43,225 nt of DNA from a virus. Both the position numbers and the translations under genes were made by a program. This document shows, in pieces, positions 1 to 43,225 of this stretch (position 1 is its first letter; every line of letters starts with the position of its first letter). Below the pieces are notes generated by a model. That model did not search any database. It had not been told where the DNA came from and saw nothing but the letters and a program-made list of their open reading frames with translations. The stretch lies in IMG/VR virus record IMGVR_UViG_3300042429_000865, positions 1-43,225 of that record; one strand, given 5' to 3'.

Positions 1-20
1 GACGGCCTCCTAGGCATGTG

Positions 21-100
21 GGGACGGCCTAAGGATTTGTGTCTAAATTAGGGACGGCACGGCTGCATGGTTGAGCCCAGACCGGGCGGCGGGCCGTCCC
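21..100. repeat. GGGACGGC repeats before the lysis genes
   Basis: GGGACGGC occurs at 21-28 and 51-58, 30 bases apart, and its inverse GCCGTCCC occurs at 93-100 inside the loop region of the hairpin at 77-118. Related GACGGCCT occurs at 1-8, directly over the lysin ribosome binding site. The cluster lies between the last tail gene and the lysin gene. It could bind a regulator of lysis transcription or form alternative RNA structures. Function is unknown. Confidence 0.45.
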
Positions 101-118
101 TGGCGCCGCCCGGCCTGG
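77..118 (-). terminator. Strong hairpin between tail and lysis genes
   Basis: CCGGGCGGCG (82-91) pairs with CGCCGCCCGG (104-113), and CCAG (77-80) pairs with CTGG (115-118) across one mismatch. There is no U-tract on the minus strand, so it may be a weak terminator, a processing site or an mRNA-stabilising hairpin rather than a full stop. It separates the tail operon (stop at 148) from the lysin start on the circular map. A short T-rich stretch follows on the plus strand, where there is no gene. Confidence 0.6.
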
Positions 119-147
119 TGTTGTTTAGCCCGTGGGGCTCACGGGGA

Positions 148-1116
148 TCACAGGTAAACCTTGAAGCTGATCGTCTTGTGGAGGTATTCGGGATTGGCGG
201 TGCCGTCGCCGTAAAGATCCTCCACCGTGCAATCCAAACCGCTGTATCCGTTGGGCGGGAAATTCTTTGTGAAGTTGCGCGGGACGTAACCGTTCAGCGT
301 GGGGAACTGAACGCATCGGAACATAAACCCTTCATCGAGCGGGTCGTATGGGCCGAGACCTTTCTTTAGCGCAAAGTCGACAACCCCGCCGCCCTTGTTT
401 GTCTGCGCCACGTCGTACAGCCACAGCGGTTCCTCGACGGGCGTGCTGGGCACAGCCACAACCTCAAAGGACAGCCCAGTCCACGATGCGCTAACACTGT
501 GGGTCAGGGTCGAAGCCGCTGCCGTCGCGGTCTTGGTGTCAATCATCTGGGTGTTTGCCAGCCGTGCGTTCAGGTTCTTACTGATGAAGTTCGCCTGCAC
601 TTTGTTAACCCACGCACCGCTCGCGCCGGTCTGAATGAACGCATGGCACACCGCCGAGTCGCCGCTGGGATCGGTCAGCGTCAGCGCGGGAGCCGTCGCC
701 GTCAGACCCGTGTTAGACGCGGTGCCGGTGGCACCGAACGGCGCGTTGGGATTGGCGTTGCGAAAGACGTAGACGCTGTTGAACGTCGCCCCGGTCAGCG
801 TGCCGACTGCGGTGTTGGGAGCGGTGGCCCACTTGTAGACCAACGCCACCTTCATCGGTGAGGTCTGCTTGGCCGCAAGCGTGTAGCCGTTGGGAGCCAC
901 GTCTGTCCCGTACAGCACCGCCACCAGAAGATCGTTAGCGACGTGCGCGGGGAACGTGTTGGCGGTCCCGGTGGCGACCGTCGATCCGATCCAGGTCACC
1001 TTGCCACTGATCGGAGGCCACACATGCTTGTCGCCGACGTAGATGCGTGCGGTTGGTGACGTGCCAACGTAAGCCTTGAGCAGCGGTGTCCCGCCGACAG
1101 CGGTGTCGAACGCCAT
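148..1116 (-). CDS. Minor tail protein, last of the tail operon
   Basis: This 322-residue protein has no assured family. Its N-terminus (about residues 18-35) has a YVG-x-K-x-VWP motif that recurs near the N-terminus of the glycine-rich tail protein at 4250-4975, which suggests a shared mode of attachment to the tail tip. The middle is Thr/Ala/Ser-rich and looks like a beta-sandwich; the C-terminal 100 residues are richer in Tyr, Pro and Gly. Position at the end of the minor tail block, after two collagen-like proteins, suggests a tail-tip or receptor-contact role. It starts at ATG 10 bases after the preceding stop. Confidence 0.75.
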   Translation of the reverse strand: MAFDTAVGGTPLLKAYVGTSPTARIYVGDKHVWPPISGKVTWIGSTVATGTANTFPAHVANDLLVAVLYGTDVAPNGYTLAAKQTSPMKVALVYKWATAPNTAVGTLTGATFNSVYVFRNANPNAPFGATGTASNTGLTATAPALTLTDPSGDSAVCHAFIQTGASGAWVNKVQANFISKNLNARLANTQMIDTKTATAAASTLTHSVSASWTGLSFEVVAVPSTPVEEPLWLYDVAQTNKGGGVVDFALKKGLGPYDPLDEGFMFRCVQFPTLNGYVPRNFTKNFPPNGYSGLDCTVEDLYGDGTANPEYLHKTISFKVYL

Positions 1117-1126
1117 GATCTAACCC

Positions 1127-2920
1127 CTACGCCGTGACGTGATAGATGGTTTTCGGATCCTTGCTGGCGATGGCATCATACGCACTTTGAGAGCCCGTCC
1201 AGATCTTCATGTCGGCGACGGAACCGGCAACCGGGTTGGTGACACCGCCGGACTTGGAATCGACGTACTGCTTGTTTGCCAGCTCGGTCGGCGCGACCGG
1301 ATCCGCCGTCACGGTGATGGCTGCCGAAGACGCGATAGCGCCCGTGGGGCTCTTGCTGAGCGACGGACCGCCGGAGCCGAAACGAACGCCCACTCCTGTA
1401 CCGGACGTAGTGATCGGGACATACGCCGCGACCTCGCCGCCCGCAAAATTCACGATATTGCTGGTGTTGTTGCGAAACGCCACCCCACCTGAGCCGCCCA
1501 ACAGGTTGTAGTTCGTGCCCTTGATGACCAACCCGTTAGATCCGCTTGGGAGAGTGATTGGCCCGGTCATTTCGCCGCCGGCGGTGGCGAGGTATCCGGT
1601 TACCGTCGGAGCGGGCGTAAACAGGAAACCATCGGAACCTAGTTTAGAGACGTTGCCGGCGTCCGCGGAGACCACGGTCGGGCCGGGGGCACCGTCGGCA
1701 CCGTCGGCACCGTCGGCGCCGTCAGCACCGGGCACACCCTGCTCGCCGGGGTCACCCTTGGCACCGTCTGCGCCTGGTGCTCCGTCTGCGCCGTCGTTAC
1801 CTGCGGCGCCGGTTTCGCCCTTCTCGCCCTGGATGCCCTGTGCACCATCGGCACCGGCCGCGCCGGTCTCGCCCTTTTCGCCGGGTGCTCCGTCGGCTCC
1901 ATCCTTGCCGGCCGGACCGGTGGCGCCGTCGTTACCGGCTACGCCCGGTTCGCCCTGGTCGCCCTTGGCACCGTCGGCGCCGGGCTGTCCGTCGACGCCG
2001 TCTTTGCCCGGCTCTCCGGGGTCGCCCTTAGCTCCCGGTTCGCCCTGGATGCCCTGTGCCCCATCGGCTCCCGGTGCTCCGTCTGCGCCGTCATTGCCGG
2101 CCACGCCCGGTTCGCCCTGGATTCCCTGTGCCCCGTCGGCGCCTGGTGCTCCGTCTACGCCATCCTTGCCTGGTGCACCATCGGCACCCGGTGCGCCGTC
2201 GACACCGTCGCGGCCGGGGTCACCTTTTTCGCCCTGGATGCCTTGTGCTCCGTCGGCTCCCGGTGCGCCGTCGGCACCCGGCTGTCCGTCGACGCCGTCG
2301 CGGCCGTCCTTGCCGTCCTGGCCGGCGGGCCCCGTCTTACCCGGCTCGCCCGCCACCCCGGGCGGACCCTGCACCGGCCCTGCGTTGACGAACGCCACCA
2401 GATTCTCGTCCCACACGAATCCCGTTGCGGGAGCAGGCTCCTCGACGACATACAAGTCGCCTTGATTTGCGCTATCCGGGAGATCTTCCTCGGTCACGAC
2501 ACTCGCGATGAATCGGATACCGATGCCCTGGCTGCCGGGTGCGCCCGGTGCGCCGTCGGCGCCGTCGGCGCCCGGCTGGCCGTCCACACCGTCTTTTCCG
2601 TCTTTGCCCGCGGGCCCGGTCTCACCCGGGATGCCCTGCGGCCCAGCGACTCCCGGTGCACCGTCGGTCCCGGGGGCGCCGTCCACACCGTCTTTGCCGG
2701 GGGCGCCCGGTGCACCCGGTGCCCCGTCCTGGCCGTCAACACCGTCTTTACCGGGGGCGCCCGGTGCACCGGGGGGCCCTTGCGGGCCAACGCCGCCGCC
2801 GCCGCCGCCCGCGGCGGCTTCGTCTGCGATGCAAGTTGGGCAACCCCAACTACCATCCGAGGCGCGTTCTTCGTGGGCGTGCGGTTCAACAGGCTCATTA
2901 GCGCGAGGCAAGTAAGGCAT
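1127..2920 (-). CDS. Collagen-like minor tail protein
   Basis: This 597-residue protein is dominated by Gly-X-Y triplets (GADGAPG, GKDGVDG and similar) from about residue 45 to 425, interrupted near residues 130-190 by a short globular insert. Such triplets form trimeric collagen-like stalks in phage fibres. The C-terminal part (about 430-597) is non-collagen and ends in a motif, WTGSQSAYDAI-SK-TIY-VT, that closely matches the C-terminus of the other collagen-like protein at 4972-6375. This suggests a shared trimerisation or receptor-binding head. The start is ATG 2920 with AAAGGA upstream, next to a small TTTCC/GGAAA inverted repeat. Repeat-rich DNA here may be mis-sized in assembly. Confidence 0.9.
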   Translation of the reverse strand: MPYLPRANEPVEPHAHEERASDGSWGCPTCIADEAAAGGGGGGVGPQGPPGAPGAPGKDGVDGQDGAPGAPGAPGKDGVDGAPGTDGAPGVAGPQGIPGETGPAGKDGKDGVDGQPGADGADGAPGAPGSQGIGIRFIASVVTEEDLPDSANQGDLYVVEEPAPATGFVWDENLVAFVNAGPVQGPPGVAGEPGKTGPAGQDGKDGRDGVDGQPGADGAPGADGAQGIQGEKGDPGRDGVDGAPGADGAPGKDGVDGAPGADGAQGIQGEPGVAGNDGADGAPGADGAQGIQGEPGAKGDPGEPGKDGVDGQPGADGAKGDQGEPGVAGNDGATGPAGKDGADGAPGEKGETGAAGADGAQGIQGEKGETGAAGNDGADGAPGADGAKGDPGEQGVPGADGADGADGADGAPGPTVVSADAGNVSKLGSDGFLFTPAPTVTGYLATAGGEMTGPITLPSGSNGLVIKGTNYNLLGGSGGVAFRNNTSNIVNFAGGEVAAYVPITTSGTGVGVRFGSGGPSLSKSPTGAIASSAAITVTADPVAPTELANKQYVDSKSGGVTNPVAGSVADMKIWTGSQSAYDAIASKDPKTIYHVTA

Positions 2921-2943
2921 TATGTTTTCCTTTCAGGAAATGA

Positions 2944-2982
2944 GGGGTTGGGGTTGGTTAGTTAGAGGGGGTGGTTAGGGGG
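2944..2982 (+). other. G-quadruplex-like G-run cluster
   Basis: Four runs of at least four G (2944-2947, 2950-2953, 2967-2971, 2978-2982), joined by TT, a 13-base loop and TGGTTA, lie on the plus strand, which is the template strand for the tail operon. The last run overlaps the final codons of the gene at 2975-4237. It could fold as a quadruplex in the DNA and affect transcription into the collagen-like gene. Confidence 0.5.
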
Positions 2983-4237
2983 TCTCGCCGATAGCGTTTT
3001 CGGGTGTGTCGTACAGCCACTCATCGGGCAGATCCTGCGGCGGCAACGGCGGGTCGGACTCCCAGCCGGTCATCGGCTCCCATTCGGCTTCGGCGTCGGC
3101 GGTGTCATATGTCGCTCCGGGGACGTCGCCCAGATGCAGTAGTGCGTAGCTGTCGTAGTTGGTGGCTCCGCCGGTGATGGCGACCACGCCCCAGTTGCCG
3201 TCGTCATAGGGTGTCACCCTGCCGGTGAACGCGGTCGCGGGTGCCTTCGGTTTGATGATCGACAGCAGTACCGGAGTACCTGTGATATCGAATACGTGTA
3301 TGCCGTTGGTTCCGGTGGCGTACAGCCGGGCCCGCGGGCCGTTGACCGTTTTCAGTTGGCTGAACGCGACGCCGGGCGCGTTGTACGCGGCGACGCCCGC
3401 ACCGGTCTCGCCGTCGAGCTCGTATATGTCGGCGCCCTTGCAGGTGAACAGTCGGCGGCCGTCCCCGGTGGCGACGTCGGAGCCGATGCCGGTTGTTACG
3501 TCGGTGATCGTGTTAACGACGGTGCGCGTAGCGACGTCGACAAAGTACACACACTTTCCGATGCTCGAAGAAGCGTAGACGATTGCGTCATCGGTGGACG
3601 CGGCCAGAGAGTCGGCGGGGTTACCGGTGGCGGCTCCGACCTGCTGAGGGCCGAAATAGACAATCCCGGCCGAGGCGTCGGTTGCTGTGTAATAAAGTCG
3701 GAGCCCGTGTGGGATATTTAGGCCCGTATCGATGGGGGTACCGTTGGTGCCATAGTAGGTGCAGTAGACGATTCCGTCTGCAATGACGATTCCGTGACCG
3801 TTACCTCCGGCGAGGGTTTTAGACGAGACCATCCCCGTCGCCGGATCGAAAATTCGGGTTCGCCCCAGCTGGCCGGGTGCCCTGGTACCGATGTAGCCCT
3901 TCAGACCGTCGGCGGTAAACACCACCTCTCCGAGAGTCCAGTTTCCCGTTAACGCCCAGTCGGCGTTGGTGAGTTGGCGAACGCGGGCCCGGTCTACGTC
4001 GATTTCCGATAGGCCGTTGTTAGTGACGGCCGCGGCGATAAACACTTTGCGCGTCGCCGGGCTGAACGCGCCCCGCGCCGCCGTTGTGGATGCAAACTTG
4101 GGCACCGCGCGTAGGTGAAGAACCACGGCGTTGCTTTCGGTCGGCCATATCTGTTCTCCGCCGACGTGTGTTTGCTTGTCGATGAACTCGCCGACAAATG
4201 GAACCTGATCCGCGCCCGCGTTGTTAACGATCGCCAT
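2975..4237 (-). CDS. Minor tail protein, beta-propeller-like
   Basis: This 420-residue protein is built of repeated short beta-rich segments (patterns such as GKVFIAAAVTNNG, GLKGYIGT, GHGIVIADGIVYCTYYG, GRRLFTCKGADIYELDG) that look like blades of a beta-propeller. The N-terminal MAIVNNAGADQVPFVGEFIDK is the kind of leader that attaches such proteins to the tail. The C-terminus is acidic and proline-rich. It probably forms a globular, possibly sugar-binding domain at the tail tip. A GGAG ribosome binding site precedes ATG 4237. The family assignment is inferred from repeat pattern only. Confidence 0.72.
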   Translation of the reverse strand: MAIVNNAGADQVPFVGEFIDKQTHVGGEQIWPTESNAVVLHLRAVPKFASTTAARGAFSPATRKVFIAAAVTNNGLSEIDVDRARVRQLTNADWALTGNWTLGEVVFTADGLKGYIGTRAPGQLGRTRIFDPATGMVSSKTLAGGNGHGIVIADGIVYCTYYGTNGTPIDTGLNIPHGLRLYYTATDASAGIVYFGPQQVGAATGNPADSLAASTDDAIVYASSSIGKCVYFVDVATRTVVNTITDVTTGIGSDVATGDGRRLFTCKGADIYELDGETGAGVAAYNAPGVAFSQLKTVNGPRARLYATGTNGIHVFDITGTPVLLSIIKPKAPATAFTGRVTPYDDGNWGVVAITGGATNYDSYALLHLGDVPGATYDTADAEAEWEPMTGWESDPPLPPQDLPDEWLYDTPENAIGETP

Positions 4238-4249
4238 GAATTCTCCGCA

Positions 4250-4975
4250 TCATTTCCAGTAGATTTTTACGGCACCGTGGGCGCCGTTGCCGCCGCTGTA
4301 GCCGGTGAGGCCGCCGTTATCGCCGGACTGTCCGCCACCGCCCGGGGTAGAGCCGGCGCTGCCGTTCTTGTTTGAGCTCGAGCCGCCCTGCCCGGCTCCG
4401 GGGCCGTAGCTGGCGACGGTGTAGGTTCGGCCGCTCCACGTGTACGAGGGTTCGACGTTGCCGCCGTTTCTTCCGTTCAGTGAGCCGCCGGCAACCCCGC
4501 CGGCGCCGTTAATCCAGTTGGCCTCCGTGCCGTCTTTACGGACTCCATTTACGCGTATTCGCGACCCCGCCGCGGCGGCGGTGTTGAAGTTTCCACCGCC
4601 GACACCGTCGGAGCCGGGCGGAGCCTCCACCCATATTTTTACGTGGGTATACATCTCGTATCCCGGAGCAGTTGGCGTACCTTGCCGGCTTGCATACCAG
4701 ATGCCCGCGCCACCACCCGCCGGAGAGTTACCGCCGACGCCTGTGCCGGTTCCTCCTGCGCCGCCGCTGATGCAGATAGGCTCGACAACAGCCGCTCCGG
4801 CGGGCCACGGTATTAGGATTGCGGGTCCGGGGTTGCCTGGTGTGGGTGTGTACCAGGGCGACTCCACCGGCACGTACACCGGCCAAACCTTCTGAGTTCC
4901 CAAGTACACCGCGGTTGCCGGCGTAGAGCCGACGCTAACTAAGCTCGCGTCGTTTGCGCCCCAGCCGAAACTCAT
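4250..4975 (-). CDS. Glycine-rich minor tail protein
   Basis: This 241-residue protein carries an N-terminal YLG-x-QKVWP motif shared with the protein at 148-1116, a central beta-rich region, and very Gly-rich stretches at about residues 90-115 and 150-240. It ends in HGAVKIYWK, an ending typical of glycine-rich phage tail proteins that form polyglycine-helix or receptor-binding tips. Its ATG overlaps the stop of the upstream collagen-like gene by four bases (4972-4975), so the two are translationally coupled. Host-receptor contact is inferred. Confidence 0.78.
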   Translation of the reverse strand: MSFGWGANDASLVSVGSTPATAVYLGTQKVWPVYVPVESPWYTPTPGNPGPAILIPWPAGAAVVEPICISGGAGGTGTGVGGNSPAGGGAGIWYASRQGTPTAPGYEMYTHVKIWVEAPPGSDGVGGGNFNTAAAAGSRIRVNGVRKDGTEANWINGAGGVAGGSLNGRNGGNVEPSYTWSGRTYTVASYGPGAGQGGSSSNKNGSAGSTPGGGGQSGDNGGLTGYSGGNGAHGAVKIYWK

Positions 4976-6375
4976 TCGGCCGCAACGCCTTCGCCGGTGT
5001 CGACGCCGAGTGCGTCGTGGACCGCGTCGGTCACTAGTGCTGTGGTGCCAGTGACAACGTACACCGTTGTGCTGGATTTGCTGCCTATGGCATCGTACTG
5101 CGATTTGGTCCCCGCCCAGAGCGTGAGAGCATTAGGCCCTGACGCCGTGGCGCCGGAGACTTTGTTTGTGAGTGCGGCCGCGGTGGCAGTGCTGATCGGC
5201 TTGCTAGCGTCGGAAGTGTTGTCCGCATTGGCAAGTCCCACATCGGATTTGGTCAAAACAACCGCGCCGGTGCGGGTGTTGACGCTCGACACGGCGCCGG
5301 CCGCGGTGAGGGTTCCGTCCGGGCCTATGGTGACACCCTGCCCCTGCTTCACCCCGCCCAAAACACTGGCCGTAGCGACCGGCAACGTAGCTGGCGGGCC
5401 GGCCGGCCCCGTATCTCCTTTTGGACCTTGGCTGCCCGTTGCGCCTGCTGGTCCTTGCGGGCCCGGGACCGTACTCGCCGCCCCGGTATCTCCTTTTGGA
5501 CCCTGGCTACCCGTTGCGCCGACCGGTCCTTGCGGGCCCGGGACCGTACTCGCCGCCCCCGTATCCCCTTTGACGCCTTGCGGGCCCGTTGCCCCCACGG
5601 GGCCTGGTGCGCCCGTCGCCCCGGTCAACCCGCGTTGCCCCGCGGGAATCGTGAACGCCAGCACCGCATCCTGGTCTGTGCCGGTGTTAACGACCGTGGC
5701 GTCGGTGCCGGGCAGGCCGGTTGTGGTGGTACCGACTGAGATTGTTGCGGGCCCTGGCGGGCCTTGCTCGCCGGGCTCCCCAGCCGGGCCGCGAATAATT
5801 CCCGAAGCGTTCGGCCCCGACGGTAGCGGCATCCAATCGAGCAAGTCGATAATGGTGTTGGGGTCCGACGGCGCTTCGAACGTGCCGCCGGTGATCGAGT
5901 ACGAGCTAGCCTGACCGTCGATCTTGACGTTGCTAAAGGAGAAGTCGTAGTAGAGCGGCGATTCCAGCTCGAGCGCCGGCGAATTGCCGAGCAACTTAAC
6001 CGGGGCGTACTCCGCGGTACCCACCTCAGCCGCGGGAAGCGGCCGGCGACTGTCGGCGGCGATACGGTGCCGGAGTTTATCAACGCCGGCAATGGGTGTG
6101 GAGCCGTTGTCGGGGGTCGTGCGGAGCTTCAACAGTCCGTCGGTGTCGATGATCGCCACCACCGGCAACGGCAAGAAACCGGTCGGCGGTGAGGCTTGGT
6201 GCGCGTGAATTACCTCGCCGGCCTTAAGCCGAGGGGTCAGCACCACCGTGGCAGTGATGCCGGCGACGCCCGGGTTGTAATCAGCATCCGTGGAGGTATC
6301 GGCGACAAGCGGCGCCAGATGGCAAGTAACGGCAAAGAATACGAGTTCGGCGTTCGCGGGGGCTTCTCGGTTCAT
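4972..6375 (-). CDS. Collagen-like minor tail protein
   Basis: In this 467-residue protein, residues 1-195 form a globular N-terminal part, about 196-330 carry Gly-X-Y triplets including three near-identical GPQGP/GSQGPKGDTGAAS units, and the C-terminal part is Ala/Thr/Ser-rich. The part near 415-445 (LWAGTKSQYDAIGSK-TVYVVT) matches the C-terminus of the collagen-like protein at 1127-2920. A fibre with collagen stalk and shared head is likely. It overlaps the genes on both sides by four bases. Confidence 0.88.
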   Translation of the reverse strand: MNREAPANAELVFFAVTCHLAPLVADTSTDADYNPGVAGITATVVLTPRLKAGEVIHAHQASPPTGFLPLPVVAIIDTDGLLKLRTTPDNGSTPIAGVDKLRHRIAADSRRPLPAAEVGTAEYAPVKLLGNSPALELESPLYYDFSFSNVKIDGQASSYSITGGTFEAPSDPNTIIDLLDWMPLPSGPNASGIIRGPAGEPGEQGPPGPATISVGTTTTGLPGTDATVVNTGTDQDAVLAFTIPAGQRGLTGATGAPGPVGATGPQGVKGDTGAASTVPGPQGPVGATGSQGPKGDTGAASTVPGPQGPAGATGSQGPKGDTGPAGPPATLPVATASVLGGVKQGQGVTIGPDGTLTAAGAVSSVNTRTGAVVLTKSDVGLANADNTSDASKPISTATAAALTNKVSGATASGPNALTLWAGTKSQYDAIGSKSSTTVYVVTGTTALVTDAVHDALGVDTGEGVAAE

Positions 6376-6665
6376 TTCGCGGGCCTCTCGGTCTTGGCGG
6401 CGGGCTTGGTGATTTCTTTCCAGCCCTTCAACTGGGGCTGCATATCGCGGTAGTAGGCACCCGAGGGGTCGGTCACCGACCAGTAATCGACGCCACCCTC
6501 AGACACTCTCAGCGCGACAGCGCCGGTCTTGGGGTCCTGCACAATCGTTCCGGCGGTGGCGCCGTCGCGGAGACTCTCCACGGCGGTGAGTACCCGCCTA
6601 ACCTGATCCTCGGACAGATCGCCGACAACGGCGGTAACCGCTTTGACGGTCGCGGGGTCAACCAT
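6372..6665 (-). CDS. Small tail-operon protein, unknown
   Basis: This 97-residue protein has an N-terminal helical part (about residues 1-35, VKAVTAVVGDLSEDQVRRVLTAVESL) followed by a compact segment with SEGGVDYWSVTDPSGAYY and a Lys/Pro/Ala tail. Its start overlaps the previous stop (TAATG) and its stop overlaps the next ATG. It lies among minor tail genes and may be a small tail-tip component or chaperone. I do not recognise a family. Confidence 0.7.
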   Translation of the reverse strand: MVDPATVKAVTAVVGDLSEDQVRRVLTAVESLRDGATAGTIVQDPKTGAVALRVSEGGVDYWSVTDPSGAYYRDMQPQLKGWKEITKPAAKTERPAK

Positions 6666-7570
6666 TAGGGGCCTTTCATGAACGAGGCGAAGCTGGCGAC
6701 GACGCCGGGACGGGACGTAGCGTTGGGCGCGACGGTGCCAAAACCGGTAGAGCGGAACGCGGCACCAAGCGCAGACTGTGCCGCGGTGTCGACCACCGTC
6801 AGCACCGGCCGGGAATTCTCAAACAGGGTGAAGGTTCTTTCCTCGGTCACGTCGAGTGTGTAAGTGCTGCCGTTCTTTAACACGTTGTTCACGGTTCCGA
6901 GGACGGTGGTCACCCCGTCGCGCACGAATCCCACCGTGGCCATGTTGTCGTTCAGTTTCGCAAACACGTTATTAGACAGAGGGTTTAGGTTGTCGACGCG
7001 GGCGAGGATGGTGTTTGCGGCGGACTGGCGGCCGGACGAGGGGCCGACATTGGCGGGCATCGAGATAACGGTCGAAACCTTCAACAGGTCTGAGGTCGCT
7101 ACTGTCTTATGGATTGCCGCAGCCACCTTGTTGACGGTGTCCTCGAGCGGCTGAAAAACTGCGTAGCCCTGCGTACCGATATTGATAATGCCGCCGCCGG
7201 CACCGGCTACAACCTGCAGCCACTTTTTCGGGTCGAGCGCGGTAACCACGTCCTGGGCGACCTGTGCGAAGTCCTCGATAGCGCCAACGAGCTTGCCTTC
7301 GAGCGCCTCAATCCGCATAACGAGGTGATTCAGTGCACCCAGGCCGACGCCGATTGCGTTGGTCACGGTTCGCAAAGCGTCAGCGCCAAACCCGGTTTCG
7401 GTCCAACCATAAAAGCCCTGCACCAACGCGTCGATGATCTGTTGAGCCAGAGCCAGAGCGCCAGATAGCAAGGGGGGCACGAAGTCCGGCACGCGCGGCA
7501 ACTCTTGGATGATCCGCTGGTTTGGGTCGTGCGTGATGGTGATCTGACGTAGGTCCAGAGTTTTAGGCAT
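6665..7570 (-). CDS. Minor tail protein
   Basis: This 301-residue protein was started at ATG 7570 (MPKTLDLRQITITHD), which overlaps the end of the upstream gene by eight bases; a longer reading from 7600 would overlap more. The central part (about 60-120) is strongly helical, with GLGALNHLVMRIEALEGKLVGAIEDFAQVAQDVV resembling a coiled coil, and the rest is beta-rich. It probably is a structural protein of the tail tip. Function is inferred from position. Confidence 0.72.
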   Translation of the reverse strand: MPKTLDLRQITITHDPNQRIIQELPRVPDFVPPLLSGALALAQQIIDALVQGFYGWTETGFGADALRTVTNAIGVGLGALNHLVMRIEALEGKLVGAIEDFAQVAQDVVTALDPKKWLQVVAGAGGGIINIGTQGYAVFQPLEDTVNKVAAAIHKTVATSDLLKVSTVISMPANVGPSSGRQSAANTILARVDNLNPLSNNVFAKLNDNMATVGFVRDGVTTVLGTVNNVLKNGSTYTLDVTEERTFTLFENSRPVLTVVDTAAQSALGAAFRSTGFGTVAPNATSRPGVVASFASFMKGP

Positions 7571-7826
7571 CGGGCGGCACCTCGCGTTCGGCCACCACAC
7601 GGAACTCGCGGAACTCTGCGCCGTCGTACGCCGGCCCTAGCTGACGGATCCCGCGCGGCGGAATGTCCAGCGGGTCAACGGTGCCGACGTACTCAAACTC
7701 CACGACGCGCAGTAGGTAGCTTGCGGCGGTCTTCTCGGCGGACTCACGCATAAGCCACAGCAGAAGTTCGGTATCGTCGCCGGGGAGAACCGGGACACGA
7801 ACTGTCCACGTCTTCTGATAGACCAT
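7563..7826 (-). CDS. Small tail-operon protein, unknown
   Basis: This 87-residue protein starts WTVRVPVLPGDDTELLLWLMRE and ends in an acidic, Arg-rich segment. The pattern of beta strand, helix and two strands suggests a small alpha/beta fold. It sits between two minor tail genes with a 4-base gap upstream and an 8-base overlap downstream. I do not recognise a family; a minor structural role is inferred. Confidence 0.68.
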   Translation of the reverse strand: MVYQKTWTVRVPVLPGDDTELLLWLMRESAEKTAASYLLRVVEFEYVGTVDPLDIPPRGIRQLGPAYDGAEFREFRVVAEREVPPDA

Positions 7827-7830
7827 GGCG

Positions 7831-8886
7831 TCAGCCCTGCGGGAACGTGACGATAGTCAGTTGCGACCCGGTCTTGTTGTAGCTGTACGTCCCGAGCAGG
7901 CCGTCGTTAACCAAGTTTACGTGGAATGTGGCGGGCTGGCCGGCTTTGATTTCCGCGACACCGTTACCCGGAGCGACCGCCGCTGTCGGGTCATCGTTAG
8001 ATGAGTAGTGCGGGGTGATGGTGGTCCAATGCGCCACGGTGCCAAACGATCTAGCCACGAGGACACCCGAGGTCGGGTCGCCGACGCGAACCTCACAACC
8101 GATGGTCATGGGGTCCGAGTCGAACAGTTCGATTCCAAACGCTTTTATATGCCCGTTAACGAAAGGCACCCAGTCGTAATCCTGCGGGGGCACAGTGAAA
8201 CTCAGGATGCTCTGCCGCTGAGTCATGCCGGTGAAGTCGGTAAACGCTGCCTCCGGCACCGAGTACAGCTTGGGCTGGCGGGTCGGAAAGTCCGACGGCT
8301 CAAACAGATCCTTCTCACCGTTCCACGTCACCACCTGACCGTTCAGCGGCGGTAGCGTGTTGTCGTAGTCCTCGGCAAGTTGGATAGCGGCGGCCGGGCC
8401 GGCGGGCCCACGCGGTGCCGCGATCTTAAAATTGAGCATCGGGTTGAGCGTGGTTCCGCTCTGCTCGACCGTTGACGCTTCCTCCGGCGGTACGAGTTCC
8501 GTCGTTACGGTGATTTGTGGGGTTTCGCCCGGTACGCCGGGGCTGCCCATGGCCTTGGCTTCATAGTGGTCGCCGGTCCACACGTAGACCAGGTTGTCGA
8601 TCCACCACGCCTTGCCGACGTCGCTCGTGCCGTTCAAATCGAGTGGGAGGTCGGACGGCTTGGTGACGAGGACGTCGTATTGCATCTGGACGATATCGGC
8701 GGGGGTGCCCTTCTCGCCTTTGTCACCCTTCAACGCGTCGAGGCACACCACGGCGTCTTGCCCGACGGCCTCCATGGTGGCAACCTGCATGGCCGGCGTA
8801 TCGCCGTCGCCCACGACGCCGTACCAGTGGGTGTTGGCAAGAAACGAGCCCAGGTAAACCGGGTCGCCGGGGATAGGTGCGGTCAT
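7831..8886 (-). CDS. Minor tail protein with short collagen-like segment
   Basis: This 351-residue protein has a short Gly-X-Y-like element (KGDKGEKGTP, about residues 54-64) and another near GSPGVPGETP and APRGPAGPA. The C-terminal half is beta-rich (VPPQDYDWVPFVNGHIKAFGIELFD), which resembles jelly-roll domains of tail fibres. It overlaps the preceding gene by ATGA. It is likely a baseplate or fibre component. Confidence 0.78.
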   Translation of the reverse strand: MTAPIPGDPVYLGSFLANTHWYGVVGDGDTPAMQVATMEAVGQDAVVCLDALKGDKGEKGTPADIVQMQYDVLVTKPSDLPLDLNGTSDVGKAWWIDNLVYVWTGDHYEAKAMGSPGVPGETPQITVTTELVPPEEASTVEQSGTTLNPMLNFKIAAPRGPAGPAAAIQLAEDYDNTLPPLNGQVVTWNGEKDLFEPSDFPTRQPKLYSVPEAAFTDFTGMTQRQSILSFTVPPQDYDWVPFVNGHIKAFGIELFDSDPMTIGCEVRVGDPTSGVLVARSFGTVAHWTTITPHYSSNDDPTAAVAPGNGVAEIKAGQPATFHVNLVNDGLLGTYSYNKTGSQLTIVTFPQG

Positions 8887-9239
8887 GAAAAAGCTCCCTC
8901 AATCTTAGTGCGGACGGTCCAGGGCAGCGCGTCGTAAAGTGTTGCCGGGTCGGGGATTTCCCCCACCGCGGTGATAGCGCCGGGGATGTCGGTGTCGGGG
9001 CTGTCGACGGACACCCAATCAACCATGCCAGCTATCTGGCCGGGCCCTGCCGGCATAGTGCGCGGCTTAATGACGGCCCGGTCGGGTTCAACGTCGGCAC
9101 CGGCGCGGGCAAGATGCCACGCAATGTGCAACGCCTTGTCGCCGACATAGAGAACTTCACCCGTCGGGCCGCGCATAAACTGCAGCGCGTCGACCAGTCG
9201 GCGCATTGCGGCCGACAGCTCCGGTTGAGTGGCGGTCAC
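8883..9239 (-). CDS. Minor tail or tail-tip protein, small
   Basis: This 118-residue protein was started at GTG 9239 because this gives the GTGA overlap with the preceding stop that is common in this genome; longer readings run antisense-like into the upstream gene. Residues 1-35 are helical, followed by GEVLYVGDKALHIAWHLARAGADV and a Pro/Asp-rich C-terminus. Small proteins of this kind follow the second minor tail protein in many actinophages. Precise role unknown. Confidence 0.7.
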   Translation of the reverse strand: MTATQPELSAAMRRLVDALQFMRGPTGEVLYVGDKALHIAWHLARAGADVEPDRAVIKPRTMPAGPGQIAGMVDWVSVDSPDTDIPGAITAVGEIPDPATLYDALPWTVRTKIEGAFS

Positions 9240-10984
9240 TCTGCCACCGCCGCGCCACCAATGAGAGTCCCAATGGCGTTCCAGCCGTCGGCTAGGGCTT
9301 TCATGCCGGCGTCGAACGGGTCGCGTTCGCCGTCTTTGCCAATCATCATCTCTGAGGCAACGGCGCTGTCCGGGCTGTAACTCCAACGCATCCCGCGAAT
9401 CTGCTCGGCGTAATAGATCGAGTCGATCTCAAAGAGGCCACGGTCACCGACCGTAAAGTCGTATCCATAACACCAGGGCTCACCGTCGCGGGCAACCATC
9501 GTAAACGACACCTTCGGGGAGCGCTTGTACAAGCCCTGCCGCAACGTCAGAGCCGAGGAGATAACGTATGCGGTGCCGTTGCCGTTTTCGAAACCCTCAA
9601 GCAAGGCGTAATCGTTAAGCCACACAGCGGTTCTCGGATTTGTGAACTTCTGGAACGCGATTAGGACGTTTGCCAGCTGGTCTTGATAGACCTCGTTCAG
9701 TCCAGATGTGAGCGGGATCTGCAGGTCTTGGCCGGTCCCGGTGGTAATGGTGGTGTCGATCTGTGCGAGAGCCCAGCGGACGGCAAACTGAATTCCCTGA
9801 TTGAGCCACGTCGGGCTCTGCCCCCCGGTGTACACGCTCTGGGAGGTGGCGCGCTGCAACTTGTGCTCACTCTGAGTCAGGCCGGAATACTCACAGTCCC
9901 GCCAGACCAGCGACGGCTGATCTGGTGCCGCGCCCACAAGCTGCCGGAAGAACGGATCTGTTATCCCGTCGCCGTCAGCATCCCGCGGCAACAGAACCTC
10001 AGTGATCGTGTCATCGAGGGTGGCGGATATCAGATCAAGAACGCCGTCAATGGGCGTACCGGTCATCCCAACTATTCCGCTCTTGTCTTCAAAAGCGAGA
10101 ACGACGCACGCGCGGGAGGGGCGGGCCGCCTCCTCACCGATGATGGCGGCGAGCTCCGGGTGCGGGCTCGTCGTGTCCTCCGGCAGCCAGATGTAGTCCA
10201 CCAGGCAGACGCCGGCATCCTCCATCAACGGCTCCGCCACGCTGTGCAAGTCGCCCCACCGGGAGGCAATCGGCACAACTCGACTCGTGTCGGTCAGCGA
10301 GTTCACAAACTGCACTTGCACCGGCCAGTGCAGCGGGCTCATGTTGCCGGCGCGGGTCGTCGCCCACTTAATCGGATCCATCAGCGATATCGGCACCGCC
10401 AGAAACGGCCAATAGTTCCGCGCCAAGTTTATAAACGTCGTAAACGCCAGACCGGACCTGAGATTCTGCAACCAGAAAAACTGTTTAATGGGCTGAAATT
10501 CTGGCGGGCAGACGGGAGTACTAGCTATCCTGAGGTGCTTGGCGTGTTCCCTGAGCGAGATTCCCTCAAGCTCAACAGTTTTAGTGCCATCCTCATTTTT
10601 TACCGCGCGAACCGCGGTCACGCGGTAGCCGAGCCGTGTGCGCCATGTGCGGTTGTTCGGGTTGGGGTCCACGGTGATGTGGAGGTCCTCTTCGACCCTG
10701 GTTTTGTGGGCGACGAGATCGGCCAGCCAATCGGACCAGGGGAGGCTCATCGTTATCGTTGCCGAGTCGTCCATCAGCCGGCCGTACTCCGCGGAACGCT
10801 CAGAAACCACAGTTCCCAGATACGAGAACCGCTTATCCCACAGCCGGATTAGGGGGCGCTGCCGGTTCGAGTCCAGCACCAGTTGCCGGCGCGCGTCGAG
10901 TAGGCGCCACTTCGTGACCGCGTCGTTGGCCTCGGTGATGAGACGCACCTCGGGCCGAGCCGGCCGGGCGGTGAAACCACCCAT
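9236..10984 (-). CDS. Minor tail protein, Gp28/endopeptidase-like tail hub
   Basis: This protein has 582 residues with start ATG 10984, which shares one base with the preceding stop (TGATG); an upstream ATG at 11008 is the alternative. The region VRLITEANDAVTKWRLLDARRQLVLD, followed by LIRLWDKRFSYLGTV and DSATITMSLPWSDWLADLV, fits the Siphovirus Gp37/Gp28-like tail hub family found directly after the distal tail protein in actinophages. The C-terminal YDFTVGDRGLFEIDSIYYAEQIRGMRWSYSPD is typical of that family. It would form the central hub below the tape measure. Confidence 0.85.
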   Translation of the reverse strand: MGGFTARPARPEVRLITEANDAVTKWRLLDARRQLVLDSNRQRPLIRLWDKRFSYLGTVVSERSAEYGRLMDDSATITMSLPWSDWLADLVAHKTRVEEDLHITVDPNPNNRTWRTRLGYRVTAVRAVKNEDGTKTVELEGISLREHAKHLRIASTPVCPPEFQPIKQFFWLQNLRSGLAFTTFINLARNYWPFLAVPISLMDPIKWATTRAGNMSPLHWPVQVQFVNSLTDTSRVVPIASRWGDLHSVAEPLMEDAGVCLVDYIWLPEDTTSPHPELAAIIGEEAARPSRACVVLAFEDKSGIVGMTGTPIDGVLDLISATLDDTITEVLLPRDADGDGITDPFFRQLVGAAPDQPSLVWRDCEYSGLTQSEHKLQRATSQSVYTGGQSPTWLNQGIQFAVRWALAQIDTTITTGTGQDLQIPLTSGLNEVYQDQLANVLIAFQKFTNPRTAVWLNDYALLEGFENGNGTAYVISSALTLRQGLYKRSPKVSFTMVARDGEPWCYGYDFTVGDRGLFEIDSIYYAEQIRGMRWSYSPDSAVASEMMIGKDGERDPFDAGMKALADGWNAIGTLIGGAAVAE

Positions 10985-12168
10985 CAGGCAAAGCCCATCT
11001 TGTACCACTGCGGGACAATTGCGGTGATCTTCCCGCGCGGGTTGGTGTGCGTAACTCTAACTGTGGTGTTGGCTTTCGCCGGCAGTGGAGAGCTAAACCC
11101 GATACCGCCCGGCATGCGCCGGCCAACCGGTAACCCGCTGTCCGCGTTAGTGATATCGCCCAGCAGATAATCGAGAATTTCACTGTTGCGGATCAACTGG
11201 AAGAACGCGTTATCCGCCGGATCTGTCGACGCGGTAAGTGTTCGCTTGGCCGGGTCGGTGTCCACCAGCACGGCGCCGTCGGACTCGAATATCTCCGGCA
11301 GCTCCACCATATGCGGGGTGATGCCGTCCTGAATGGTGACCATGCCGGCGCCCTCGACGATGTACTTGGGCCACTGGTCCCAGTCGCCGCGGTTCGGCAA
11401 GTTCAGTACGCCGAGGTTGTTGCCGTCGGCGGTGCGGGCGTTCGCCTCGTTGTTAACCCACAGCTTGGTATACGGCCGCTTCGAGTAGAACGGGAAACTT
11501 GCGTGCAGAGTCATAGCCCAACTTTGCGCGTTGTTGCCATAGGCGACGGGGTCCAGTGCGAGCGGCTGATCATTGGCCTCACCCTGCCTAACTCGGATCC
11601 ACCGCCAGCCGTGCGTTCTGGTGTACTGGCCCCAATAGCCGGCGGGGGCGCGGTGATTCTCCGGCCAATCGCTCCACCATTTTTCCTCCAACATGCGGTA
11701 GGCGAACTCGTTATCGGGGAACCGTTTACGCGCCAGCAGGTTTACGTGCGGGGCGAGAATCACGCCCAGCTGAAACACGCGTTTGCGGTAGTCGGTGCGC
11801 TCGAGCTCTTCGCCCAGAGCGTACGAGCCGGACGTGTACCGCTGCTCGAAGGGCATATGCATTGAACCGCTGAGGTTTTCGGCGAGGACTACACCCTCTT
11901 TGCCGGCCCAGTCACCGGCCAGATTCCACAGCCTATTACCGTCCGGGGAGACGTAGACGACCTTCGTCTTCCGGGCCCGTAACTGCCGGCCCCAGGGTCC
12001 GAGGTCGTTCCACGAGGTGTACCGCTGCCAGCCGGGGTGACGATCAGACACCGGCTGATAGATAACCGAGCCGTCGGGGCGGGTCCACTCGTCGATACCG
12101 AGCGTTACCTCTTGGCGGGTATCAAACCGCGACCACTGATCAAACCGGAGCTTATCTTCGCGGCTCAT
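10984..12168 (-). CDS. Distal tail-like minor tail protein
   Basis: This 394-residue protein is encoded directly after the tape measure gene (ATGA overlap at 12165-12168), the normal place of the distal tail protein (Dit). It contains aromatic-rich beta segments (YGNNAQSWAMTLHASFPFYSKRPYTKLWVNN) and a second domain with WDQWPKYIVEGAGMVTIQDG, as in the Dit-like tail proteins of mycobacterial and Gordonia phages. It would form the ring joining tail tube and tip. Confidence 0.86.
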   Translation of the reverse strand: MSREDKLRFDQWSRFDTRQEVTLGIDEWTRPDGSVIYQPVSDRHPGWQRYTSWNDLGPWGRQLRARKTKVVYVSPDGNRLWNLAGDWAGKEGVVLAENLSGSMHMPFEQRYTSGSYALGEELERTDYRKRVFQLGVILAPHVNLLARKRFPDNEFAYRMLEEKWWSDWPENHRAPAGYWGQYTRTHGWRWIRVRQGEANDQPLALDPVAYGNNAQSWAMTLHASFPFYSKRPYTKLWVNNEANARTADGNNLGVLNLPNRGDWDQWPKYIVEGAGMVTIQDGITPHMVELPEIFESDGAVLVDTDPAKRTLTASTDPADNAFFQLIRNSEILDYLLGDITNADSGLPVGRRMPGGIGFSSPLPAKANTTVRVTHTNPRGKITAIVPQWYKMGFA

Positions 12169-15100
12169 CCTGGCCTAACCGTTGAAATGTGTTGGCGGTA
12201 CGCCTGGTTTTGTTTTGCGTCCACACGTTGTGTGAACTGTCGCGGGTCCATCCCCACGTTTCCGTTGACGACAACGGACGGGCCCGCGGGCTGTCCGCCG
12301 CCCTGGTGCGGTGCATCCGGCATCCGCGCCGGCTCAATCGAGCCACCCGGCAAGGGCTTAAGGAAGTCGGCGATATTCGGTAAGCCGATACCGCCCAGAG
12401 CGCCGCCGGCCATTCCGCCGCCAACACTGGTTGCGCCGTCCTCCTGGCCGCCACCCATAAAGCCTTTAAGCAGTCCGCCACCCCAGTTGGCCAGAGCCAT
12501 ACCAGATTTCACGTTCGACCACTCAAACGGGTTGCTAAAAACGGAACCGTCGAGGCCGATAGCCTCGAGCATCCCGCTAACGAACGACTGGCCCAGCGAC
12601 GAGCCTTCCGAGCCGCCGATGTCGGCCTGCTCAGCCTCGGTGGCGTTCGCATCGGTGAGCGCCTGCTCGGCAGCGGTCCTACCATCCATAGCGGCTGTAA
12701 GGTCGTCGCCACTCTGCGCGAGGGTCTCCCACGTCGCGTTAACGTCCCGGTAGTAACGCTGCGTCAGCCCCGGATCCATCGCGCCAGTGCCACCCACACC
12801 GCCGGCCGCCGCGGACTCGGCGCTACCCCAGTTAAAGGGGGTGCCATCCGGGAGGGTCGCCTGCATGTGAGTGTCGTTGAATGCGACGTTAAACGCGCCG
12901 TCTTTAAGTCCGGACTTGAAGCCACGCGAGGTCAGCCACTCGGCGGCGTTGCCGGTAGCCATGGATCGGCCGGCCGTCGGCATACCGTCCATGATGTTTA
13001 CGAGGTCTTCAACGGCACTTGAGCAGTCGCCCAGACCCTTGGTGAGGTCGGCGGCCTGCGTCTGCGAGTAGGTGCCCGCGGGAACCCGCGACAGCAACGC
13101 GGCGTCGAACCCGCCGGCCATGGAGACAGGGAGCGGTGAACCGCTGGTGTATCGCGACGAGCTCGACGACACCAGGGCGGACCGCAACTGCTCCAGCGCG
13201 GAAACAATCGGCGCCGTGACAGCGGTACTTAGGCTGGTGATTAGGTCCCCGCCGCCGCCACCGACGTTGACCGTTCCACCACTAGCACCCGTTGGAGCGG
13301 ACAAGGTCAGACCGAACAACCGCGCCACCTCGGCGAGAATCTCAGTAGACCGGCCACGCTTACCGGGGGCAAGCGGGATGTATGCTTCGCCGCCGGTCTC
13401 CTGCTCGGCAAAGACAGTACCGGCGCCCACGCCGTCATAGATATCGGCTTGCTCGGGTTTGTCGATCATCCGCATACCGCTACCGGGGACGATAGCGCCC
13501 TCCGCGCGGGGGGTAACCGGGCCGCGACCGAAAGCGCCGGCTAGGTCGTTGCGGAACTGCTGTTGTATCGCCGGGTCGTTGACGATGCCTTCGCCGTACT
13601 TGGCAATAACGCTGATACTGGCGACGCGCTCTTTGTTCGCGGCGGCGTCAATCTCAGCGCCGGCCTGCTCCGCGCCCTCCTGCTCAACGATGATCAGCTT
13701 GCCGTTGTCCTCGCGGACCAGGACGCCAATGGCGGCCAGCGCGTCGGTGACCTCTTTGGAATTCGGGGCGTTAATCCCAATTTCTTTAGTGTCGGGGATA
13801 ACCTCGACGTCGGCTTTCAACTTCTGCAAAGTCTCTAAAACAAGCTGACCGTTAGGCGTATCAACCTTAATGGGAACATCTTTGGGGACCGCCTCGAACG
13901 CGACCCGGACCTTCGACGCGAAACTCTCCAACTGTTCCGCGGACTGCTTGGTGCCGTCGCCCATGCGGGACAGCACCGGGGCGGCCGTGGCCGCGGACTC
14001 CGACGCCTCCACGATCGCCGCGCGGGTTTCGCGTAGCTTCGTTGCGGCCAACTGGCCGGCCTCGCCCTGATTCTGCAGAGAAGTAACGAGCGCGTCGAAC
14101 TGCGCCTGGTCGCCCTTAATCTGATCAGTGAGCGCGCCCTCATCGGGAACTAGAGTTTTGATTGCGGCTGCGGCATCGGCGCGGAGTTTCGCCGACGCCT
14201 CCATCGCCTCAGCTTTGGTGGTGCGGGACCAGTCGGTTAGACCGCCGAGCAGTGAACCGCCCTCGTCGCGGAAGTTATCGAGGAACGACGGCGCCGCCGT
14301 CGGCGTCCCCAACTCCTCGACAGCCTCTTTGACGCGGTTGCGGGCCTCGGCGTTAGTAACCTCATCCCACGCGCCGGCGGTGCCCAGCAGTGCCGTGGTC
14401 AGGTCGCGCTGCGACGTGGCCTCTTCTTCGACCGTCGCTTTGTGAGTCGCCGCCGCCGCGGTCGCCTCGGCGTTCTTGCTCGCAATGTAACCAAACGCGG
14501 CGGCACCACCGGCCAGAGCGATACCGAGCGGGCCGCCGAGAGCGCCCACCAGGTTACCTATTCCGGTCTTCATGGCGCCGAAACCGTTGGTGGCGACCCC
14601 CTTGGCGCCGTCGCGGAGCAACGTCAGCCGGGCCTCAGTCTTCGACAGTTCAGGGCGGCTCTGCTGCAAGTAGCCAACCATCGTTTTCCACGAGTCGGCC
14701 ATATTCGCGACGCCACCTTTGACGCCTTTTGCCTTCGTCGTGAGGTTGCCCAGCGCCGTGGTAACCGGGGACAGCGCCGCCGGTAAAAACTTGAACCCCG
14801 CGAACGCGGCAACAAAAGTGGTAACCAGCGTCTGGTTGTCGCGCATAAAGTCGCCGACGCTGCGAAGTAGTGGCGCGAGGATCTTCAACGCGGCCGCGGC
14901 CGCCTCGAGGGCGGTGGTGAACACACCCCACGCGGCGCCGCCGATAGTGCCGGCAGCCTTACCCAAAGAAACCGCAATGTCGCCGAGCCCCGGCGCCGCC
15001 TCCTTGACCGCGTCGGCGATCTTCTGGAACGTCGACGAATCGCCCGCATTGCCGAGGCTGTTAAGTCCCGCCGTTACGGTGTCGGCCAAACCTTCTAGCG

Positions 15101-16340
15101 GACCGTCCACGAGGTCATAAGCCTGCAGCTGCACACCCTCAAGCGCGCCCTTGACGCGCTCCCACGCGCCCGGCAAACCTTTAGTCTTAGCGGCGGAAAC
15201 CTCGGCCGCGCCGCCCACCCGTTGAACCTCAGCGGATAGCGCGTCGAACGACTCCGCGCCGCCGTTGGCCGCAATCATCGCGGCCCGCATAGCATCTGAG
15301 CCGAACAGAACCGCCGTGGCCGACTGGAACTGCTCCTCGCTCATATTCTTTGAAGCTTTAGCTACCTGCTTCATCATCTCGGGGTAGCCGACAAACTGCT
15401 CGTTAGCGTCGTACAGCTCGAGGCCGAGCGCTTTAATAGCACCCTGCGCGGGGTTTCCCTTGTCTGTGATGGCCTGCAGCGAGGTCTTCATCATCGTTCC
15501 GGCGTCGGAACCCTTGACGCCCATCTTCGCGAACATCGCCAAAGAGGTGACGGTGTCCTCGATTGGAACCCCGAACCCGGCCGCAACCGAGCCGGCCTGC
15601 GCGAGACCCTGAGCAAAGTCTGTTATCTCACCGCTGGACGCGTTAGCCGCATTAGCCAGCAGGTCGGCGACCCGGTTGGCCTGGTCCGCACCGAGCTGGA
15701 AAGTGTTTAACGCGTCGGCCTGAATGGTGGCGGCCTGCTGAGCAGACACACCCGCCGCCGTGGCAAGTTGCAGTGTGCCCTTCGACGCGGTCATCGACTC
15801 TTGAAGAGTCAAACCGCCCTTAGCTAGTTCCGTCATCGCCGCGGCGGCGTCGTTGACCGACACCGCGGGCAGGCTTGCATCCTGGCCGAGTTTCCGCGCC
15901 ATGTCCCCCGCGCGGGCCATCTCATCGGCGCCCGCACGCGTCACCGACTGCAGGGTGTTCATGTTGTTGGTGTAATCCATACCAACATTCATGACTTCTT
16001 TAAACTGGCTTACGAGCGTCGACGCCACCCCGGCGGCACCCAGCGCGGCAAGCCCCGCCTTAGCGCCGGACGAGAACTTAGACCCGAACTCCTGGCCGGC
16101 CGACGCGGCCTTGGCCGTCATGCGTGATGTATCGACGTCCGGGGAGGATTTCGCCGCACTGGTGAACAGTTGGCGGAAACGGGAGCCCGCGGTCCGCGCC
16201 TTGCCGGACATTTTTGTGGCGTCGACGTCGGGCGCGATCTTCGCCGACTTCTCGGCGTTCTTGACCGCCTTGCGGATATCGGTCTCGACGTCTCGGGTTG
16301 ATACCGTCAGGCTGATCCACGCACTACCCAGTTCTGGCAT
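12165..16340 (-). CDS. Tape measure protein with NlpC/P60-like domain
   Basis: This 1391-residue protein is the longest in the genome. Residues 1-400 have the TP901-type core (GSAWISLTVSTRDVETDI at the start; AAATMTELAKGGL-like and VASLAMFAKMG-like helices). Hydrophobic segments lie near 490-630, as expected for a protein that enters the host envelope. Around residue 1105 the motif GLGDCSSAVEDLVNIMDG and near 1157 NDTHMQATLPDGTPFNWG give a cysteine-histidine pair of an NlpC/P60-like peptidoglycan hydrolase, often seen in actinophage tape measures. It sets tail length and probably opens the cell wall during DNA entry. It follows the frameshifted chaperones, as is usual. Confidence 0.95.
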   Translation of the reverse strand: MPELGSAWISLTVSTRDVETDIRKAVKNAEKSAKIAPDVDATKMSGKARTAGSRFRQLFTSAAKSSPDVDTSRMTAKAASAGQEFGSKFSSGAKAGLAALGAAGVASTLVSQFKEVMNVGMDYTNNMNTLQSVTRAGADEMARAGDMARKLGQDASLPAVSVNDAAAAMTELAKGGLTLQESMTASKGTLQLATAAGVSAQQAATIQADALNTFQLGADQANRVADLLANAANASSGEITDFAQGLAQAGSVAAGFGVPIEDTVTSLAMFAKMGVKGSDAGTMMKTSLQAITDKGNPAQGAIKALGLELYDANEQFVGYPEMMKQVAKASKNMSEEQFQSATAVLFGSDAMRAAMIAANGGAESFDALSAEVQRVGGAAEVSAAKTKGLPGAWERVKGALEGVQLQAYDLVDGPLEGLADTVTAGLNSLGNAGDSSTFQKIADAVKEAAPGLGDIAVSLGKAAGTIGGAAWGVFTTALEAAAAALKILAPLLRSVGDFMRDNQTLVTTFVAAFAGFKFLPAALSPVTTALGNLTTKAKGVKGGVANMADSWKTMVGYLQQSRPELSKTEARLTLLRDGAKGVATNGFGAMKTGIGNLVGALGGPLGIALAGGAAAFGYIASKNAEATAAAATHKATVEEEATSQRDLTTALLGTAGAWDEVTNAEARNRVKEAVEELGTPTAAPSFLDNFRDEGGSLLGGLTDWSRTTKAEAMEASAKLRADAAAAIKTLVPDEGALTDQIKGDQAQFDALVTSLQNQGEAGQLAATKLRETRAAIVEASESAATAAPVLSRMGDGTKQSAEQLESFASKVRVAFEAVPKDVPIKVDTPNGQLVLETLQKLKADVEVIPDTKEIGINAPNSKEVTDALAAIGVLVREDNGKLIIVEQEGAEQAGAEIDAAANKERVASISVIAKYGEGIVNDPAIQQQFRNDLAGAFGRGPVTPRAEGAIVPGSGMRMIDKPEQADIYDGVGAGTVFAEQETGGEAYIPLAPGKRGRSTEILAEVARLFGLTLSAPTGASGGTVNVGGGGGDLITSLSTAVTAPIVSALEQLRSALVSSSSSRYTSGSPLPVSMAGGFDAALLSRVPAGTYSQTQAADLTKGLGDCSSAVEDLVNIMDGMPTAGRSMATGNAAEWLTSRGFKSGLKDGAFNVAFNDTHMQATLPDGTPFNWGSAESAAAGGVGGTGAMDPGLTQRYYRDVNATWETLAQSGDDLTAAMDGRTAAEQALTDANATEAEQADIGGSEGSSLGQSFVSGMLEAIGLDGSVFSNPFEWSNVKSGMALANWGGGLLKGFMGGGQEDGATSVGGGMAGGALGGIGLPNIADFLKPLPGGSIEPARMPDAPHQGGGQPAGPSVVVNGNVGMDPRQFTQRVDAKQNQAYRQHISTVRPG

Positions 16341-16349
16341 ATTGGCGAA

Positions 16350-16751
16350 TCACCCCTCCCTAAACAACGCGATAACTTCCGGCGCGATTTCGATATCGTC
16401 CGCCGTGGCGGTCTCCCACGTGGGGCCGTCGTACACCTCGGGCAACTCCAACCCCGGCCGAGCGATCTGATCCGGGAACGGAATATCCTTGCCGCCCTTG
16501 AAATGTAGAGCGGTGTAACGCCATCCGAGTTTTCTGGCCTCGTACAACTGCTCCGCGGCGAGGTGGTCGCCGATGGTCCAGCCCTCGTTGCGCTTGTGAT
16601 AGATAGCGGTGCCGGGCGGCGCCGCTGTGATGTAGCACCACAGCCCGCGCCAGCCCAACTCGTCAAATGTGAGACGGTCCGTAAGCAGGTCCCGCGTTAC
16701 AGCGTCGGCCAGTTCACCCGTAGCGGTGCGAACCAGCCAGGCTATTCCCCC
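16350..16751 (-). CDS. Tail assembly chaperone, -1 frameshift extension
   Basis: This reading frame (about 130 residues, from GIAWLVRTATGELADAV to IALFREG) has no good start of its own and lies in the -1 frame relative to the chaperone at 16742-17152. It continues directly past that gene's stop. Such an arrangement between major tail protein and tape measure produces the gpG/gpGT-like pair of tail-assembly chaperones. It holds a helix with FDELGWRGLWCYITAAPPGTA, typical of the T domain. The join is expected at the G-run 16747-16751. Confidence 0.85.
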   Translation of the reverse strand, partial: GGIAWLVRTATGELADAVTRDLLTDRLTFDELGWRGLWCYITAAPPGTAIYHKRNEGWTIGDHLAAEQLYEARKLGWRYTALHFKGGKDIPFPDQIARPGLELPEVYDGPTWETATADDIEIAPEVIALFREG

Positions 16752-17152
16752 GAGGTTAACCCTTCGGTGCCCGCCTTGGCCCACGCCGAGAACAAGTCGC
16801 TCAGCGGGTCGCCCTCGGTATCGTCGAGCCCCTCGAGCACGCGGCGGGCGGCCGGGCACGAGCCACGGTCCAACGCCGAGAATTCCAGGTCCACATCCGA
16901 CGTGGCGTTACGGACCTTATACAGCCACGTTTTGCTGTAGATGGTGCCAAACGGCTTGAGCCCCACCACGGTTCCGTCGGGGAAGGTGTGCAGGTACACC
17001 GGCCCGCCGTCGTACTCAGCGGACCAGTCGTAGTCCTCGTCGCCCGGCTTCGGTTTCGGCGCCGGCTTGGCCGGCTTCTCCACCACGGGCGCGGGGGTCT
17101 CAGTCTCCGGCGCGGTGTCGACCACGTCGGCAGTCTCGGTCTTCTTAGTCAT
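16742..17152 (-). CDS. Tail assembly chaperone (G-like)
   Basis: This 136-residue protein has an N-terminal low-complexity Thr/Pro/Glu/Lys part (residues 1-38) and a folded part from about 39 (YDWSAEYDGGPVYLHTF onward). It is placed between the major tail protein and the tape measure, where chaperones bind the tape measure during tail assembly. The stop TAG at 16742 follows a run of five G, and the -1 frame is open for about 130 more residues, so part of the product is expected to be made as a fusion. Confidence 0.87.
   Translation of the reverse strand: MTKKTETADVVDTAPETETPAPVVEKPAKPAPKPKPGDEDYDWSAEYDGGPVYLHTFPDGTVVGLKPFGTIYSKTWLYKVRNATSDVDLEFSALDRGSCPAARRVLEGLDDTEGDPLSDLFSAWAKAGTEGLTSGE
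16745..16751 (-). promoter_or_regulatory. Programmed -1 frameshift site
   Basis: Read on the minus strand the sequence is TCG GGG GAA TAG. A ribosome with GGG in the P site can slip back one base onto GGG and then read GGA ATA GCC, which bypasses the TAG and enters the long open frame. The second codon re-pairs poorly, so this is a P-site-dominated slip rather than a textbook heptamer. Confidence 0.65.
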
Positions 17153-17183
17153 AGTCCACCTCGGCTCACCTCGGCTGGTTGAA

Positions 17184-17221
17184 CCTCCCCCGCCGCGTCG
17201 AGGTGAATGCGGCGGGGGAGG
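17184..17221 (-). terminator. Hairpin after major tail protein gene
   Basis: A perfect 13-bp stem (17184-17196 with 17209-17221, CCTCCCCCGCCGC/GCGGCGGGGGAGG) has a 12-base loop and lies 12 bases past the major tail protein stop. Only a short TT follows, so partial termination or mRNA 3'-end protection of a highly expressed gene is more likely than a full stop. Confidence 0.7.
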
Positions 17222-17233
17222 TAACCCGGGTTA

Positions 17234-17998
17234 CTACTTGGCCTGAGCCGGAGCGGTAACCGGTGCCTTGTCGGCGACAGCCGCGACGGGCTCGACCTTC
17301 TCGGCCGCCTTGTCCTCGGCGGTGACGCCGGCGACGCGGTCCTTATTGGCCGCCTTCGCGGTGTCGTGCACGGTCTCGCCCTTGGCGTTCACGCCCAGCG
17401 GCGTGGTACCGGTGGCGTCGTCCAGAACGGTGTAGCTGTAGCTGGTGACACCCTGCGAGTCCGGGTAGATGTCGAACTTCACCTTGTACACGGACCAGTC
17501 GCCCGGCTTCTCGACAATCGGCTCGATGGTGGCCGGCTGCGCATCCGGAATGACGCGGCGCCGCTTAGTCTTTCCGTCGAAAGTGTCGATGATGTACGAG
17601 CCATGCTCGAGCTGATCCGAGACGTGGCGAACCGCAATCTCGGTGCCCGCCGTGGCGGTAGCCGGGGTCACGGTCACGTTCTCCGAGCCGTACAGCACAC
17701 CCATGACCGCCGGGTTCAAGAACTCGATGAAGGTCACCTCGAACGCGTCGTCCTTGCTGGTCTGGAGGCTGCGGACCTTGTCGCCGTTCCAGTCCATCTT
17801 CTTGTCTGTCGAGCGCTCTTCCGAGTAGGTGTAGCCTTCATCTGAAACACCGCCCAACCTCACGGCCTCCGGCGGGCGCTCCGAGGTCGCGTCGGTCGGC
17901 AGCGCCACATTCTGCGGAACCAACCAGATGCCGCCGGTAACCTTAGGGGTACCGACAAAGGTATTTCGGCCAATCGTGTGGCCTTGTGTAGTCGCCAT
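17234..17998 (-). CDS. Major tail tube protein
   Basis: This 254-residue protein starts MATTQGHTIGRNTFVGTPKVTGGIWLVPQNVALPTDAT and contains GYTYSEERSTDKKMDWNGDKVRSLQTSKDDAFEVTFIEFLNP, a pattern I know from actinophage tail tube proteins. The C-terminal 55 residues are Ala/Val/Lys-rich and disordered-looking and may decorate the tail surface. It lies just upstream of the frameshifted chaperones and is followed by a strong hairpin, fitting high expression. Assembled hexameric rings would form the tail tube. Confidence 0.9.
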   Translation of the reverse strand: MATTQGHTIGRNTFVGTPKVTGGIWLVPQNVALPTDATSERPPEAVRLGGVSDEGYTYSEERSTDKKMDWNGDKVRSLQTSKDDAFEVTFIEFLNPAVMGVLYGSENVTVTPATATAGTEIAVRHVSDQLEHGSYIIDTFDGKTKRRRVIPDAQPATIEPIVEKPGDWSVYKVKFDIYPDSQGVTSYSYTVLDDATGTTPLGVNAKGETVHDTAKAANKDRVAGVTAEDKAAEKVEPVAAVADKAPVTAPAQAK

Positions 17999-18028
17999 TA
18001 TTCCTCCAAAGGTGTTGGCGTGGTTTGA

Positions 18029-18469
18029 TTATTGGTACGTGGACTGAGACAAAACAGTCCAAGTGATGTTGACCTGATATAGAGAACGGTCGGGAATGTC
18101 CGGGTCATCGGACGGGAACGGGCCGTTCTTCTCGACCGGCGCCGAAACATAGTGCAGCAGTTCGCCGCTGTCGTAAAGATCGACCGCCGTTTCGGGGGCC
18201 GCCCGCATAATCGCCGCACACGTGCGGGCAAGCTGCGAAGTGTACTCATCGTCGGTGCCGTACACCTGCACGATGATCTGAACCCACTGTGTACGCATTG
18301 TGGTTTCGTTGCCCGGCAACGCAAAGGCGCGAATAAACCAGTCGGGCATCGGCGAAGGGATGCGCGTAGCCACCGGAACACCCTCGATACCCTGATCAGC
18401 CAAACCGGCCAACAGGTAAGCGCGGGCAACCCGGTCCATGTCCGGGAACATCAACAGGTCGTCAGCCAT
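18029..18469 (-). CDS. Tail terminator protein
   Basis: This 146-residue protein is encoded immediately before the major tail gene. It begins MADDLLMFPDMDRVARAYLLAGL and has a central RTQWVQIIVQVYGTDDEYTSQLARTCAAIM and C-terminal YQVNITWTVLSQS, consistent with the small alpha/beta tail terminator fold that caps the growing tail and joins it to the head. It overlaps the upstream gene by eight bases. Confidence 0.8.
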   Translation of the reverse strand: MADDLLMFPDMDRVARAYLLAGLADQGIEGVPVATRIPSPMPDWFIRAFALPGNETTMRTQWVQIIVQVYGTDDEYTSQLARTCAAIMRAAPETAVDLYDSGELLHYVSAPVEKNGPFPSDDPDIPDRSLYQVNITWTVLSQSTYQ

Positions 18470-18737
18470 CGGAGCTCAACGCCCGCTCTAGTGCAAAGGT
18501 TTTCGCCTCGTGGCGGCTCGCGCGAATACTCGTCGTAACCACCCGATACCGGGCCCGCTTCTTGTCGGAGCCGTCGTACGTTTTGTAGTACGGCTCCTCG
18601 AGCGGGGTGTCCGTCGTCGGCGGTATCGCATTGGCAGCGGCCTCGATAGCGTCGGCGTGGCGCTTAAGCATCGCCTTATAGGTTGGGTCGTTGCGTAACT
18701 CGTTGAAGCCGGCGCGGTTCGCCTTGAATCTAGCCAC
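18462..18737 (-). CDS. Head-tail joining protein, HK97 gp10-like
   Basis: This 91-residue protein (GTG start, TAGTG overlap with the preceding stop) has an N-terminal helix LRNDPTYKAMLKRHADAIEAAANAI followed by a basic, beta-rich part YRVVTTSIRASRHEAK. This is the pattern of the small neck proteins encoded between stopper and tail terminator in HK97-like phages. Confidence 0.75.
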   Translation of the reverse strand: MARFKANRAGFNELRNDPTYKAMLKRHADAIEAAANAIPPTTDTPLEEPYYKTYDGSDKKRARYRVVTTSIRASRHEAKTFALERALSSDG

Positions 18738-19081
18738 TAGCGCACCGACCGCAACGCCACAACCTGGCGCGTCGGTGCAAACCCGAACGGGCCGTGATCG
18801 TACTCTTTCGGCAAACCGTTAACGGCGAACCGCCGGCCAGTAACCGAGAATTTGTCTCTATGATCGACCACCAGCGCGGCGTCGACAACCAGAAAAAGCT
18901 CCTCGATGACACGTTCCGAACCGGTCGGCGGGCCGGCCGGCTCCTCAGAGCTATCCGACCACCAGATACAGGCCACGTCCACCGGGTCAAGCCAGCTCGG
19001 CTGTACGTTGCCGTGGCCGTCGATCTCTTCCCCGCTGTACGCCTCATGGGCACACGTGAACGGTAGAGGCGTTAACCTCAC
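18737..19081 (-). CDS. Head-tail stopper protein
   Basis: This 114-residue protein was started at GTG 19081, giving a GTGA overlap with the adaptor gene. It contains EEIDGHGNVQPSWLDPVDVACIWWSDSSEEP and ends with EYDHGPFGFAPTRQVVALRSVR, a small beta-barrel pattern expected of a stopper of the SPP1 gp16/HK97 type. It would seal the connector after packaging and receive the tail. A longer upstream frame is antisense-like low-complexity and was not used. Confidence 0.77.
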   Translation of the reverse strand: MRLTPLPFTCAHEAYSGEEIDGHGNVQPSWLDPVDVACIWWSDSSEEPAGPPTGSERVIEELFLVVDAALVVDHRDKFSVTGRRFAVNGLPKEYDHGPFGFAPTRQVVALRSVR

Positions 19082-19578
19082 CGCCGCCAGCTCCCATCCA
19101 ACGAGGGATACAGCGGCCGGCCAGACGGCGTCAGGTTTGCGCCGCAGCTGCACTCGTGATTGCGGAAGAAGGTTTTGCAGCAGGCTTCGTCGTGTTGCTG
19201 AACAACCCCCGTTGGGATGGTGTCGTAGCCCCACGCGGCGCCGCCGGTGTTTCCGTTGTACATCTTGCACAACGCCTGCAGCTGTTCGATTTCCGACGGC
19301 GTGTACATTCCGTAGCGGCGGACCGTTGAATCGATTTGCACCGAGAACGGGCCGGCAGTTTGTGCGGTCACCGCGCCGGTGTCGGCGGCCTCCCAACGCA
19401 ACACAGCCCCGCGGATAATCGCTTTAGCTGCGTCGTCGTACGGGAAGTCGGGCTCGAGAATGCACGGGGCAATGACAGCGGCGAGCGCCAACGCGTCGTC
19501 GATCATCGCCTGTGCTTTATCGGGCGGGATACCCGGTGCGAACGGCGCCAGATCTTCCGGCGTGAGAGTGACAGTCAT
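19078..19578 (-). CDS. Head-tail adaptor protein
   Basis: This 166-residue protein is encoded after the major capsid gene. The N-terminal half is helical (PPDKAQAMIDDALALAAVIAPCI, DDAAKAIIRGAVLRWEAADTGAV), typical of gp6/gp15-like adaptors that bind under the portal. The C-terminal part, about residues 128-147, has four Cys and one His (EACCKTFFRNHECSCG), which looks like a small metal site and is unusual for the family. Confidence 0.8.
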   Translation of the reverse strand: MTVTLTPEDLAPFAPGIPPDKAQAMIDDALALAAVIAPCILEPDFPYDDAAKAIIRGAVLRWEAADTGAVTAQTAGPFSVQIDSTVRRYGMYTPSEIEQLQALCKMYNGNTGGAAWGYDTIPTGVVQQHDEACCKTFFRNHECSCGANLTPSGRPLYPSLDGSWRR

Positions 19579-19594
19579 GGTGACCGCCGCAGAA

Positions 19595-19622
19595 GAGGGC
19601 CCGAGGATCTGCCCGGGCCCTC
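19595..19622 (-). terminator. Hairpin after major capsid gene
   Basis: GAGGGCCCG (19595-19603) pairs with CGGGCCCTC (19614-19622) around a 10-base loop, in the 57-base gap between capsid and adaptor genes. There is no U-tract. Like the hairpin after the tail tube gene it probably limits readthrough or protects the capsid mRNA. Confidence 0.65.
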
Positions 19623-19635
19623 CTCTAGCGGTTTA

Positions 19636-20586
19636 CTACTTCGCGGCCTTGGAGGTCGCGGCCGGGGCCTTCACCGGGTCCGGCGTGGTCGGCGTGCCCT
19701 CGATGACGGCGAACCGCTCAGAGAACACGAACCACGCGTAGACCAGCTCGACGCGGAACAACACCTCGTTGTGTCCGGCCAGGTCGCGGCCGGCGCCGTC
19801 GGGGTCACCGAACTCCAGCATGCGGAAAGGAAAACTCTTCTGCACGCCCCAGCGGATACCGCCCTGGAAGTCGCCGAGGATTGCCTTGACGCCGTTGTCG
19901 GTGGGGTCGCCATCCTTCGCTTTGCCCGAGACGGTGCTCGAGGTGGCCGAGTTGACGCCCTCGAACGATGAGATGCCGTTACCGAGACCCAACTCGGGGA
20001 ACTTCTTGCGACCGTCCTGGTAGCGGGCGGTCGACAGGGTCCACGCGTAGCTCGGATCGAACGCGACACCGTTCACGCTGTAGCCGTCGGCGATGACCAG
20101 GCCGGCGGCCTGCTCGAAGTCCATGTCGGCCAAGCTCCCCGCCGGCACGCGCTTATCGGTCGTGTTGAGGTAGTTAGTCCAGCTTGGGATCTCGCTGTTG
20201 GTGCGCGGGTTCAGCCGGTAGTACAGGCCCAGATCGAGCGCGCGAGAGATGGCGCGAGCGCACTTCTCCTGAAACTTGTTGAGGATACCCAGCTGGTAAT
20301 CCTCGTCGGCCCAGCGGAATTCATCCGAGGTCCGCATCTGAACGACGGCCTTGTGCGGCACCGCGGTCACAAACGAGGGGCGCGCTTCGTCCGCTGATTT
20401 GTGCGCCGACTCCTCGACGAACTCCGCCGACAAGTCCTCATCGAACGTGACGATGTTCAGGTTGCCGAACCGCATCGGCTCCTGTCCGGACAAGCTCGCG
20501 ACGGTCGAGGCAGTCTTCGTCTTCTCGACGATGCCAGACGCAATGTTAGTGGGAAGGAAGAGGTCGGTACTCTGTAGAGCAGCCAT
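19636..20586 (-). CDS. Major capsid protein, HK97 fold
   Basis: This 316-residue protein starts MAALQSTDLFLPTNIASGIVEKTKTASTVASLSGQEPMRFGNLNIVTF, the N-arm and E-loop pattern of HK97-type capsid proteins of actinophages. Further typical elements are EFVEESAHKSADEARPSF, FQEKCARAISRALDLGLY (spine helix region) and FRVELVYAWFVFSERFAVIEG (P domain/A loop). The length fits a protein without a delta domain, matching the separate scaffold gene just upstream. The C-terminus is an Ala/Lys/Thr tail. Confidence 0.93.
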   Translation of the reverse strand: MAALQSTDLFLPTNIASGIVEKTKTASTVASLSGQEPMRFGNLNIVTFDEDLSAEFVEESAHKSADEARPSFVTAVPHKAVVQMRTSDEFRWADEDYQLGILNKFQEKCARAISRALDLGLYYRLNPRTNSEIPSWTNYLNTTDKRVPAGSLADMDFEQAAGLVIADGYSVNGVAFDPSYAWTLSTARYQDGRKKFPELGLGNGISSFEGVNSATSSTVSGKAKDGDPTDNGVKAILGDFQGGIRWGVQKSFPFRMLEFGDPDGAGRDLAGHNEVLFRVELVYAWFVFSERFAVIEGTPTTPDPVKAPAATSKAAK

Positions 20587-20610
20587 ATTGTTTTACTCCT
20601 AGTGAATCGG

Positions 20611-21081
20611 TTACTGCCCGTTGATCGTTCGCAGAAAGTCGCGAGTCGGATCAGTCGGGGCGGGATTGGGTGTGCGACCCTCGCGGGGCACTACGTGCTT
20701 GCGCTTGCCCTGTCCAACCAGCCGGTCGACCTGCTTCAGCAGGGTCTCCGGTTCGGTAGCAGTGAGGAACAACTCGGCGTCCTCGTCTGCAATTTCGTGC
20801 AGAACCACAAGGTGCGCCTTGAGCGCCTCAGTAACCCGCGACGGGATGCCGGCGACCTCAGAGTCGGCCTTAGCCAACCTGTCGGCGACCTTCTCAGCCT
20901 CGGACTTCTGCGCCTCTTCAATCTCATCGAGGCGACTGGCCTTGGCTTTCAACTCCTTGATTGCAGTCTTTTGGGCTGCAAGAGTTTTCACCAACGGGTG
21001 ATCATCCGGGAGTTGCAGAGCGTCGGGGGTTACGTCCTCGGTTACCGTTTCGGCGACTTCGGCGGTTGTTACATCAGACAT
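20611..21081 (-). CDS. Capsid scaffolding protein
   Basis: This 156-residue protein was started at ATG 21081 with GGGAGA eight bases upstream; an ATG at 21096 is possible. It is acidic and strongly helical; about residues 38-95 (LAAQKTAIKELKAKASRLDEIEEAQKSEAEKVADRLAKADSEVAG) form a coiled coil. The C-terminal TPNPAPTDPTRDFLRTINGQ is a typical capsid-binding tail. It directly precedes the capsid gene, as in scaffold-dependent HK97-like phages. Confidence 0.87.
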   Translation of the reverse strand: MSDVTTAEVAETVTEDVTPDALQLPDDHPLVKTLAAQKTAIKELKAKASRLDEIEEAQKSEAEKVADRLAKADSEVAGIPSRVTEALKAHLVVLHEIADEDAELFLTATEPETLLKQVDRLVGQGKRKHVVPREGRTPNPAPTDPTRDFLRTINGQ

Positions 21082-21136
21082 GCGGTGTTCTCCCATTTCG
21101 GAAGTGGCCCCGGTCCCATTTAGGGCGGGGAAGTCT

Positions 21137-21796
21137 CTATTTAAGGTTCTTCTTGATCCAGGCTCGCGCGGCAGCGTTGCCGCGCTCCTGCTGGTCGTAG
21201 AAGTCGCGGTCGTCGCGCTTCGAGGGTGTGTATTTCTGCACCGGAACCTCCCGGCCAACCCAAGCGGACGCCGCGCGGCAGTAGCAGTGATCGTGGCAAG
21301 CAAACCGAGCGGTAGCCTCAGTGAACACACCGCCACGACTAGCGACCATCTTGCAGAAGTTGCACGCATCCGGGCGGGTGATTCTGTACCACCCGCGGGC
21401 CTGCGGATCGCGCACGGTAGAACCGGTGATCGTGCTGTTGGCGGAATTCGCGAGGCGCTTCTGCACACCGCCAGTCAGGCGGGACTTCGCCAGCGCCAGA
21501 TCAGGTTCAGGCTGATACAGCGCCGCCACCGACCACCCGATAAGGGCCTCGGTACCGAGGTCCCCCAGCGGCGCCACGATGGCTTGAAAAGTGCCCTCGA
21601 TTTCTTCGCGTTCACGTTCGGCGTCATACCACTCGGCGGCAACGGCGGACGCGGCTAGCGCCCACTCATCCACCTGAGCGGGGACCACATCCCACAGCGC
21701 GGCGGCCACCAGCTCCGGATTCTCCAGCGCCCACAGCTGCTCAAGCTCGGACGCGGCCAAGCCGGTCACCAACTCGAGGTCAGTTGCCAGCGACAT
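21137..21796 (-). CDS. MuF-like minor capsid protein
   Basis: This 219-residue protein follows the portal gene with a 17-base overlap. The N-terminal two thirds are helical. The C-terminal motif RPDACNFCKMVASRGGVFTE followed by CHDHCYCRAA (about residues 140-175) is the cysteine/histidine cluster characteristic of MuF/SPP1 gp7-like head proteins of actinophages. Such proteins are packaged in the head near the portal and may be ejected with the DNA. Confidence 0.88.
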   Translation of the reverse strand: MSLATDLELVTGLAASELEQLWALENPELVAAALWDVVPAQVDEWALAASAVAAEWYDAEREREEIEGTFQAIVAPLGDLGTEALIGWSVAALYQPEPDLALAKSRLTGGVQKRLANSANSTITGSTVRDPQARGWYRITRPDACNFCKMVASRGGVFTEATARFACHDHCYCRAASAWVGREVPVQKYTPSKRDDRDFYDQQERGNAAARAWIKKNLK

Positions 21797-23300
21797 TTGC
21801 GGTAGGTTCTGTCACCGCGGCCGCAACATCCGGCGCCGCCGGCAGAGCCTGCTGTTGTTGCTTCAACGCGTCCAACGCCGACCGCATCACCGTCGCGGTG
21901 CCCACCGCCCGGCGCTTCTCCGACATTGCGCGGGCGATCTGCTGATCATCCAGACCCAGCAACTCGAGCCCCACCTCAGTCTCGGCAAGCCACGGCACCG
22001 CGGCAAGTTTCTTCATGCCGGCATCCGCGACCGCGGACTGGCTCAGGTACTCCGGGTTACGCCACTTGGTGTCGATGGTCTGCCACTCTGCCGGCACAGC
22101 GGTTAAGCCGTTTTGGATTGCGAGTGCGCGCATCATGGCCCGACGCAACGCCGGCGCCCAATTTGCCATCGCGTCCTCGGCCGTGCGAACCAGAGCGCGG
22201 TCGGCGGCGTCGGTGCCGTCCGCGGTGGTCGTGTTGGTGCGGGCCTGCACGCCTAATTCCGTTACCGGAATGGAAGTTTGGCCCGAAAAATTATTTGCAT
22301 GCTGCTGGAACAGGTCGATATGCGGCTGCGGGCTGTGCGCCTGAAACTGTTTGATATCCGCCCTGGCAAGTTGTGGGTCGGCGTCCGGATCATCCGGCAC
22401 ACCCTTAATGCGGCCCAACATGACCTGCCAGCTCGGCTTAACCGAGCCGTCGGCGTTGCGGAAGACGGACTCATCCGCACCCAACATCCACAACTCCGGA
22501 TAGGAGAACACATCCGCGTGCCCTTCCATGCGAATAAGCGTTCGTATTGCCTGATCGTGAATCGCCATAACCGGCCGGCTGATACGCGACGTTCCAAACG
22601 GCCGGCGCACCTGCGGGCGATACACCAAAGCCTCCACCGGCACGCCGTACGGGTGCCGGACCCGGTCCACGAACCACTCGCCGCCGTCGCGGACGGCGGT
22701 AATCGTTTCGCCGTCCAGATACAGGGCAAGCTCGGTCGGCGCCTTCGACTCCGTACACCACCCCGTGATCGAGAGAAGGTTATCCATGCGGCGAGTCCGC
22801 GGGTTGTAGTCACCCGTCGCGGATAAGCCGTCCTTGATATGGATGAGGCTGTCCGGCTCGTCGGTGTCACCGTTGGTGTTAATCAGGAACGCGACACCAT
22901 GAATTAGAGAAGCCACAAACGCGGCGTTAGACTCGGCGCCGAAGTAATTTTGCTCCCAGACGTCTCTAAAACCGAGAGAGTTTAAGTCGCCGTCAGTCCA
23001 CACGAATCGGTCTAGGTTCGTGCGTTGCGCCAGAGCGTCAACGGCCTTAGCGGACCATCCGAGCGTGAGTCCCAAGTTGTAGTATTGCGGCGGAATGATC
23101 GTTCCGACCTGCTGAACCGCGCGGCGGCCATCGTAATACGACTCCCGCAAAATGTTTCGCGGTGTGCGGTCGTGCAACTGCCGCAACAGATGATTAAGCA
23201 GCAGATCCTCATCGTAGGACAAGTCCGGAAGATGGATTGTCCAGTAGTCGGTAGTCCATAGCGACGTATAGTGCTCGCCGCCACCGTAAGCGGGAATCAT
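21780..23300 (-). CDS. Portal protein
   Basis: This 506-residue protein has start ATG 23300, which overlaps the large terminase stop by ATGA; a longer frame upstream is a shadow. SPP1 gp6-like features include an N-terminal LRQLHDRTPRNILRESYYDGRRAVQQVG, a central RPFGTSRISRPVMAIHDQAIRTLIRMEGHADVFSYPELWMLGAD and C-terminal helical domain. Twelve copies form the DNA entry channel. Size and position between terminase and MuF fit well. Confidence 0.93.
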   Translation of the reverse strand: MIPAYGGGEHYTSLWTTDYWTIHLPDLSYDEDLLLNHLLRQLHDRTPRNILRESYYDGRRAVQQVGTIIPPQYYNLGLTLGWSAKAVDALAQRTNLDRFVWTDGDLNSLGFRDVWEQNYFGAESNAAFVASLIHGVAFLINTNGDTDEPDSLIHIKDGLSATGDYNPRTRRMDNLLSITGWCTESKAPTELALYLDGETITAVRDGGEWFVDRVRHPYGVPVEALVYRPQVRRPFGTSRISRPVMAIHDQAIRTLIRMEGHADVFSYPELWMLGADESVFRNADGSVKPSWQVMLGRIKGVPDDPDADPQLARADIKQFQAHSPQPHIDLFQQHANNFSGQTSIPVTELGVQARTNTTTADGTDAADRALVRTAEDAMANWAPALRRAMMRALAIQNGLTAVPAEWQTIDTKWRNPEYLSQSAVADAGMKKLAAVPWLAETEVGLELLGLDDQQIARAMSEKRRAVGTATVMRSALDALKQQQQALPAAPDVAAAVTEPTANVAGN

Positions 23301-24778
23301 AAAAGGATTGCCGCCTTTCTGTTCGCGGAAGTGCGCTCGCCCGTCGTGCGCCGGCGCGTAGAAGACGCGGACAGCAGCGCAAGAGTGCAAGCGACTAGAG
23401 GATGGATCTGGGAAGAGGCATCGCGGCGGTCCCAACCCCACCCGCCGGCATCGCCAATCGGTCGTTTCTTGGCGCCGGCAACCGCGGCCGCCAACTGAGC
23501 CTGCCCCGCGTGCGACACCGTGCCGGCGCCCGCGCGAGACTCGAACTGCAAGCAGCCCTTAGCCATATCGCGGGCCGTGCTCTTTCGAACCTTAACCCGG
23601 CGGTTAATCAGCTCCGGCACCATCTGCGACGCCGGGCTCAGGTCGTCGATAACAACCTCGGTGCGCCGGCCGGCCGCGGTAGCAATCCACTGCACGGCCG
23701 CGGCAACATCGCCGCCCGCCCACACTTCCTCAACGTGGATTGAGTCCTCAACCACCCACGCCGCGGCGACGCTTATTTGCATCGCGTGCGACATGTCGAC
23801 GCCAAACGCCGTCGGCGGCGTCTCCGAGTCCGGGCCCGGCGCGTTCAGCTTGCGCCACACCGCCGCCGGGATAACCGGCATATGTGCGGCGGCCTCATTC
23901 CAAATGCCGAGGCGCTCTAGCCGGAACTGCTCCTCCGACATGGACGCCAGCTCAGTCGCGACGGCCTCCTGGGAAATGCGAGAACCGTAGGCGGGGTTTG
24001 CTTTAGCCCACGTGAGGGGGTCGTCGATCGGGTCGTCCGACTCCGCCGCCCACTCCAAGTAGGCGACCGTGTTTTCCCGGCCAAGGACGCCCAGGTTTCT
24101 CATCCGCTCGAAAACTTCGCCATCATCATTTTCTGTTGGCGGTGTTCCGAGTAGCCACGCCTGAGGGTTGGGGCGGGCACTCATCGTGGGCAGGATCGCT
24201 GACCAACTAGAGGGAGAGAGAATCTGTGCCTCATCGAGCAAGAGGCAATCACAAGAGAAGCCACGGCCGGAGCCAGTCGAGCGGGCCTTAAACCTTATTG
24301 TCTGACCGGACTTGAAACGTATGTACTCGCGGTTAACGGCGCGCATAACGGACTCGACGCGCTCTTCCAAGTTAGGAAATTGCTCGATAATGCCGAGCAG
24401 CCTGCCAAAGACCTCTCTGGCCGTGTCCTGCTGATGCGCGCTAACGATGATCGTTTGTTCTCCAAACAAGAGAATCCCAGCGAGGGCTCGGGCGACGATG
24501 ATCTCGCTTTTGCCGTTCTGACGCGGGGCACTGATCGCCACCTGACGGGCCGCCCACTGACCATCCGGGCGTTCACCCATCGCAGCCTGTAGAACAGTCT
24601 CCTGCCACGGATCCAGCACAACGCCGAAACCCGCGGCAAGGTCCGAGACGTCCTGCCAGCTATTTTGCCGCGTCTTTGGCCCGTGCAGCACCCTTGGCGG
24701 CGCTTGCACGCCTAGCAGCCCTACGCCGCGCGATTTCGTCAACTGTGTCACCCTTCGGGGCGGCCGGCGCCAGCTCAT
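23297..24778 (-). CDS. terL: Large terminase subunit
   Basis: This 493-residue packaging motor has an ATPase domain with Walker A SAPRQNGKS (83-91) and Walker B LLLDEAQ (179-185), and a motif III-like WLLGTPPTEN near 209-217. The C-terminal nuclease domain has acidic residues D328 (FGVDMS), D378/D379 (VVIDDL) and D450 (GWGWDRRDAS). The start at 24778 overlaps the small subunit by 119 bases but includes the conserved LLGVQAPPRVLHGP segment, so it is kept; a GTG at 24691 is an alternative. It cuts and translocates concatemeric DNA into the head. Confidence 0.94.
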   Translation of the reverse strand: MSWRRPPRRVTQLTKSRGVGLLGVQAPPRVLHGPKTRQNSWQDVSDLAAGFGVVLDPWQETVLQAAMGERPDGQWAARQVAISAPRQNGKSEIIVARALAGILLFGEQTIIVSAHQQDTAREVFGRLLGIIEQFPNLEERVESVMRAVNREYIRFKSGQTIRFKARSTGSGRGFSCDCLLLDEAQILSPSSWSAILPTMSARPNPQAWLLGTPPTENDDGEVFERMRNLGVLGRENTVAYLEWAAESDDPIDDPLTWAKANPAYGSRISQEAVATELASMSEEQFRLERLGIWNEAAAHMPVIPAAVWRKLNAPGPDSETPPTAFGVDMSHAMQISVAAAWVVEDSIHVEEVWAGGDVAAAVQWIATAAGRRTEVVIDDLSPASQMVPELINRRVKVRKSTARDMAKGCLQFESRAGAGTVSHAGQAQLAAAVAGAKKRPIGDAGGWGWDRRDASSQIHPLVACTLALLSASSTRRRTTGERTSANRKAAILL

Positions 24779-24932
24779 CTATCCGGGCGATAACGTCGAC
24801 CAGGCGGGCGTAGAGCGCGGTTCGGTCACGCATGGCGGCGCACACCTCAAGGTCGGCGGCGATTTGGTCTCGCACGGCCCGCAGAGTGGCTAATTGCTCC
24901 CCGGTGGCGGCCGCGTCAACGATGGAGGACAA
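24660..24932 (-). CDS. terS: Small terminase subunit (probable)
   Basis: This 90-residue, highly helical protein begins MSSIVDAAATGEQLATLRAVRDQIAADLEVC with a charged Ala/Arg/Lys-rich C-terminus. The TTG start at 24932 has only a distant AGGGGGG upstream, so the exact start is uncertain. Position before terL and next to the candidate cos region supports the small subunit; no clear DNA-binding motif is visible. Proteins of this size and composition occupy this place in many HNH-terS-terL actinophages. Confidence 0.75.
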   Translation of the reverse strand: MSSIVDAAATGEQLATLRAVRDQIAADLEVCAAMRDRTALYARLVDVIARIDELAPAAPKGDTVDEIARRRAARRASAAKGAARAKDAAK

Positions 24933-25102
24933 GGAAAACCGGCCCCCCTAATGTGGTAATGCTCTTCGTGTGTGAGAGTGGCCTATGCGCCTCGAGATGG
25001 TTAGGCAAAACCCCAGGTCAGAGGCCCCCACCCTGGGCGGTTTGTCTCTGTTTTAGCCACCGTTTTCGCTGTTCTAGATACAAACTGTCGCTGTTTTAGC
25101 GA
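24933..25102. other. Candidate cos region
   Basis: This 170-base non-coding gap lies between the HNH endonuclease and small terminase genes, which is where cos lies in HK97. It has a CCCAGG/CCTGGG inverted repeat at 25012-25017 and 25032-25037 that could surround the nicking site, followed by phased CTGTTTTAG repeats. Packaging by cohesive ends is inferred; the exact nick sites cannot be read from the sequence. Confidence 0.5.
25048..25100 (+). repeat. Three phased CTGTTTTAG repeats
   Basis: CTGTTTTAGC at 25048-25057, CTGTTCTAG at 25069-25077 and CTGTTTTAGC at 25091-25100 are spaced 21 and 22 bases, two helical turns each, so a protein could bind all three on one face. The third is part of a GTCGCT/AGCGAC palindrome and touches the HNH stop codon. 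They could be terminase-binding (cosB-like) sites or operators. Confidence 0.7.
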
Positions 25103-25408
25103 CTAAGTCCAGCGCCGCTCGGTGACATAGGTCGCGCCTGTTGGTAATGGAATAGAGACACCCTTGGCCCTATTGCATACCCGATGGCTGGGCACCTTCT
25201 GCACCGAGCCATCGGGGTTGGTGAGCTCATCGAGCCCACCCTTCGCTAGGGGGATGACGTGGTCCACCTGGTAGGCAAGAGGGTCTAACCAATCGGCGGT
25301 GTAGTCAATGTCCTCGCCGCACCAGTGACACGGCGGCTGACCCTTAGCGAGGATGCGTCGGTGGTGGTTGCGCTTAGTCGAGTCACGCTTGACGGGGGTC
25401 ACGCCCAT
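25103..25408 (-). CDS. HNH endonuclease
   Basis: This 101-residue protein has a zinc-binding CHWC (about 27-30), the core YQVDHVIPLAKGG (46-58) with the catalytic His, and SHRVCNRAKG (about 74-83). HNH proteins encoded next to terS and cos, like HK97 gp74, stimulate terminase cutting at cos and are needed for packaging in several phages. It is placed directly upstream of the candidate cos region on the same strand as the terminase genes. Confidence 0.93.
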   Translation of the reverse strand: MGVTPVKRDSTKRNHHRRILAKGQPPCHWCGEDIDYTADWLDPLAYQVDHVIPLAKGGLDELTNPDGSVQKVPSHRVCNRAKGVSIPLPTGATYVTERRWT

Positions 25409-25409
25409 G

Positions 25410-25475
25410 TCAGCACACAGAGACGAACACGCCGAGCGCCCACAGCGTCACGTTAACCACAGTGCACACGTCCAC
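25410..25475 (-). CDS. Possible 21-residue hydrophobic peptide
   Basis: A GTG at 25475 shares a base with the stop of the upstream gene (TAGTG) and opens a frame that ends two bases before the HNH ATG, so it fills the gap exactly. The product (MDVCTVVNVTLWALGVFVSVC) would be a short membrane-inserting peptide. The tight spacing is the only evidence; no ribosome binding site is clear. Confidence 0.3.
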   Translation of the reverse strand: MDVCTVVNVTLWALGVFVSVC

Positions 25476-25825
25476 TACGACTCATCCTCATCGGGCTCGC
25501 CGTTGTTGTCGTGCTTGTCGATCATGTCCCACGCGATGGCGAGTGCATCGTCGCGCATGTCGAGCGCGTCCTCGAGCTGAGCTACACGCGCTGTAAGGCG
25601 CGCTACCTCATCGCATTTGATTACGAGTAGGTAGACACTCAACGCCATATTGCGTAGACCCGGCCTCGGATCCTCAGTCTCCCGGCCCGCACGAATAAAC
25701 TCGTGCACGCTCTGCTCGATAAACGCGGCGTCAGTATCGCCGGGGCGCTGTTGACGGTATGACGCCAGCTCCTGGCGTGTGCGCTCACATACGCTAGCGA
25801 GGGAAGCAAAGGCGGCCTCAAACAT
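25475..25825 (-). CDS. Conserved-type small protein with coiled coil
   Basis: This 116-residue protein overlaps the methyltransferase stop (TGATG). The first 75 residues are helical with a Cys and many Arg/Gln; about residues 70-105 (KCDEVARLTARVAQLEDALDMRDDALAIAWDMIDKHD) form a heptad-like coiled coil; the C-terminus is acidic. It is co-transcribed with the methyltransferase and HNH genes. I do not recognise a family. Confidence 0.72.
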   Translation of the reverse strand: MFEAAFASLASVCERTRQELASYRQQRPGDTDAAFIEQSVHEFIRAGRETEDPRPGLRNMALSVYLLVIKCDEVARLTARVAQLEDALDMRDDALAIAWDMIDKHDNNGEPDEDES

Positions 25826-27033
25826 CAGGACGCCCGCTCAATCCGCGACACGATCAGCGGCATGTATTCGGACTCGCGCTCAATGGCCACGCACGCGAAA
25901 CCCTCAAGCAAACAAGCCTCTACGGTGGCGCCGCTACCGGCGAACGGCTCGAGCACAGTACCGCCGGGAGGGGTGATGAGACGTACCAACCATTGCATCA
26001 GGGCTAAGGGCTTGACGGTTGGATGGCGTACGCCGTTAACGTCGGGGCGCTCTTTGGTCGGCGCCTTGGCCTGATAGCGGAATGTGGGGAAGAATCGGGA
26101 CGCGCCGCCGGAGTCGGCGTGACCCTCTGGCCGACCGTCCCGCAGTTCCCCAACTTCCCCCATGATTCCCGCCGAACGACCACGCCGCTTGATTCCGACC
26201 GCGGGTGTGGACTTGCTAACCCCGCTCTGCTCATCCACCTCAGCGGCGGCGGCGGGGTCGAGAAGGACGTTCGCGGGCCAACGGCCGGCGTCTGATGGCG
26301 CAAAGGTCTGCCGAGTCTGCGCGGGCGCGTAACTTGACTTCGCGGTATTCACGCCCTGCGTCACTGAGTTTTCGGGGTAGCCGTCAGTTGCAGCTACACG
26401 GCACCCGTCAACATTCAACGCCCCGACGCCATGCTCCAACACATTGCCGGCGACGGTACCGCGGAACGGCTTACGCGCCAACACGATCGGCTCGAACGCG
26501 GGTTTAAGTGCGGTGCCCCAACCGTGCCACTGTTTCGCGGCGTCGGTGGCGGGGGCGGTGATGTCCGGAAGGCCATCAAGTTCCTGAACTCCGTGACAGA
26601 ACTTGCGGCCCTTGCCGCCGCTGGTTCCTTCTGGGCTTCGGTACTTGCCAATAACCTCTCGCTCAGCGCCCGCCGCCTTGTCAATCGCCTTGCCCACGTC
26701 CAACGACTTAGGAAACCCGCTCCCGTACAGCCACGCCAAGTTGTCTCTAATTTCGAACCCGGCATCCTCGATGGCTACCGCGAGCCGGTGCCATGTGCGC
26801 GTCCCGCCGAACGCCACCATGTGGCCGCCCGGCTTGAGAACGCGGAGGGCCTCTTTCCAGAGAACGGGGTTAAACGCGATAGCGCCAACGTCCCACGCCT
26901 TGCCCATAAACCCGAGACCGTACGGCGGGTCGGTGACAATGCTGTCGACGCTGTTGTCGGGTAGGTCGCGGATAACGTCCAAGCAGTCGCCGTGGTGCAG
27001 CGTCACAGTCTCGGTCTGGTGGTGGACAGACAA
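25825..27033 (-). CDS. DNA methyltransferase, N4/N6 (DPPY) type
   Basis: This 402-residue, beta-class amino-methyltransferase has catalytic DPPYGLGFMGKAWD (about residues 35-48) followed by LRVLKPGGHMVAFGGTRTWHRL, and a C-terminal AdoMet-binding EPFAGSGATVEACLLEGFACVAIE (about 364-387). HPTVKPLALMQWLVRL just before is also typical. The middle carries an insert, probably the target-recognition region. There is no partner restriction gene, so it likely protects phage DNA against host restriction or marks it. TTG start at 27033 with AGGTGGG upstream. First gene of the leftward operon. Confidence 0.93.
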   Translation of the reverse strand: MSVHHQTETVTLHHGDCLDVIRDLPDNSVDSIVTDPPYGLGFMGKAWDVGAIAFNPVLWKEALRVLKPGGHMVAFGGTRTWHRLAVAIEDAGFEIRDNLAWLYGSGFPKSLDVGKAIDKAAGAEREVIGKYRSPEGTSGGKGRKFCHGVQELDGLPDITAPATDAAKQWHGWGTALKPAFEPIVLARKPFRGTVAGNVLEHGVGALNVDGCRVAATDGYPENSVTQGVNTAKSSYAPAQTRQTFAPSDAGRWPANVLLDPAAAAEVDEQSGVSKSTPAVGIKRRGRSAGIMGEVGELRDGRPEGHADSGGASRFFPTFRYQAKAPTKERPDVNGVRHPTVKPLALMQWLVRLITPPGGTVLEPFAGSGATVEACLLEGFACVAIERESEYMPLIVSRIERAS

Positions 27034-27435
27034 AGTAAGCCCACCTCCGCGCGATTAGTTTTTGGTGGCCGCGCGGCCGCGCAGCATGCAGCCTCACGCC
27101 TTATCGGGCGTATAGGTAAAGGGGGGTCCCGTGTGGGTGAGGGTTGCTGCGCGGCCGGCTGCGGCCGCATCAAGAGGGTTGCGGGTGCTGACCTGTAAAT
27201 GGGTAGCGTTTTCCCCAACCTCAATAATACTAACATGCGAGCGTCACATGAAATGGCTGCATATTCGATGGGGCTCTGAGAGGCTCTGTAAGCGACGAAA
27301 ACGGTCTCGCCTAAGGATTCATAGAGGGAAGCTGTTTAAGTCGCTTAGCATTCGATCTGGGGGCCCTTACGGGCATTGCTGCATGTCGGCCGGTGGCGCC
27401 GTGGCGCTGCCGGGGCCACCGCGGGTGCATCCGGC
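27034..27435. other. Non-coding region upstream of leftward operon
   Basis: No convincing gene is seen. It holds NotI-like GCGGCCGC palindromes near 27069 and 27163, the 25-bp operator-like repeat at 27243-27267 and, reading leftward from it, a TTCATG/TATTAT pair with 17-base spacing that could be the promoter of the methyltransferase-HNH-terminase operon. The leader between that promoter and the methyltransferase start would be about 190 bases long. Confidence 0.5.
27243..27267 (-). promoter_or_regulatory. 25-bp operator/promoter element, left copy
   Basis: This 25-base sequence is identical to the reverse complement of 29246-29270. On the minus strand it reads CGAATATGCAGCC... ending ...CATGTGAC and points toward the methyltransferase. 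Followed on that strand by TATTAT 17 bases after TTCATG, it may overlap a promoter -35 element. A shared regulator of the two outward-facing transcription units is inferred. Confidence 0.7.
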
Positions 27436-27463
27436 GTTCGAACACGCGTTCGATGATGGCTAG

Positions 27464-27472
27464 TTATCCACA
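27464..27472 (+). promoter_or_regulatory. DnaA box, left
   Basis: TTATCCACA is a perfect match to the consensus DnaA box, within a 15-base sequence (27462-27476) repeated exactly at 27758-27772. Confidence 0.8.
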
Positions 27473-27524
27473 GGCTGGCCGGCCTGGGGCGGCCCAGGGC
27501 AGTCCAGGGCACCAACGCAACGCG

Positions 27525-27552
27525 CTGACCTGCAGTAGGGCACCTAGGGCAG
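27525..27552 (+). repeat. Origin inverted repeat, left arm
   Basis: These 28 bases are the exact reverse complement of 27647-27674. The arm contains CTGCAG, two AGGGCA iterons and CCTAGG. The spacer of 94 bases is AT-rich compared with the rest of the genome, so the pair could extrude a cruciform or hold opposed protein arrays. Confidence 0.9.
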
Positions 27553-27646
27553 CATTTCGCCATTGTCACCCTCAAACGCTATACGCTATTCCCTATATGC
27601 ACTCTATTAACATTAGTAACAACATATGAGCGATAATGGACAACTA

Positions 27647-27674
27647 CTGCCCTAGGTGCCCTACTGCAGGTCAG
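27647..27674 (-). repeat. Origin inverted repeat, right arm
   Basis: Exact reverse complement of 27525-27552. Two further TGCCCT iterons lie just outside it at 27688 and 27709, mirroring the two outside the left arm, with spacings of 9 and 31 bases on both sides. Confidence 0.9.
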
Positions 27675-27759
27675 AGCGTTTCCTAGGTGCCCTGGGCTTT
27701 CCCGTTACTGCCCTGCGTTGTTAGAACACGCGTTCGAACACTGCTGGAGTGCCGCGAAG

Positions 27760-27768
27760 TTATCCACA
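27760..27768 (+). promoter_or_regulatory. DnaA box, right
   Basis: Second perfect TTATCCACA, in the same orientation as the left one and preceded by the same GAACACGCGTTCGA sequence, with one additional helical turn between (22 rather than 10 bases). Confidence 0.8.
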
Positions 27769-27995
27769 GGCTTTCCGTGGCACCGTACCCGCGGTGGCAC
27801 CAGTAATCGACGCTTGCAAGGCTGTAAGCATTCGCACTCGCGACACGCCGGATTCCTGCCGATTTAAGAATGTGTGATAGGCATCACGTGTCCTTGTTGC
27901 ACGTGCAAAATGCGTGAGCAACTGCGTACGCATCGCCGCCGATATAGGACGTGACAATTGCAGCTAGTGCCGGCTTTCGCGCAATTCCCCAATAT

Positions 27996-28025
27996 CTAAA
28001 ACAGAGAAATGGCCTGGTGGGGGCC
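27996..28025 (-). repeat. Second copy of the cos-side sequence element
   Basis: On the minus strand GGCCCCCACC (28025-28016) is followed eight bases later by TCTCTGTTTTAG (28007-27996). The same two blocks, in the same order, lie at 25023-25032 and 25045-25056 beside the small terminase gene with a 12-base spacer. This suggests a shared binding site in both non-coding regions; role unknown. Confidence 0.55.
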
Positions 28026-28080
28026 GTTTTACATTTGGTGTGGATGATTTGCAAAGTTCGCTGCGCGGCCGCGATTCCGC

Positions 28081-28110
28081 GGAACAAATGCGGCAACGGG
28101 CCGTTATAGT
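28081..28110 (+). promoter_or_regulatory. Possible rightward promoter
   Basis: TATAGT at 28105-28110 matches a -10 box well (five of six); the -35 region GGAACA at 28081-28086 with an 18-base spacer is poor. It would start a transcript about 90 bases before the gene at 28205, reading through the hairpin at 28147-28178. Confidence 0.4.
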
Positions 28111-28146
28111 TGCGTGAGTACCGGCAAAGGCGCCGGAACGAAGAAA

Positions 28147-28178
28147 GGCCCCCCGGGAGCGTCAACTCCCGGAGGGCC
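28147..28178 (-). terminator. Leftward intrinsic terminator before the origin
   Basis: GGCCC-C-CCGGGAG pairs with CTCCCGG-A-GGGCC (28147-28159 with 28166-28178, one mismatch) and is followed on the minus strand by TTTCTT. This is a good intrinsic terminator for leftward transcription and would shield the origin from antisense transcripts of the early operon. On the plus strand there is no U-tract, so rightward transcription can pass. Confidence 0.75.
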
Positions 28179-28204
28179 GAGCACCAAAACCCGAATCACC
28201 CGTC

Positions 28205-29029
28205 ATGAATGAAAGCGAGAATGAGATGCAAAACCAATTTAACACCAGTGATGATCTGTCGGCAACATCCCCGTACGGCGAGGCGTTCGAAGAGTACGAC
28301 CCGCGGTTCATCCGGGACACCGACGACCCCGAACCCGCGGCACCGTCCGCGGGGCGGATGCGCAAGCACCGCTCCCTTGCCGAGGCGCGCCAGAAGCGGG
28401 ACCGGCTGGTGGCCGACCTGTCGCCGCTGGCCGCTCTGGGTGTCGACCCGTCCGGCCCGCCGCTGAGTCGCCCCCAGGTGGCGCTCTTGCTCGGACTGTC
28501 CCACAAAACGGTTCGATCAACGGTGGCACGTAACGCCGACGAGGTCGCCGGCGGCGACGCCGGAGCGGACCTGCTCGATATGACCGCGGTGGCCCGGTTG
28601 GCTTTGCTGACTCGCCACTCGGCCTCCCCGATGGTGGGTCGGATCCACCGGGCGCTCGATCCGGAGTCGGCGCGGCCGATTCTCCGGTTTGCAAGCCTCG
28701 AGGACGGCCCCACGGCTACTCACCGCGGGGCTGCTTCTGCCGCACTCGAGACCGCGTACGGGCTCATCACGTCCGTCTGGGATCAGGACCCCGCGGTGGT
28801 GTGGGAGCGCGCTCGCGGCATGGCGCCGGAGGAGGCGGCCGCGGTGATCGTGGTTCTGGCCGCAATCGTTCCCGACGACCGCTCGGGCCTGCTCGACTGG
28901 GTGAAGGGCATGACCCCCGACGGTACTGTCGCGGCGGGGCTGTGCCAGATCATCCCGACGCCGCAGACCGCGGCCGACGGGCGGGCGCTGTCCACCACCA
29001 TCACGGACGCCGAGCTCGGGCTGCGATGA
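28205..29029 (+). CDS. Putative DNA-binding protein, unknown family
   Basis: This 274-residue protein has an acidic N-terminus (1-45), a basic stretch GRMRKHRSLAEARQKRDRL (about 50-68), a helix-turn-helix-like segment LSRPQVALLLGLSHKTVRSTV (about 87-107) and a helical Ala-rich C-terminal half. It is the first gene right of the origin and lies between the two copies of the 25-bp element, so a regulator (possibly the immunity repressor) or an origin-binding initiator is conceivable, but neither is shown. ATG 28205 lacks a good ribosome binding site; an in-frame ATG at 28226 is the alternative. Confidence 0.7.
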   Translation: MNESENEMQNQFNTSDDLSATSPYGEAFEEYDPRFIRDTDDPEPAAPSAGRMRKHRSLAEARQKRDRLVADLSPLAALGVDPSGPPLSRPQVALLLGLSHKTVRSTVARNADEVAGGDAGADLLDMTAVARLALLTRHSASPMVGRIHRALDPESARPILRFASLEDGPTATHRGAASAALETAYGLITSVWDQDPAVVWERARGMAPEEAAAVIVVLAAIVPDDRSGLLDWVKGMTPDGTVAAGLCQIIPTPQTAADGRALSTTITDAELGLR

Positions 29030-29205
29030 CCGTGGAGCACGTCGCGCGGGTCGAGTACGTCTCCTACCACGGCGGGCGGCCCTTCCGGGCCGTCTGCCCG
29101 TGCGGGATGATCTCGCGCGCGTACGCGACGGCGGAGGACGCGCAGGCTTTGGCCGACGCGCACACCGCCGACCCGTCAGTGCGGAACCTGTCGGTGGCGC
29201 GATAG
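29026..29205 (+). CDS. Small CxC-type zinc-binding-like protein
   Basis: This 59-residue protein overlaps the preceding stop by ATGA. It has CPCGMISRAY...ALADAHTAD, a CxC...H pattern found in several tiny actinophage proteins of unknown role; a second such protein lies at 37199-37387. It may bind zinc. It ends just before a strong hairpin, so it is probably the last gene of a two-gene unit. Confidence 0.7.
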   Translation: MTVEHVARVEYVSYHGGRPFRAVCPCGMISRAYATAEDAQALADAHTADPSVRNLSVAR

Positions 29206-29211
29206 GCGACA

Positions 29212-29246
29212 GCGGGGAGGCCGGCCGGGTTTACCGGCCTCCCCGC
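29212..29246 (+). terminator. Hairpin after the two-gene unit
   Basis: A perfect 13-bp stem, GCGGGGAGGCCGG (29212-29224) with CCGGCCTCCCCGC (29234-29246), lies six bases after the stop at 29205. Its last bases abut the 25-bp repeat at 29246. Without a U-tract, but strong and correctly placed, it likely ends the transcript of 28205-29205. Confidence 0.7.
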
Positions 29247-29270
29247 GAATATGCAGCCATTTCATGTGAC
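29246..29270 (+). promoter_or_regulatory. 25-bp operator/promoter element, right copy
   Basis: Reverse complement of 27243-27267, here pointing rightward to the exonuclease gene. GTGACA at 29266-29271 with TAGTAAT around 29289-29295 (17-18 base spacing) could be a promoter whose -35 box overlaps the end of the element. The gene at 29318 starts about 25 bases later. Confidence 0.7.
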
Positions 29271-29317
29271 ACCCGTACCGCATACTTGTAGTAATCCCCG
29301 AAAGGACAACTAGCACA

Positions 29318-30103
29318 GTGACTCTCGCAACTCAGGACGACTTCTTCGCCGACGCGGTGCCCGCGCCGGTGGTGGATTCGGTGCGCGACGACCTGATCGC
29401 GGTGGTGGAGCGGGACTGGCTGAACCACCCGCGGAGCCTGCAGCGCGCGATCGGACCGTCGGAGGTGGGCGTGGCTTGCACTCGCCAACTGGCGGCGAAG
29501 GTTGCGGGGGCACCGCGCGTGAATCCGGCCGGCGATATCATGCCGGCCTGGTTGGGCACCGCCGGGCACGCAAAGCTCGAGGAGGCGTTCAACGCCGACA
29601 ACGCACGCCTCACCGCGGAGGGCAAGCACCTGCGGTGGCTGATCGAGAATCGGGTGGAGGTTGCACCCGGTTTGTCGGGGAGCTGCGATCTGTTCGACGT
29701 CATCGAGGGCAGGGCAATCGACCACAAGTTCCTGGGCGCCACCACGTTCCGCGCGTACAAGAAGGACGGGCCGCCGCGCCATTACGTGGTCCAGGCTATG
29801 TGCTACGGGGCTGGTTGGGTTCGCGCCGGCTACGAGGTGCGGGAGGTCGCTATCTGGATGTTGCCCCGCGCCGGCAGCCTGTCCGGCTCGTATCTGTGGA
29901 CGGCACCGTTCGACCCGTCGGTGGCCGACGCGGCGGTGGATCGCCTCGCCAAGGTTCGCACGGCGGTCGCCGCTATCGGTGCGGCCGCAGATTTCTCGCA
30001 GTTGTCGCGGGTGCCGGCAACGCCGGATAAGGGTTGCCGGTTCTGCCCCGTGTACTCGGCGGCGACACCTCGCGACGGCACGTTTTCCTGCCCGGGCAAG
30101 TAG
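29318..30103 (+). CDS. Cas4/RecB-like exonuclease
   Basis: This 261-residue PD-(D/E)XK nuclease has GTAGHAKLEEAF (about 80-91), GSCDLFD...AIDHKFLG (about 122-140, the D...DxK core) and QAMCYGAGW (about 155-163). Four Cys (C54 and CRFC...SC near the C-terminus) can hold an iron-sulfur cluster as in Cas4. In mycobacteriophages this family is a DNA end-processing exonuclease used in recombination or replication. GTG start at 29318 with GAAAGGA upstream. First gene of the main early operon. Confidence 0.9.
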   Translation: MTLATQDDFFADAVPAPVVDSVRDDLIAVVERDWLNHPRSLQRAIGPSEVGVACTRQLAAKVAGAPRVNPAGDIMPAWLGTAGHAKLEEAFNADNARLTAEGKHLRWLIENRVEVAPGLSGSCDLFDVIEGRAIDHKFLGATTFRAYKKDGPPRHYVVQAMCYGAGWVRAGYEVREVAIWMLPRAGSLSGSYLWTAPFDPSVADAAVDRLAKVRTAVAAIGAAADFSQLSRVPATPDKGCRFCPVYSAATPRDGTFSCPGK

Positions 30104-30178
30104 CCCCCCAGACACCGCCCGCGGCGAGCGGACCAATCGCCGCGCCAAGGAAGAAATAACAGGAAGAGGTAACACACG

Positions 30179-30673
30179 ATGATCGACCCCAATCAGTTTC
30201 TGACGGGTAGCGGCTCGCCGGCCGCGAAGTTCCCGACGATCGGAACCACGGTGGCCGGAACGATCACCACCGAGCCGACGGTGGTGCAGCAGACCGCATT
30301 CGGCACCAACGAGCCCCTCGCATGGGCGGACGGCAGCCCGAGGCTGCAGATGGTCGTCGAGGTGAACACGGCGGAGGGCCCGCAGCGGTTCTTTATCAAA
30401 GCGGGTCTCAAGAACGCGGTGGCGGATGCGGTTCGCGCGGCCGGCGTGACGGGCCTCCAGGTGGGTGGCGCGCTCAGCGTGACGTACACCGGGGATTTGG
30501 CTCCGACCCGTCCCGGCATCGCGGGGGCCAAGGTGTACGCGGCCTCCTACACGGCGCCGGCCCCGGTGCCGGTGGCTGTGCCGGCGGGCCCGCCCATCGT
30601 GCCCGCACCGAAGGTGTCGGTTCCGACCGCTCCGCCGCTGACGGCTGAGGCCGCTCTGGCCGCGCTGGCCTAG
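30179..30673 (+). CDS. Possible single-strand DNA-binding protein
   Basis: In this 164-residue protein the region 20-120 is beta-rich (KFPTIGTTVAGTITTEPTVVQQ, RLQMVVEVNTAEGPQRFFIKAG, GLQVGGALSVTYTGDL), which fits an OB-like fold; the C-terminal 45 residues are Pro/Ala/Val-rich and flexible. Position right after a Cas4-like nuclease and before the primase/helicase suggests a single-strand-binding or recombination partner. AGGAAGAGG precedes ATG 30179. The functional call is inference only. Confidence 0.65.
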   Translation: MIDPNQFLTGSGSPAAKFPTIGTTVAGTITTEPTVVQQTAFGTNEPLAWADGSPRLQMVVEVNTAEGPQRFFIKAGLKNAVADAVRAAGVTGLQVGGALSVTYTGDLAPTRPGIAGAKVYAASYTAPAPVPVAVPAGPPIVPAPKVSVPTAPPLTAEAALAALA

Positions 30674-30682
30674 TGGTTAGCG

Positions 30683-30719
30683 CCCGGCGGCGCGGAGTTC
30701 GTAGCTCCGCGCCGCCGGG
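30683..30719 (+). terminator. Strong hairpin inside the early operon
   Basis: A perfect 15-bp stem (30683-30697 with 30705-30719) with a 7-base loop lies ten bases after the stop of the preceding gene. No U-tract follows. It may lower expression of the genes downstream relative to the exonuclease and the SSB-like protein. Confidence 0.7.
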
Positions 30720-30768
30720 ACTTCACCCACCCATCCCCTGTCTGAGAGTTTGAGGAGGTCCCCCAAGT

Positions 30769-31020
30769 ATGCCCGATGTTTTGGTGTTCGAGTCGGCTGC
30801 CTGCCAGTCCTGCAAAGCGACTGAGCGTTGGTTGCAGTCGCGCGGTATCGAGTTCACCGCGGTGCGTGTCGACACTTTGCCGCAGGTTGGCGAGAAGTTG
30901 CGCGCCGCCGGCCACATGTCGCTGCCCGTCGTCAGCGTCACGCGTGAGGACGGCGGCATCGCACAGTGGGAGGGGCACCGCCCGTCCATGCTGGAGATGG
31001 TGCTCGGGGGTGCGGCGTGA
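30769..31020 (+). CDS. NrdH-like glutaredoxin
   Basis: This 83-residue thioredoxin-fold protein has the redox motif CQSC (about 12-15), then ATERWLQSRGIEFTAVRVD, the cis-proline part MSLPVVSV and a C-terminal WEGHRPSML. This is the NrdH pattern of actinobacteria and their phages, where it reduces ribonucleotide reductase. No phage reductase gene is seen, so it would serve the host enzyme. Ribosome binding site GAGGAGG upstream; it overlaps the next gene by four bases. Confidence 0.9.
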   Translation: MPDVLVFESAACQSCKATERWLQSRGIEFTAVRVDTLPQVGEKLRAAGHMSLPVVSVTREDGGIAQWEGHRPSMLEMVLGGAA

Positions 31021-33527
31021 ATTTCGCTGACCTTCTGACTGATGCTCTCGGCTACACGGCCGACGAGTGTGTGTCGATTTCTACCGCGGCTCCCGGTTCG
31101 CAGTTCCGTAGCGTGGTGGTCCCGGTTATCGAGGCCGTGGCGCTGGTGGAGTCGCTAGGCTCGACCGTGAGCGTCTATCACAGCGTCAACGCCGTTACGT
31201 GCGGCGGTGGTTCTGGCCGCGGCGGCGTCGATGACGTGACGCGGTTGGCCGCGGCGGTGGTGGATCTCGACGTCAAGCCCGGCGGCTGCCGGGACCTTCG
31301 GCATGCCCGCGAGATCCTGGCCGGCATTGCAGCTCTGATCGGTGCGCCGTCCGCGGTGGTGCGCTCCGGCGGTGGGCTGCATGGCTACTGGTCGATTTCC
31401 GACGGGCAGATCGGCTCCGACGCGGACCGCGCCCGCGCGGTGTCGCTGTTGAAGCGGTTCGGCGATATGTGCCGGCGGGTCGCGCGTGAGCATGGCGCGG
31501 AGATTGACAGCGTGTTCGATCTGGCGCGGGTGATGCGCACGCCGGGCAGCTGGAATATCAAGTCGGCGCCGCCGGAGTTGGTGGTGGCGGAGATGGCTCC
31601 GGGCGAGGCGTTGACGGTGGCGGGGTTGTCGTCGCTTCTCGACCGTCTTGGGGTGGCGGCGCCGGAGCCGGTGTCGACGCTCACGGTGGAGCAGACGTGG
31701 GCCGCCATGCCAACTAAGGATTGCGACTACGCAAAGCAGGCACGGGCAGGTTGGCGTGACGATGTGCCGACTGAGGGCCGTCATCAGTGGCTGTTGTCGC
31801 AGATGGTGCGGGTTGCGGCGATGAAGCGTCGCGGCTGCCTCACCGCGGCCGGCGTGGAGTCGTCGAGGTCCGCGGTGGCGGCCCGGTTCCGGGTGTTGTG
31901 CGCGGACCGCGATGTGCCCGCTCCGGAGGTTCCTGACGCGATCGAGTGGGGCGAGAATCTCGTCGCCGGAATGTCCGATGAGGAGGTGCACGCCGAGTTG
32001 GGCGGGCACGCGCACCTGGAAGACCTTCTGGCTGACGGCCCGGTAACCGTGGAGGACGCGGTTACCGAGGTTTCGGAGCTGTTCGCCATGCGTGATGACG
32101 AGGGCGTCGATGATGGTGGCGAGGTCGACGAGTCCGACCTGGCCCCCAACGCGGGGACGGTGCCGCGCACCGATGACGGCGCCGCAATGCTGGTTGTCCG
32201 CAGCTGGAAGGGCAACCTGCTGTTCGCGCCGGATCTGAACCGGTGGCTGATCTGGGACGGGTCGCGCTGGCGTCTGCGCCCCGACGATTCGCCCGCGTAC
32301 ATCGCGGTGCGTAGAACCATCCGCGCAATCAGGGCAGGAGCAGACGTGGGCGTGTTGGCGTGGCAGCGTCAGTTGCAGTCGGCAAGCAAGATTTCCGGTG
32401 TGGCGGCCCTGGTTCGCCGCGATCCGGCGATCCACACTTCGGCCGATGATCTGGACTCGAACGGGTGGATTCTCAACGCGCCCAACGGTCTGATCTGTCT
32501 GCGGTCAGGTGACGTGTCTCCGGCTGATCCGGCTGCGCGGTGCACACTGTCGACGGGTGTTCCGGTCGATCCGGACATGGCGACCCCGAGGTTCCTCGAG
32601 TTCATGGACCGCACGTTCGGCGGCGACGCTGAGCTGATCTCCTATATCCAGCGGTGGGCCGGCAAGTCGGCTATCGGTGAGATGACGTCGCAGACGGCGG
32701 CTTTTTGCAACGGTGAGGGAGCCAACGGTAAGTCCGTACTCGTCGAGGTTCTGGCTGGTGTGCTCGGCGAGTACGCGGCGATCATGCCGCCGGACTTCCT
32801 CCTCGCTGATCGTGGCGACCGCCACGAGACGGAGATCGCCCGTCTGCGCGGGGTGCGACTGGCGGTGGCGTCTGAGGTCAACGGCGGCAACGGCGGTTCC
32901 TGGGATGAGACCAAGCTCAAGGCCCTCACGGGTGACGGCACGCTGATCGGGCGCGCTATGCGTCAGGATCACTTCGAGTTCACGAACCGGCTAACCCTCT
33001 GGATCACTGGCAACCACATGCCGGTGGTTAAGTCCGGAGGGCACAGCTTCTGGCGGCGGCTGCGCCGCATCCCGTTTAACTACATCGTGCCGGTGTCGGA
33101 GCAGAAAGAGGGCCTGGCGGATAGCCTCATCGCCTCAGAGGGTCCGGGCATTCTGTGGTGGATCGTTCAGGGTGCGTTGAACTTTCAGCGGTTCGGCGAC
33201 GCTGACCCGCCGGCGGTGTTGGAGGCAACGGCGGAGTACCGGCTGTCCGAGGATCAGCTGGGGCGGTTCGCCGAAGAGGCGCTGGTGTTCGGCGGCGGCG
33301 ACACCGCCACGATCGCCTCTAACTCGCTGTACGTCGGGTATCGAAGCTGGTGCCGCGATCACGGTGAGGACGAGCTGACGGAGCGCGCGTTCATGAAGGA
33401 GCTGCGGGCGCGGTGGGGTGTCGAGCCGATCAAGGTGACCGGCGGGCACCGTCACCGCAGCAACGTGTCTTGGGCTGAGACGCGCACGGCGGCGACGCCG
33501 GTCACGGCGGAGGATTTCCTCCGGTGA
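31017..33527 (+). CDS. Primase/helicase, D5-type
   Basis: This 836-residue protein was started at GTG 31017 (GTGA overlap). The N-terminal part looks like a primase-polymerase domain with VVDLDVK (about 80-86) and SGGGLHGYWSIS (about 115-126). The C-terminal half has a D5_N segment (DDLDSNGWILNAPNGLICLRSG) and a superfamily 3-type helicase: Walker A GEGANGKS (about 566-573), LAVASEVNGG (about 618-627) and WITGNHMPVV (about 660-669). It would unwind and prime the phage origin. It is the only replication enzyme of this kind here; polymerase must come from the host. Confidence 0.9.
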   Translation: MNFADLLTDALGYTADECVSISTAAPGSQFRSVVVPVIEAVALVESLGSTVSVYHSVNAVTCGGGSGRGGVDDVTRLAAAVVDLDVKPGGCRDLRHAREILAGIAALIGAPSAVVRSGGGLHGYWSISDGQIGSDADRARAVSLLKRFGDMCRRVAREHGAEIDSVFDLARVMRTPGSWNIKSAPPELVVAEMAPGEALTVAGLSSLLDRLGVAAPEPVSTLTVEQTWAAMPTKDCDYAKQARAGWRDDVPTEGRHQWLLSQMVRVAAMKRRGCLTAAGVESSRSAVAARFRVLCADRDVPAPEVPDAIEWGENLVAGMSDEEVHAELGGHAHLEDLLADGPVTVEDAVTEVSELFAMRDDEGVDDGGEVDESDLAPNAGTVPRTDDGAAMLVVRSWKGNLLFAPDLNRWLIWDGSRWRLRPDDSPAYIAVRRTIRAIRAGADVGVLAWQRQLQSASKISGVAALVRRDPAIHTSADDLDSNGWILNAPNGLICLRSGDVSPADPAARCTLSTGVPVDPDMATPRFLEFMDRTFGGDAELISYIQRWAGKSAIGEMTSQTAAFCNGEGANGKSVLVEVLAGVLGEYAAIMPPDFLLADRGDRHETEIARLRGVRLAVASEVNGGNGGSWDETKLKALTGDGTLIGRAMRQDHFEFTNRLTLWITGNHMPVVKSGGHSFWRRLRRIPFNYIVPVSEQKEGLADSLIASEGPGILWWIVQGALNFQRFGDADPPAVLEATAEYRLSEDQLGRFAEEALVFGGGDTATIASNSLYVGYRSWCRDHGEDELTERAFMKELRARWGVEPIKVTGGHRHRSNVSWAETRTAATPVTAEDFLR

Positions 33528-33910
33528 GCCGGTCTAGGAGTTCGGCACGCGCGGCCGGCGCTCGCATGGAGCGTGTCGTTTCCGACTATCTTCGCGACGC
33601 CACCGGTAACGAGTTCATCGACCGCAAGGTGCGGACGGGCTCTCGCGATACCGGCGACGTGGGCGGGGTTCGCGCGCACGGTCAGCGGGTGGTCGTCGAG
33701 GTCAAAGATGTTGCGGCGCTCTCCATACCTTCCGCTTTGCGGGAGGCTGAGGCCGAGGCGATCAACGACCAGGCCCTGTGTGGGGTGGTGGTGGCTAAGC
33801 GTCGCGGCATTGGTGATCCGGCGCAGCAGCTGGTCGCTATGACGCTCGGCCACTTCGCGGCGCTGTTGACCGGTGACCGCCGGCACTGGGTGGGTGTCGG
33901 GGATGAGTAG
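33524..33910 (+). CDS. PD-(D/E)XK endonuclease, resolvase-like
   Basis: This 128-residue protein has the arrangement GARMERVVSDYL (Glu, about 16), TGSRDTGDVGGV (Asp, about 43-46) and RVVVEVKD (E-x-K, about 55-62), followed by helices AEAEAINDQALCGVVVAKRRG. This is the fold of small Holliday-junction-resolvase/VRR-NUC-like nucleases, commonly encoded after the primase/helicase in actinophages, where they resolve branched DNA before packaging. GTGA overlap with the previous gene. Confidence 0.82.
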   Translation: MSRSRSSARAAGARMERVVSDYLRDATGNEFIDRKVRTGSRDTGDVGGVRAHGQRVVVEVKDVAALSIPSALREAEAEAINDQALCGVVVAKRRGIGDPAQQLVAMTLGHFAALLTGDRRHWVGVGDE

Positions 33911-34781
33911 GCAGTGCGGGGTCTGCGAGGGCCGGGCGTCGACCGGAGGCGTTATCTGCTGGCCGTGCGCTAATCGTTTGCGGGACGGCCTGATCGGCGG
34001 CGACGCCGGCCGCGCCTGGTCCACTTCCGGTCTGAAGTGGCTGATCCCCCGTCTCGAGGAGTGTGCGTACGGGCAGTCCCAGTTGGGTGGCGGCGGTAAG
34101 CGCGGCAAGGGCGACGCCTATCCGATGGAGCTGAACCTACGCGCGGCGGATCTGTTGCGCGATATCGATGTGGCTCTGTCGGGGTGGGTGCGCGACTTGG
34201 AGCCGGGGTCTACACCTATGGGGCGGGCCCGTTCCGCCGCAACCTATCTGGGTTATCAGTTGGATCAGGTGTTGGCGTTGCCGCACGTGCCGGCCATCTA
34301 CAAGGCGGTGGAGCGGTTCAACGCGGCCGGGTTGAAGTTGATTAACCGTGAGCCGTCGGTGTACTGCGGTCCGTGTTCGGGCACGTTGGAGACCGGCGAG
34401 CCGTGCGGGTATGAGCTGTCCGCCGAGGAGGATGCGCGGGCGGTGGAGTGCCGGCGGTGTGGTGCGGTGCATGACGTCGACGAGATCCGGGCGCGGCTTC
34501 TTGGCCGGGTTGATTCGGAGCCGCAGCCGGCGGCGAACATTCACCGGATTCTGGGGTGGGTTGGGCGGCCGGTTCCGCGCCGCGAGTTCCACGCGGTCGT
34601 CGCGACGGTGACTCCGCGGATGTATTTGCAGGCCACTGGTGAGCGGAACTTGCGCCGCTTGCCGGACTCGGTGGCCTTGTACGCCTACGGCGACGTTGTC
34701 GCCGCTTTAGAGAATCCCGCCCAGGACACGGACTCGGGTTCACACCGCCGGCGCCGCCGGCCTGTCCGAGGAGGTATCTGA
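33903..34781 (+). CDS. Zinc-finger protein with C-terminal helix-turn-helix
   Basis: This 292-residue protein was started at ATG 33903, overlapping the upstream gene by eight bases. It has an N-terminal CGVC...CWPC zinc site (about 5-22), a second ribbon CGPC...CGYE...CRRC (about 155-190), and a C-terminal segment HRILGWVGRPVPRREFHAVVATVTPRMYLQ that looks like a helix-turn-helix. Proteins of this layout are widespread in actinophage early regions without a known role. Nucleic acid binding is likely. Confidence 0.75.
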   Translation: MSRQCGVCEGRASTGGVICWPCANRLRDGLIGGDAGRAWSTSGLKWLIPRLEECAYGQSQLGGGGKRGKGDAYPMELNLRAADLLRDIDVALSGWVRDLEPGSTPMGRARSAATYLGYQLDQVLALPHVPAIYKAVERFNAAGLKLINREPSVYCGPCSGTLETGEPCGYELSAEEDARAVECRRCGAVHDVDEIRARLLGRVDSEPQPAANIHRILGWVGRPVPRREFHAVVATVTPRMYLQATGERNLRRLPDSVALYAYGDVVAALENPAQDTDSGSHRRRRRPVRGGI

Positions 34782-34782
34782 T

Positions 34783-34968
34783 ATGTCGGGTTTGTTTTCC
34801 CGGGATGGTGCCGCGACGTACTTGTCGACGTCGCCGCGCCGGGTGGATGAGTTGCGCCGTGCCGGCCGACTGTTGGCGGTGCTCGATGGCCGCGAGTACA
34901 AGTACACCGCCGCAGATCTGGACACCTACATCGCCGGGTTGAAGACGTCGGCGGAGGTGTCGCGGTGA
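34783..34968 (+). CDS. MerR/excisionase-like DNA-binding protein
   Basis: This 61-residue protein is a single winged helix-turn-helix domain: SRDGAATYLSTSPRRVDELRRAGRLLAVLDGREYKYTAADLDTYIAGL. This is the helix-turn-helix_17/excisionase type that recognises DNA and often acts as recombination directionality factor or small regulator. A good AGGAGG precedes ATG 34783. A second protein of the type is encoded at 38217-38528, so which of them is the excisionase is open. Confidence 0.85.
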   Translation: MSGLFSRDGAATYLSTSPRRVDELRRAGRLLAVLDGREYKYTAADLDTYIAGLKTSAEVSR

Positions 34969-35120
34969 CGTGGCGCGGGTTGGGTTGGGTTGTTACGTGG
35001 CTGGCGGCCTGTGTGCTGTTGGTCGGCGGGATCATCGACGGCGCGAAGGGCACGCGCGCCGCCGAACAGTTGGTGTGCCGGGCCGAATGTTCGATCGCAG
35101 CAGAGGAGTTGGCGGCATGA
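34965..35120 (+). CDS. Small membrane protein
   Basis: This 51-residue protein has GTG start 34965 in a GTGA overlap and stop overlapping the next ATG. Residues 5-27 (GLGWVVTWLAACVLLVGGIIDG) form one membrane helix; the C-terminal part has two Cys and is amphipathic. The double overlap with flanking genes supports it. Function unknown. Confidence 0.65.
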   Translation: MTWRGLGWVVTWLAACVLLVGGIIDGAKGTRAAEQLVCRAECSIAAEELAA

Positions 35121-35884
35121 CCGGACCGAGAATCGCGGTGGTCGATATCGAGACCAGGCCCACCGAGGCTTACGTGTGGGGTTTGTTCGACCAGAACGTC
35201 GGCGTTAATCAGATCATAAAGCCGGGCGGAACGATCATGGTCGCCGCACAGTGGGTTGGCGAGAAGAAAGTCCACGTGCGCTCCGAGTGGGACACCGACG
35301 GCGGCTACGCCGGCATGATGCGGTGGGCCCACTCGGTGTACGACGAGGCCGATTTCGTCGTCACGTACAACGGTGCCCGGTTCGATAACGGGCACCTGCG
35401 CGCGGCGTGGGCGGAGTTGGGTATGTCGCCCCCCTCTCCGTGGCGTGACGTCGACTTGTACCGAACGGTGAAGAAGTTCAACTGGCCTAGCCGAAAGTTG
35501 GCGTTCGTGTGCCAACAGCTCGGTCTGGATCTGAAAACCGATCCGGGCGGCTTCTCGACGTGGACCGACATCCTCACCGGTGAGGGCAAGGCGCGGGACT
35601 CGGCCCGCAAGCGCATGCAGAAATACTGCGCTAACGACGTGCGTATCACGTCTCAGCTGTTCGAGCGTCTGCGGCCGTGGATCGACGGCCTTAACGTGCC
35701 GCTGTACTCCGATGAGTCGGAGGATCTGTTGGCGTGCAACCGTTGCGGCTCCGAGGATGTGGTGCGCCGCGGGTTCGCGTACACCACGACCGCCCGGTAT
35801 CAGAGGTTCCGTTGCTCGGGTTGCGGTGGCTGGTTGCGGTCTCGGAAGTCGGAGTCGCTCAAGACCGTTTTGGCGTCGGTGTGA
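35117..35884 (+). CDS. DnaQ-like 3'-5' exonuclease with zinc ribbon
   Basis: This 255-residue protein has an RNase H-like exonuclease with AVVDIETRP (D10, E12), TYNGARFDNGHLRAAW (Exo II Asp) and QKYCANDVRITSQLFERL (Exo III Y-x3-D), the DEDDy set. The C-terminal 45 residues form a zinc ribbon, CNRCGSED...RFRCSGCGGWLR. It may trim single-stranded DNA or proofread during phage replication. It overlaps the genes on both sides by four bases. Confidence 0.88.
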   Translation: MTGPRIAVVDIETRPTEAYVWGLFDQNVGVNQIIKPGGTIMVAAQWVGEKKVHVRSEWDTDGGYAGMMRWAHSVYDEADFVVTYNGARFDNGHLRAAWAELGMSPPSPWRDVDLYRTVKKFNWPSRKLAFVCQQLGLDLKTDPGGFSTWTDILTGEGKARDSARKRMQKYCANDVRITSQLFERLRPWIDGLNVPLYSDESEDLLACNRCGSEDVVRRGFAYTTTARYQRFRCSGCGGWLRSRKSESLKTVLASV

Positions 35885-36087
35885 GCGGCTGCGACGCGTG
35901 CTTGGACACGCGCTGGATCCGCTACGACGAGAACCACCGCCGCCGCTGCGACATGTGCTGCATGCACGGCAGCGGGGTCTGGTTACTCGAGGAAGCGTAC
36001 GGACCAGACAACGGTAAGTGGTGCTGCAAGGCCGGTTGCGGGGAGACGTGGGACTCCCCCGACCAGTATTACGGGAGGTCGCTGTGA
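35881..36087 (+). CDS. Cysteine-rich small protein
   Basis: This 68-residue protein was started at GTG 35881 (GTGA overlap). It contains CDAC (4-7), CDMCC (about 27-31) and CCKAGC (about 50-55), enough for one or two zinc sites, with aromatic residues between. The longer plus-strand frame that covers it begins inside the exonuclease gene and is not used. Likely nucleic-acid or protein binding; family unknown. Confidence 0.7.
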   Translation: MSGCDACLDTRWIRYDENHRRRCDMCCMHGSGVWLLEEAYGPDNGKWCCKAGCGETWDSPDQYYGRSL

Positions 36088-37196
36088 GAGTAATTAGCCA
36101 CGGTGCCGGCATCGCCGGCGCTCTGCTTGCGGCCGGCGCCGTGTGGGGGGACACCGCCCGGGAGCCCCAGCTCGGCTTGTGGGCGGTGGCAATCCCCTTC
36201 GCCGTGTTTGCCCTGGTGTGGGGGATCGTCTCCAACGTGCTCGACGGCTATATAGACGAGTGGGTGGCGAAGCCCGCGCCGCACCCGTTGGAGGGTGTAC
36301 CTGTACCCGCGGCACCGCCAGCACCGCCACCAGCGCCCACTCCCGCCGGAACGTACGACGCTGAGGCCGGGCGGAGCTTGCTTGGTTACGCGGTGGGCAC
36401 CGGTGAGCCCGTGTGGATTACGTGGAGCGGTAATGCCGGCGCGATCGTTGGTGGTGTGCCTGGCAGTGGTAAGACCGCGAGCATGCTTCCTGTTATCGCG
36501 GGCCTAGCCGACCGGGCCGAGCTCTGGATATTCGACGGCAAGGGGAGTTTCGATCTGCAAGTCTTCGCCCCGGTGGCGGCCATGTGTTCCCGGTCCGTGG
36601 AACTCGACGCACTGGTGGAAACACTGGCAAAACTCGAACAAATGATCGAATTACGCGCGACCGCGGTTCACACCGCTACAGGGCAACATGATTTTTGGGC
36701 AGTCCCGGTCGCAGACCGCGAGGCGCTCGGCCTGTTCCCCGTGTTCTTGATACTGGACGAGGCCCAGGTGTGGCTAACTTCGACGGGGCTAAAGGGCGAA
36801 GAGCGGGCCACCGTCGAAGGGAACATCCGCGGGGTTAGAGGTCTCGTGCAGCGTGGGCGCTTTGCAGGCATTACGACAATCGCTACCTCGCAGAAACCAA
36901 GCGCGGCGACCTTTCCTACTCTTCTACGTGATTGTTGTTCGAATAAAATCGCGTTCAGGTGCACTACCTCCGCGCAGGCCCGCACCGTACTCGGCGACGT
37001 CCCCGACGACGCACCGGCGCCGTCGGAGATTCCCGGCACGGCGAAGGGGCAGTGCGTGGTGGTGAGTGATTCTGGCGCAGCGGTTCTCACCCAAGCCGGC
37101 TACGCGGATCACAAGTCTCTAGAACGGTACATCGCCGGCGTTCGCAAGGTGCCGGACCAGTTCGAAGTTGCCAAGAAGTTGGCGGGGAAGGACTGA
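36084..37196 (+). CDS. FtsK/SpoIIIE-like membrane ATPase
   Basis: This 370-residue protein has GTG start 36084 in a GTGA overlap. Two membrane helices (about 8-22 and 33-52), a Pro/Ala-rich linker (65-90) and a RecA-like ATPase with Walker A GGVPGSGKT (123-131) and Walker B FLILDEAQ (221-228) are visible, plus RGVRGLVQRGRFAGITTIATSQ and CCSNKIAFRCTTSAQARTVLG, typical of FtsK/Tra-type translocases of actinobacterial mobile elements. It may pump DNA or anchor replication at the membrane. No gamma DNA-binding domain is seen. Confidence 0.86.
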   Translation: MRVISHGAGIAGALLAAGAVWGDTAREPQLGLWAVAIPFAVFALVWGIVSNVLDGYIDEWVAKPAPHPLEGVPVPAAPPAPPPAPTPAGTYDAEAGRSLLGYAVGTGEPVWITWSGNAGAIVGGVPGSGKTASMLPVIAGLADRAELWIFDGKGSFDLQVFAPVAAMCSRSVELDALVETLAKLEQMIELRATAVHTATGQHDFWAVPVADREALGLFPVFLILDEAQVWLTSTGLKGEERATVEGNIRGVRGLVQRGRFAGITTIATSQKPSAATFPTLLRDCCSNKIAFRCTTSAQARTVLGDVPDDAPAPSEIPGTAKGQCVVVSDSGAAVLTQAGYADHKSLERYIAGVRKVPDQFEVAKKLAGKD

Positions 37197-37198
37197 CC

Positions 37199-37387
37199 GT
37201 GAACGCTGAGGCGGAGGCATTCCGGATCATCCTCAACGAGCATGATCCGTACGACAACACCCGCGAGATTGTTTGCGGTTGTGGGCGGAAGTTCGCGCCC
37301 GGGAAGTCCGTGCACTTGGGTGGCTGGTCGCGGCACGTGGCCGAGCTACTTATCGGCGCTATGTCTAACGGGAAGGGTGATCTGTGA
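37199..37387 (+). CDS. Small CxC-type zinc-binding-like protein
   Basis: This 62-residue protein has VCGCGRKFAPGKSVHLGGWSRHVAELL, a CxC...H...H pattern of a small zinc finger, as in other actinophage orphan proteins. It is two bases after the FtsK-like gene and overlaps the next by four. Role unknown. Confidence 0.7.
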   Translation: MNAEAEAFRIILNEHDPYDNTREIVCGCGRKFAPGKSVHLGGWSRHVAELLIGAMSNGKGDL

Positions 37388-38220
37388 TGGGTGCTGTTTT
37401 TGTGGCGGTGTCGGAGGGTTCTGATCGCAATCTCGCGGCAGTCGCGGTAGCTAACTCGGGTGAGACACCGGTGGTGTACAACGGCCTCGACCACCCCGCG
37501 GTGGTGGAGCGCATCAACGGCCGGTTGTCCGCCGCGGATGCGGTGGTGGTGCACGGTGCGTCGCACTGGATGCCTCGCCTTATCGACGCCGGGTTGGCGC
37601 CGCGTTCAGCTGTGGACCGCGTGGTGTGCACGCGGGATCTGGCGCGTCTCGGCCGGCCCAACAGTGTGGCGGCTAACGGCGCCATGTATTGGGACACAGC
37701 CAATGCGGTGGCGGGGCTGGTTGCACCGCCGGCGGTTGCCCGCCCGGCTGGCCCGCTCGGCATGGATCCTCGCGACGTGGCGGGTTTGGCGGCGGCTACG
37801 GCGACGGTGTTCCCCGCGGCATATGCGGCGGCGGCGGAGAGGCTGTCGCCGGAGTTGGTTCGACGCGACTTAGCGCGTATGCGATCTACGGTGTCGAGTG
37901 GGTGTGCGATCTTGGAGACGGATTCTCCGGTTACGGATTCTGAGCCGGCTCCGGTACCCGTTCCGGTGGCCGGCGTGACGCGAAACCAGTTCGACTTCGA
38001 GCCGCAGCCGGTGTACAAGCGTGTCTCGCTGGTCGAGGGGATCTCCCCCGCGGTGGCGCTGTACGCGCCGGCACGCAAAGTCGCCGCGGTGTCGGCGTCG
38101 GTGGTTGCGCTGGCCGAGTCGCACGGAATCGACCTGGACTCGCTGACGGGTTCGGGTGTCGGTGGGCGGGTCATCATGGCTGACGTTAAAAAGGCAATCA
38201 AAGAGGAGAGCGCGCGGTGA
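37384..38220 (+). CDS. Protein with C-terminal PSBD/E3-binding-like domain
   Basis: In this 278-residue protein, residues 1-110 are alpha/beta (FVAVSEGSDRNLAAVAVAN, DAVVVHGASHWMPRLIDAGL, RVVCTRDLARL) and may be a degenerate RNase H-like exonuclease fold. After a proline linker, residues 235-272 match the peripheral-subunit/E3-binding domain of dihydrolipoamide acyltransferases: ALAESHGIDLDSLTGSGVGGRVIMADVKKAI. No lipoyl or catalytic domain is present. A related fold is used for DNA binding in Lsr2-like proteins. Function unknown; the domain call is strong, the rest is inference. Confidence 0.75.
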   Translation: MMGAVFVAVSEGSDRNLAAVAVANSGETPVVYNGLDHPAVVERINGRLSAADAVVVHGASHWMPRLIDAGLAPRSAVDRVVCTRDLARLGRPNSVAANGAMYWDTANAVAGLVAPPAVARPAGPLGMDPRDVAGLAAATATVFPAAYAAAAERLSPELVRRDLARMRSTVSSGCAILETDSPVTDSEPAPVPVPVAGVTRNQFDFEPQPVYKRVSLVEGISPAVALYAPARKVAAVSASVVALAESHGIDLDSLTGSGVGGRVIMADVKKAIKEESAR

Positions 38221-38528
38221 TTGACCGATGGACACCCGCAGAGGTCGCAGATTTTTTTGAGGTACCCCTCCCCACGGTATATGGCTGGCTTCGTGGAGGG
38301 CACTTGCCGGCCAAACGACAGGGACGGCTTTACTGGATTTCGTCGGACGATATCCGCGCCTACAACCCTCCCGCCGGCGAGCGAATCAGGCCGGCGGCGG
38401 AGGGAGAGTCATCCCGCGCGGGGATGGTGTTCGGAGCCGCGGCCGTGTCGCGCTTCCGTGCGCGTAACCGTAGGGCACTTCTCGAACGAGAAGCCGCGGC
38501 CATAGAGCGGTCCACAGAGCCGCGATAG
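38217..38528 (+). CDS. Excisionase-like winged helix-turn-helix protein
   Basis: In this 103-residue protein, residues 4-52 (DRWTPAEVADFFEVPLPTVYGWLRGGHLPAKRQGRLYWISSDDIRAYNPP) are a clear helix-turn-helix_17/MerR-like domain; the C-terminal part (75-103) is Arg-rich and helical. Last gene of the early operon and next to the integrase gene, it is the best candidate for the recombination directionality factor. It starts at GTG 38217 (GTGA overlap). Its 3' end lies within an array of 11-bp repeats that it may bind. Confidence 0.85.
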   Translation: MIDRWTPAEVADFFEVPLPTVYGWLRGGHLPAKRQGRLYWISSDDIRAYNPPAGERIRPAAEGESSRAGMVFGAAAVSRFRARNRRALLEREAAAIERSTEPR

Positions 38529-38632
38529 TGCGATCAGAGATCGGCAATAGATCGACCATAGAGCGCCGATAGAACGCCCAAACTTCGATCAATAGTTCGA
38601 CTAATAGATCGGTCGTAGATCGGCCATAGACG
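38495..38632 (+). repeat. Phased 11-bp repeat array
   Basis: Degenerate repeats of about TCGRCNATAGA; the ATAG (or ACAG/TCAG/GTAG) cores start at 38502, 38514, 38525, 38534, 38547, 38558, 38569, 38592, 38604, 38615 and 38626. The spacing is 11-12 bases except for two steps (one of 13, and one of 23 that fits a missing unit). One repeat per helical turn suggests cooperative binding along one face of the DNA. The first units lie in the end of the gene at 38217, the rest are non-coding. Confidence 0.75.
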
Positions 38633-38662
38633 ACGCCCAAAAGTGGTCGAAACGCCCTGACC

Positions 38663-38692
38663 TGCGCCTGCACGCGCACTTGTGTGTTTTTT
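38663..38692 (+). terminator. Early operon terminator
   Basis: TGCGC (38663-38667) pairs with GCGCA (38674-38678) and is followed by CTTGTGTGTTTTTT. It ends the rightward early operon just before the stop codon of the convergent integrase gene. Confidence 0.65.
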
Positions 38693-39947
38693 ATTCTGAT
38701 TTTTCGCCCGGCGCCAAAGCCTCGAGCACAGCCATCGCTTCCCGCTGCCGTGTGACGTCGGCGTGTGCGTAGATGCGTGTGGCGACTGCCGAACTATGTC
38801 CGAGCAGTTCCATCCGGGTCTGTTCGTCGACACCGGCGGCGCGCATGATGGTTGCGGTGGTGTGTCGGGCAACGTGCGGAGGGATGGTCTCCCCCTCTTC
38901 CGCCATACCGGAGTCCTGCATCAGTTGCTGCCACGCCTCCCAGTCCTTTTTAGGGGGGACCGGGCGGCCGTCGGCCAAATGAAAAACTAGGTTATGGGGG
39001 TTGGCGCCGCGGTCCAGTTCCTTGAGCGTTCGCAGCGCCGCAACCATCGGAGCTACTAGCGGTATGAATCGGCGGCCGGCGTGAGTCTTGGGGCGGGTCA
39101 GGACCAGCGAACGGTAAATCTCCCGCATTTCGAAGTCGGGCGGCACGTCCCACCGGGGAGCACTGCAGTAAGCGCCCTTCACTTTGCCGCACGGCCACGC
39201 ACCGGCCGCGCCGGCTTCGCCGCAGCCGTGGTCCCGGGTGAGTGTTTGCAACTGCCACTCCACGTCGGCGACGGCGCCGTCGAGGTCTATGCGGTCCCAT
39301 GACAGGGCCAACGCTTCGCCCTGCCGTATGCCGGTTAGGAACGCGGTAGCCCAGCGGGCGGCTTCCATAGGGTCGCGGGTGTCGGCGGCACACTTGAGGA
39401 TTGTTCGGGCTTCATCGAGGGTGAACGCGTCGCGCGGCGTGGCCGACAGTTTCGGTTTATGGACGGCGTCGCACACATTGCGGGTGAGGATTCCCTCGCG
39501 CACGGCGTCTTTGAGTGCCGCATTTAGCAGCACGTAGGACTTCTGCGTTCGGCGGCGCCCGTTGCCGAGCGCCTTGATCATCCCGCGCACGTCTTCCGGT
39601 GTGAGTGAGGCTAGCCGCTTGTCGCCGATGGTGGAGCTGATCTGCCGGACCACCACCTCGTAGCTCTGCCGCGTCGATGGCCGTATCTGGTCTCTGTGTA
39701 TCTCGTGGAGCCACCGGTCCAGCCACGCACTGACGGTGGTGGCTCGGTTGACGGTGACGCCGGCAGCCAGATCCTTTTTGAGCTCGCCGAGCTTGCGAAC
39801 ACACTCCCGGTAATCGCGGCTGTATACCTTCTTCTGCCGCCTCTTTCCGTCGGTCGATGGGGAGTCCATGATGCCCACCCACATACCGTCCGGGCGCTGG
39901 CTAATGCTCCCCTCACCTGCTGCCCGGCGTGGCCGCTTTGCCGCCAT
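38691..39947 (-). CDS. int: Tyrosine integrase
   Basis: This 418-residue integrase has a three-part layout: arm-binding N-terminal domain (1-62, GEGSISQRPDGMWVGIMD), core-binding SAM-like domain (about 70-165) and catalytic domain with R208 (TGIRQGEAL), K287 (TRPKTHAGRR), H358-x-x-R361 (PHVARHTTA), H384 (LLGHSS) and Y393 (RIYAHAD). A cysteine-containing insert CGEAGAAGAWPCGKVKGAYC (242-261) between R and K is usual in actinophage integrases. It recombines attP, which lies 136 bases upstream of its start, with a host tRNA gene. No ssrA-like degradation tag is at the C-terminus. Confidence 0.96.
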   Translation of the reverse strand: MAAKRPRRAAGEGSISQRPDGMWVGIMDSPSTDGKRRQKKVYSRDYRECVRKLGELKKDLAAGVTVNRATTVSAWLDRWLHEIHRDQIRPSTRQSYEVVVRQISSTIGDKRLASLTPEDVRGMIKALGNGRRRTQKSYVLLNAALKDAVREGILTRNVCDAVHKPKLSATPRDAFTLDEARTILKCAADTRDPMEAARWATAFLTGIRQGEALALSWDRIDLDGAVADVEWQLQTLTRDHGCGEAGAAGAWPCGKVKGAYCSAPRWDVPPDFEMREIYRSLVLTRPKTHAGRRFIPLVAPMVAALRTLKELDRGANPHNLVFHLADGRPVPPKKDWEAWQQLMQDSGMAEEGETIPPHVARHTTATIMRAAGVDEQTRMELLGHSSAVATRIYAHADVTRQREAMAVLEALAPGEKSE

Positions 39948-39963
39948 GGAAACCCCCTCTAGG

Positions 39964-39983
39964 TGGTAACAGATACTGGTAAC
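39964..39983 (+). repeat. Integrase arm-type sites, left pair
   Basis: TGGTAAC at 39964-39970 and 39977-39983, 13 bases apart, lies about 100 bases left of the attP core. The same heptamer pair, 12 bases apart, lies about 30 bases right of the core. Paired direct repeats on both sides of the core are typical of arm-type sites bound by the integrase N-terminal domain. Confidence 0.75.
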
Positions 39984-40082
39984 AAGACCTTGTATAACTA
40001 CTGTATATGTTAGGGGCGGTTGACCTGCCGCGAGCTGGTGTTATTCCGGAACCGCCCTGCTTGCGGCACGTTTACCCAGTGC

Positions 40083-40126
40083 CTTCTAATCCCTAGGTCG
40101 CAGGTTCGATCCCTGCCGGGGGCGCA
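40083..40126 (+). other. attP core: 3' half of a tRNA gene
   Basis: The sequence from CTTCTAATCCCT to the end is a tRNA 3' half: anticodon loop CTTCTAA (anticodon TCT, arginine), 3' anticodon strand, variable loop, T-arm GCAGG-TTCGATC-CCTGC (40100-40116), acceptor strand CGGGGGC (40117-40123), discriminator G. The 5' half of a tRNA is missing, and the bases before 40083 do not pair. This is the expected core of an attP that restores a host tRNA-Arg(TCT) gene on integration. Confidence 0.88.
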
Positions 40127-40152
40127 GCTAGAGCCAGTTTGGCGTGTCGTGG

Positions 40153-40171
40153 TGGTAACTCTGGTGGTAAC
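40153..40171 (+). repeat. Integrase arm-type sites, right pair
   Basis: TGGTAAC at 40153-40159 and 40165-40171, each as part of TGGTGGTAAC, mirrors the left pair at 39964-39983 in the same orientation. Confidence 0.75.
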
Positions 40172-40187
40172 GCGGTACAGTGGTGCC

Positions 40188-40412
40188 ATGCGAGAACTTC
40201 GGTGGAAACGAAACACCTGGAACGGTGCTATTTACTACGTGTCTTACGGCGAGCACTGGTCGTTCCAGGTTCGGCGTGGCGCGGATGGCTGGCTGGCGTT
40301 GCCGGCACCCGCGGGGCGGGGCTGGACCAGCTTCGACCTCAAACTCGCGGACTCGCGGTTCCGGACTCTGAGCGAAGCGAAGTTGGCCTGCGTGCGCCAC
40401 GCGCAGGTCTAA
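40188..40412 (+). CDS. Small protein next to attP, unknown
   Basis: This 74-residue, basic and aromatic-rich protein (WKRNTWNGAIYYVSYGEHWSFQVRRGADGWLALP) looks like a small beta-sheet domain, resembling AP2-type or WGR-like DNA-binding folds only in composition. ATG 40188 is preceded by the right arm-type sites, so its transcription may compete with integrase binding. After integration it would lie at the prophage edge and could be expressed in the lysogen. I do not recognise a family. Confidence 0.65.
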   Translation: MRELRWKRNTWNGAIYYVSYGEHWSFQVRRGADGWLALPAPAGRGWTSFDLKLADSRFRTLSEAKLACVRHAQV

Positions 40413-40423
40413 ATACGAAAAGG

Positions 40424-40462
40424 GCCCGCCCCGCCGACCAACTAGGGGTCAGCGGGGCGGGC
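40424..40462 (-). terminator. Lysis operon terminator
   Basis: GCCCGCCCCGC (40424-40434) pairs with GCGGGGCGGGC (40452-40462), with GACC/GGTC pairing inside. On the minus strand it is followed by CCTTTTCGTATTT, a good U-tract, so it ends the leftward lysis transcript. It may also stop the convergent gene at 40188. Confidence 0.85.
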
Positions 40463-40468
40463 ATTGTA

Positions 40469-40548
40469 TGGAGCCGCGGGGAATCGAACCCCGGTCCGGC
40501 GCGGTCCGCATGCGGGTCTCGCGCGCCGTCGAAACCAATCCCGGCCCC
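40469..40548 (-). ncRNA. tmRNA-like RNA reduced to tRNA-like domain
   Basis: This 80-nt RNA starts five bases after the last lysis-operon stop and ends six bases before the terminator. It has an acceptor stem GGGGCCG/CGGCTCC (40548-40542 with 40476-40470) with a G3-U70 pair and A73, the alanine identity set of tmRNA; a D-region GGATTGGTTTCGAC (40541-40528) without a D-stem, as in tmRNA; helix GGCGCG/CGCGCC (40527-40522 with 40503-40498) closed by an inner CCGCATGCGG; GGAC, then a T-arm CGGGG-TTCGATT-CCCCG (40493-40477). There is no room for an anticodon arm, tag reading frame or pseudoknots. CCA is not encoded. Confidence 0.75.
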
Positions 40549-40553
40549 GTGGT

Positions 40554-40679
40554 CTAGTCGTCTTTGTGGAGCTGCCTCAGCCGGTACCAGTAGTGGCCGA
40601 AAAACAGATAGGTGGCGCCGCCGGCCGCCGCGCCCGAGAGGATGCACAGACCGACGACGCCTAGCACGGCCACACTCAC
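40554..40679 (-). CDS. Small membrane protein, end of lysis operon
   Basis: This 41-residue protein has GTG start 40679, making the GTGA overlap used throughout this operon; ATG 40691 in the same frame is an alternative. Residues 2-28 (VAVLGVVGLCILSGAAAGGATYLFFG) form one membrane helix followed by a short charged tail HYWYRLRQLHKDD. It may take part in lysis with the neighbouring membrane proteins. Function unknown. Confidence 0.65.
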   Translation of the reverse strand: MSVAVLGVVGLCILSGAAAGGATYLFFGHYWYRLRQLHKDD

Positions 40680-40843
40680 TTTGACGGGCATTCGACGGTG
40701 TACCTGGGATCCGTTGCGCCGGGGTCGGGGGCGGTGCATCCTCCAATACCCAACGCGGTGATGACGCCGGCGAGGAATCCCAAGCTGCCGTAGGTGAGCA
40801 CGCTCCCCCCGTCGCGGTTGCGGTGCCTCCAGGTGTCAAGCAT
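40676..40843 (-). CDS. Small membrane protein with lipobox-like Cys
   Basis: This 55-residue protein starts MLDTWRHRNRDGG and continues with a membrane helix LTYGSLGFLAGVITALGIGGC, ending in IGGC, which resembles a lipobox. The rest is a short Pro/Asp-rich tail with one more Cys. ATG 40843 overlaps the previous stop by eight bases. A lipoprotein or spanin-like lysis protein is possible but unproven. Confidence 0.62.
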   Translation of the reverse strand: MLDTWRHRNRDGGSVLTYGSLGFLAGVITALGIGGCTAPDPGATDPRYTVECPSK

Positions 40844-41054
40844 GGCGGAAGCCGAACGGGGCGCGGCGGTTGTCGTATTCGGGGTCGTAGTCTTCCTCGG
40901 ACTCTTCCCACTCGACCTCAGACTCTCCGGCGATTTCGTAACTTCCGCCGGTGTTCGACACGAACCCGGACTCGGTCTCGGTCTCGTCGCGGTCAGACAA
41001 TCCGACAGACACGTGGAAAACCTCAGCGCCGAGGAGGCGAACGGTTAACTGCAT
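40836..41054 (-). CDS. Small acidic protein
   Basis: This 72-residue protein has a beta-like N-terminus MQLTVRLLGAEVFHVSVGLSD and a very acidic stretch ESEVEWEESEEDYDPEYD (about 46-64). It overlaps its neighbours by one base (TGATG) and eight bases. It has no membrane segment, unlike most genes of this operon. Role unknown. Confidence 0.68.
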   Translation of the reverse strand: MQLTVRLLGAEVFHVSVGLSDRDETETESGFVSNTGGSYEIAGESEVEWEESEEDYDPEYDNRRAPFGFRHA

Positions 41055-41194
41055 CAGACTTTGTCTCCTTTGTCCGTCTCAGTTGACTCGAGCTCGCCGC
41101 ACCAGGCGGCGACGTCTTCGTCGTTTACGACACCCTCGGGGGCGCCGGACACCATCCGCGCCGCGGCACGCACCATCGACCACGGGGTGGTCAC
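41054..41194 (-). CDS. Tiny protein of lysis operon
   Basis: This 46-residue protein starts MTTPWSMVRAAARMVSGAPEGVVNDEDVAAW and ends in a charged tail. It is supported by GTGA overlap with the preceding gene and TGATG overlap with the next. It has an amphipathic N-terminal helix. Unknown function. Confidence 0.6.
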   Translation of the reverse strand: MTTPWSMVRAAARMVSGAPEGVVNDEDVAAWCGELESTETDKGDKV

Positions 41195-41580
41195 TCTGAC
41201 TCCCAATCGATAACGCACTGCGGCAACGGCGCCGGCGGATTGGCAAGCGTCGCAACGAGTGCACGCGCCGTGTCGCGGCTCGGCTCGTTAATCCACGCCA
41301 GCAGGGCGGCATCCCTGACGCCGTTATAGCCCGTTGTCGCGCGGGCCGCGGTGACCACCTCAGCGATGCACGCCAACTTATCGGCGGCGCGGGCGTTGTA
41401 GCTTTGCTGCCGTTGCGAGATGAACACGAGGTTTGCCATCGATAGCACGCCCACCAACGCGAACGCGACACCGAGTGACGTTGTCCAGCGGTCGTCCTTC
41501 GCCCGGCGTGCCCAGGCACCGCCGGCGAGGAATCCCATCAGCAGCGCGACGGCGGCCAGTGAGGCCCATTGTTGCGTCAT
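41191..41580 (-). CDS. Membrane protein of lysis operon
   Basis: This 129-residue protein has two membrane helices (about 5-24, WASLAAVALLMGFLAGGAWA, and 34-54, SLGVAFALVGVLSMANLVFI) followed by a soluble, helical C-terminal domain (RQQSYNARAADKLACIAEVVTAAR...). An ATGA overlap with the preceding small gene shows coupling. It may be a second holin or an accessory envelope-disrupting protein, given the absence of LysB. This is inference. Confidence 0.72.
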   Translation of the reverse strand: MTQQWASLAAVALLMGFLAGGAWARRAKDDRWTTSLGVAFALVGVLSMANLVFISQRQQSYNARAADKLACIAEVVTAARATTGYNGVRDAALLAWINEPSRDTARALVATLANPPAPLPQCVIDWESE

Positions 41581-41756
41581 TTACCGGCGCCCTTCTGCGT
41601 GAAAAAATAGCCGACAATGGTTGTCATGAATGTGTCGGCGACGGCTCCGCCGGACCAGTCCGGAACCTTCGCGCGGAAGGCCAACGAGCCGAGCCACGCG
41701 ACCGCACAGACCGCGGTTACCACCGTTGCCGGCCCCAACTTCGCGAGCCGGTTCAC
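41577..41756 (-). CDS. Small holin-like membrane protein
   Basis: This 59-residue protein is shorter than most annotation limits. GTG 41756 overlaps the holin stop (GTGA) and the stop overlaps the next ATG. It reads MNRLAKLGPATVVTAVCAVAWLGSL, then VPDWSGGAVADTFMTTIVGYFFTQKG: two membrane segments with a charged turn, as in small class II holins. It may be the real holin or an antiholin partner. Confidence 0.7.
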   Translation of the reverse strand: MNRLAKLGPATVVTAVCAVAWLGSLAFRAKVPDWSGGAVADTFMTTIVGYFFTQKGAGK

Positions 41757-42196
41757 GCGGGGTCACTCATGCTTGGATAGCCAATTGTGGACGCCTGCAC
41801 GGTATTGGGTGCCGGCGAGGCGGGCGCGTATGTCGTCGGCGTGGTATAGGCCGGCGGCGGGGGTGTCGGCGTCGGGGTCGTAGTCGTAGCCGCCGTCGGC
41901 GGCGGCGCTAAAGGGGGCAGCGGGTCCGACGAGCTGACGCCGTTCGCGTGCAGGATCGCATCCACCGCGGCCTCCTCAGCCGTATCCGGGGGAAGTTCCT
42001 CGATCTTTTCTAGAGACATGAGGAGGGCGATTGCCGCGGCCGCGGCGCCGACGCTGAGTGCCTGCTGCCAGTTGGCGCTGATGCCGCCGGCGGCACTGAC
42101 CCCGAGCACCCCGCCGGCGGCCTGAGCGAACGTGCGAACCATGCGCACGCCGGTCTGCTGCCAGTATCTGGCACTGGTGAGAATCGAATCGCCCAC
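41753..42196 (-). CDS. r1t-type holin (probable)
   Basis: This 147-residue protein was started at GTG 42196, two bases after the lysin stop; longer frames run inside the lysin gene. Residues 1-25 (SILTSARYWQQTGVRMVRTFAQAAGGVLG) and 33-56 (NWQQALSVGAAAAAIALLMSLEKI) match the R-x-RTFAQ...W..AL.VG pattern of r1t-like holins of actinophages. The C-terminal 80 residues are Pro/Thr-rich. It would form holes that release or activate the lysin. Confidence 0.78.
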   Translation of the reverse strand: MGDSILTSARYWQQTGVRMVRTFAQAAGGVLGVSAAGGISANWQQALSVGAAAAAIALLMSLEKIEELPPDTAEEAAVDAILHANGVSSSDPLPPLAPPPTAATTTTPTPTPPPPAYTTPTTYAPASPAPNTVQASTIGYPSMSDPA

Positions 42197-42198
42197 GG

Positions 42199-43098
42199 CT
42201 ACACCAGATCCGATAAGTCGACGCCGAGCTTCGCGGCCAAGCGCACGAGAATCTCGTAGTTCACGCGGCCGAGTGACGCGGCGTTGATTGCATGCCCGAG
42301 CGTTGTGTCGAGCCGGTGCGGGTCCGCGATTGCGTCGGCGAGACCGTCTTTCAGTCCCCGAGCTGGAAGCCACATCGTGACCTCGTGCGCGGTGTGGCTG
42401 ACCTTATCGTCGACCGTGTACGCGGTGTACGGCTTGGGCCCGTTTCTCCCGATGACGCACGGGATGCCGGCCGGGTTGTTCTCTGCCGCAGGCGCATTCG
42501 GCGCCGGTGCCGGTTCGGGTGCGCCGGCAACAACCTCGGGAGTGTTCGCGGCAAAGACGAAGCCATGCGGGGTTACGGCCCCACAGGCCCACTCTTTGGT
42601 AACCCAGTACCCGCCGGGCTGGAACCCGCTGTCCGCGATCCATACGGCACCCTCGGCCTCATCTACGCCCATTGCGGCCACGTAGTGGTAGACAGTATTG
42701 GAGCCGTAGTTCGGCGGGACGGAGCCTTTGGTGACGCCGTGCGAGGGGTGGTTCGACGGCGGCACAACAAGATTCAGCACACAGCCCCATCCGCCGCGGA
42801 TGGACTGAACGATGGAGCGCCACATGTTCTCCCGCTGATCTGCGGTCGGCGGGTCGTTGGGCATCCAGACGGCTTTCCAGCCGGCCTCGGGTGCGTGCAG
42901 CGACAAACCCTTGGCGATGGATTCAATGGAGGCAGTGCCGGCGGTTGTGGTCCCCATTTCCTGCGCGAGCTGGTTCTCGGTGACGCTGATTCCGTGGCCC
43001 TGCAACACAATCTGGCTGGATGCGGGCCCGCAAAAATACCCGGTCTCCTGGGTAACTGCGGCGTGCGAGTGGTCGTATGAAAGCACGATTTCGGACAA
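42199..43098 (-). CDS. Endolysin with C39-type peptidase domain
   Basis: This 299-residue endolysin has an N-terminal cysteine peptidase of the C39-like type: Q17, C23 (TGYFCGPASSQIVLQ), H138 (VYHYVAAMG) and D156 (WIADSG) form the expected catalytic set. A Pro/Ala linker (about 190-212) leads to a C-terminal domain of unknown type, perhaps cell-wall binding. TTG start 43098 with a perfect AGGAGG (43109-43104). In mycobacterial and Gordonia phages such peptidases are the N-terminal part of LysA; here no glycosidase or amidase domain is attached or encoded nearby. Confidence 0.88.
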   Translation of the reverse strand: MSEIVLSYDHSHAAVTQETGYFCGPASSQIVLQGHGISVTENQLAQEMGTTTAGTASIESIAKGLSLHAPEAGWKAVWMPNDPPTADQRENMWRSIVQSIRGGWGCVLNLVVPPSNHPSHGVTKGSVPPNYGSNTVYHYVAAMGVDEAEGAVWIADSGFQPGGYWVTKEWACGAVTPHGFVFAANTPEVVAGAPEPAPAPNAPAAENNPAGIPCVIGRNGPKPYTAYTVDDKVSHTAHEVTMWLPARGLKDGLADAIADPHRLDTTLGHAINAASLGRVNYEILVRLAAKLGVDLSDLV

Positions 43099-43225
43099 GA
43101 CGGCCTCCTAGGCATGTGGGGACGGCCTAAGGATTTGTGTCTAAATTAGGGACGGCACGGCTGCATGGTTGAGCCCAGACCGGGCGGCGGGCCGTCCCTG
43201 GCGCCGCCCGGCCTGGTGTTGTTTA
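43099..43225. repeat. Terminal duplication, identical to 1-127
   Basis: Copy of 1-127; see that entry. Removing it gives a 43,098-bp circle in which the tail operon runs into the lysis genes. Confidence 0.93.

Follow-up and report, generated by a model that had tools for sequence, protein, structure and literature searches.

The window analysed here, the whole 43,225-nt stretch of IMG/VR virus record IMGVR_UViG_3300042429_000865, is a complete circular phage genome: positions 1–127 are identical to 43099–43225 (127 bp), and another contig (L014), 100% identical, spans the end junction. On its minus strand lie an endolysin (C39-like peptidase) gene (42199–43098; phrog_1519, PF13529) and a holin gene of uncertain start codon (41753–42373; PF16945, phrog_443), both upstream of an 80-nt element at 40469–40548 on the same strand, while an intrinsic terminator hairpin of 16 bp with a T-rich tail (40424–40462, minus strand) starts 6 nt downstream of that element. 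The preliminary description had placed the element last in the late lysis/structural transcript, six bases before the terminator, which placement this arrangement bears out; that the structural genes and the element cassette form one transcript is what we infer from strand and gene order. A tyrosine integrase gene occupies 38691–39947 (minus strand), and beside it a 3' tRNA half that on inspection seems to resemble tRNA-Arg(UCU) is found at 40081–40125 on the plus strand, which half is likely the attP core of this phage. No tRNA gene was found within 2 kb of the element. The closest named relative found was the Gordonia phage Lucky10 (79% in the capsid gene), in which we did not find the element.

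Read 5' to 3' on the minus strand, the 80-mer consists of GGGGCCG, GGATT, GGTTTCGAC, the P2 helix with its cap (30 nt), GGAC, the T arm, CGGCTCC, and a final A. The 5' strand of the acceptor stem, GGGGCCG (40542–40548), pairs with 40470–40476, its third pair being G3–U70; the 3' strand, CGGCTCC, together with the discriminator A73 (40469), extends over 40469–40476. The D-region GGTTTCGAC (40528–40536) corresponds to the SmpB-contact motif of tmRNA. The P2 helix, deduced from folding and from covariation, measures about 8 bp and is formed by a 5' strand of CGGCGCG, a bulged C, and one G (40520–40528) and by a 3' strand (40497–40504) whose last G (40497) is also the first G of the GGAC spacer (40494–40497) that precedes the T arm. 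Beyond an A-rich internal loop, P2 is closed by a short apical cap hairpin, CCG-CATG-CGG (CCGCATGCGG; 40506–40515), for which folding and covariation are likewise the evidence, and which sits where P2 of a full tmRNA gives way to the mRNA-like part. The T arm (40477–40493), recognized from the sequence, the Rfam match, and covariation, has a 5-bp stem and reads CGGGG TTCGATT CCCCG. The CCA is not encoded, TAC following directly after A73. All the parts of a tmRNA tRNA-like domain (TLD) previously described for this locus—the G3–U70 pair, A73, the D-region, a P2-like helix, GGAC, and the T arm—are thus in place.

The Infernal search with the tmRNA model that had been proposed as a check, carried out through Rfam cmscan, matched the 80-mer to RF00023 with 66.2 bits (E 8.9e-24; cut-off 47), in an alignment that reached both model ends, 1 and 374, and skipped 302 positions. 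In keeping with the earlier view of an RNA of only 80 nt devoid of a tag frame and pseudoknots, the resume codon, the tag reading frame, and the pseudoknots are all absent, as judged from the Rfam alignment and from the stop-codon frames of the relatives. A family model (R2), built on relatives without the window, gave 72.7 bits (E 5.5e-18) as its sole match in the window, and no further Rfam family reached its cut-off anywhere in the window. ARAGORN, the other check proposed, missed the element and called no tRNA. The free energy of the 80-mer equals that of its shuffles (z 0.02), so that the evidence lies in sequence, structure, and conservation, and not in stability. We rejected a tRNA-Ala, the anticodon arm with its 7-nt loop being absent, the cap being CCG-CATG-CGG, and ARAGORN having called no tRNA; a permuted two-piece tmRNA, in view of the standard order of the pieces, the 7/7 acceptor pairs, and a score of 20.9 bits for RF04321 against a cut-off of 47; and a hidden mini tag frame, since the stop codons of the relatives fall in no consistent frame.

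Relatives were sought, mainly on viral contigs, with a pattern in which the D-region, GGAC, and the T loop were fixed and the acceptor and P2 were left free. The first scan yielded at least 60 viral contigs with 41 distinct sequences, 40 of which possessed 7/7 acceptor pairs, G3–U70, and A73, the exception being cut by the contig end. All scans together, the window and phage records included, yielded at least 276 sequences, and 7/7 acceptor pairs were present in 231 of the 235 scored matches among those listed. De-duplication left at least 147 distinct TLD-only elements of 73–87 nt, carried by loci with a G+C content of 31 to 71%, which elements, among the matches listed, fell into 61 clusters at 80% identity and without exception lacked the tag domain. 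Also among the matches listed, G3–U70 was found in 146 of 147 (the sole exception, L110, appears degenerate) and A73 in all 147, which features, like the acceptor and P2, are independent of the pattern; the GAC and the UU of the D-region and the GGAC spacer were each present in 147/147, a conservation that, as with that of the T loop, is partly built in by the pattern. Position 74 is nearly always C, and a full CCA is encoded in 32 of the 147 elements among the matches listed.

Several candidates were set aside. The cyanobacterial matches L063, L066, and L067 had only 4/7 acceptor pairs, L063 and L067 being permuted tmRNAs by Rfam; L062 and L070 were also left out of the family. Among the 3'-only blastn matches, those in PaMx31, QDWS359, Rb1, DLP_6, XM05, and Tunturi_4 were permuted tmRNAs, that in phi40:1 was a full-length tmRNA, and that in Validus was the 3' end of a tmRNA only. 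In Tunturiibacter phage Tunturi_4 (1119–1880 of L096) the permuted tmRNA (RF04321) lies just downstream of an annotated RF-1 domain release factor gene, so that two ribosome-rescue functions adjoin in one phage. Five records (L088, L089, L094, L095, L097), from Pseudomonas, Erythrobacter, Stenotrophomonas, and Xanthomonas phages, contain permuted tmRNAs and list no tmRNA feature. Microbacterium phage Armstrong has an unannotated tRNA-like stretch of ~90 nt (about 1430–1525 of L276) with the acceptor GGGCCTG/CAGGTCC, G3–U70, and A73, which stretch is common to several Microbacterium phages, lacks the tmRNA D-region, and is not matched by model R2.

The search for compensatory changes that the preliminary description had called for was made on an alignment (A3) of 89 of these sequences, in which 96.3% of the cells were paired, against 67.5% after shuffling and no more than 53% in the slid controls; 18 of the 23 pairs changed on both sides, and the covariation score was 0.680 versus 0.133, all these values being biased towards the structure, as A3 was fitted to a model having that same structure. 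An ungapped count made without the model nevertheless agrees, with 92% of P2 paired versus 44% after shuffling. Acceptor pairs 1–3 are invariant, the third being the G–U wobble that serves as the alanine identity element, and pairs 4–6 each occur as all four Watson–Crick types, compensated. In A3 the cap pairs are 92% kept, again with compensatory changes, and the cap loops are mostly CANG, the others being GNRA, a variation which implies that different small hairpins close P2 where the mRNA-like part starts in a full tmRNA.

Prophages often integrate in ssrA, and the resulting attP carries the ssrA 3' end; the element might accordingly be conceived as a functionless remnant—of a decayed tmRNA gene, of an attP site, or of one half of a permuted tmRNA gene—of the kind that Validus, with its 3'-only tmRNA match adjoining an integrase gene, could illustrate. 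The element, however, retains both halves and the cap, covarying over at least 147 distinct sequences; the permuted-tmRNA model remains far below its cut-off; and the likely attP of the window phage is the separate half tRNA at about 40081–40125. We consider a remnant scarcely credible at this locus, and for the family that reading is refuted; the 147 distinct covarying sequences likewise dispose of a decayed full tmRNA gene in one isolate and of a lack of compensated homologues, either of which had been named as fatal to the idea.

Among isolates, the element was found in the Streptomyces phages Shaeky, LuckySocke, GiJojo, BRock, and pSt2308 and in Stenotrophomonas virus Jojan60, and none of the named-isolate records read annotates it as a tmRNA. 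Streptomyces phage Alone3 has a degenerate copy (2487–2563 of L092), with GGCACGAC replacing the D-region and a mismatched T stem; this is the decay of a single copy, the counterpart in LuckySocke being intact. The bacterial assemblies with the element comprise an Acidimicrobiales MAG, a Sinomicrobium MAG, a Cellulosimicrobium, and a Mycobacterium MAG, and three more such genomes appeared among 395 of one class searched. The genes near the bacterial copies include those for terminase, PhoH, Mu F, a phage glycosyltransferase, a dNMP kinase, and phage replication, and two loci (L069, L284) have no clear phage gene nearby. In 45 carrier records neither an SmpB gene nor a full-length tmRNA was found, and 44 of the 45 gave a single tmRNA-type match above cut-off, of about 80 nt; the element must therefore find its SmpB partner in the host. 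As the four element-bearing bacterial genomes checked all possess a full-length tmRNA, and the carriers have none of their own, the element and the host tmRNA must meet.

The tRNA neighbourhood bears on a different use of an alanine-charged tRNA mimic, namely that the RNA would shield against or decoy defence nucleases directed at tRNA or tmRNA, or serve together with phage tRNA arrays. A tRNA gene lies within 2 kb of 38 of the 147 elements among the matches listed, at no more than 200 nt in 37 cases, and some of these elements sit in large tRNA arrays adjoining an RNA ligase, as such a use would lead one to expect; but 109 of the 147, that of the window included, have no tRNA neighbour within 2 kb, the anticodon arm is absent, and the SmpB-contact motif is preserved without change, a motif with which a generic decoy could dispense. 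We hold this use to be rather improbable.

AlaRS, EF-Tu, and SmpB need the parts of tmRNA that the element keeps, whereas template switching and tagging need the parts that are missing. Our preferred reading, to which we incline with moderate confidence from the sequences, is that the element acts as an alanine-charged decoy, or inhibitor RNA, of host trans-translation, and that the TLD-only family probably jams the host's rescue-and-tag system. The element would be made as the last segment of the late (structural/lysis) transcript and trimmed at both ends by tRNA-processing enzymes; AlaRS would charge it through G3–U70, as the invariance of that pair suggests; host SmpB and EF-Tu would bind it as they bind the TLD of tmRNA, since the GAC, the elbow, and the T arm have been retained; and the RNA could then compete with host tmRNA for SmpB and stalled ribosomes, where, having no resume codon, it would allow neither template switch nor tag. 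This reading is favoured by the absence of the tag domain from all relatives of 73–87 nt among the matches listed, by the invariance of the G3–U70 pair and of the SmpB-contact GAC while acceptor pairs 4–6 vary with compensation, and by the phage genes that adjoin the bacterial copies where these can be assigned.

In Helicobacter pylori tmRNA, mutation of the GAC (19–21), of the U of the G–U pair, or of the resume codon each abolishes rescue (PMC2584231). The element keeps the GAC and the G–U pair without a resume codon and, since the resume-codon mutant fails in rescue, an RNA of this composition would more probably block rescue than carry it out. The decoy reading would also agree with the experiment reported for TLD-only RNA: PMC4131195, citing Mao et al. 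(2009), reports that such RNA strongly inhibits tmRNA, chargeable or not, and PMC11915505, citing the same work, that an RNA of the DS6A type inhibits the endogenous tmRNA in E. coli. That independence from charging is at once an objection, since it leaves the strict G3–U70 unexplained by SmpB titration alone; further objections are that a single late gene copy would face competition from a host RNA present in abundance, and that some phages need tmRNA, so that the benefit of inhibition is not obvious. The near-invariance of G3–U70 suggests, to judge by sequence conservation, that in nature the charged RNA may enter the ribosome and that, beyond mere SmpB titration, it is the charged form that counts.

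The main rival to the decoy, and a less likely one, would be rescue without a tag, in which the charged RNA and SmpB would accept the nascent chain and translocate, and host Pth- or ArfB-type factors would release the untagged chain, sparing phage proteins and freeing ribosomes. This would explain the invariant G3–U70 and A73 better than would pure titration, and a comparable role has been suggested for those mitochondrial tmRNAs that lack a tag and occur alongside SmpB (PMC11915505). Against it, in turn, weigh the H. pylori requirement for a resume codon (PMC2584231), the reported inhibition of tmRNA by TLD-only RNA (PMC4131195, PMC11915505), and the fact that no RF-1/ArfB-type or Pth gene was found in 44 carrier records, so that the release would have to come from host factors, a task that host enzymes could perform; we regard tagless rescue as a lesser but real possibility.

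For the decoy at the level of the family, we put at about even the chance that a specialised class of RNAs, charged with alanine and bound by SmpB, serves phages of several bacterial phyla to block trans-translation in the host, with charging and ribosome entry, and not only SmpB titration, under selection. If true, phages would widely be countering ribosome quality control by means of an RNA. Hundreds of phages apparently possess a gene overlooked by standard tRNA/tmRNA annotation, and this gene points to an RNA-based manipulation of trans-translation by phages; the alanine pair, being strictly conserved, offers a clear and testable split between SmpB titration and ribosome entry, and a natural minimal TLD is a potential tool for trans-translation research.

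The TLD-only kind is already known from one phage, the mycobacteriophage DS6A, whose 'TLD only' tmRNA (tmID 11587) was listed in 2014 (Hudson et al.; PMC4131195) and again in 2025 (PMC11915505); the window element is a further case, and the earlier statement that no phage RNA of this form had been described must be withdrawn. DS6A, a single example presented in one sentence and one table as a reported tmRNA inhibitor, is of the same kind by description, and it is by description that we liken the window element to it, in having the whole tRNA-like domain, alanine identity included, and neither a tag frame nor pseudoknots. Our literature search did not find the family, its covariation, the cap, or its spread reported, though further papers may exist; what appears new is therefore the family size, the covariation, the capped P2 helix, and the invariant alanine identity pair. 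With tmRNA/ssrA (RF00023) the element shares the acceptor with G3–U70, A73, the GGNUUCGAC D-region, P2, GGAC, and the T arm, but it lacks the mRNA-like domain, resume codon, tag, and pseudoknots, its P2 of about 8 bp being capped by a short hairpin. The tagless mitochondrial tmRNAs of jakobids and oomycetes (RF02544, for which no match to the window element was reported) and those of Mallomonadaceae plastids, the latter of about 65 bp (PMC11915505), are likewise without a tag frame; these organelle forms, however, replace the full tmRNA, whereas the viral element is used beside the full tmRNA of the host. Finally, the engineered TLD RNA present in the crystal structure of SmpB, 2CZJ (PMC3985003), in which the 5' and 3' parts of the TLD are joined by a short stable loop, is enough for SmpB binding; that RNA is man-made and carries a UUCG loop, whereas the phage elements are natural and carry CANG or GNRA caps.
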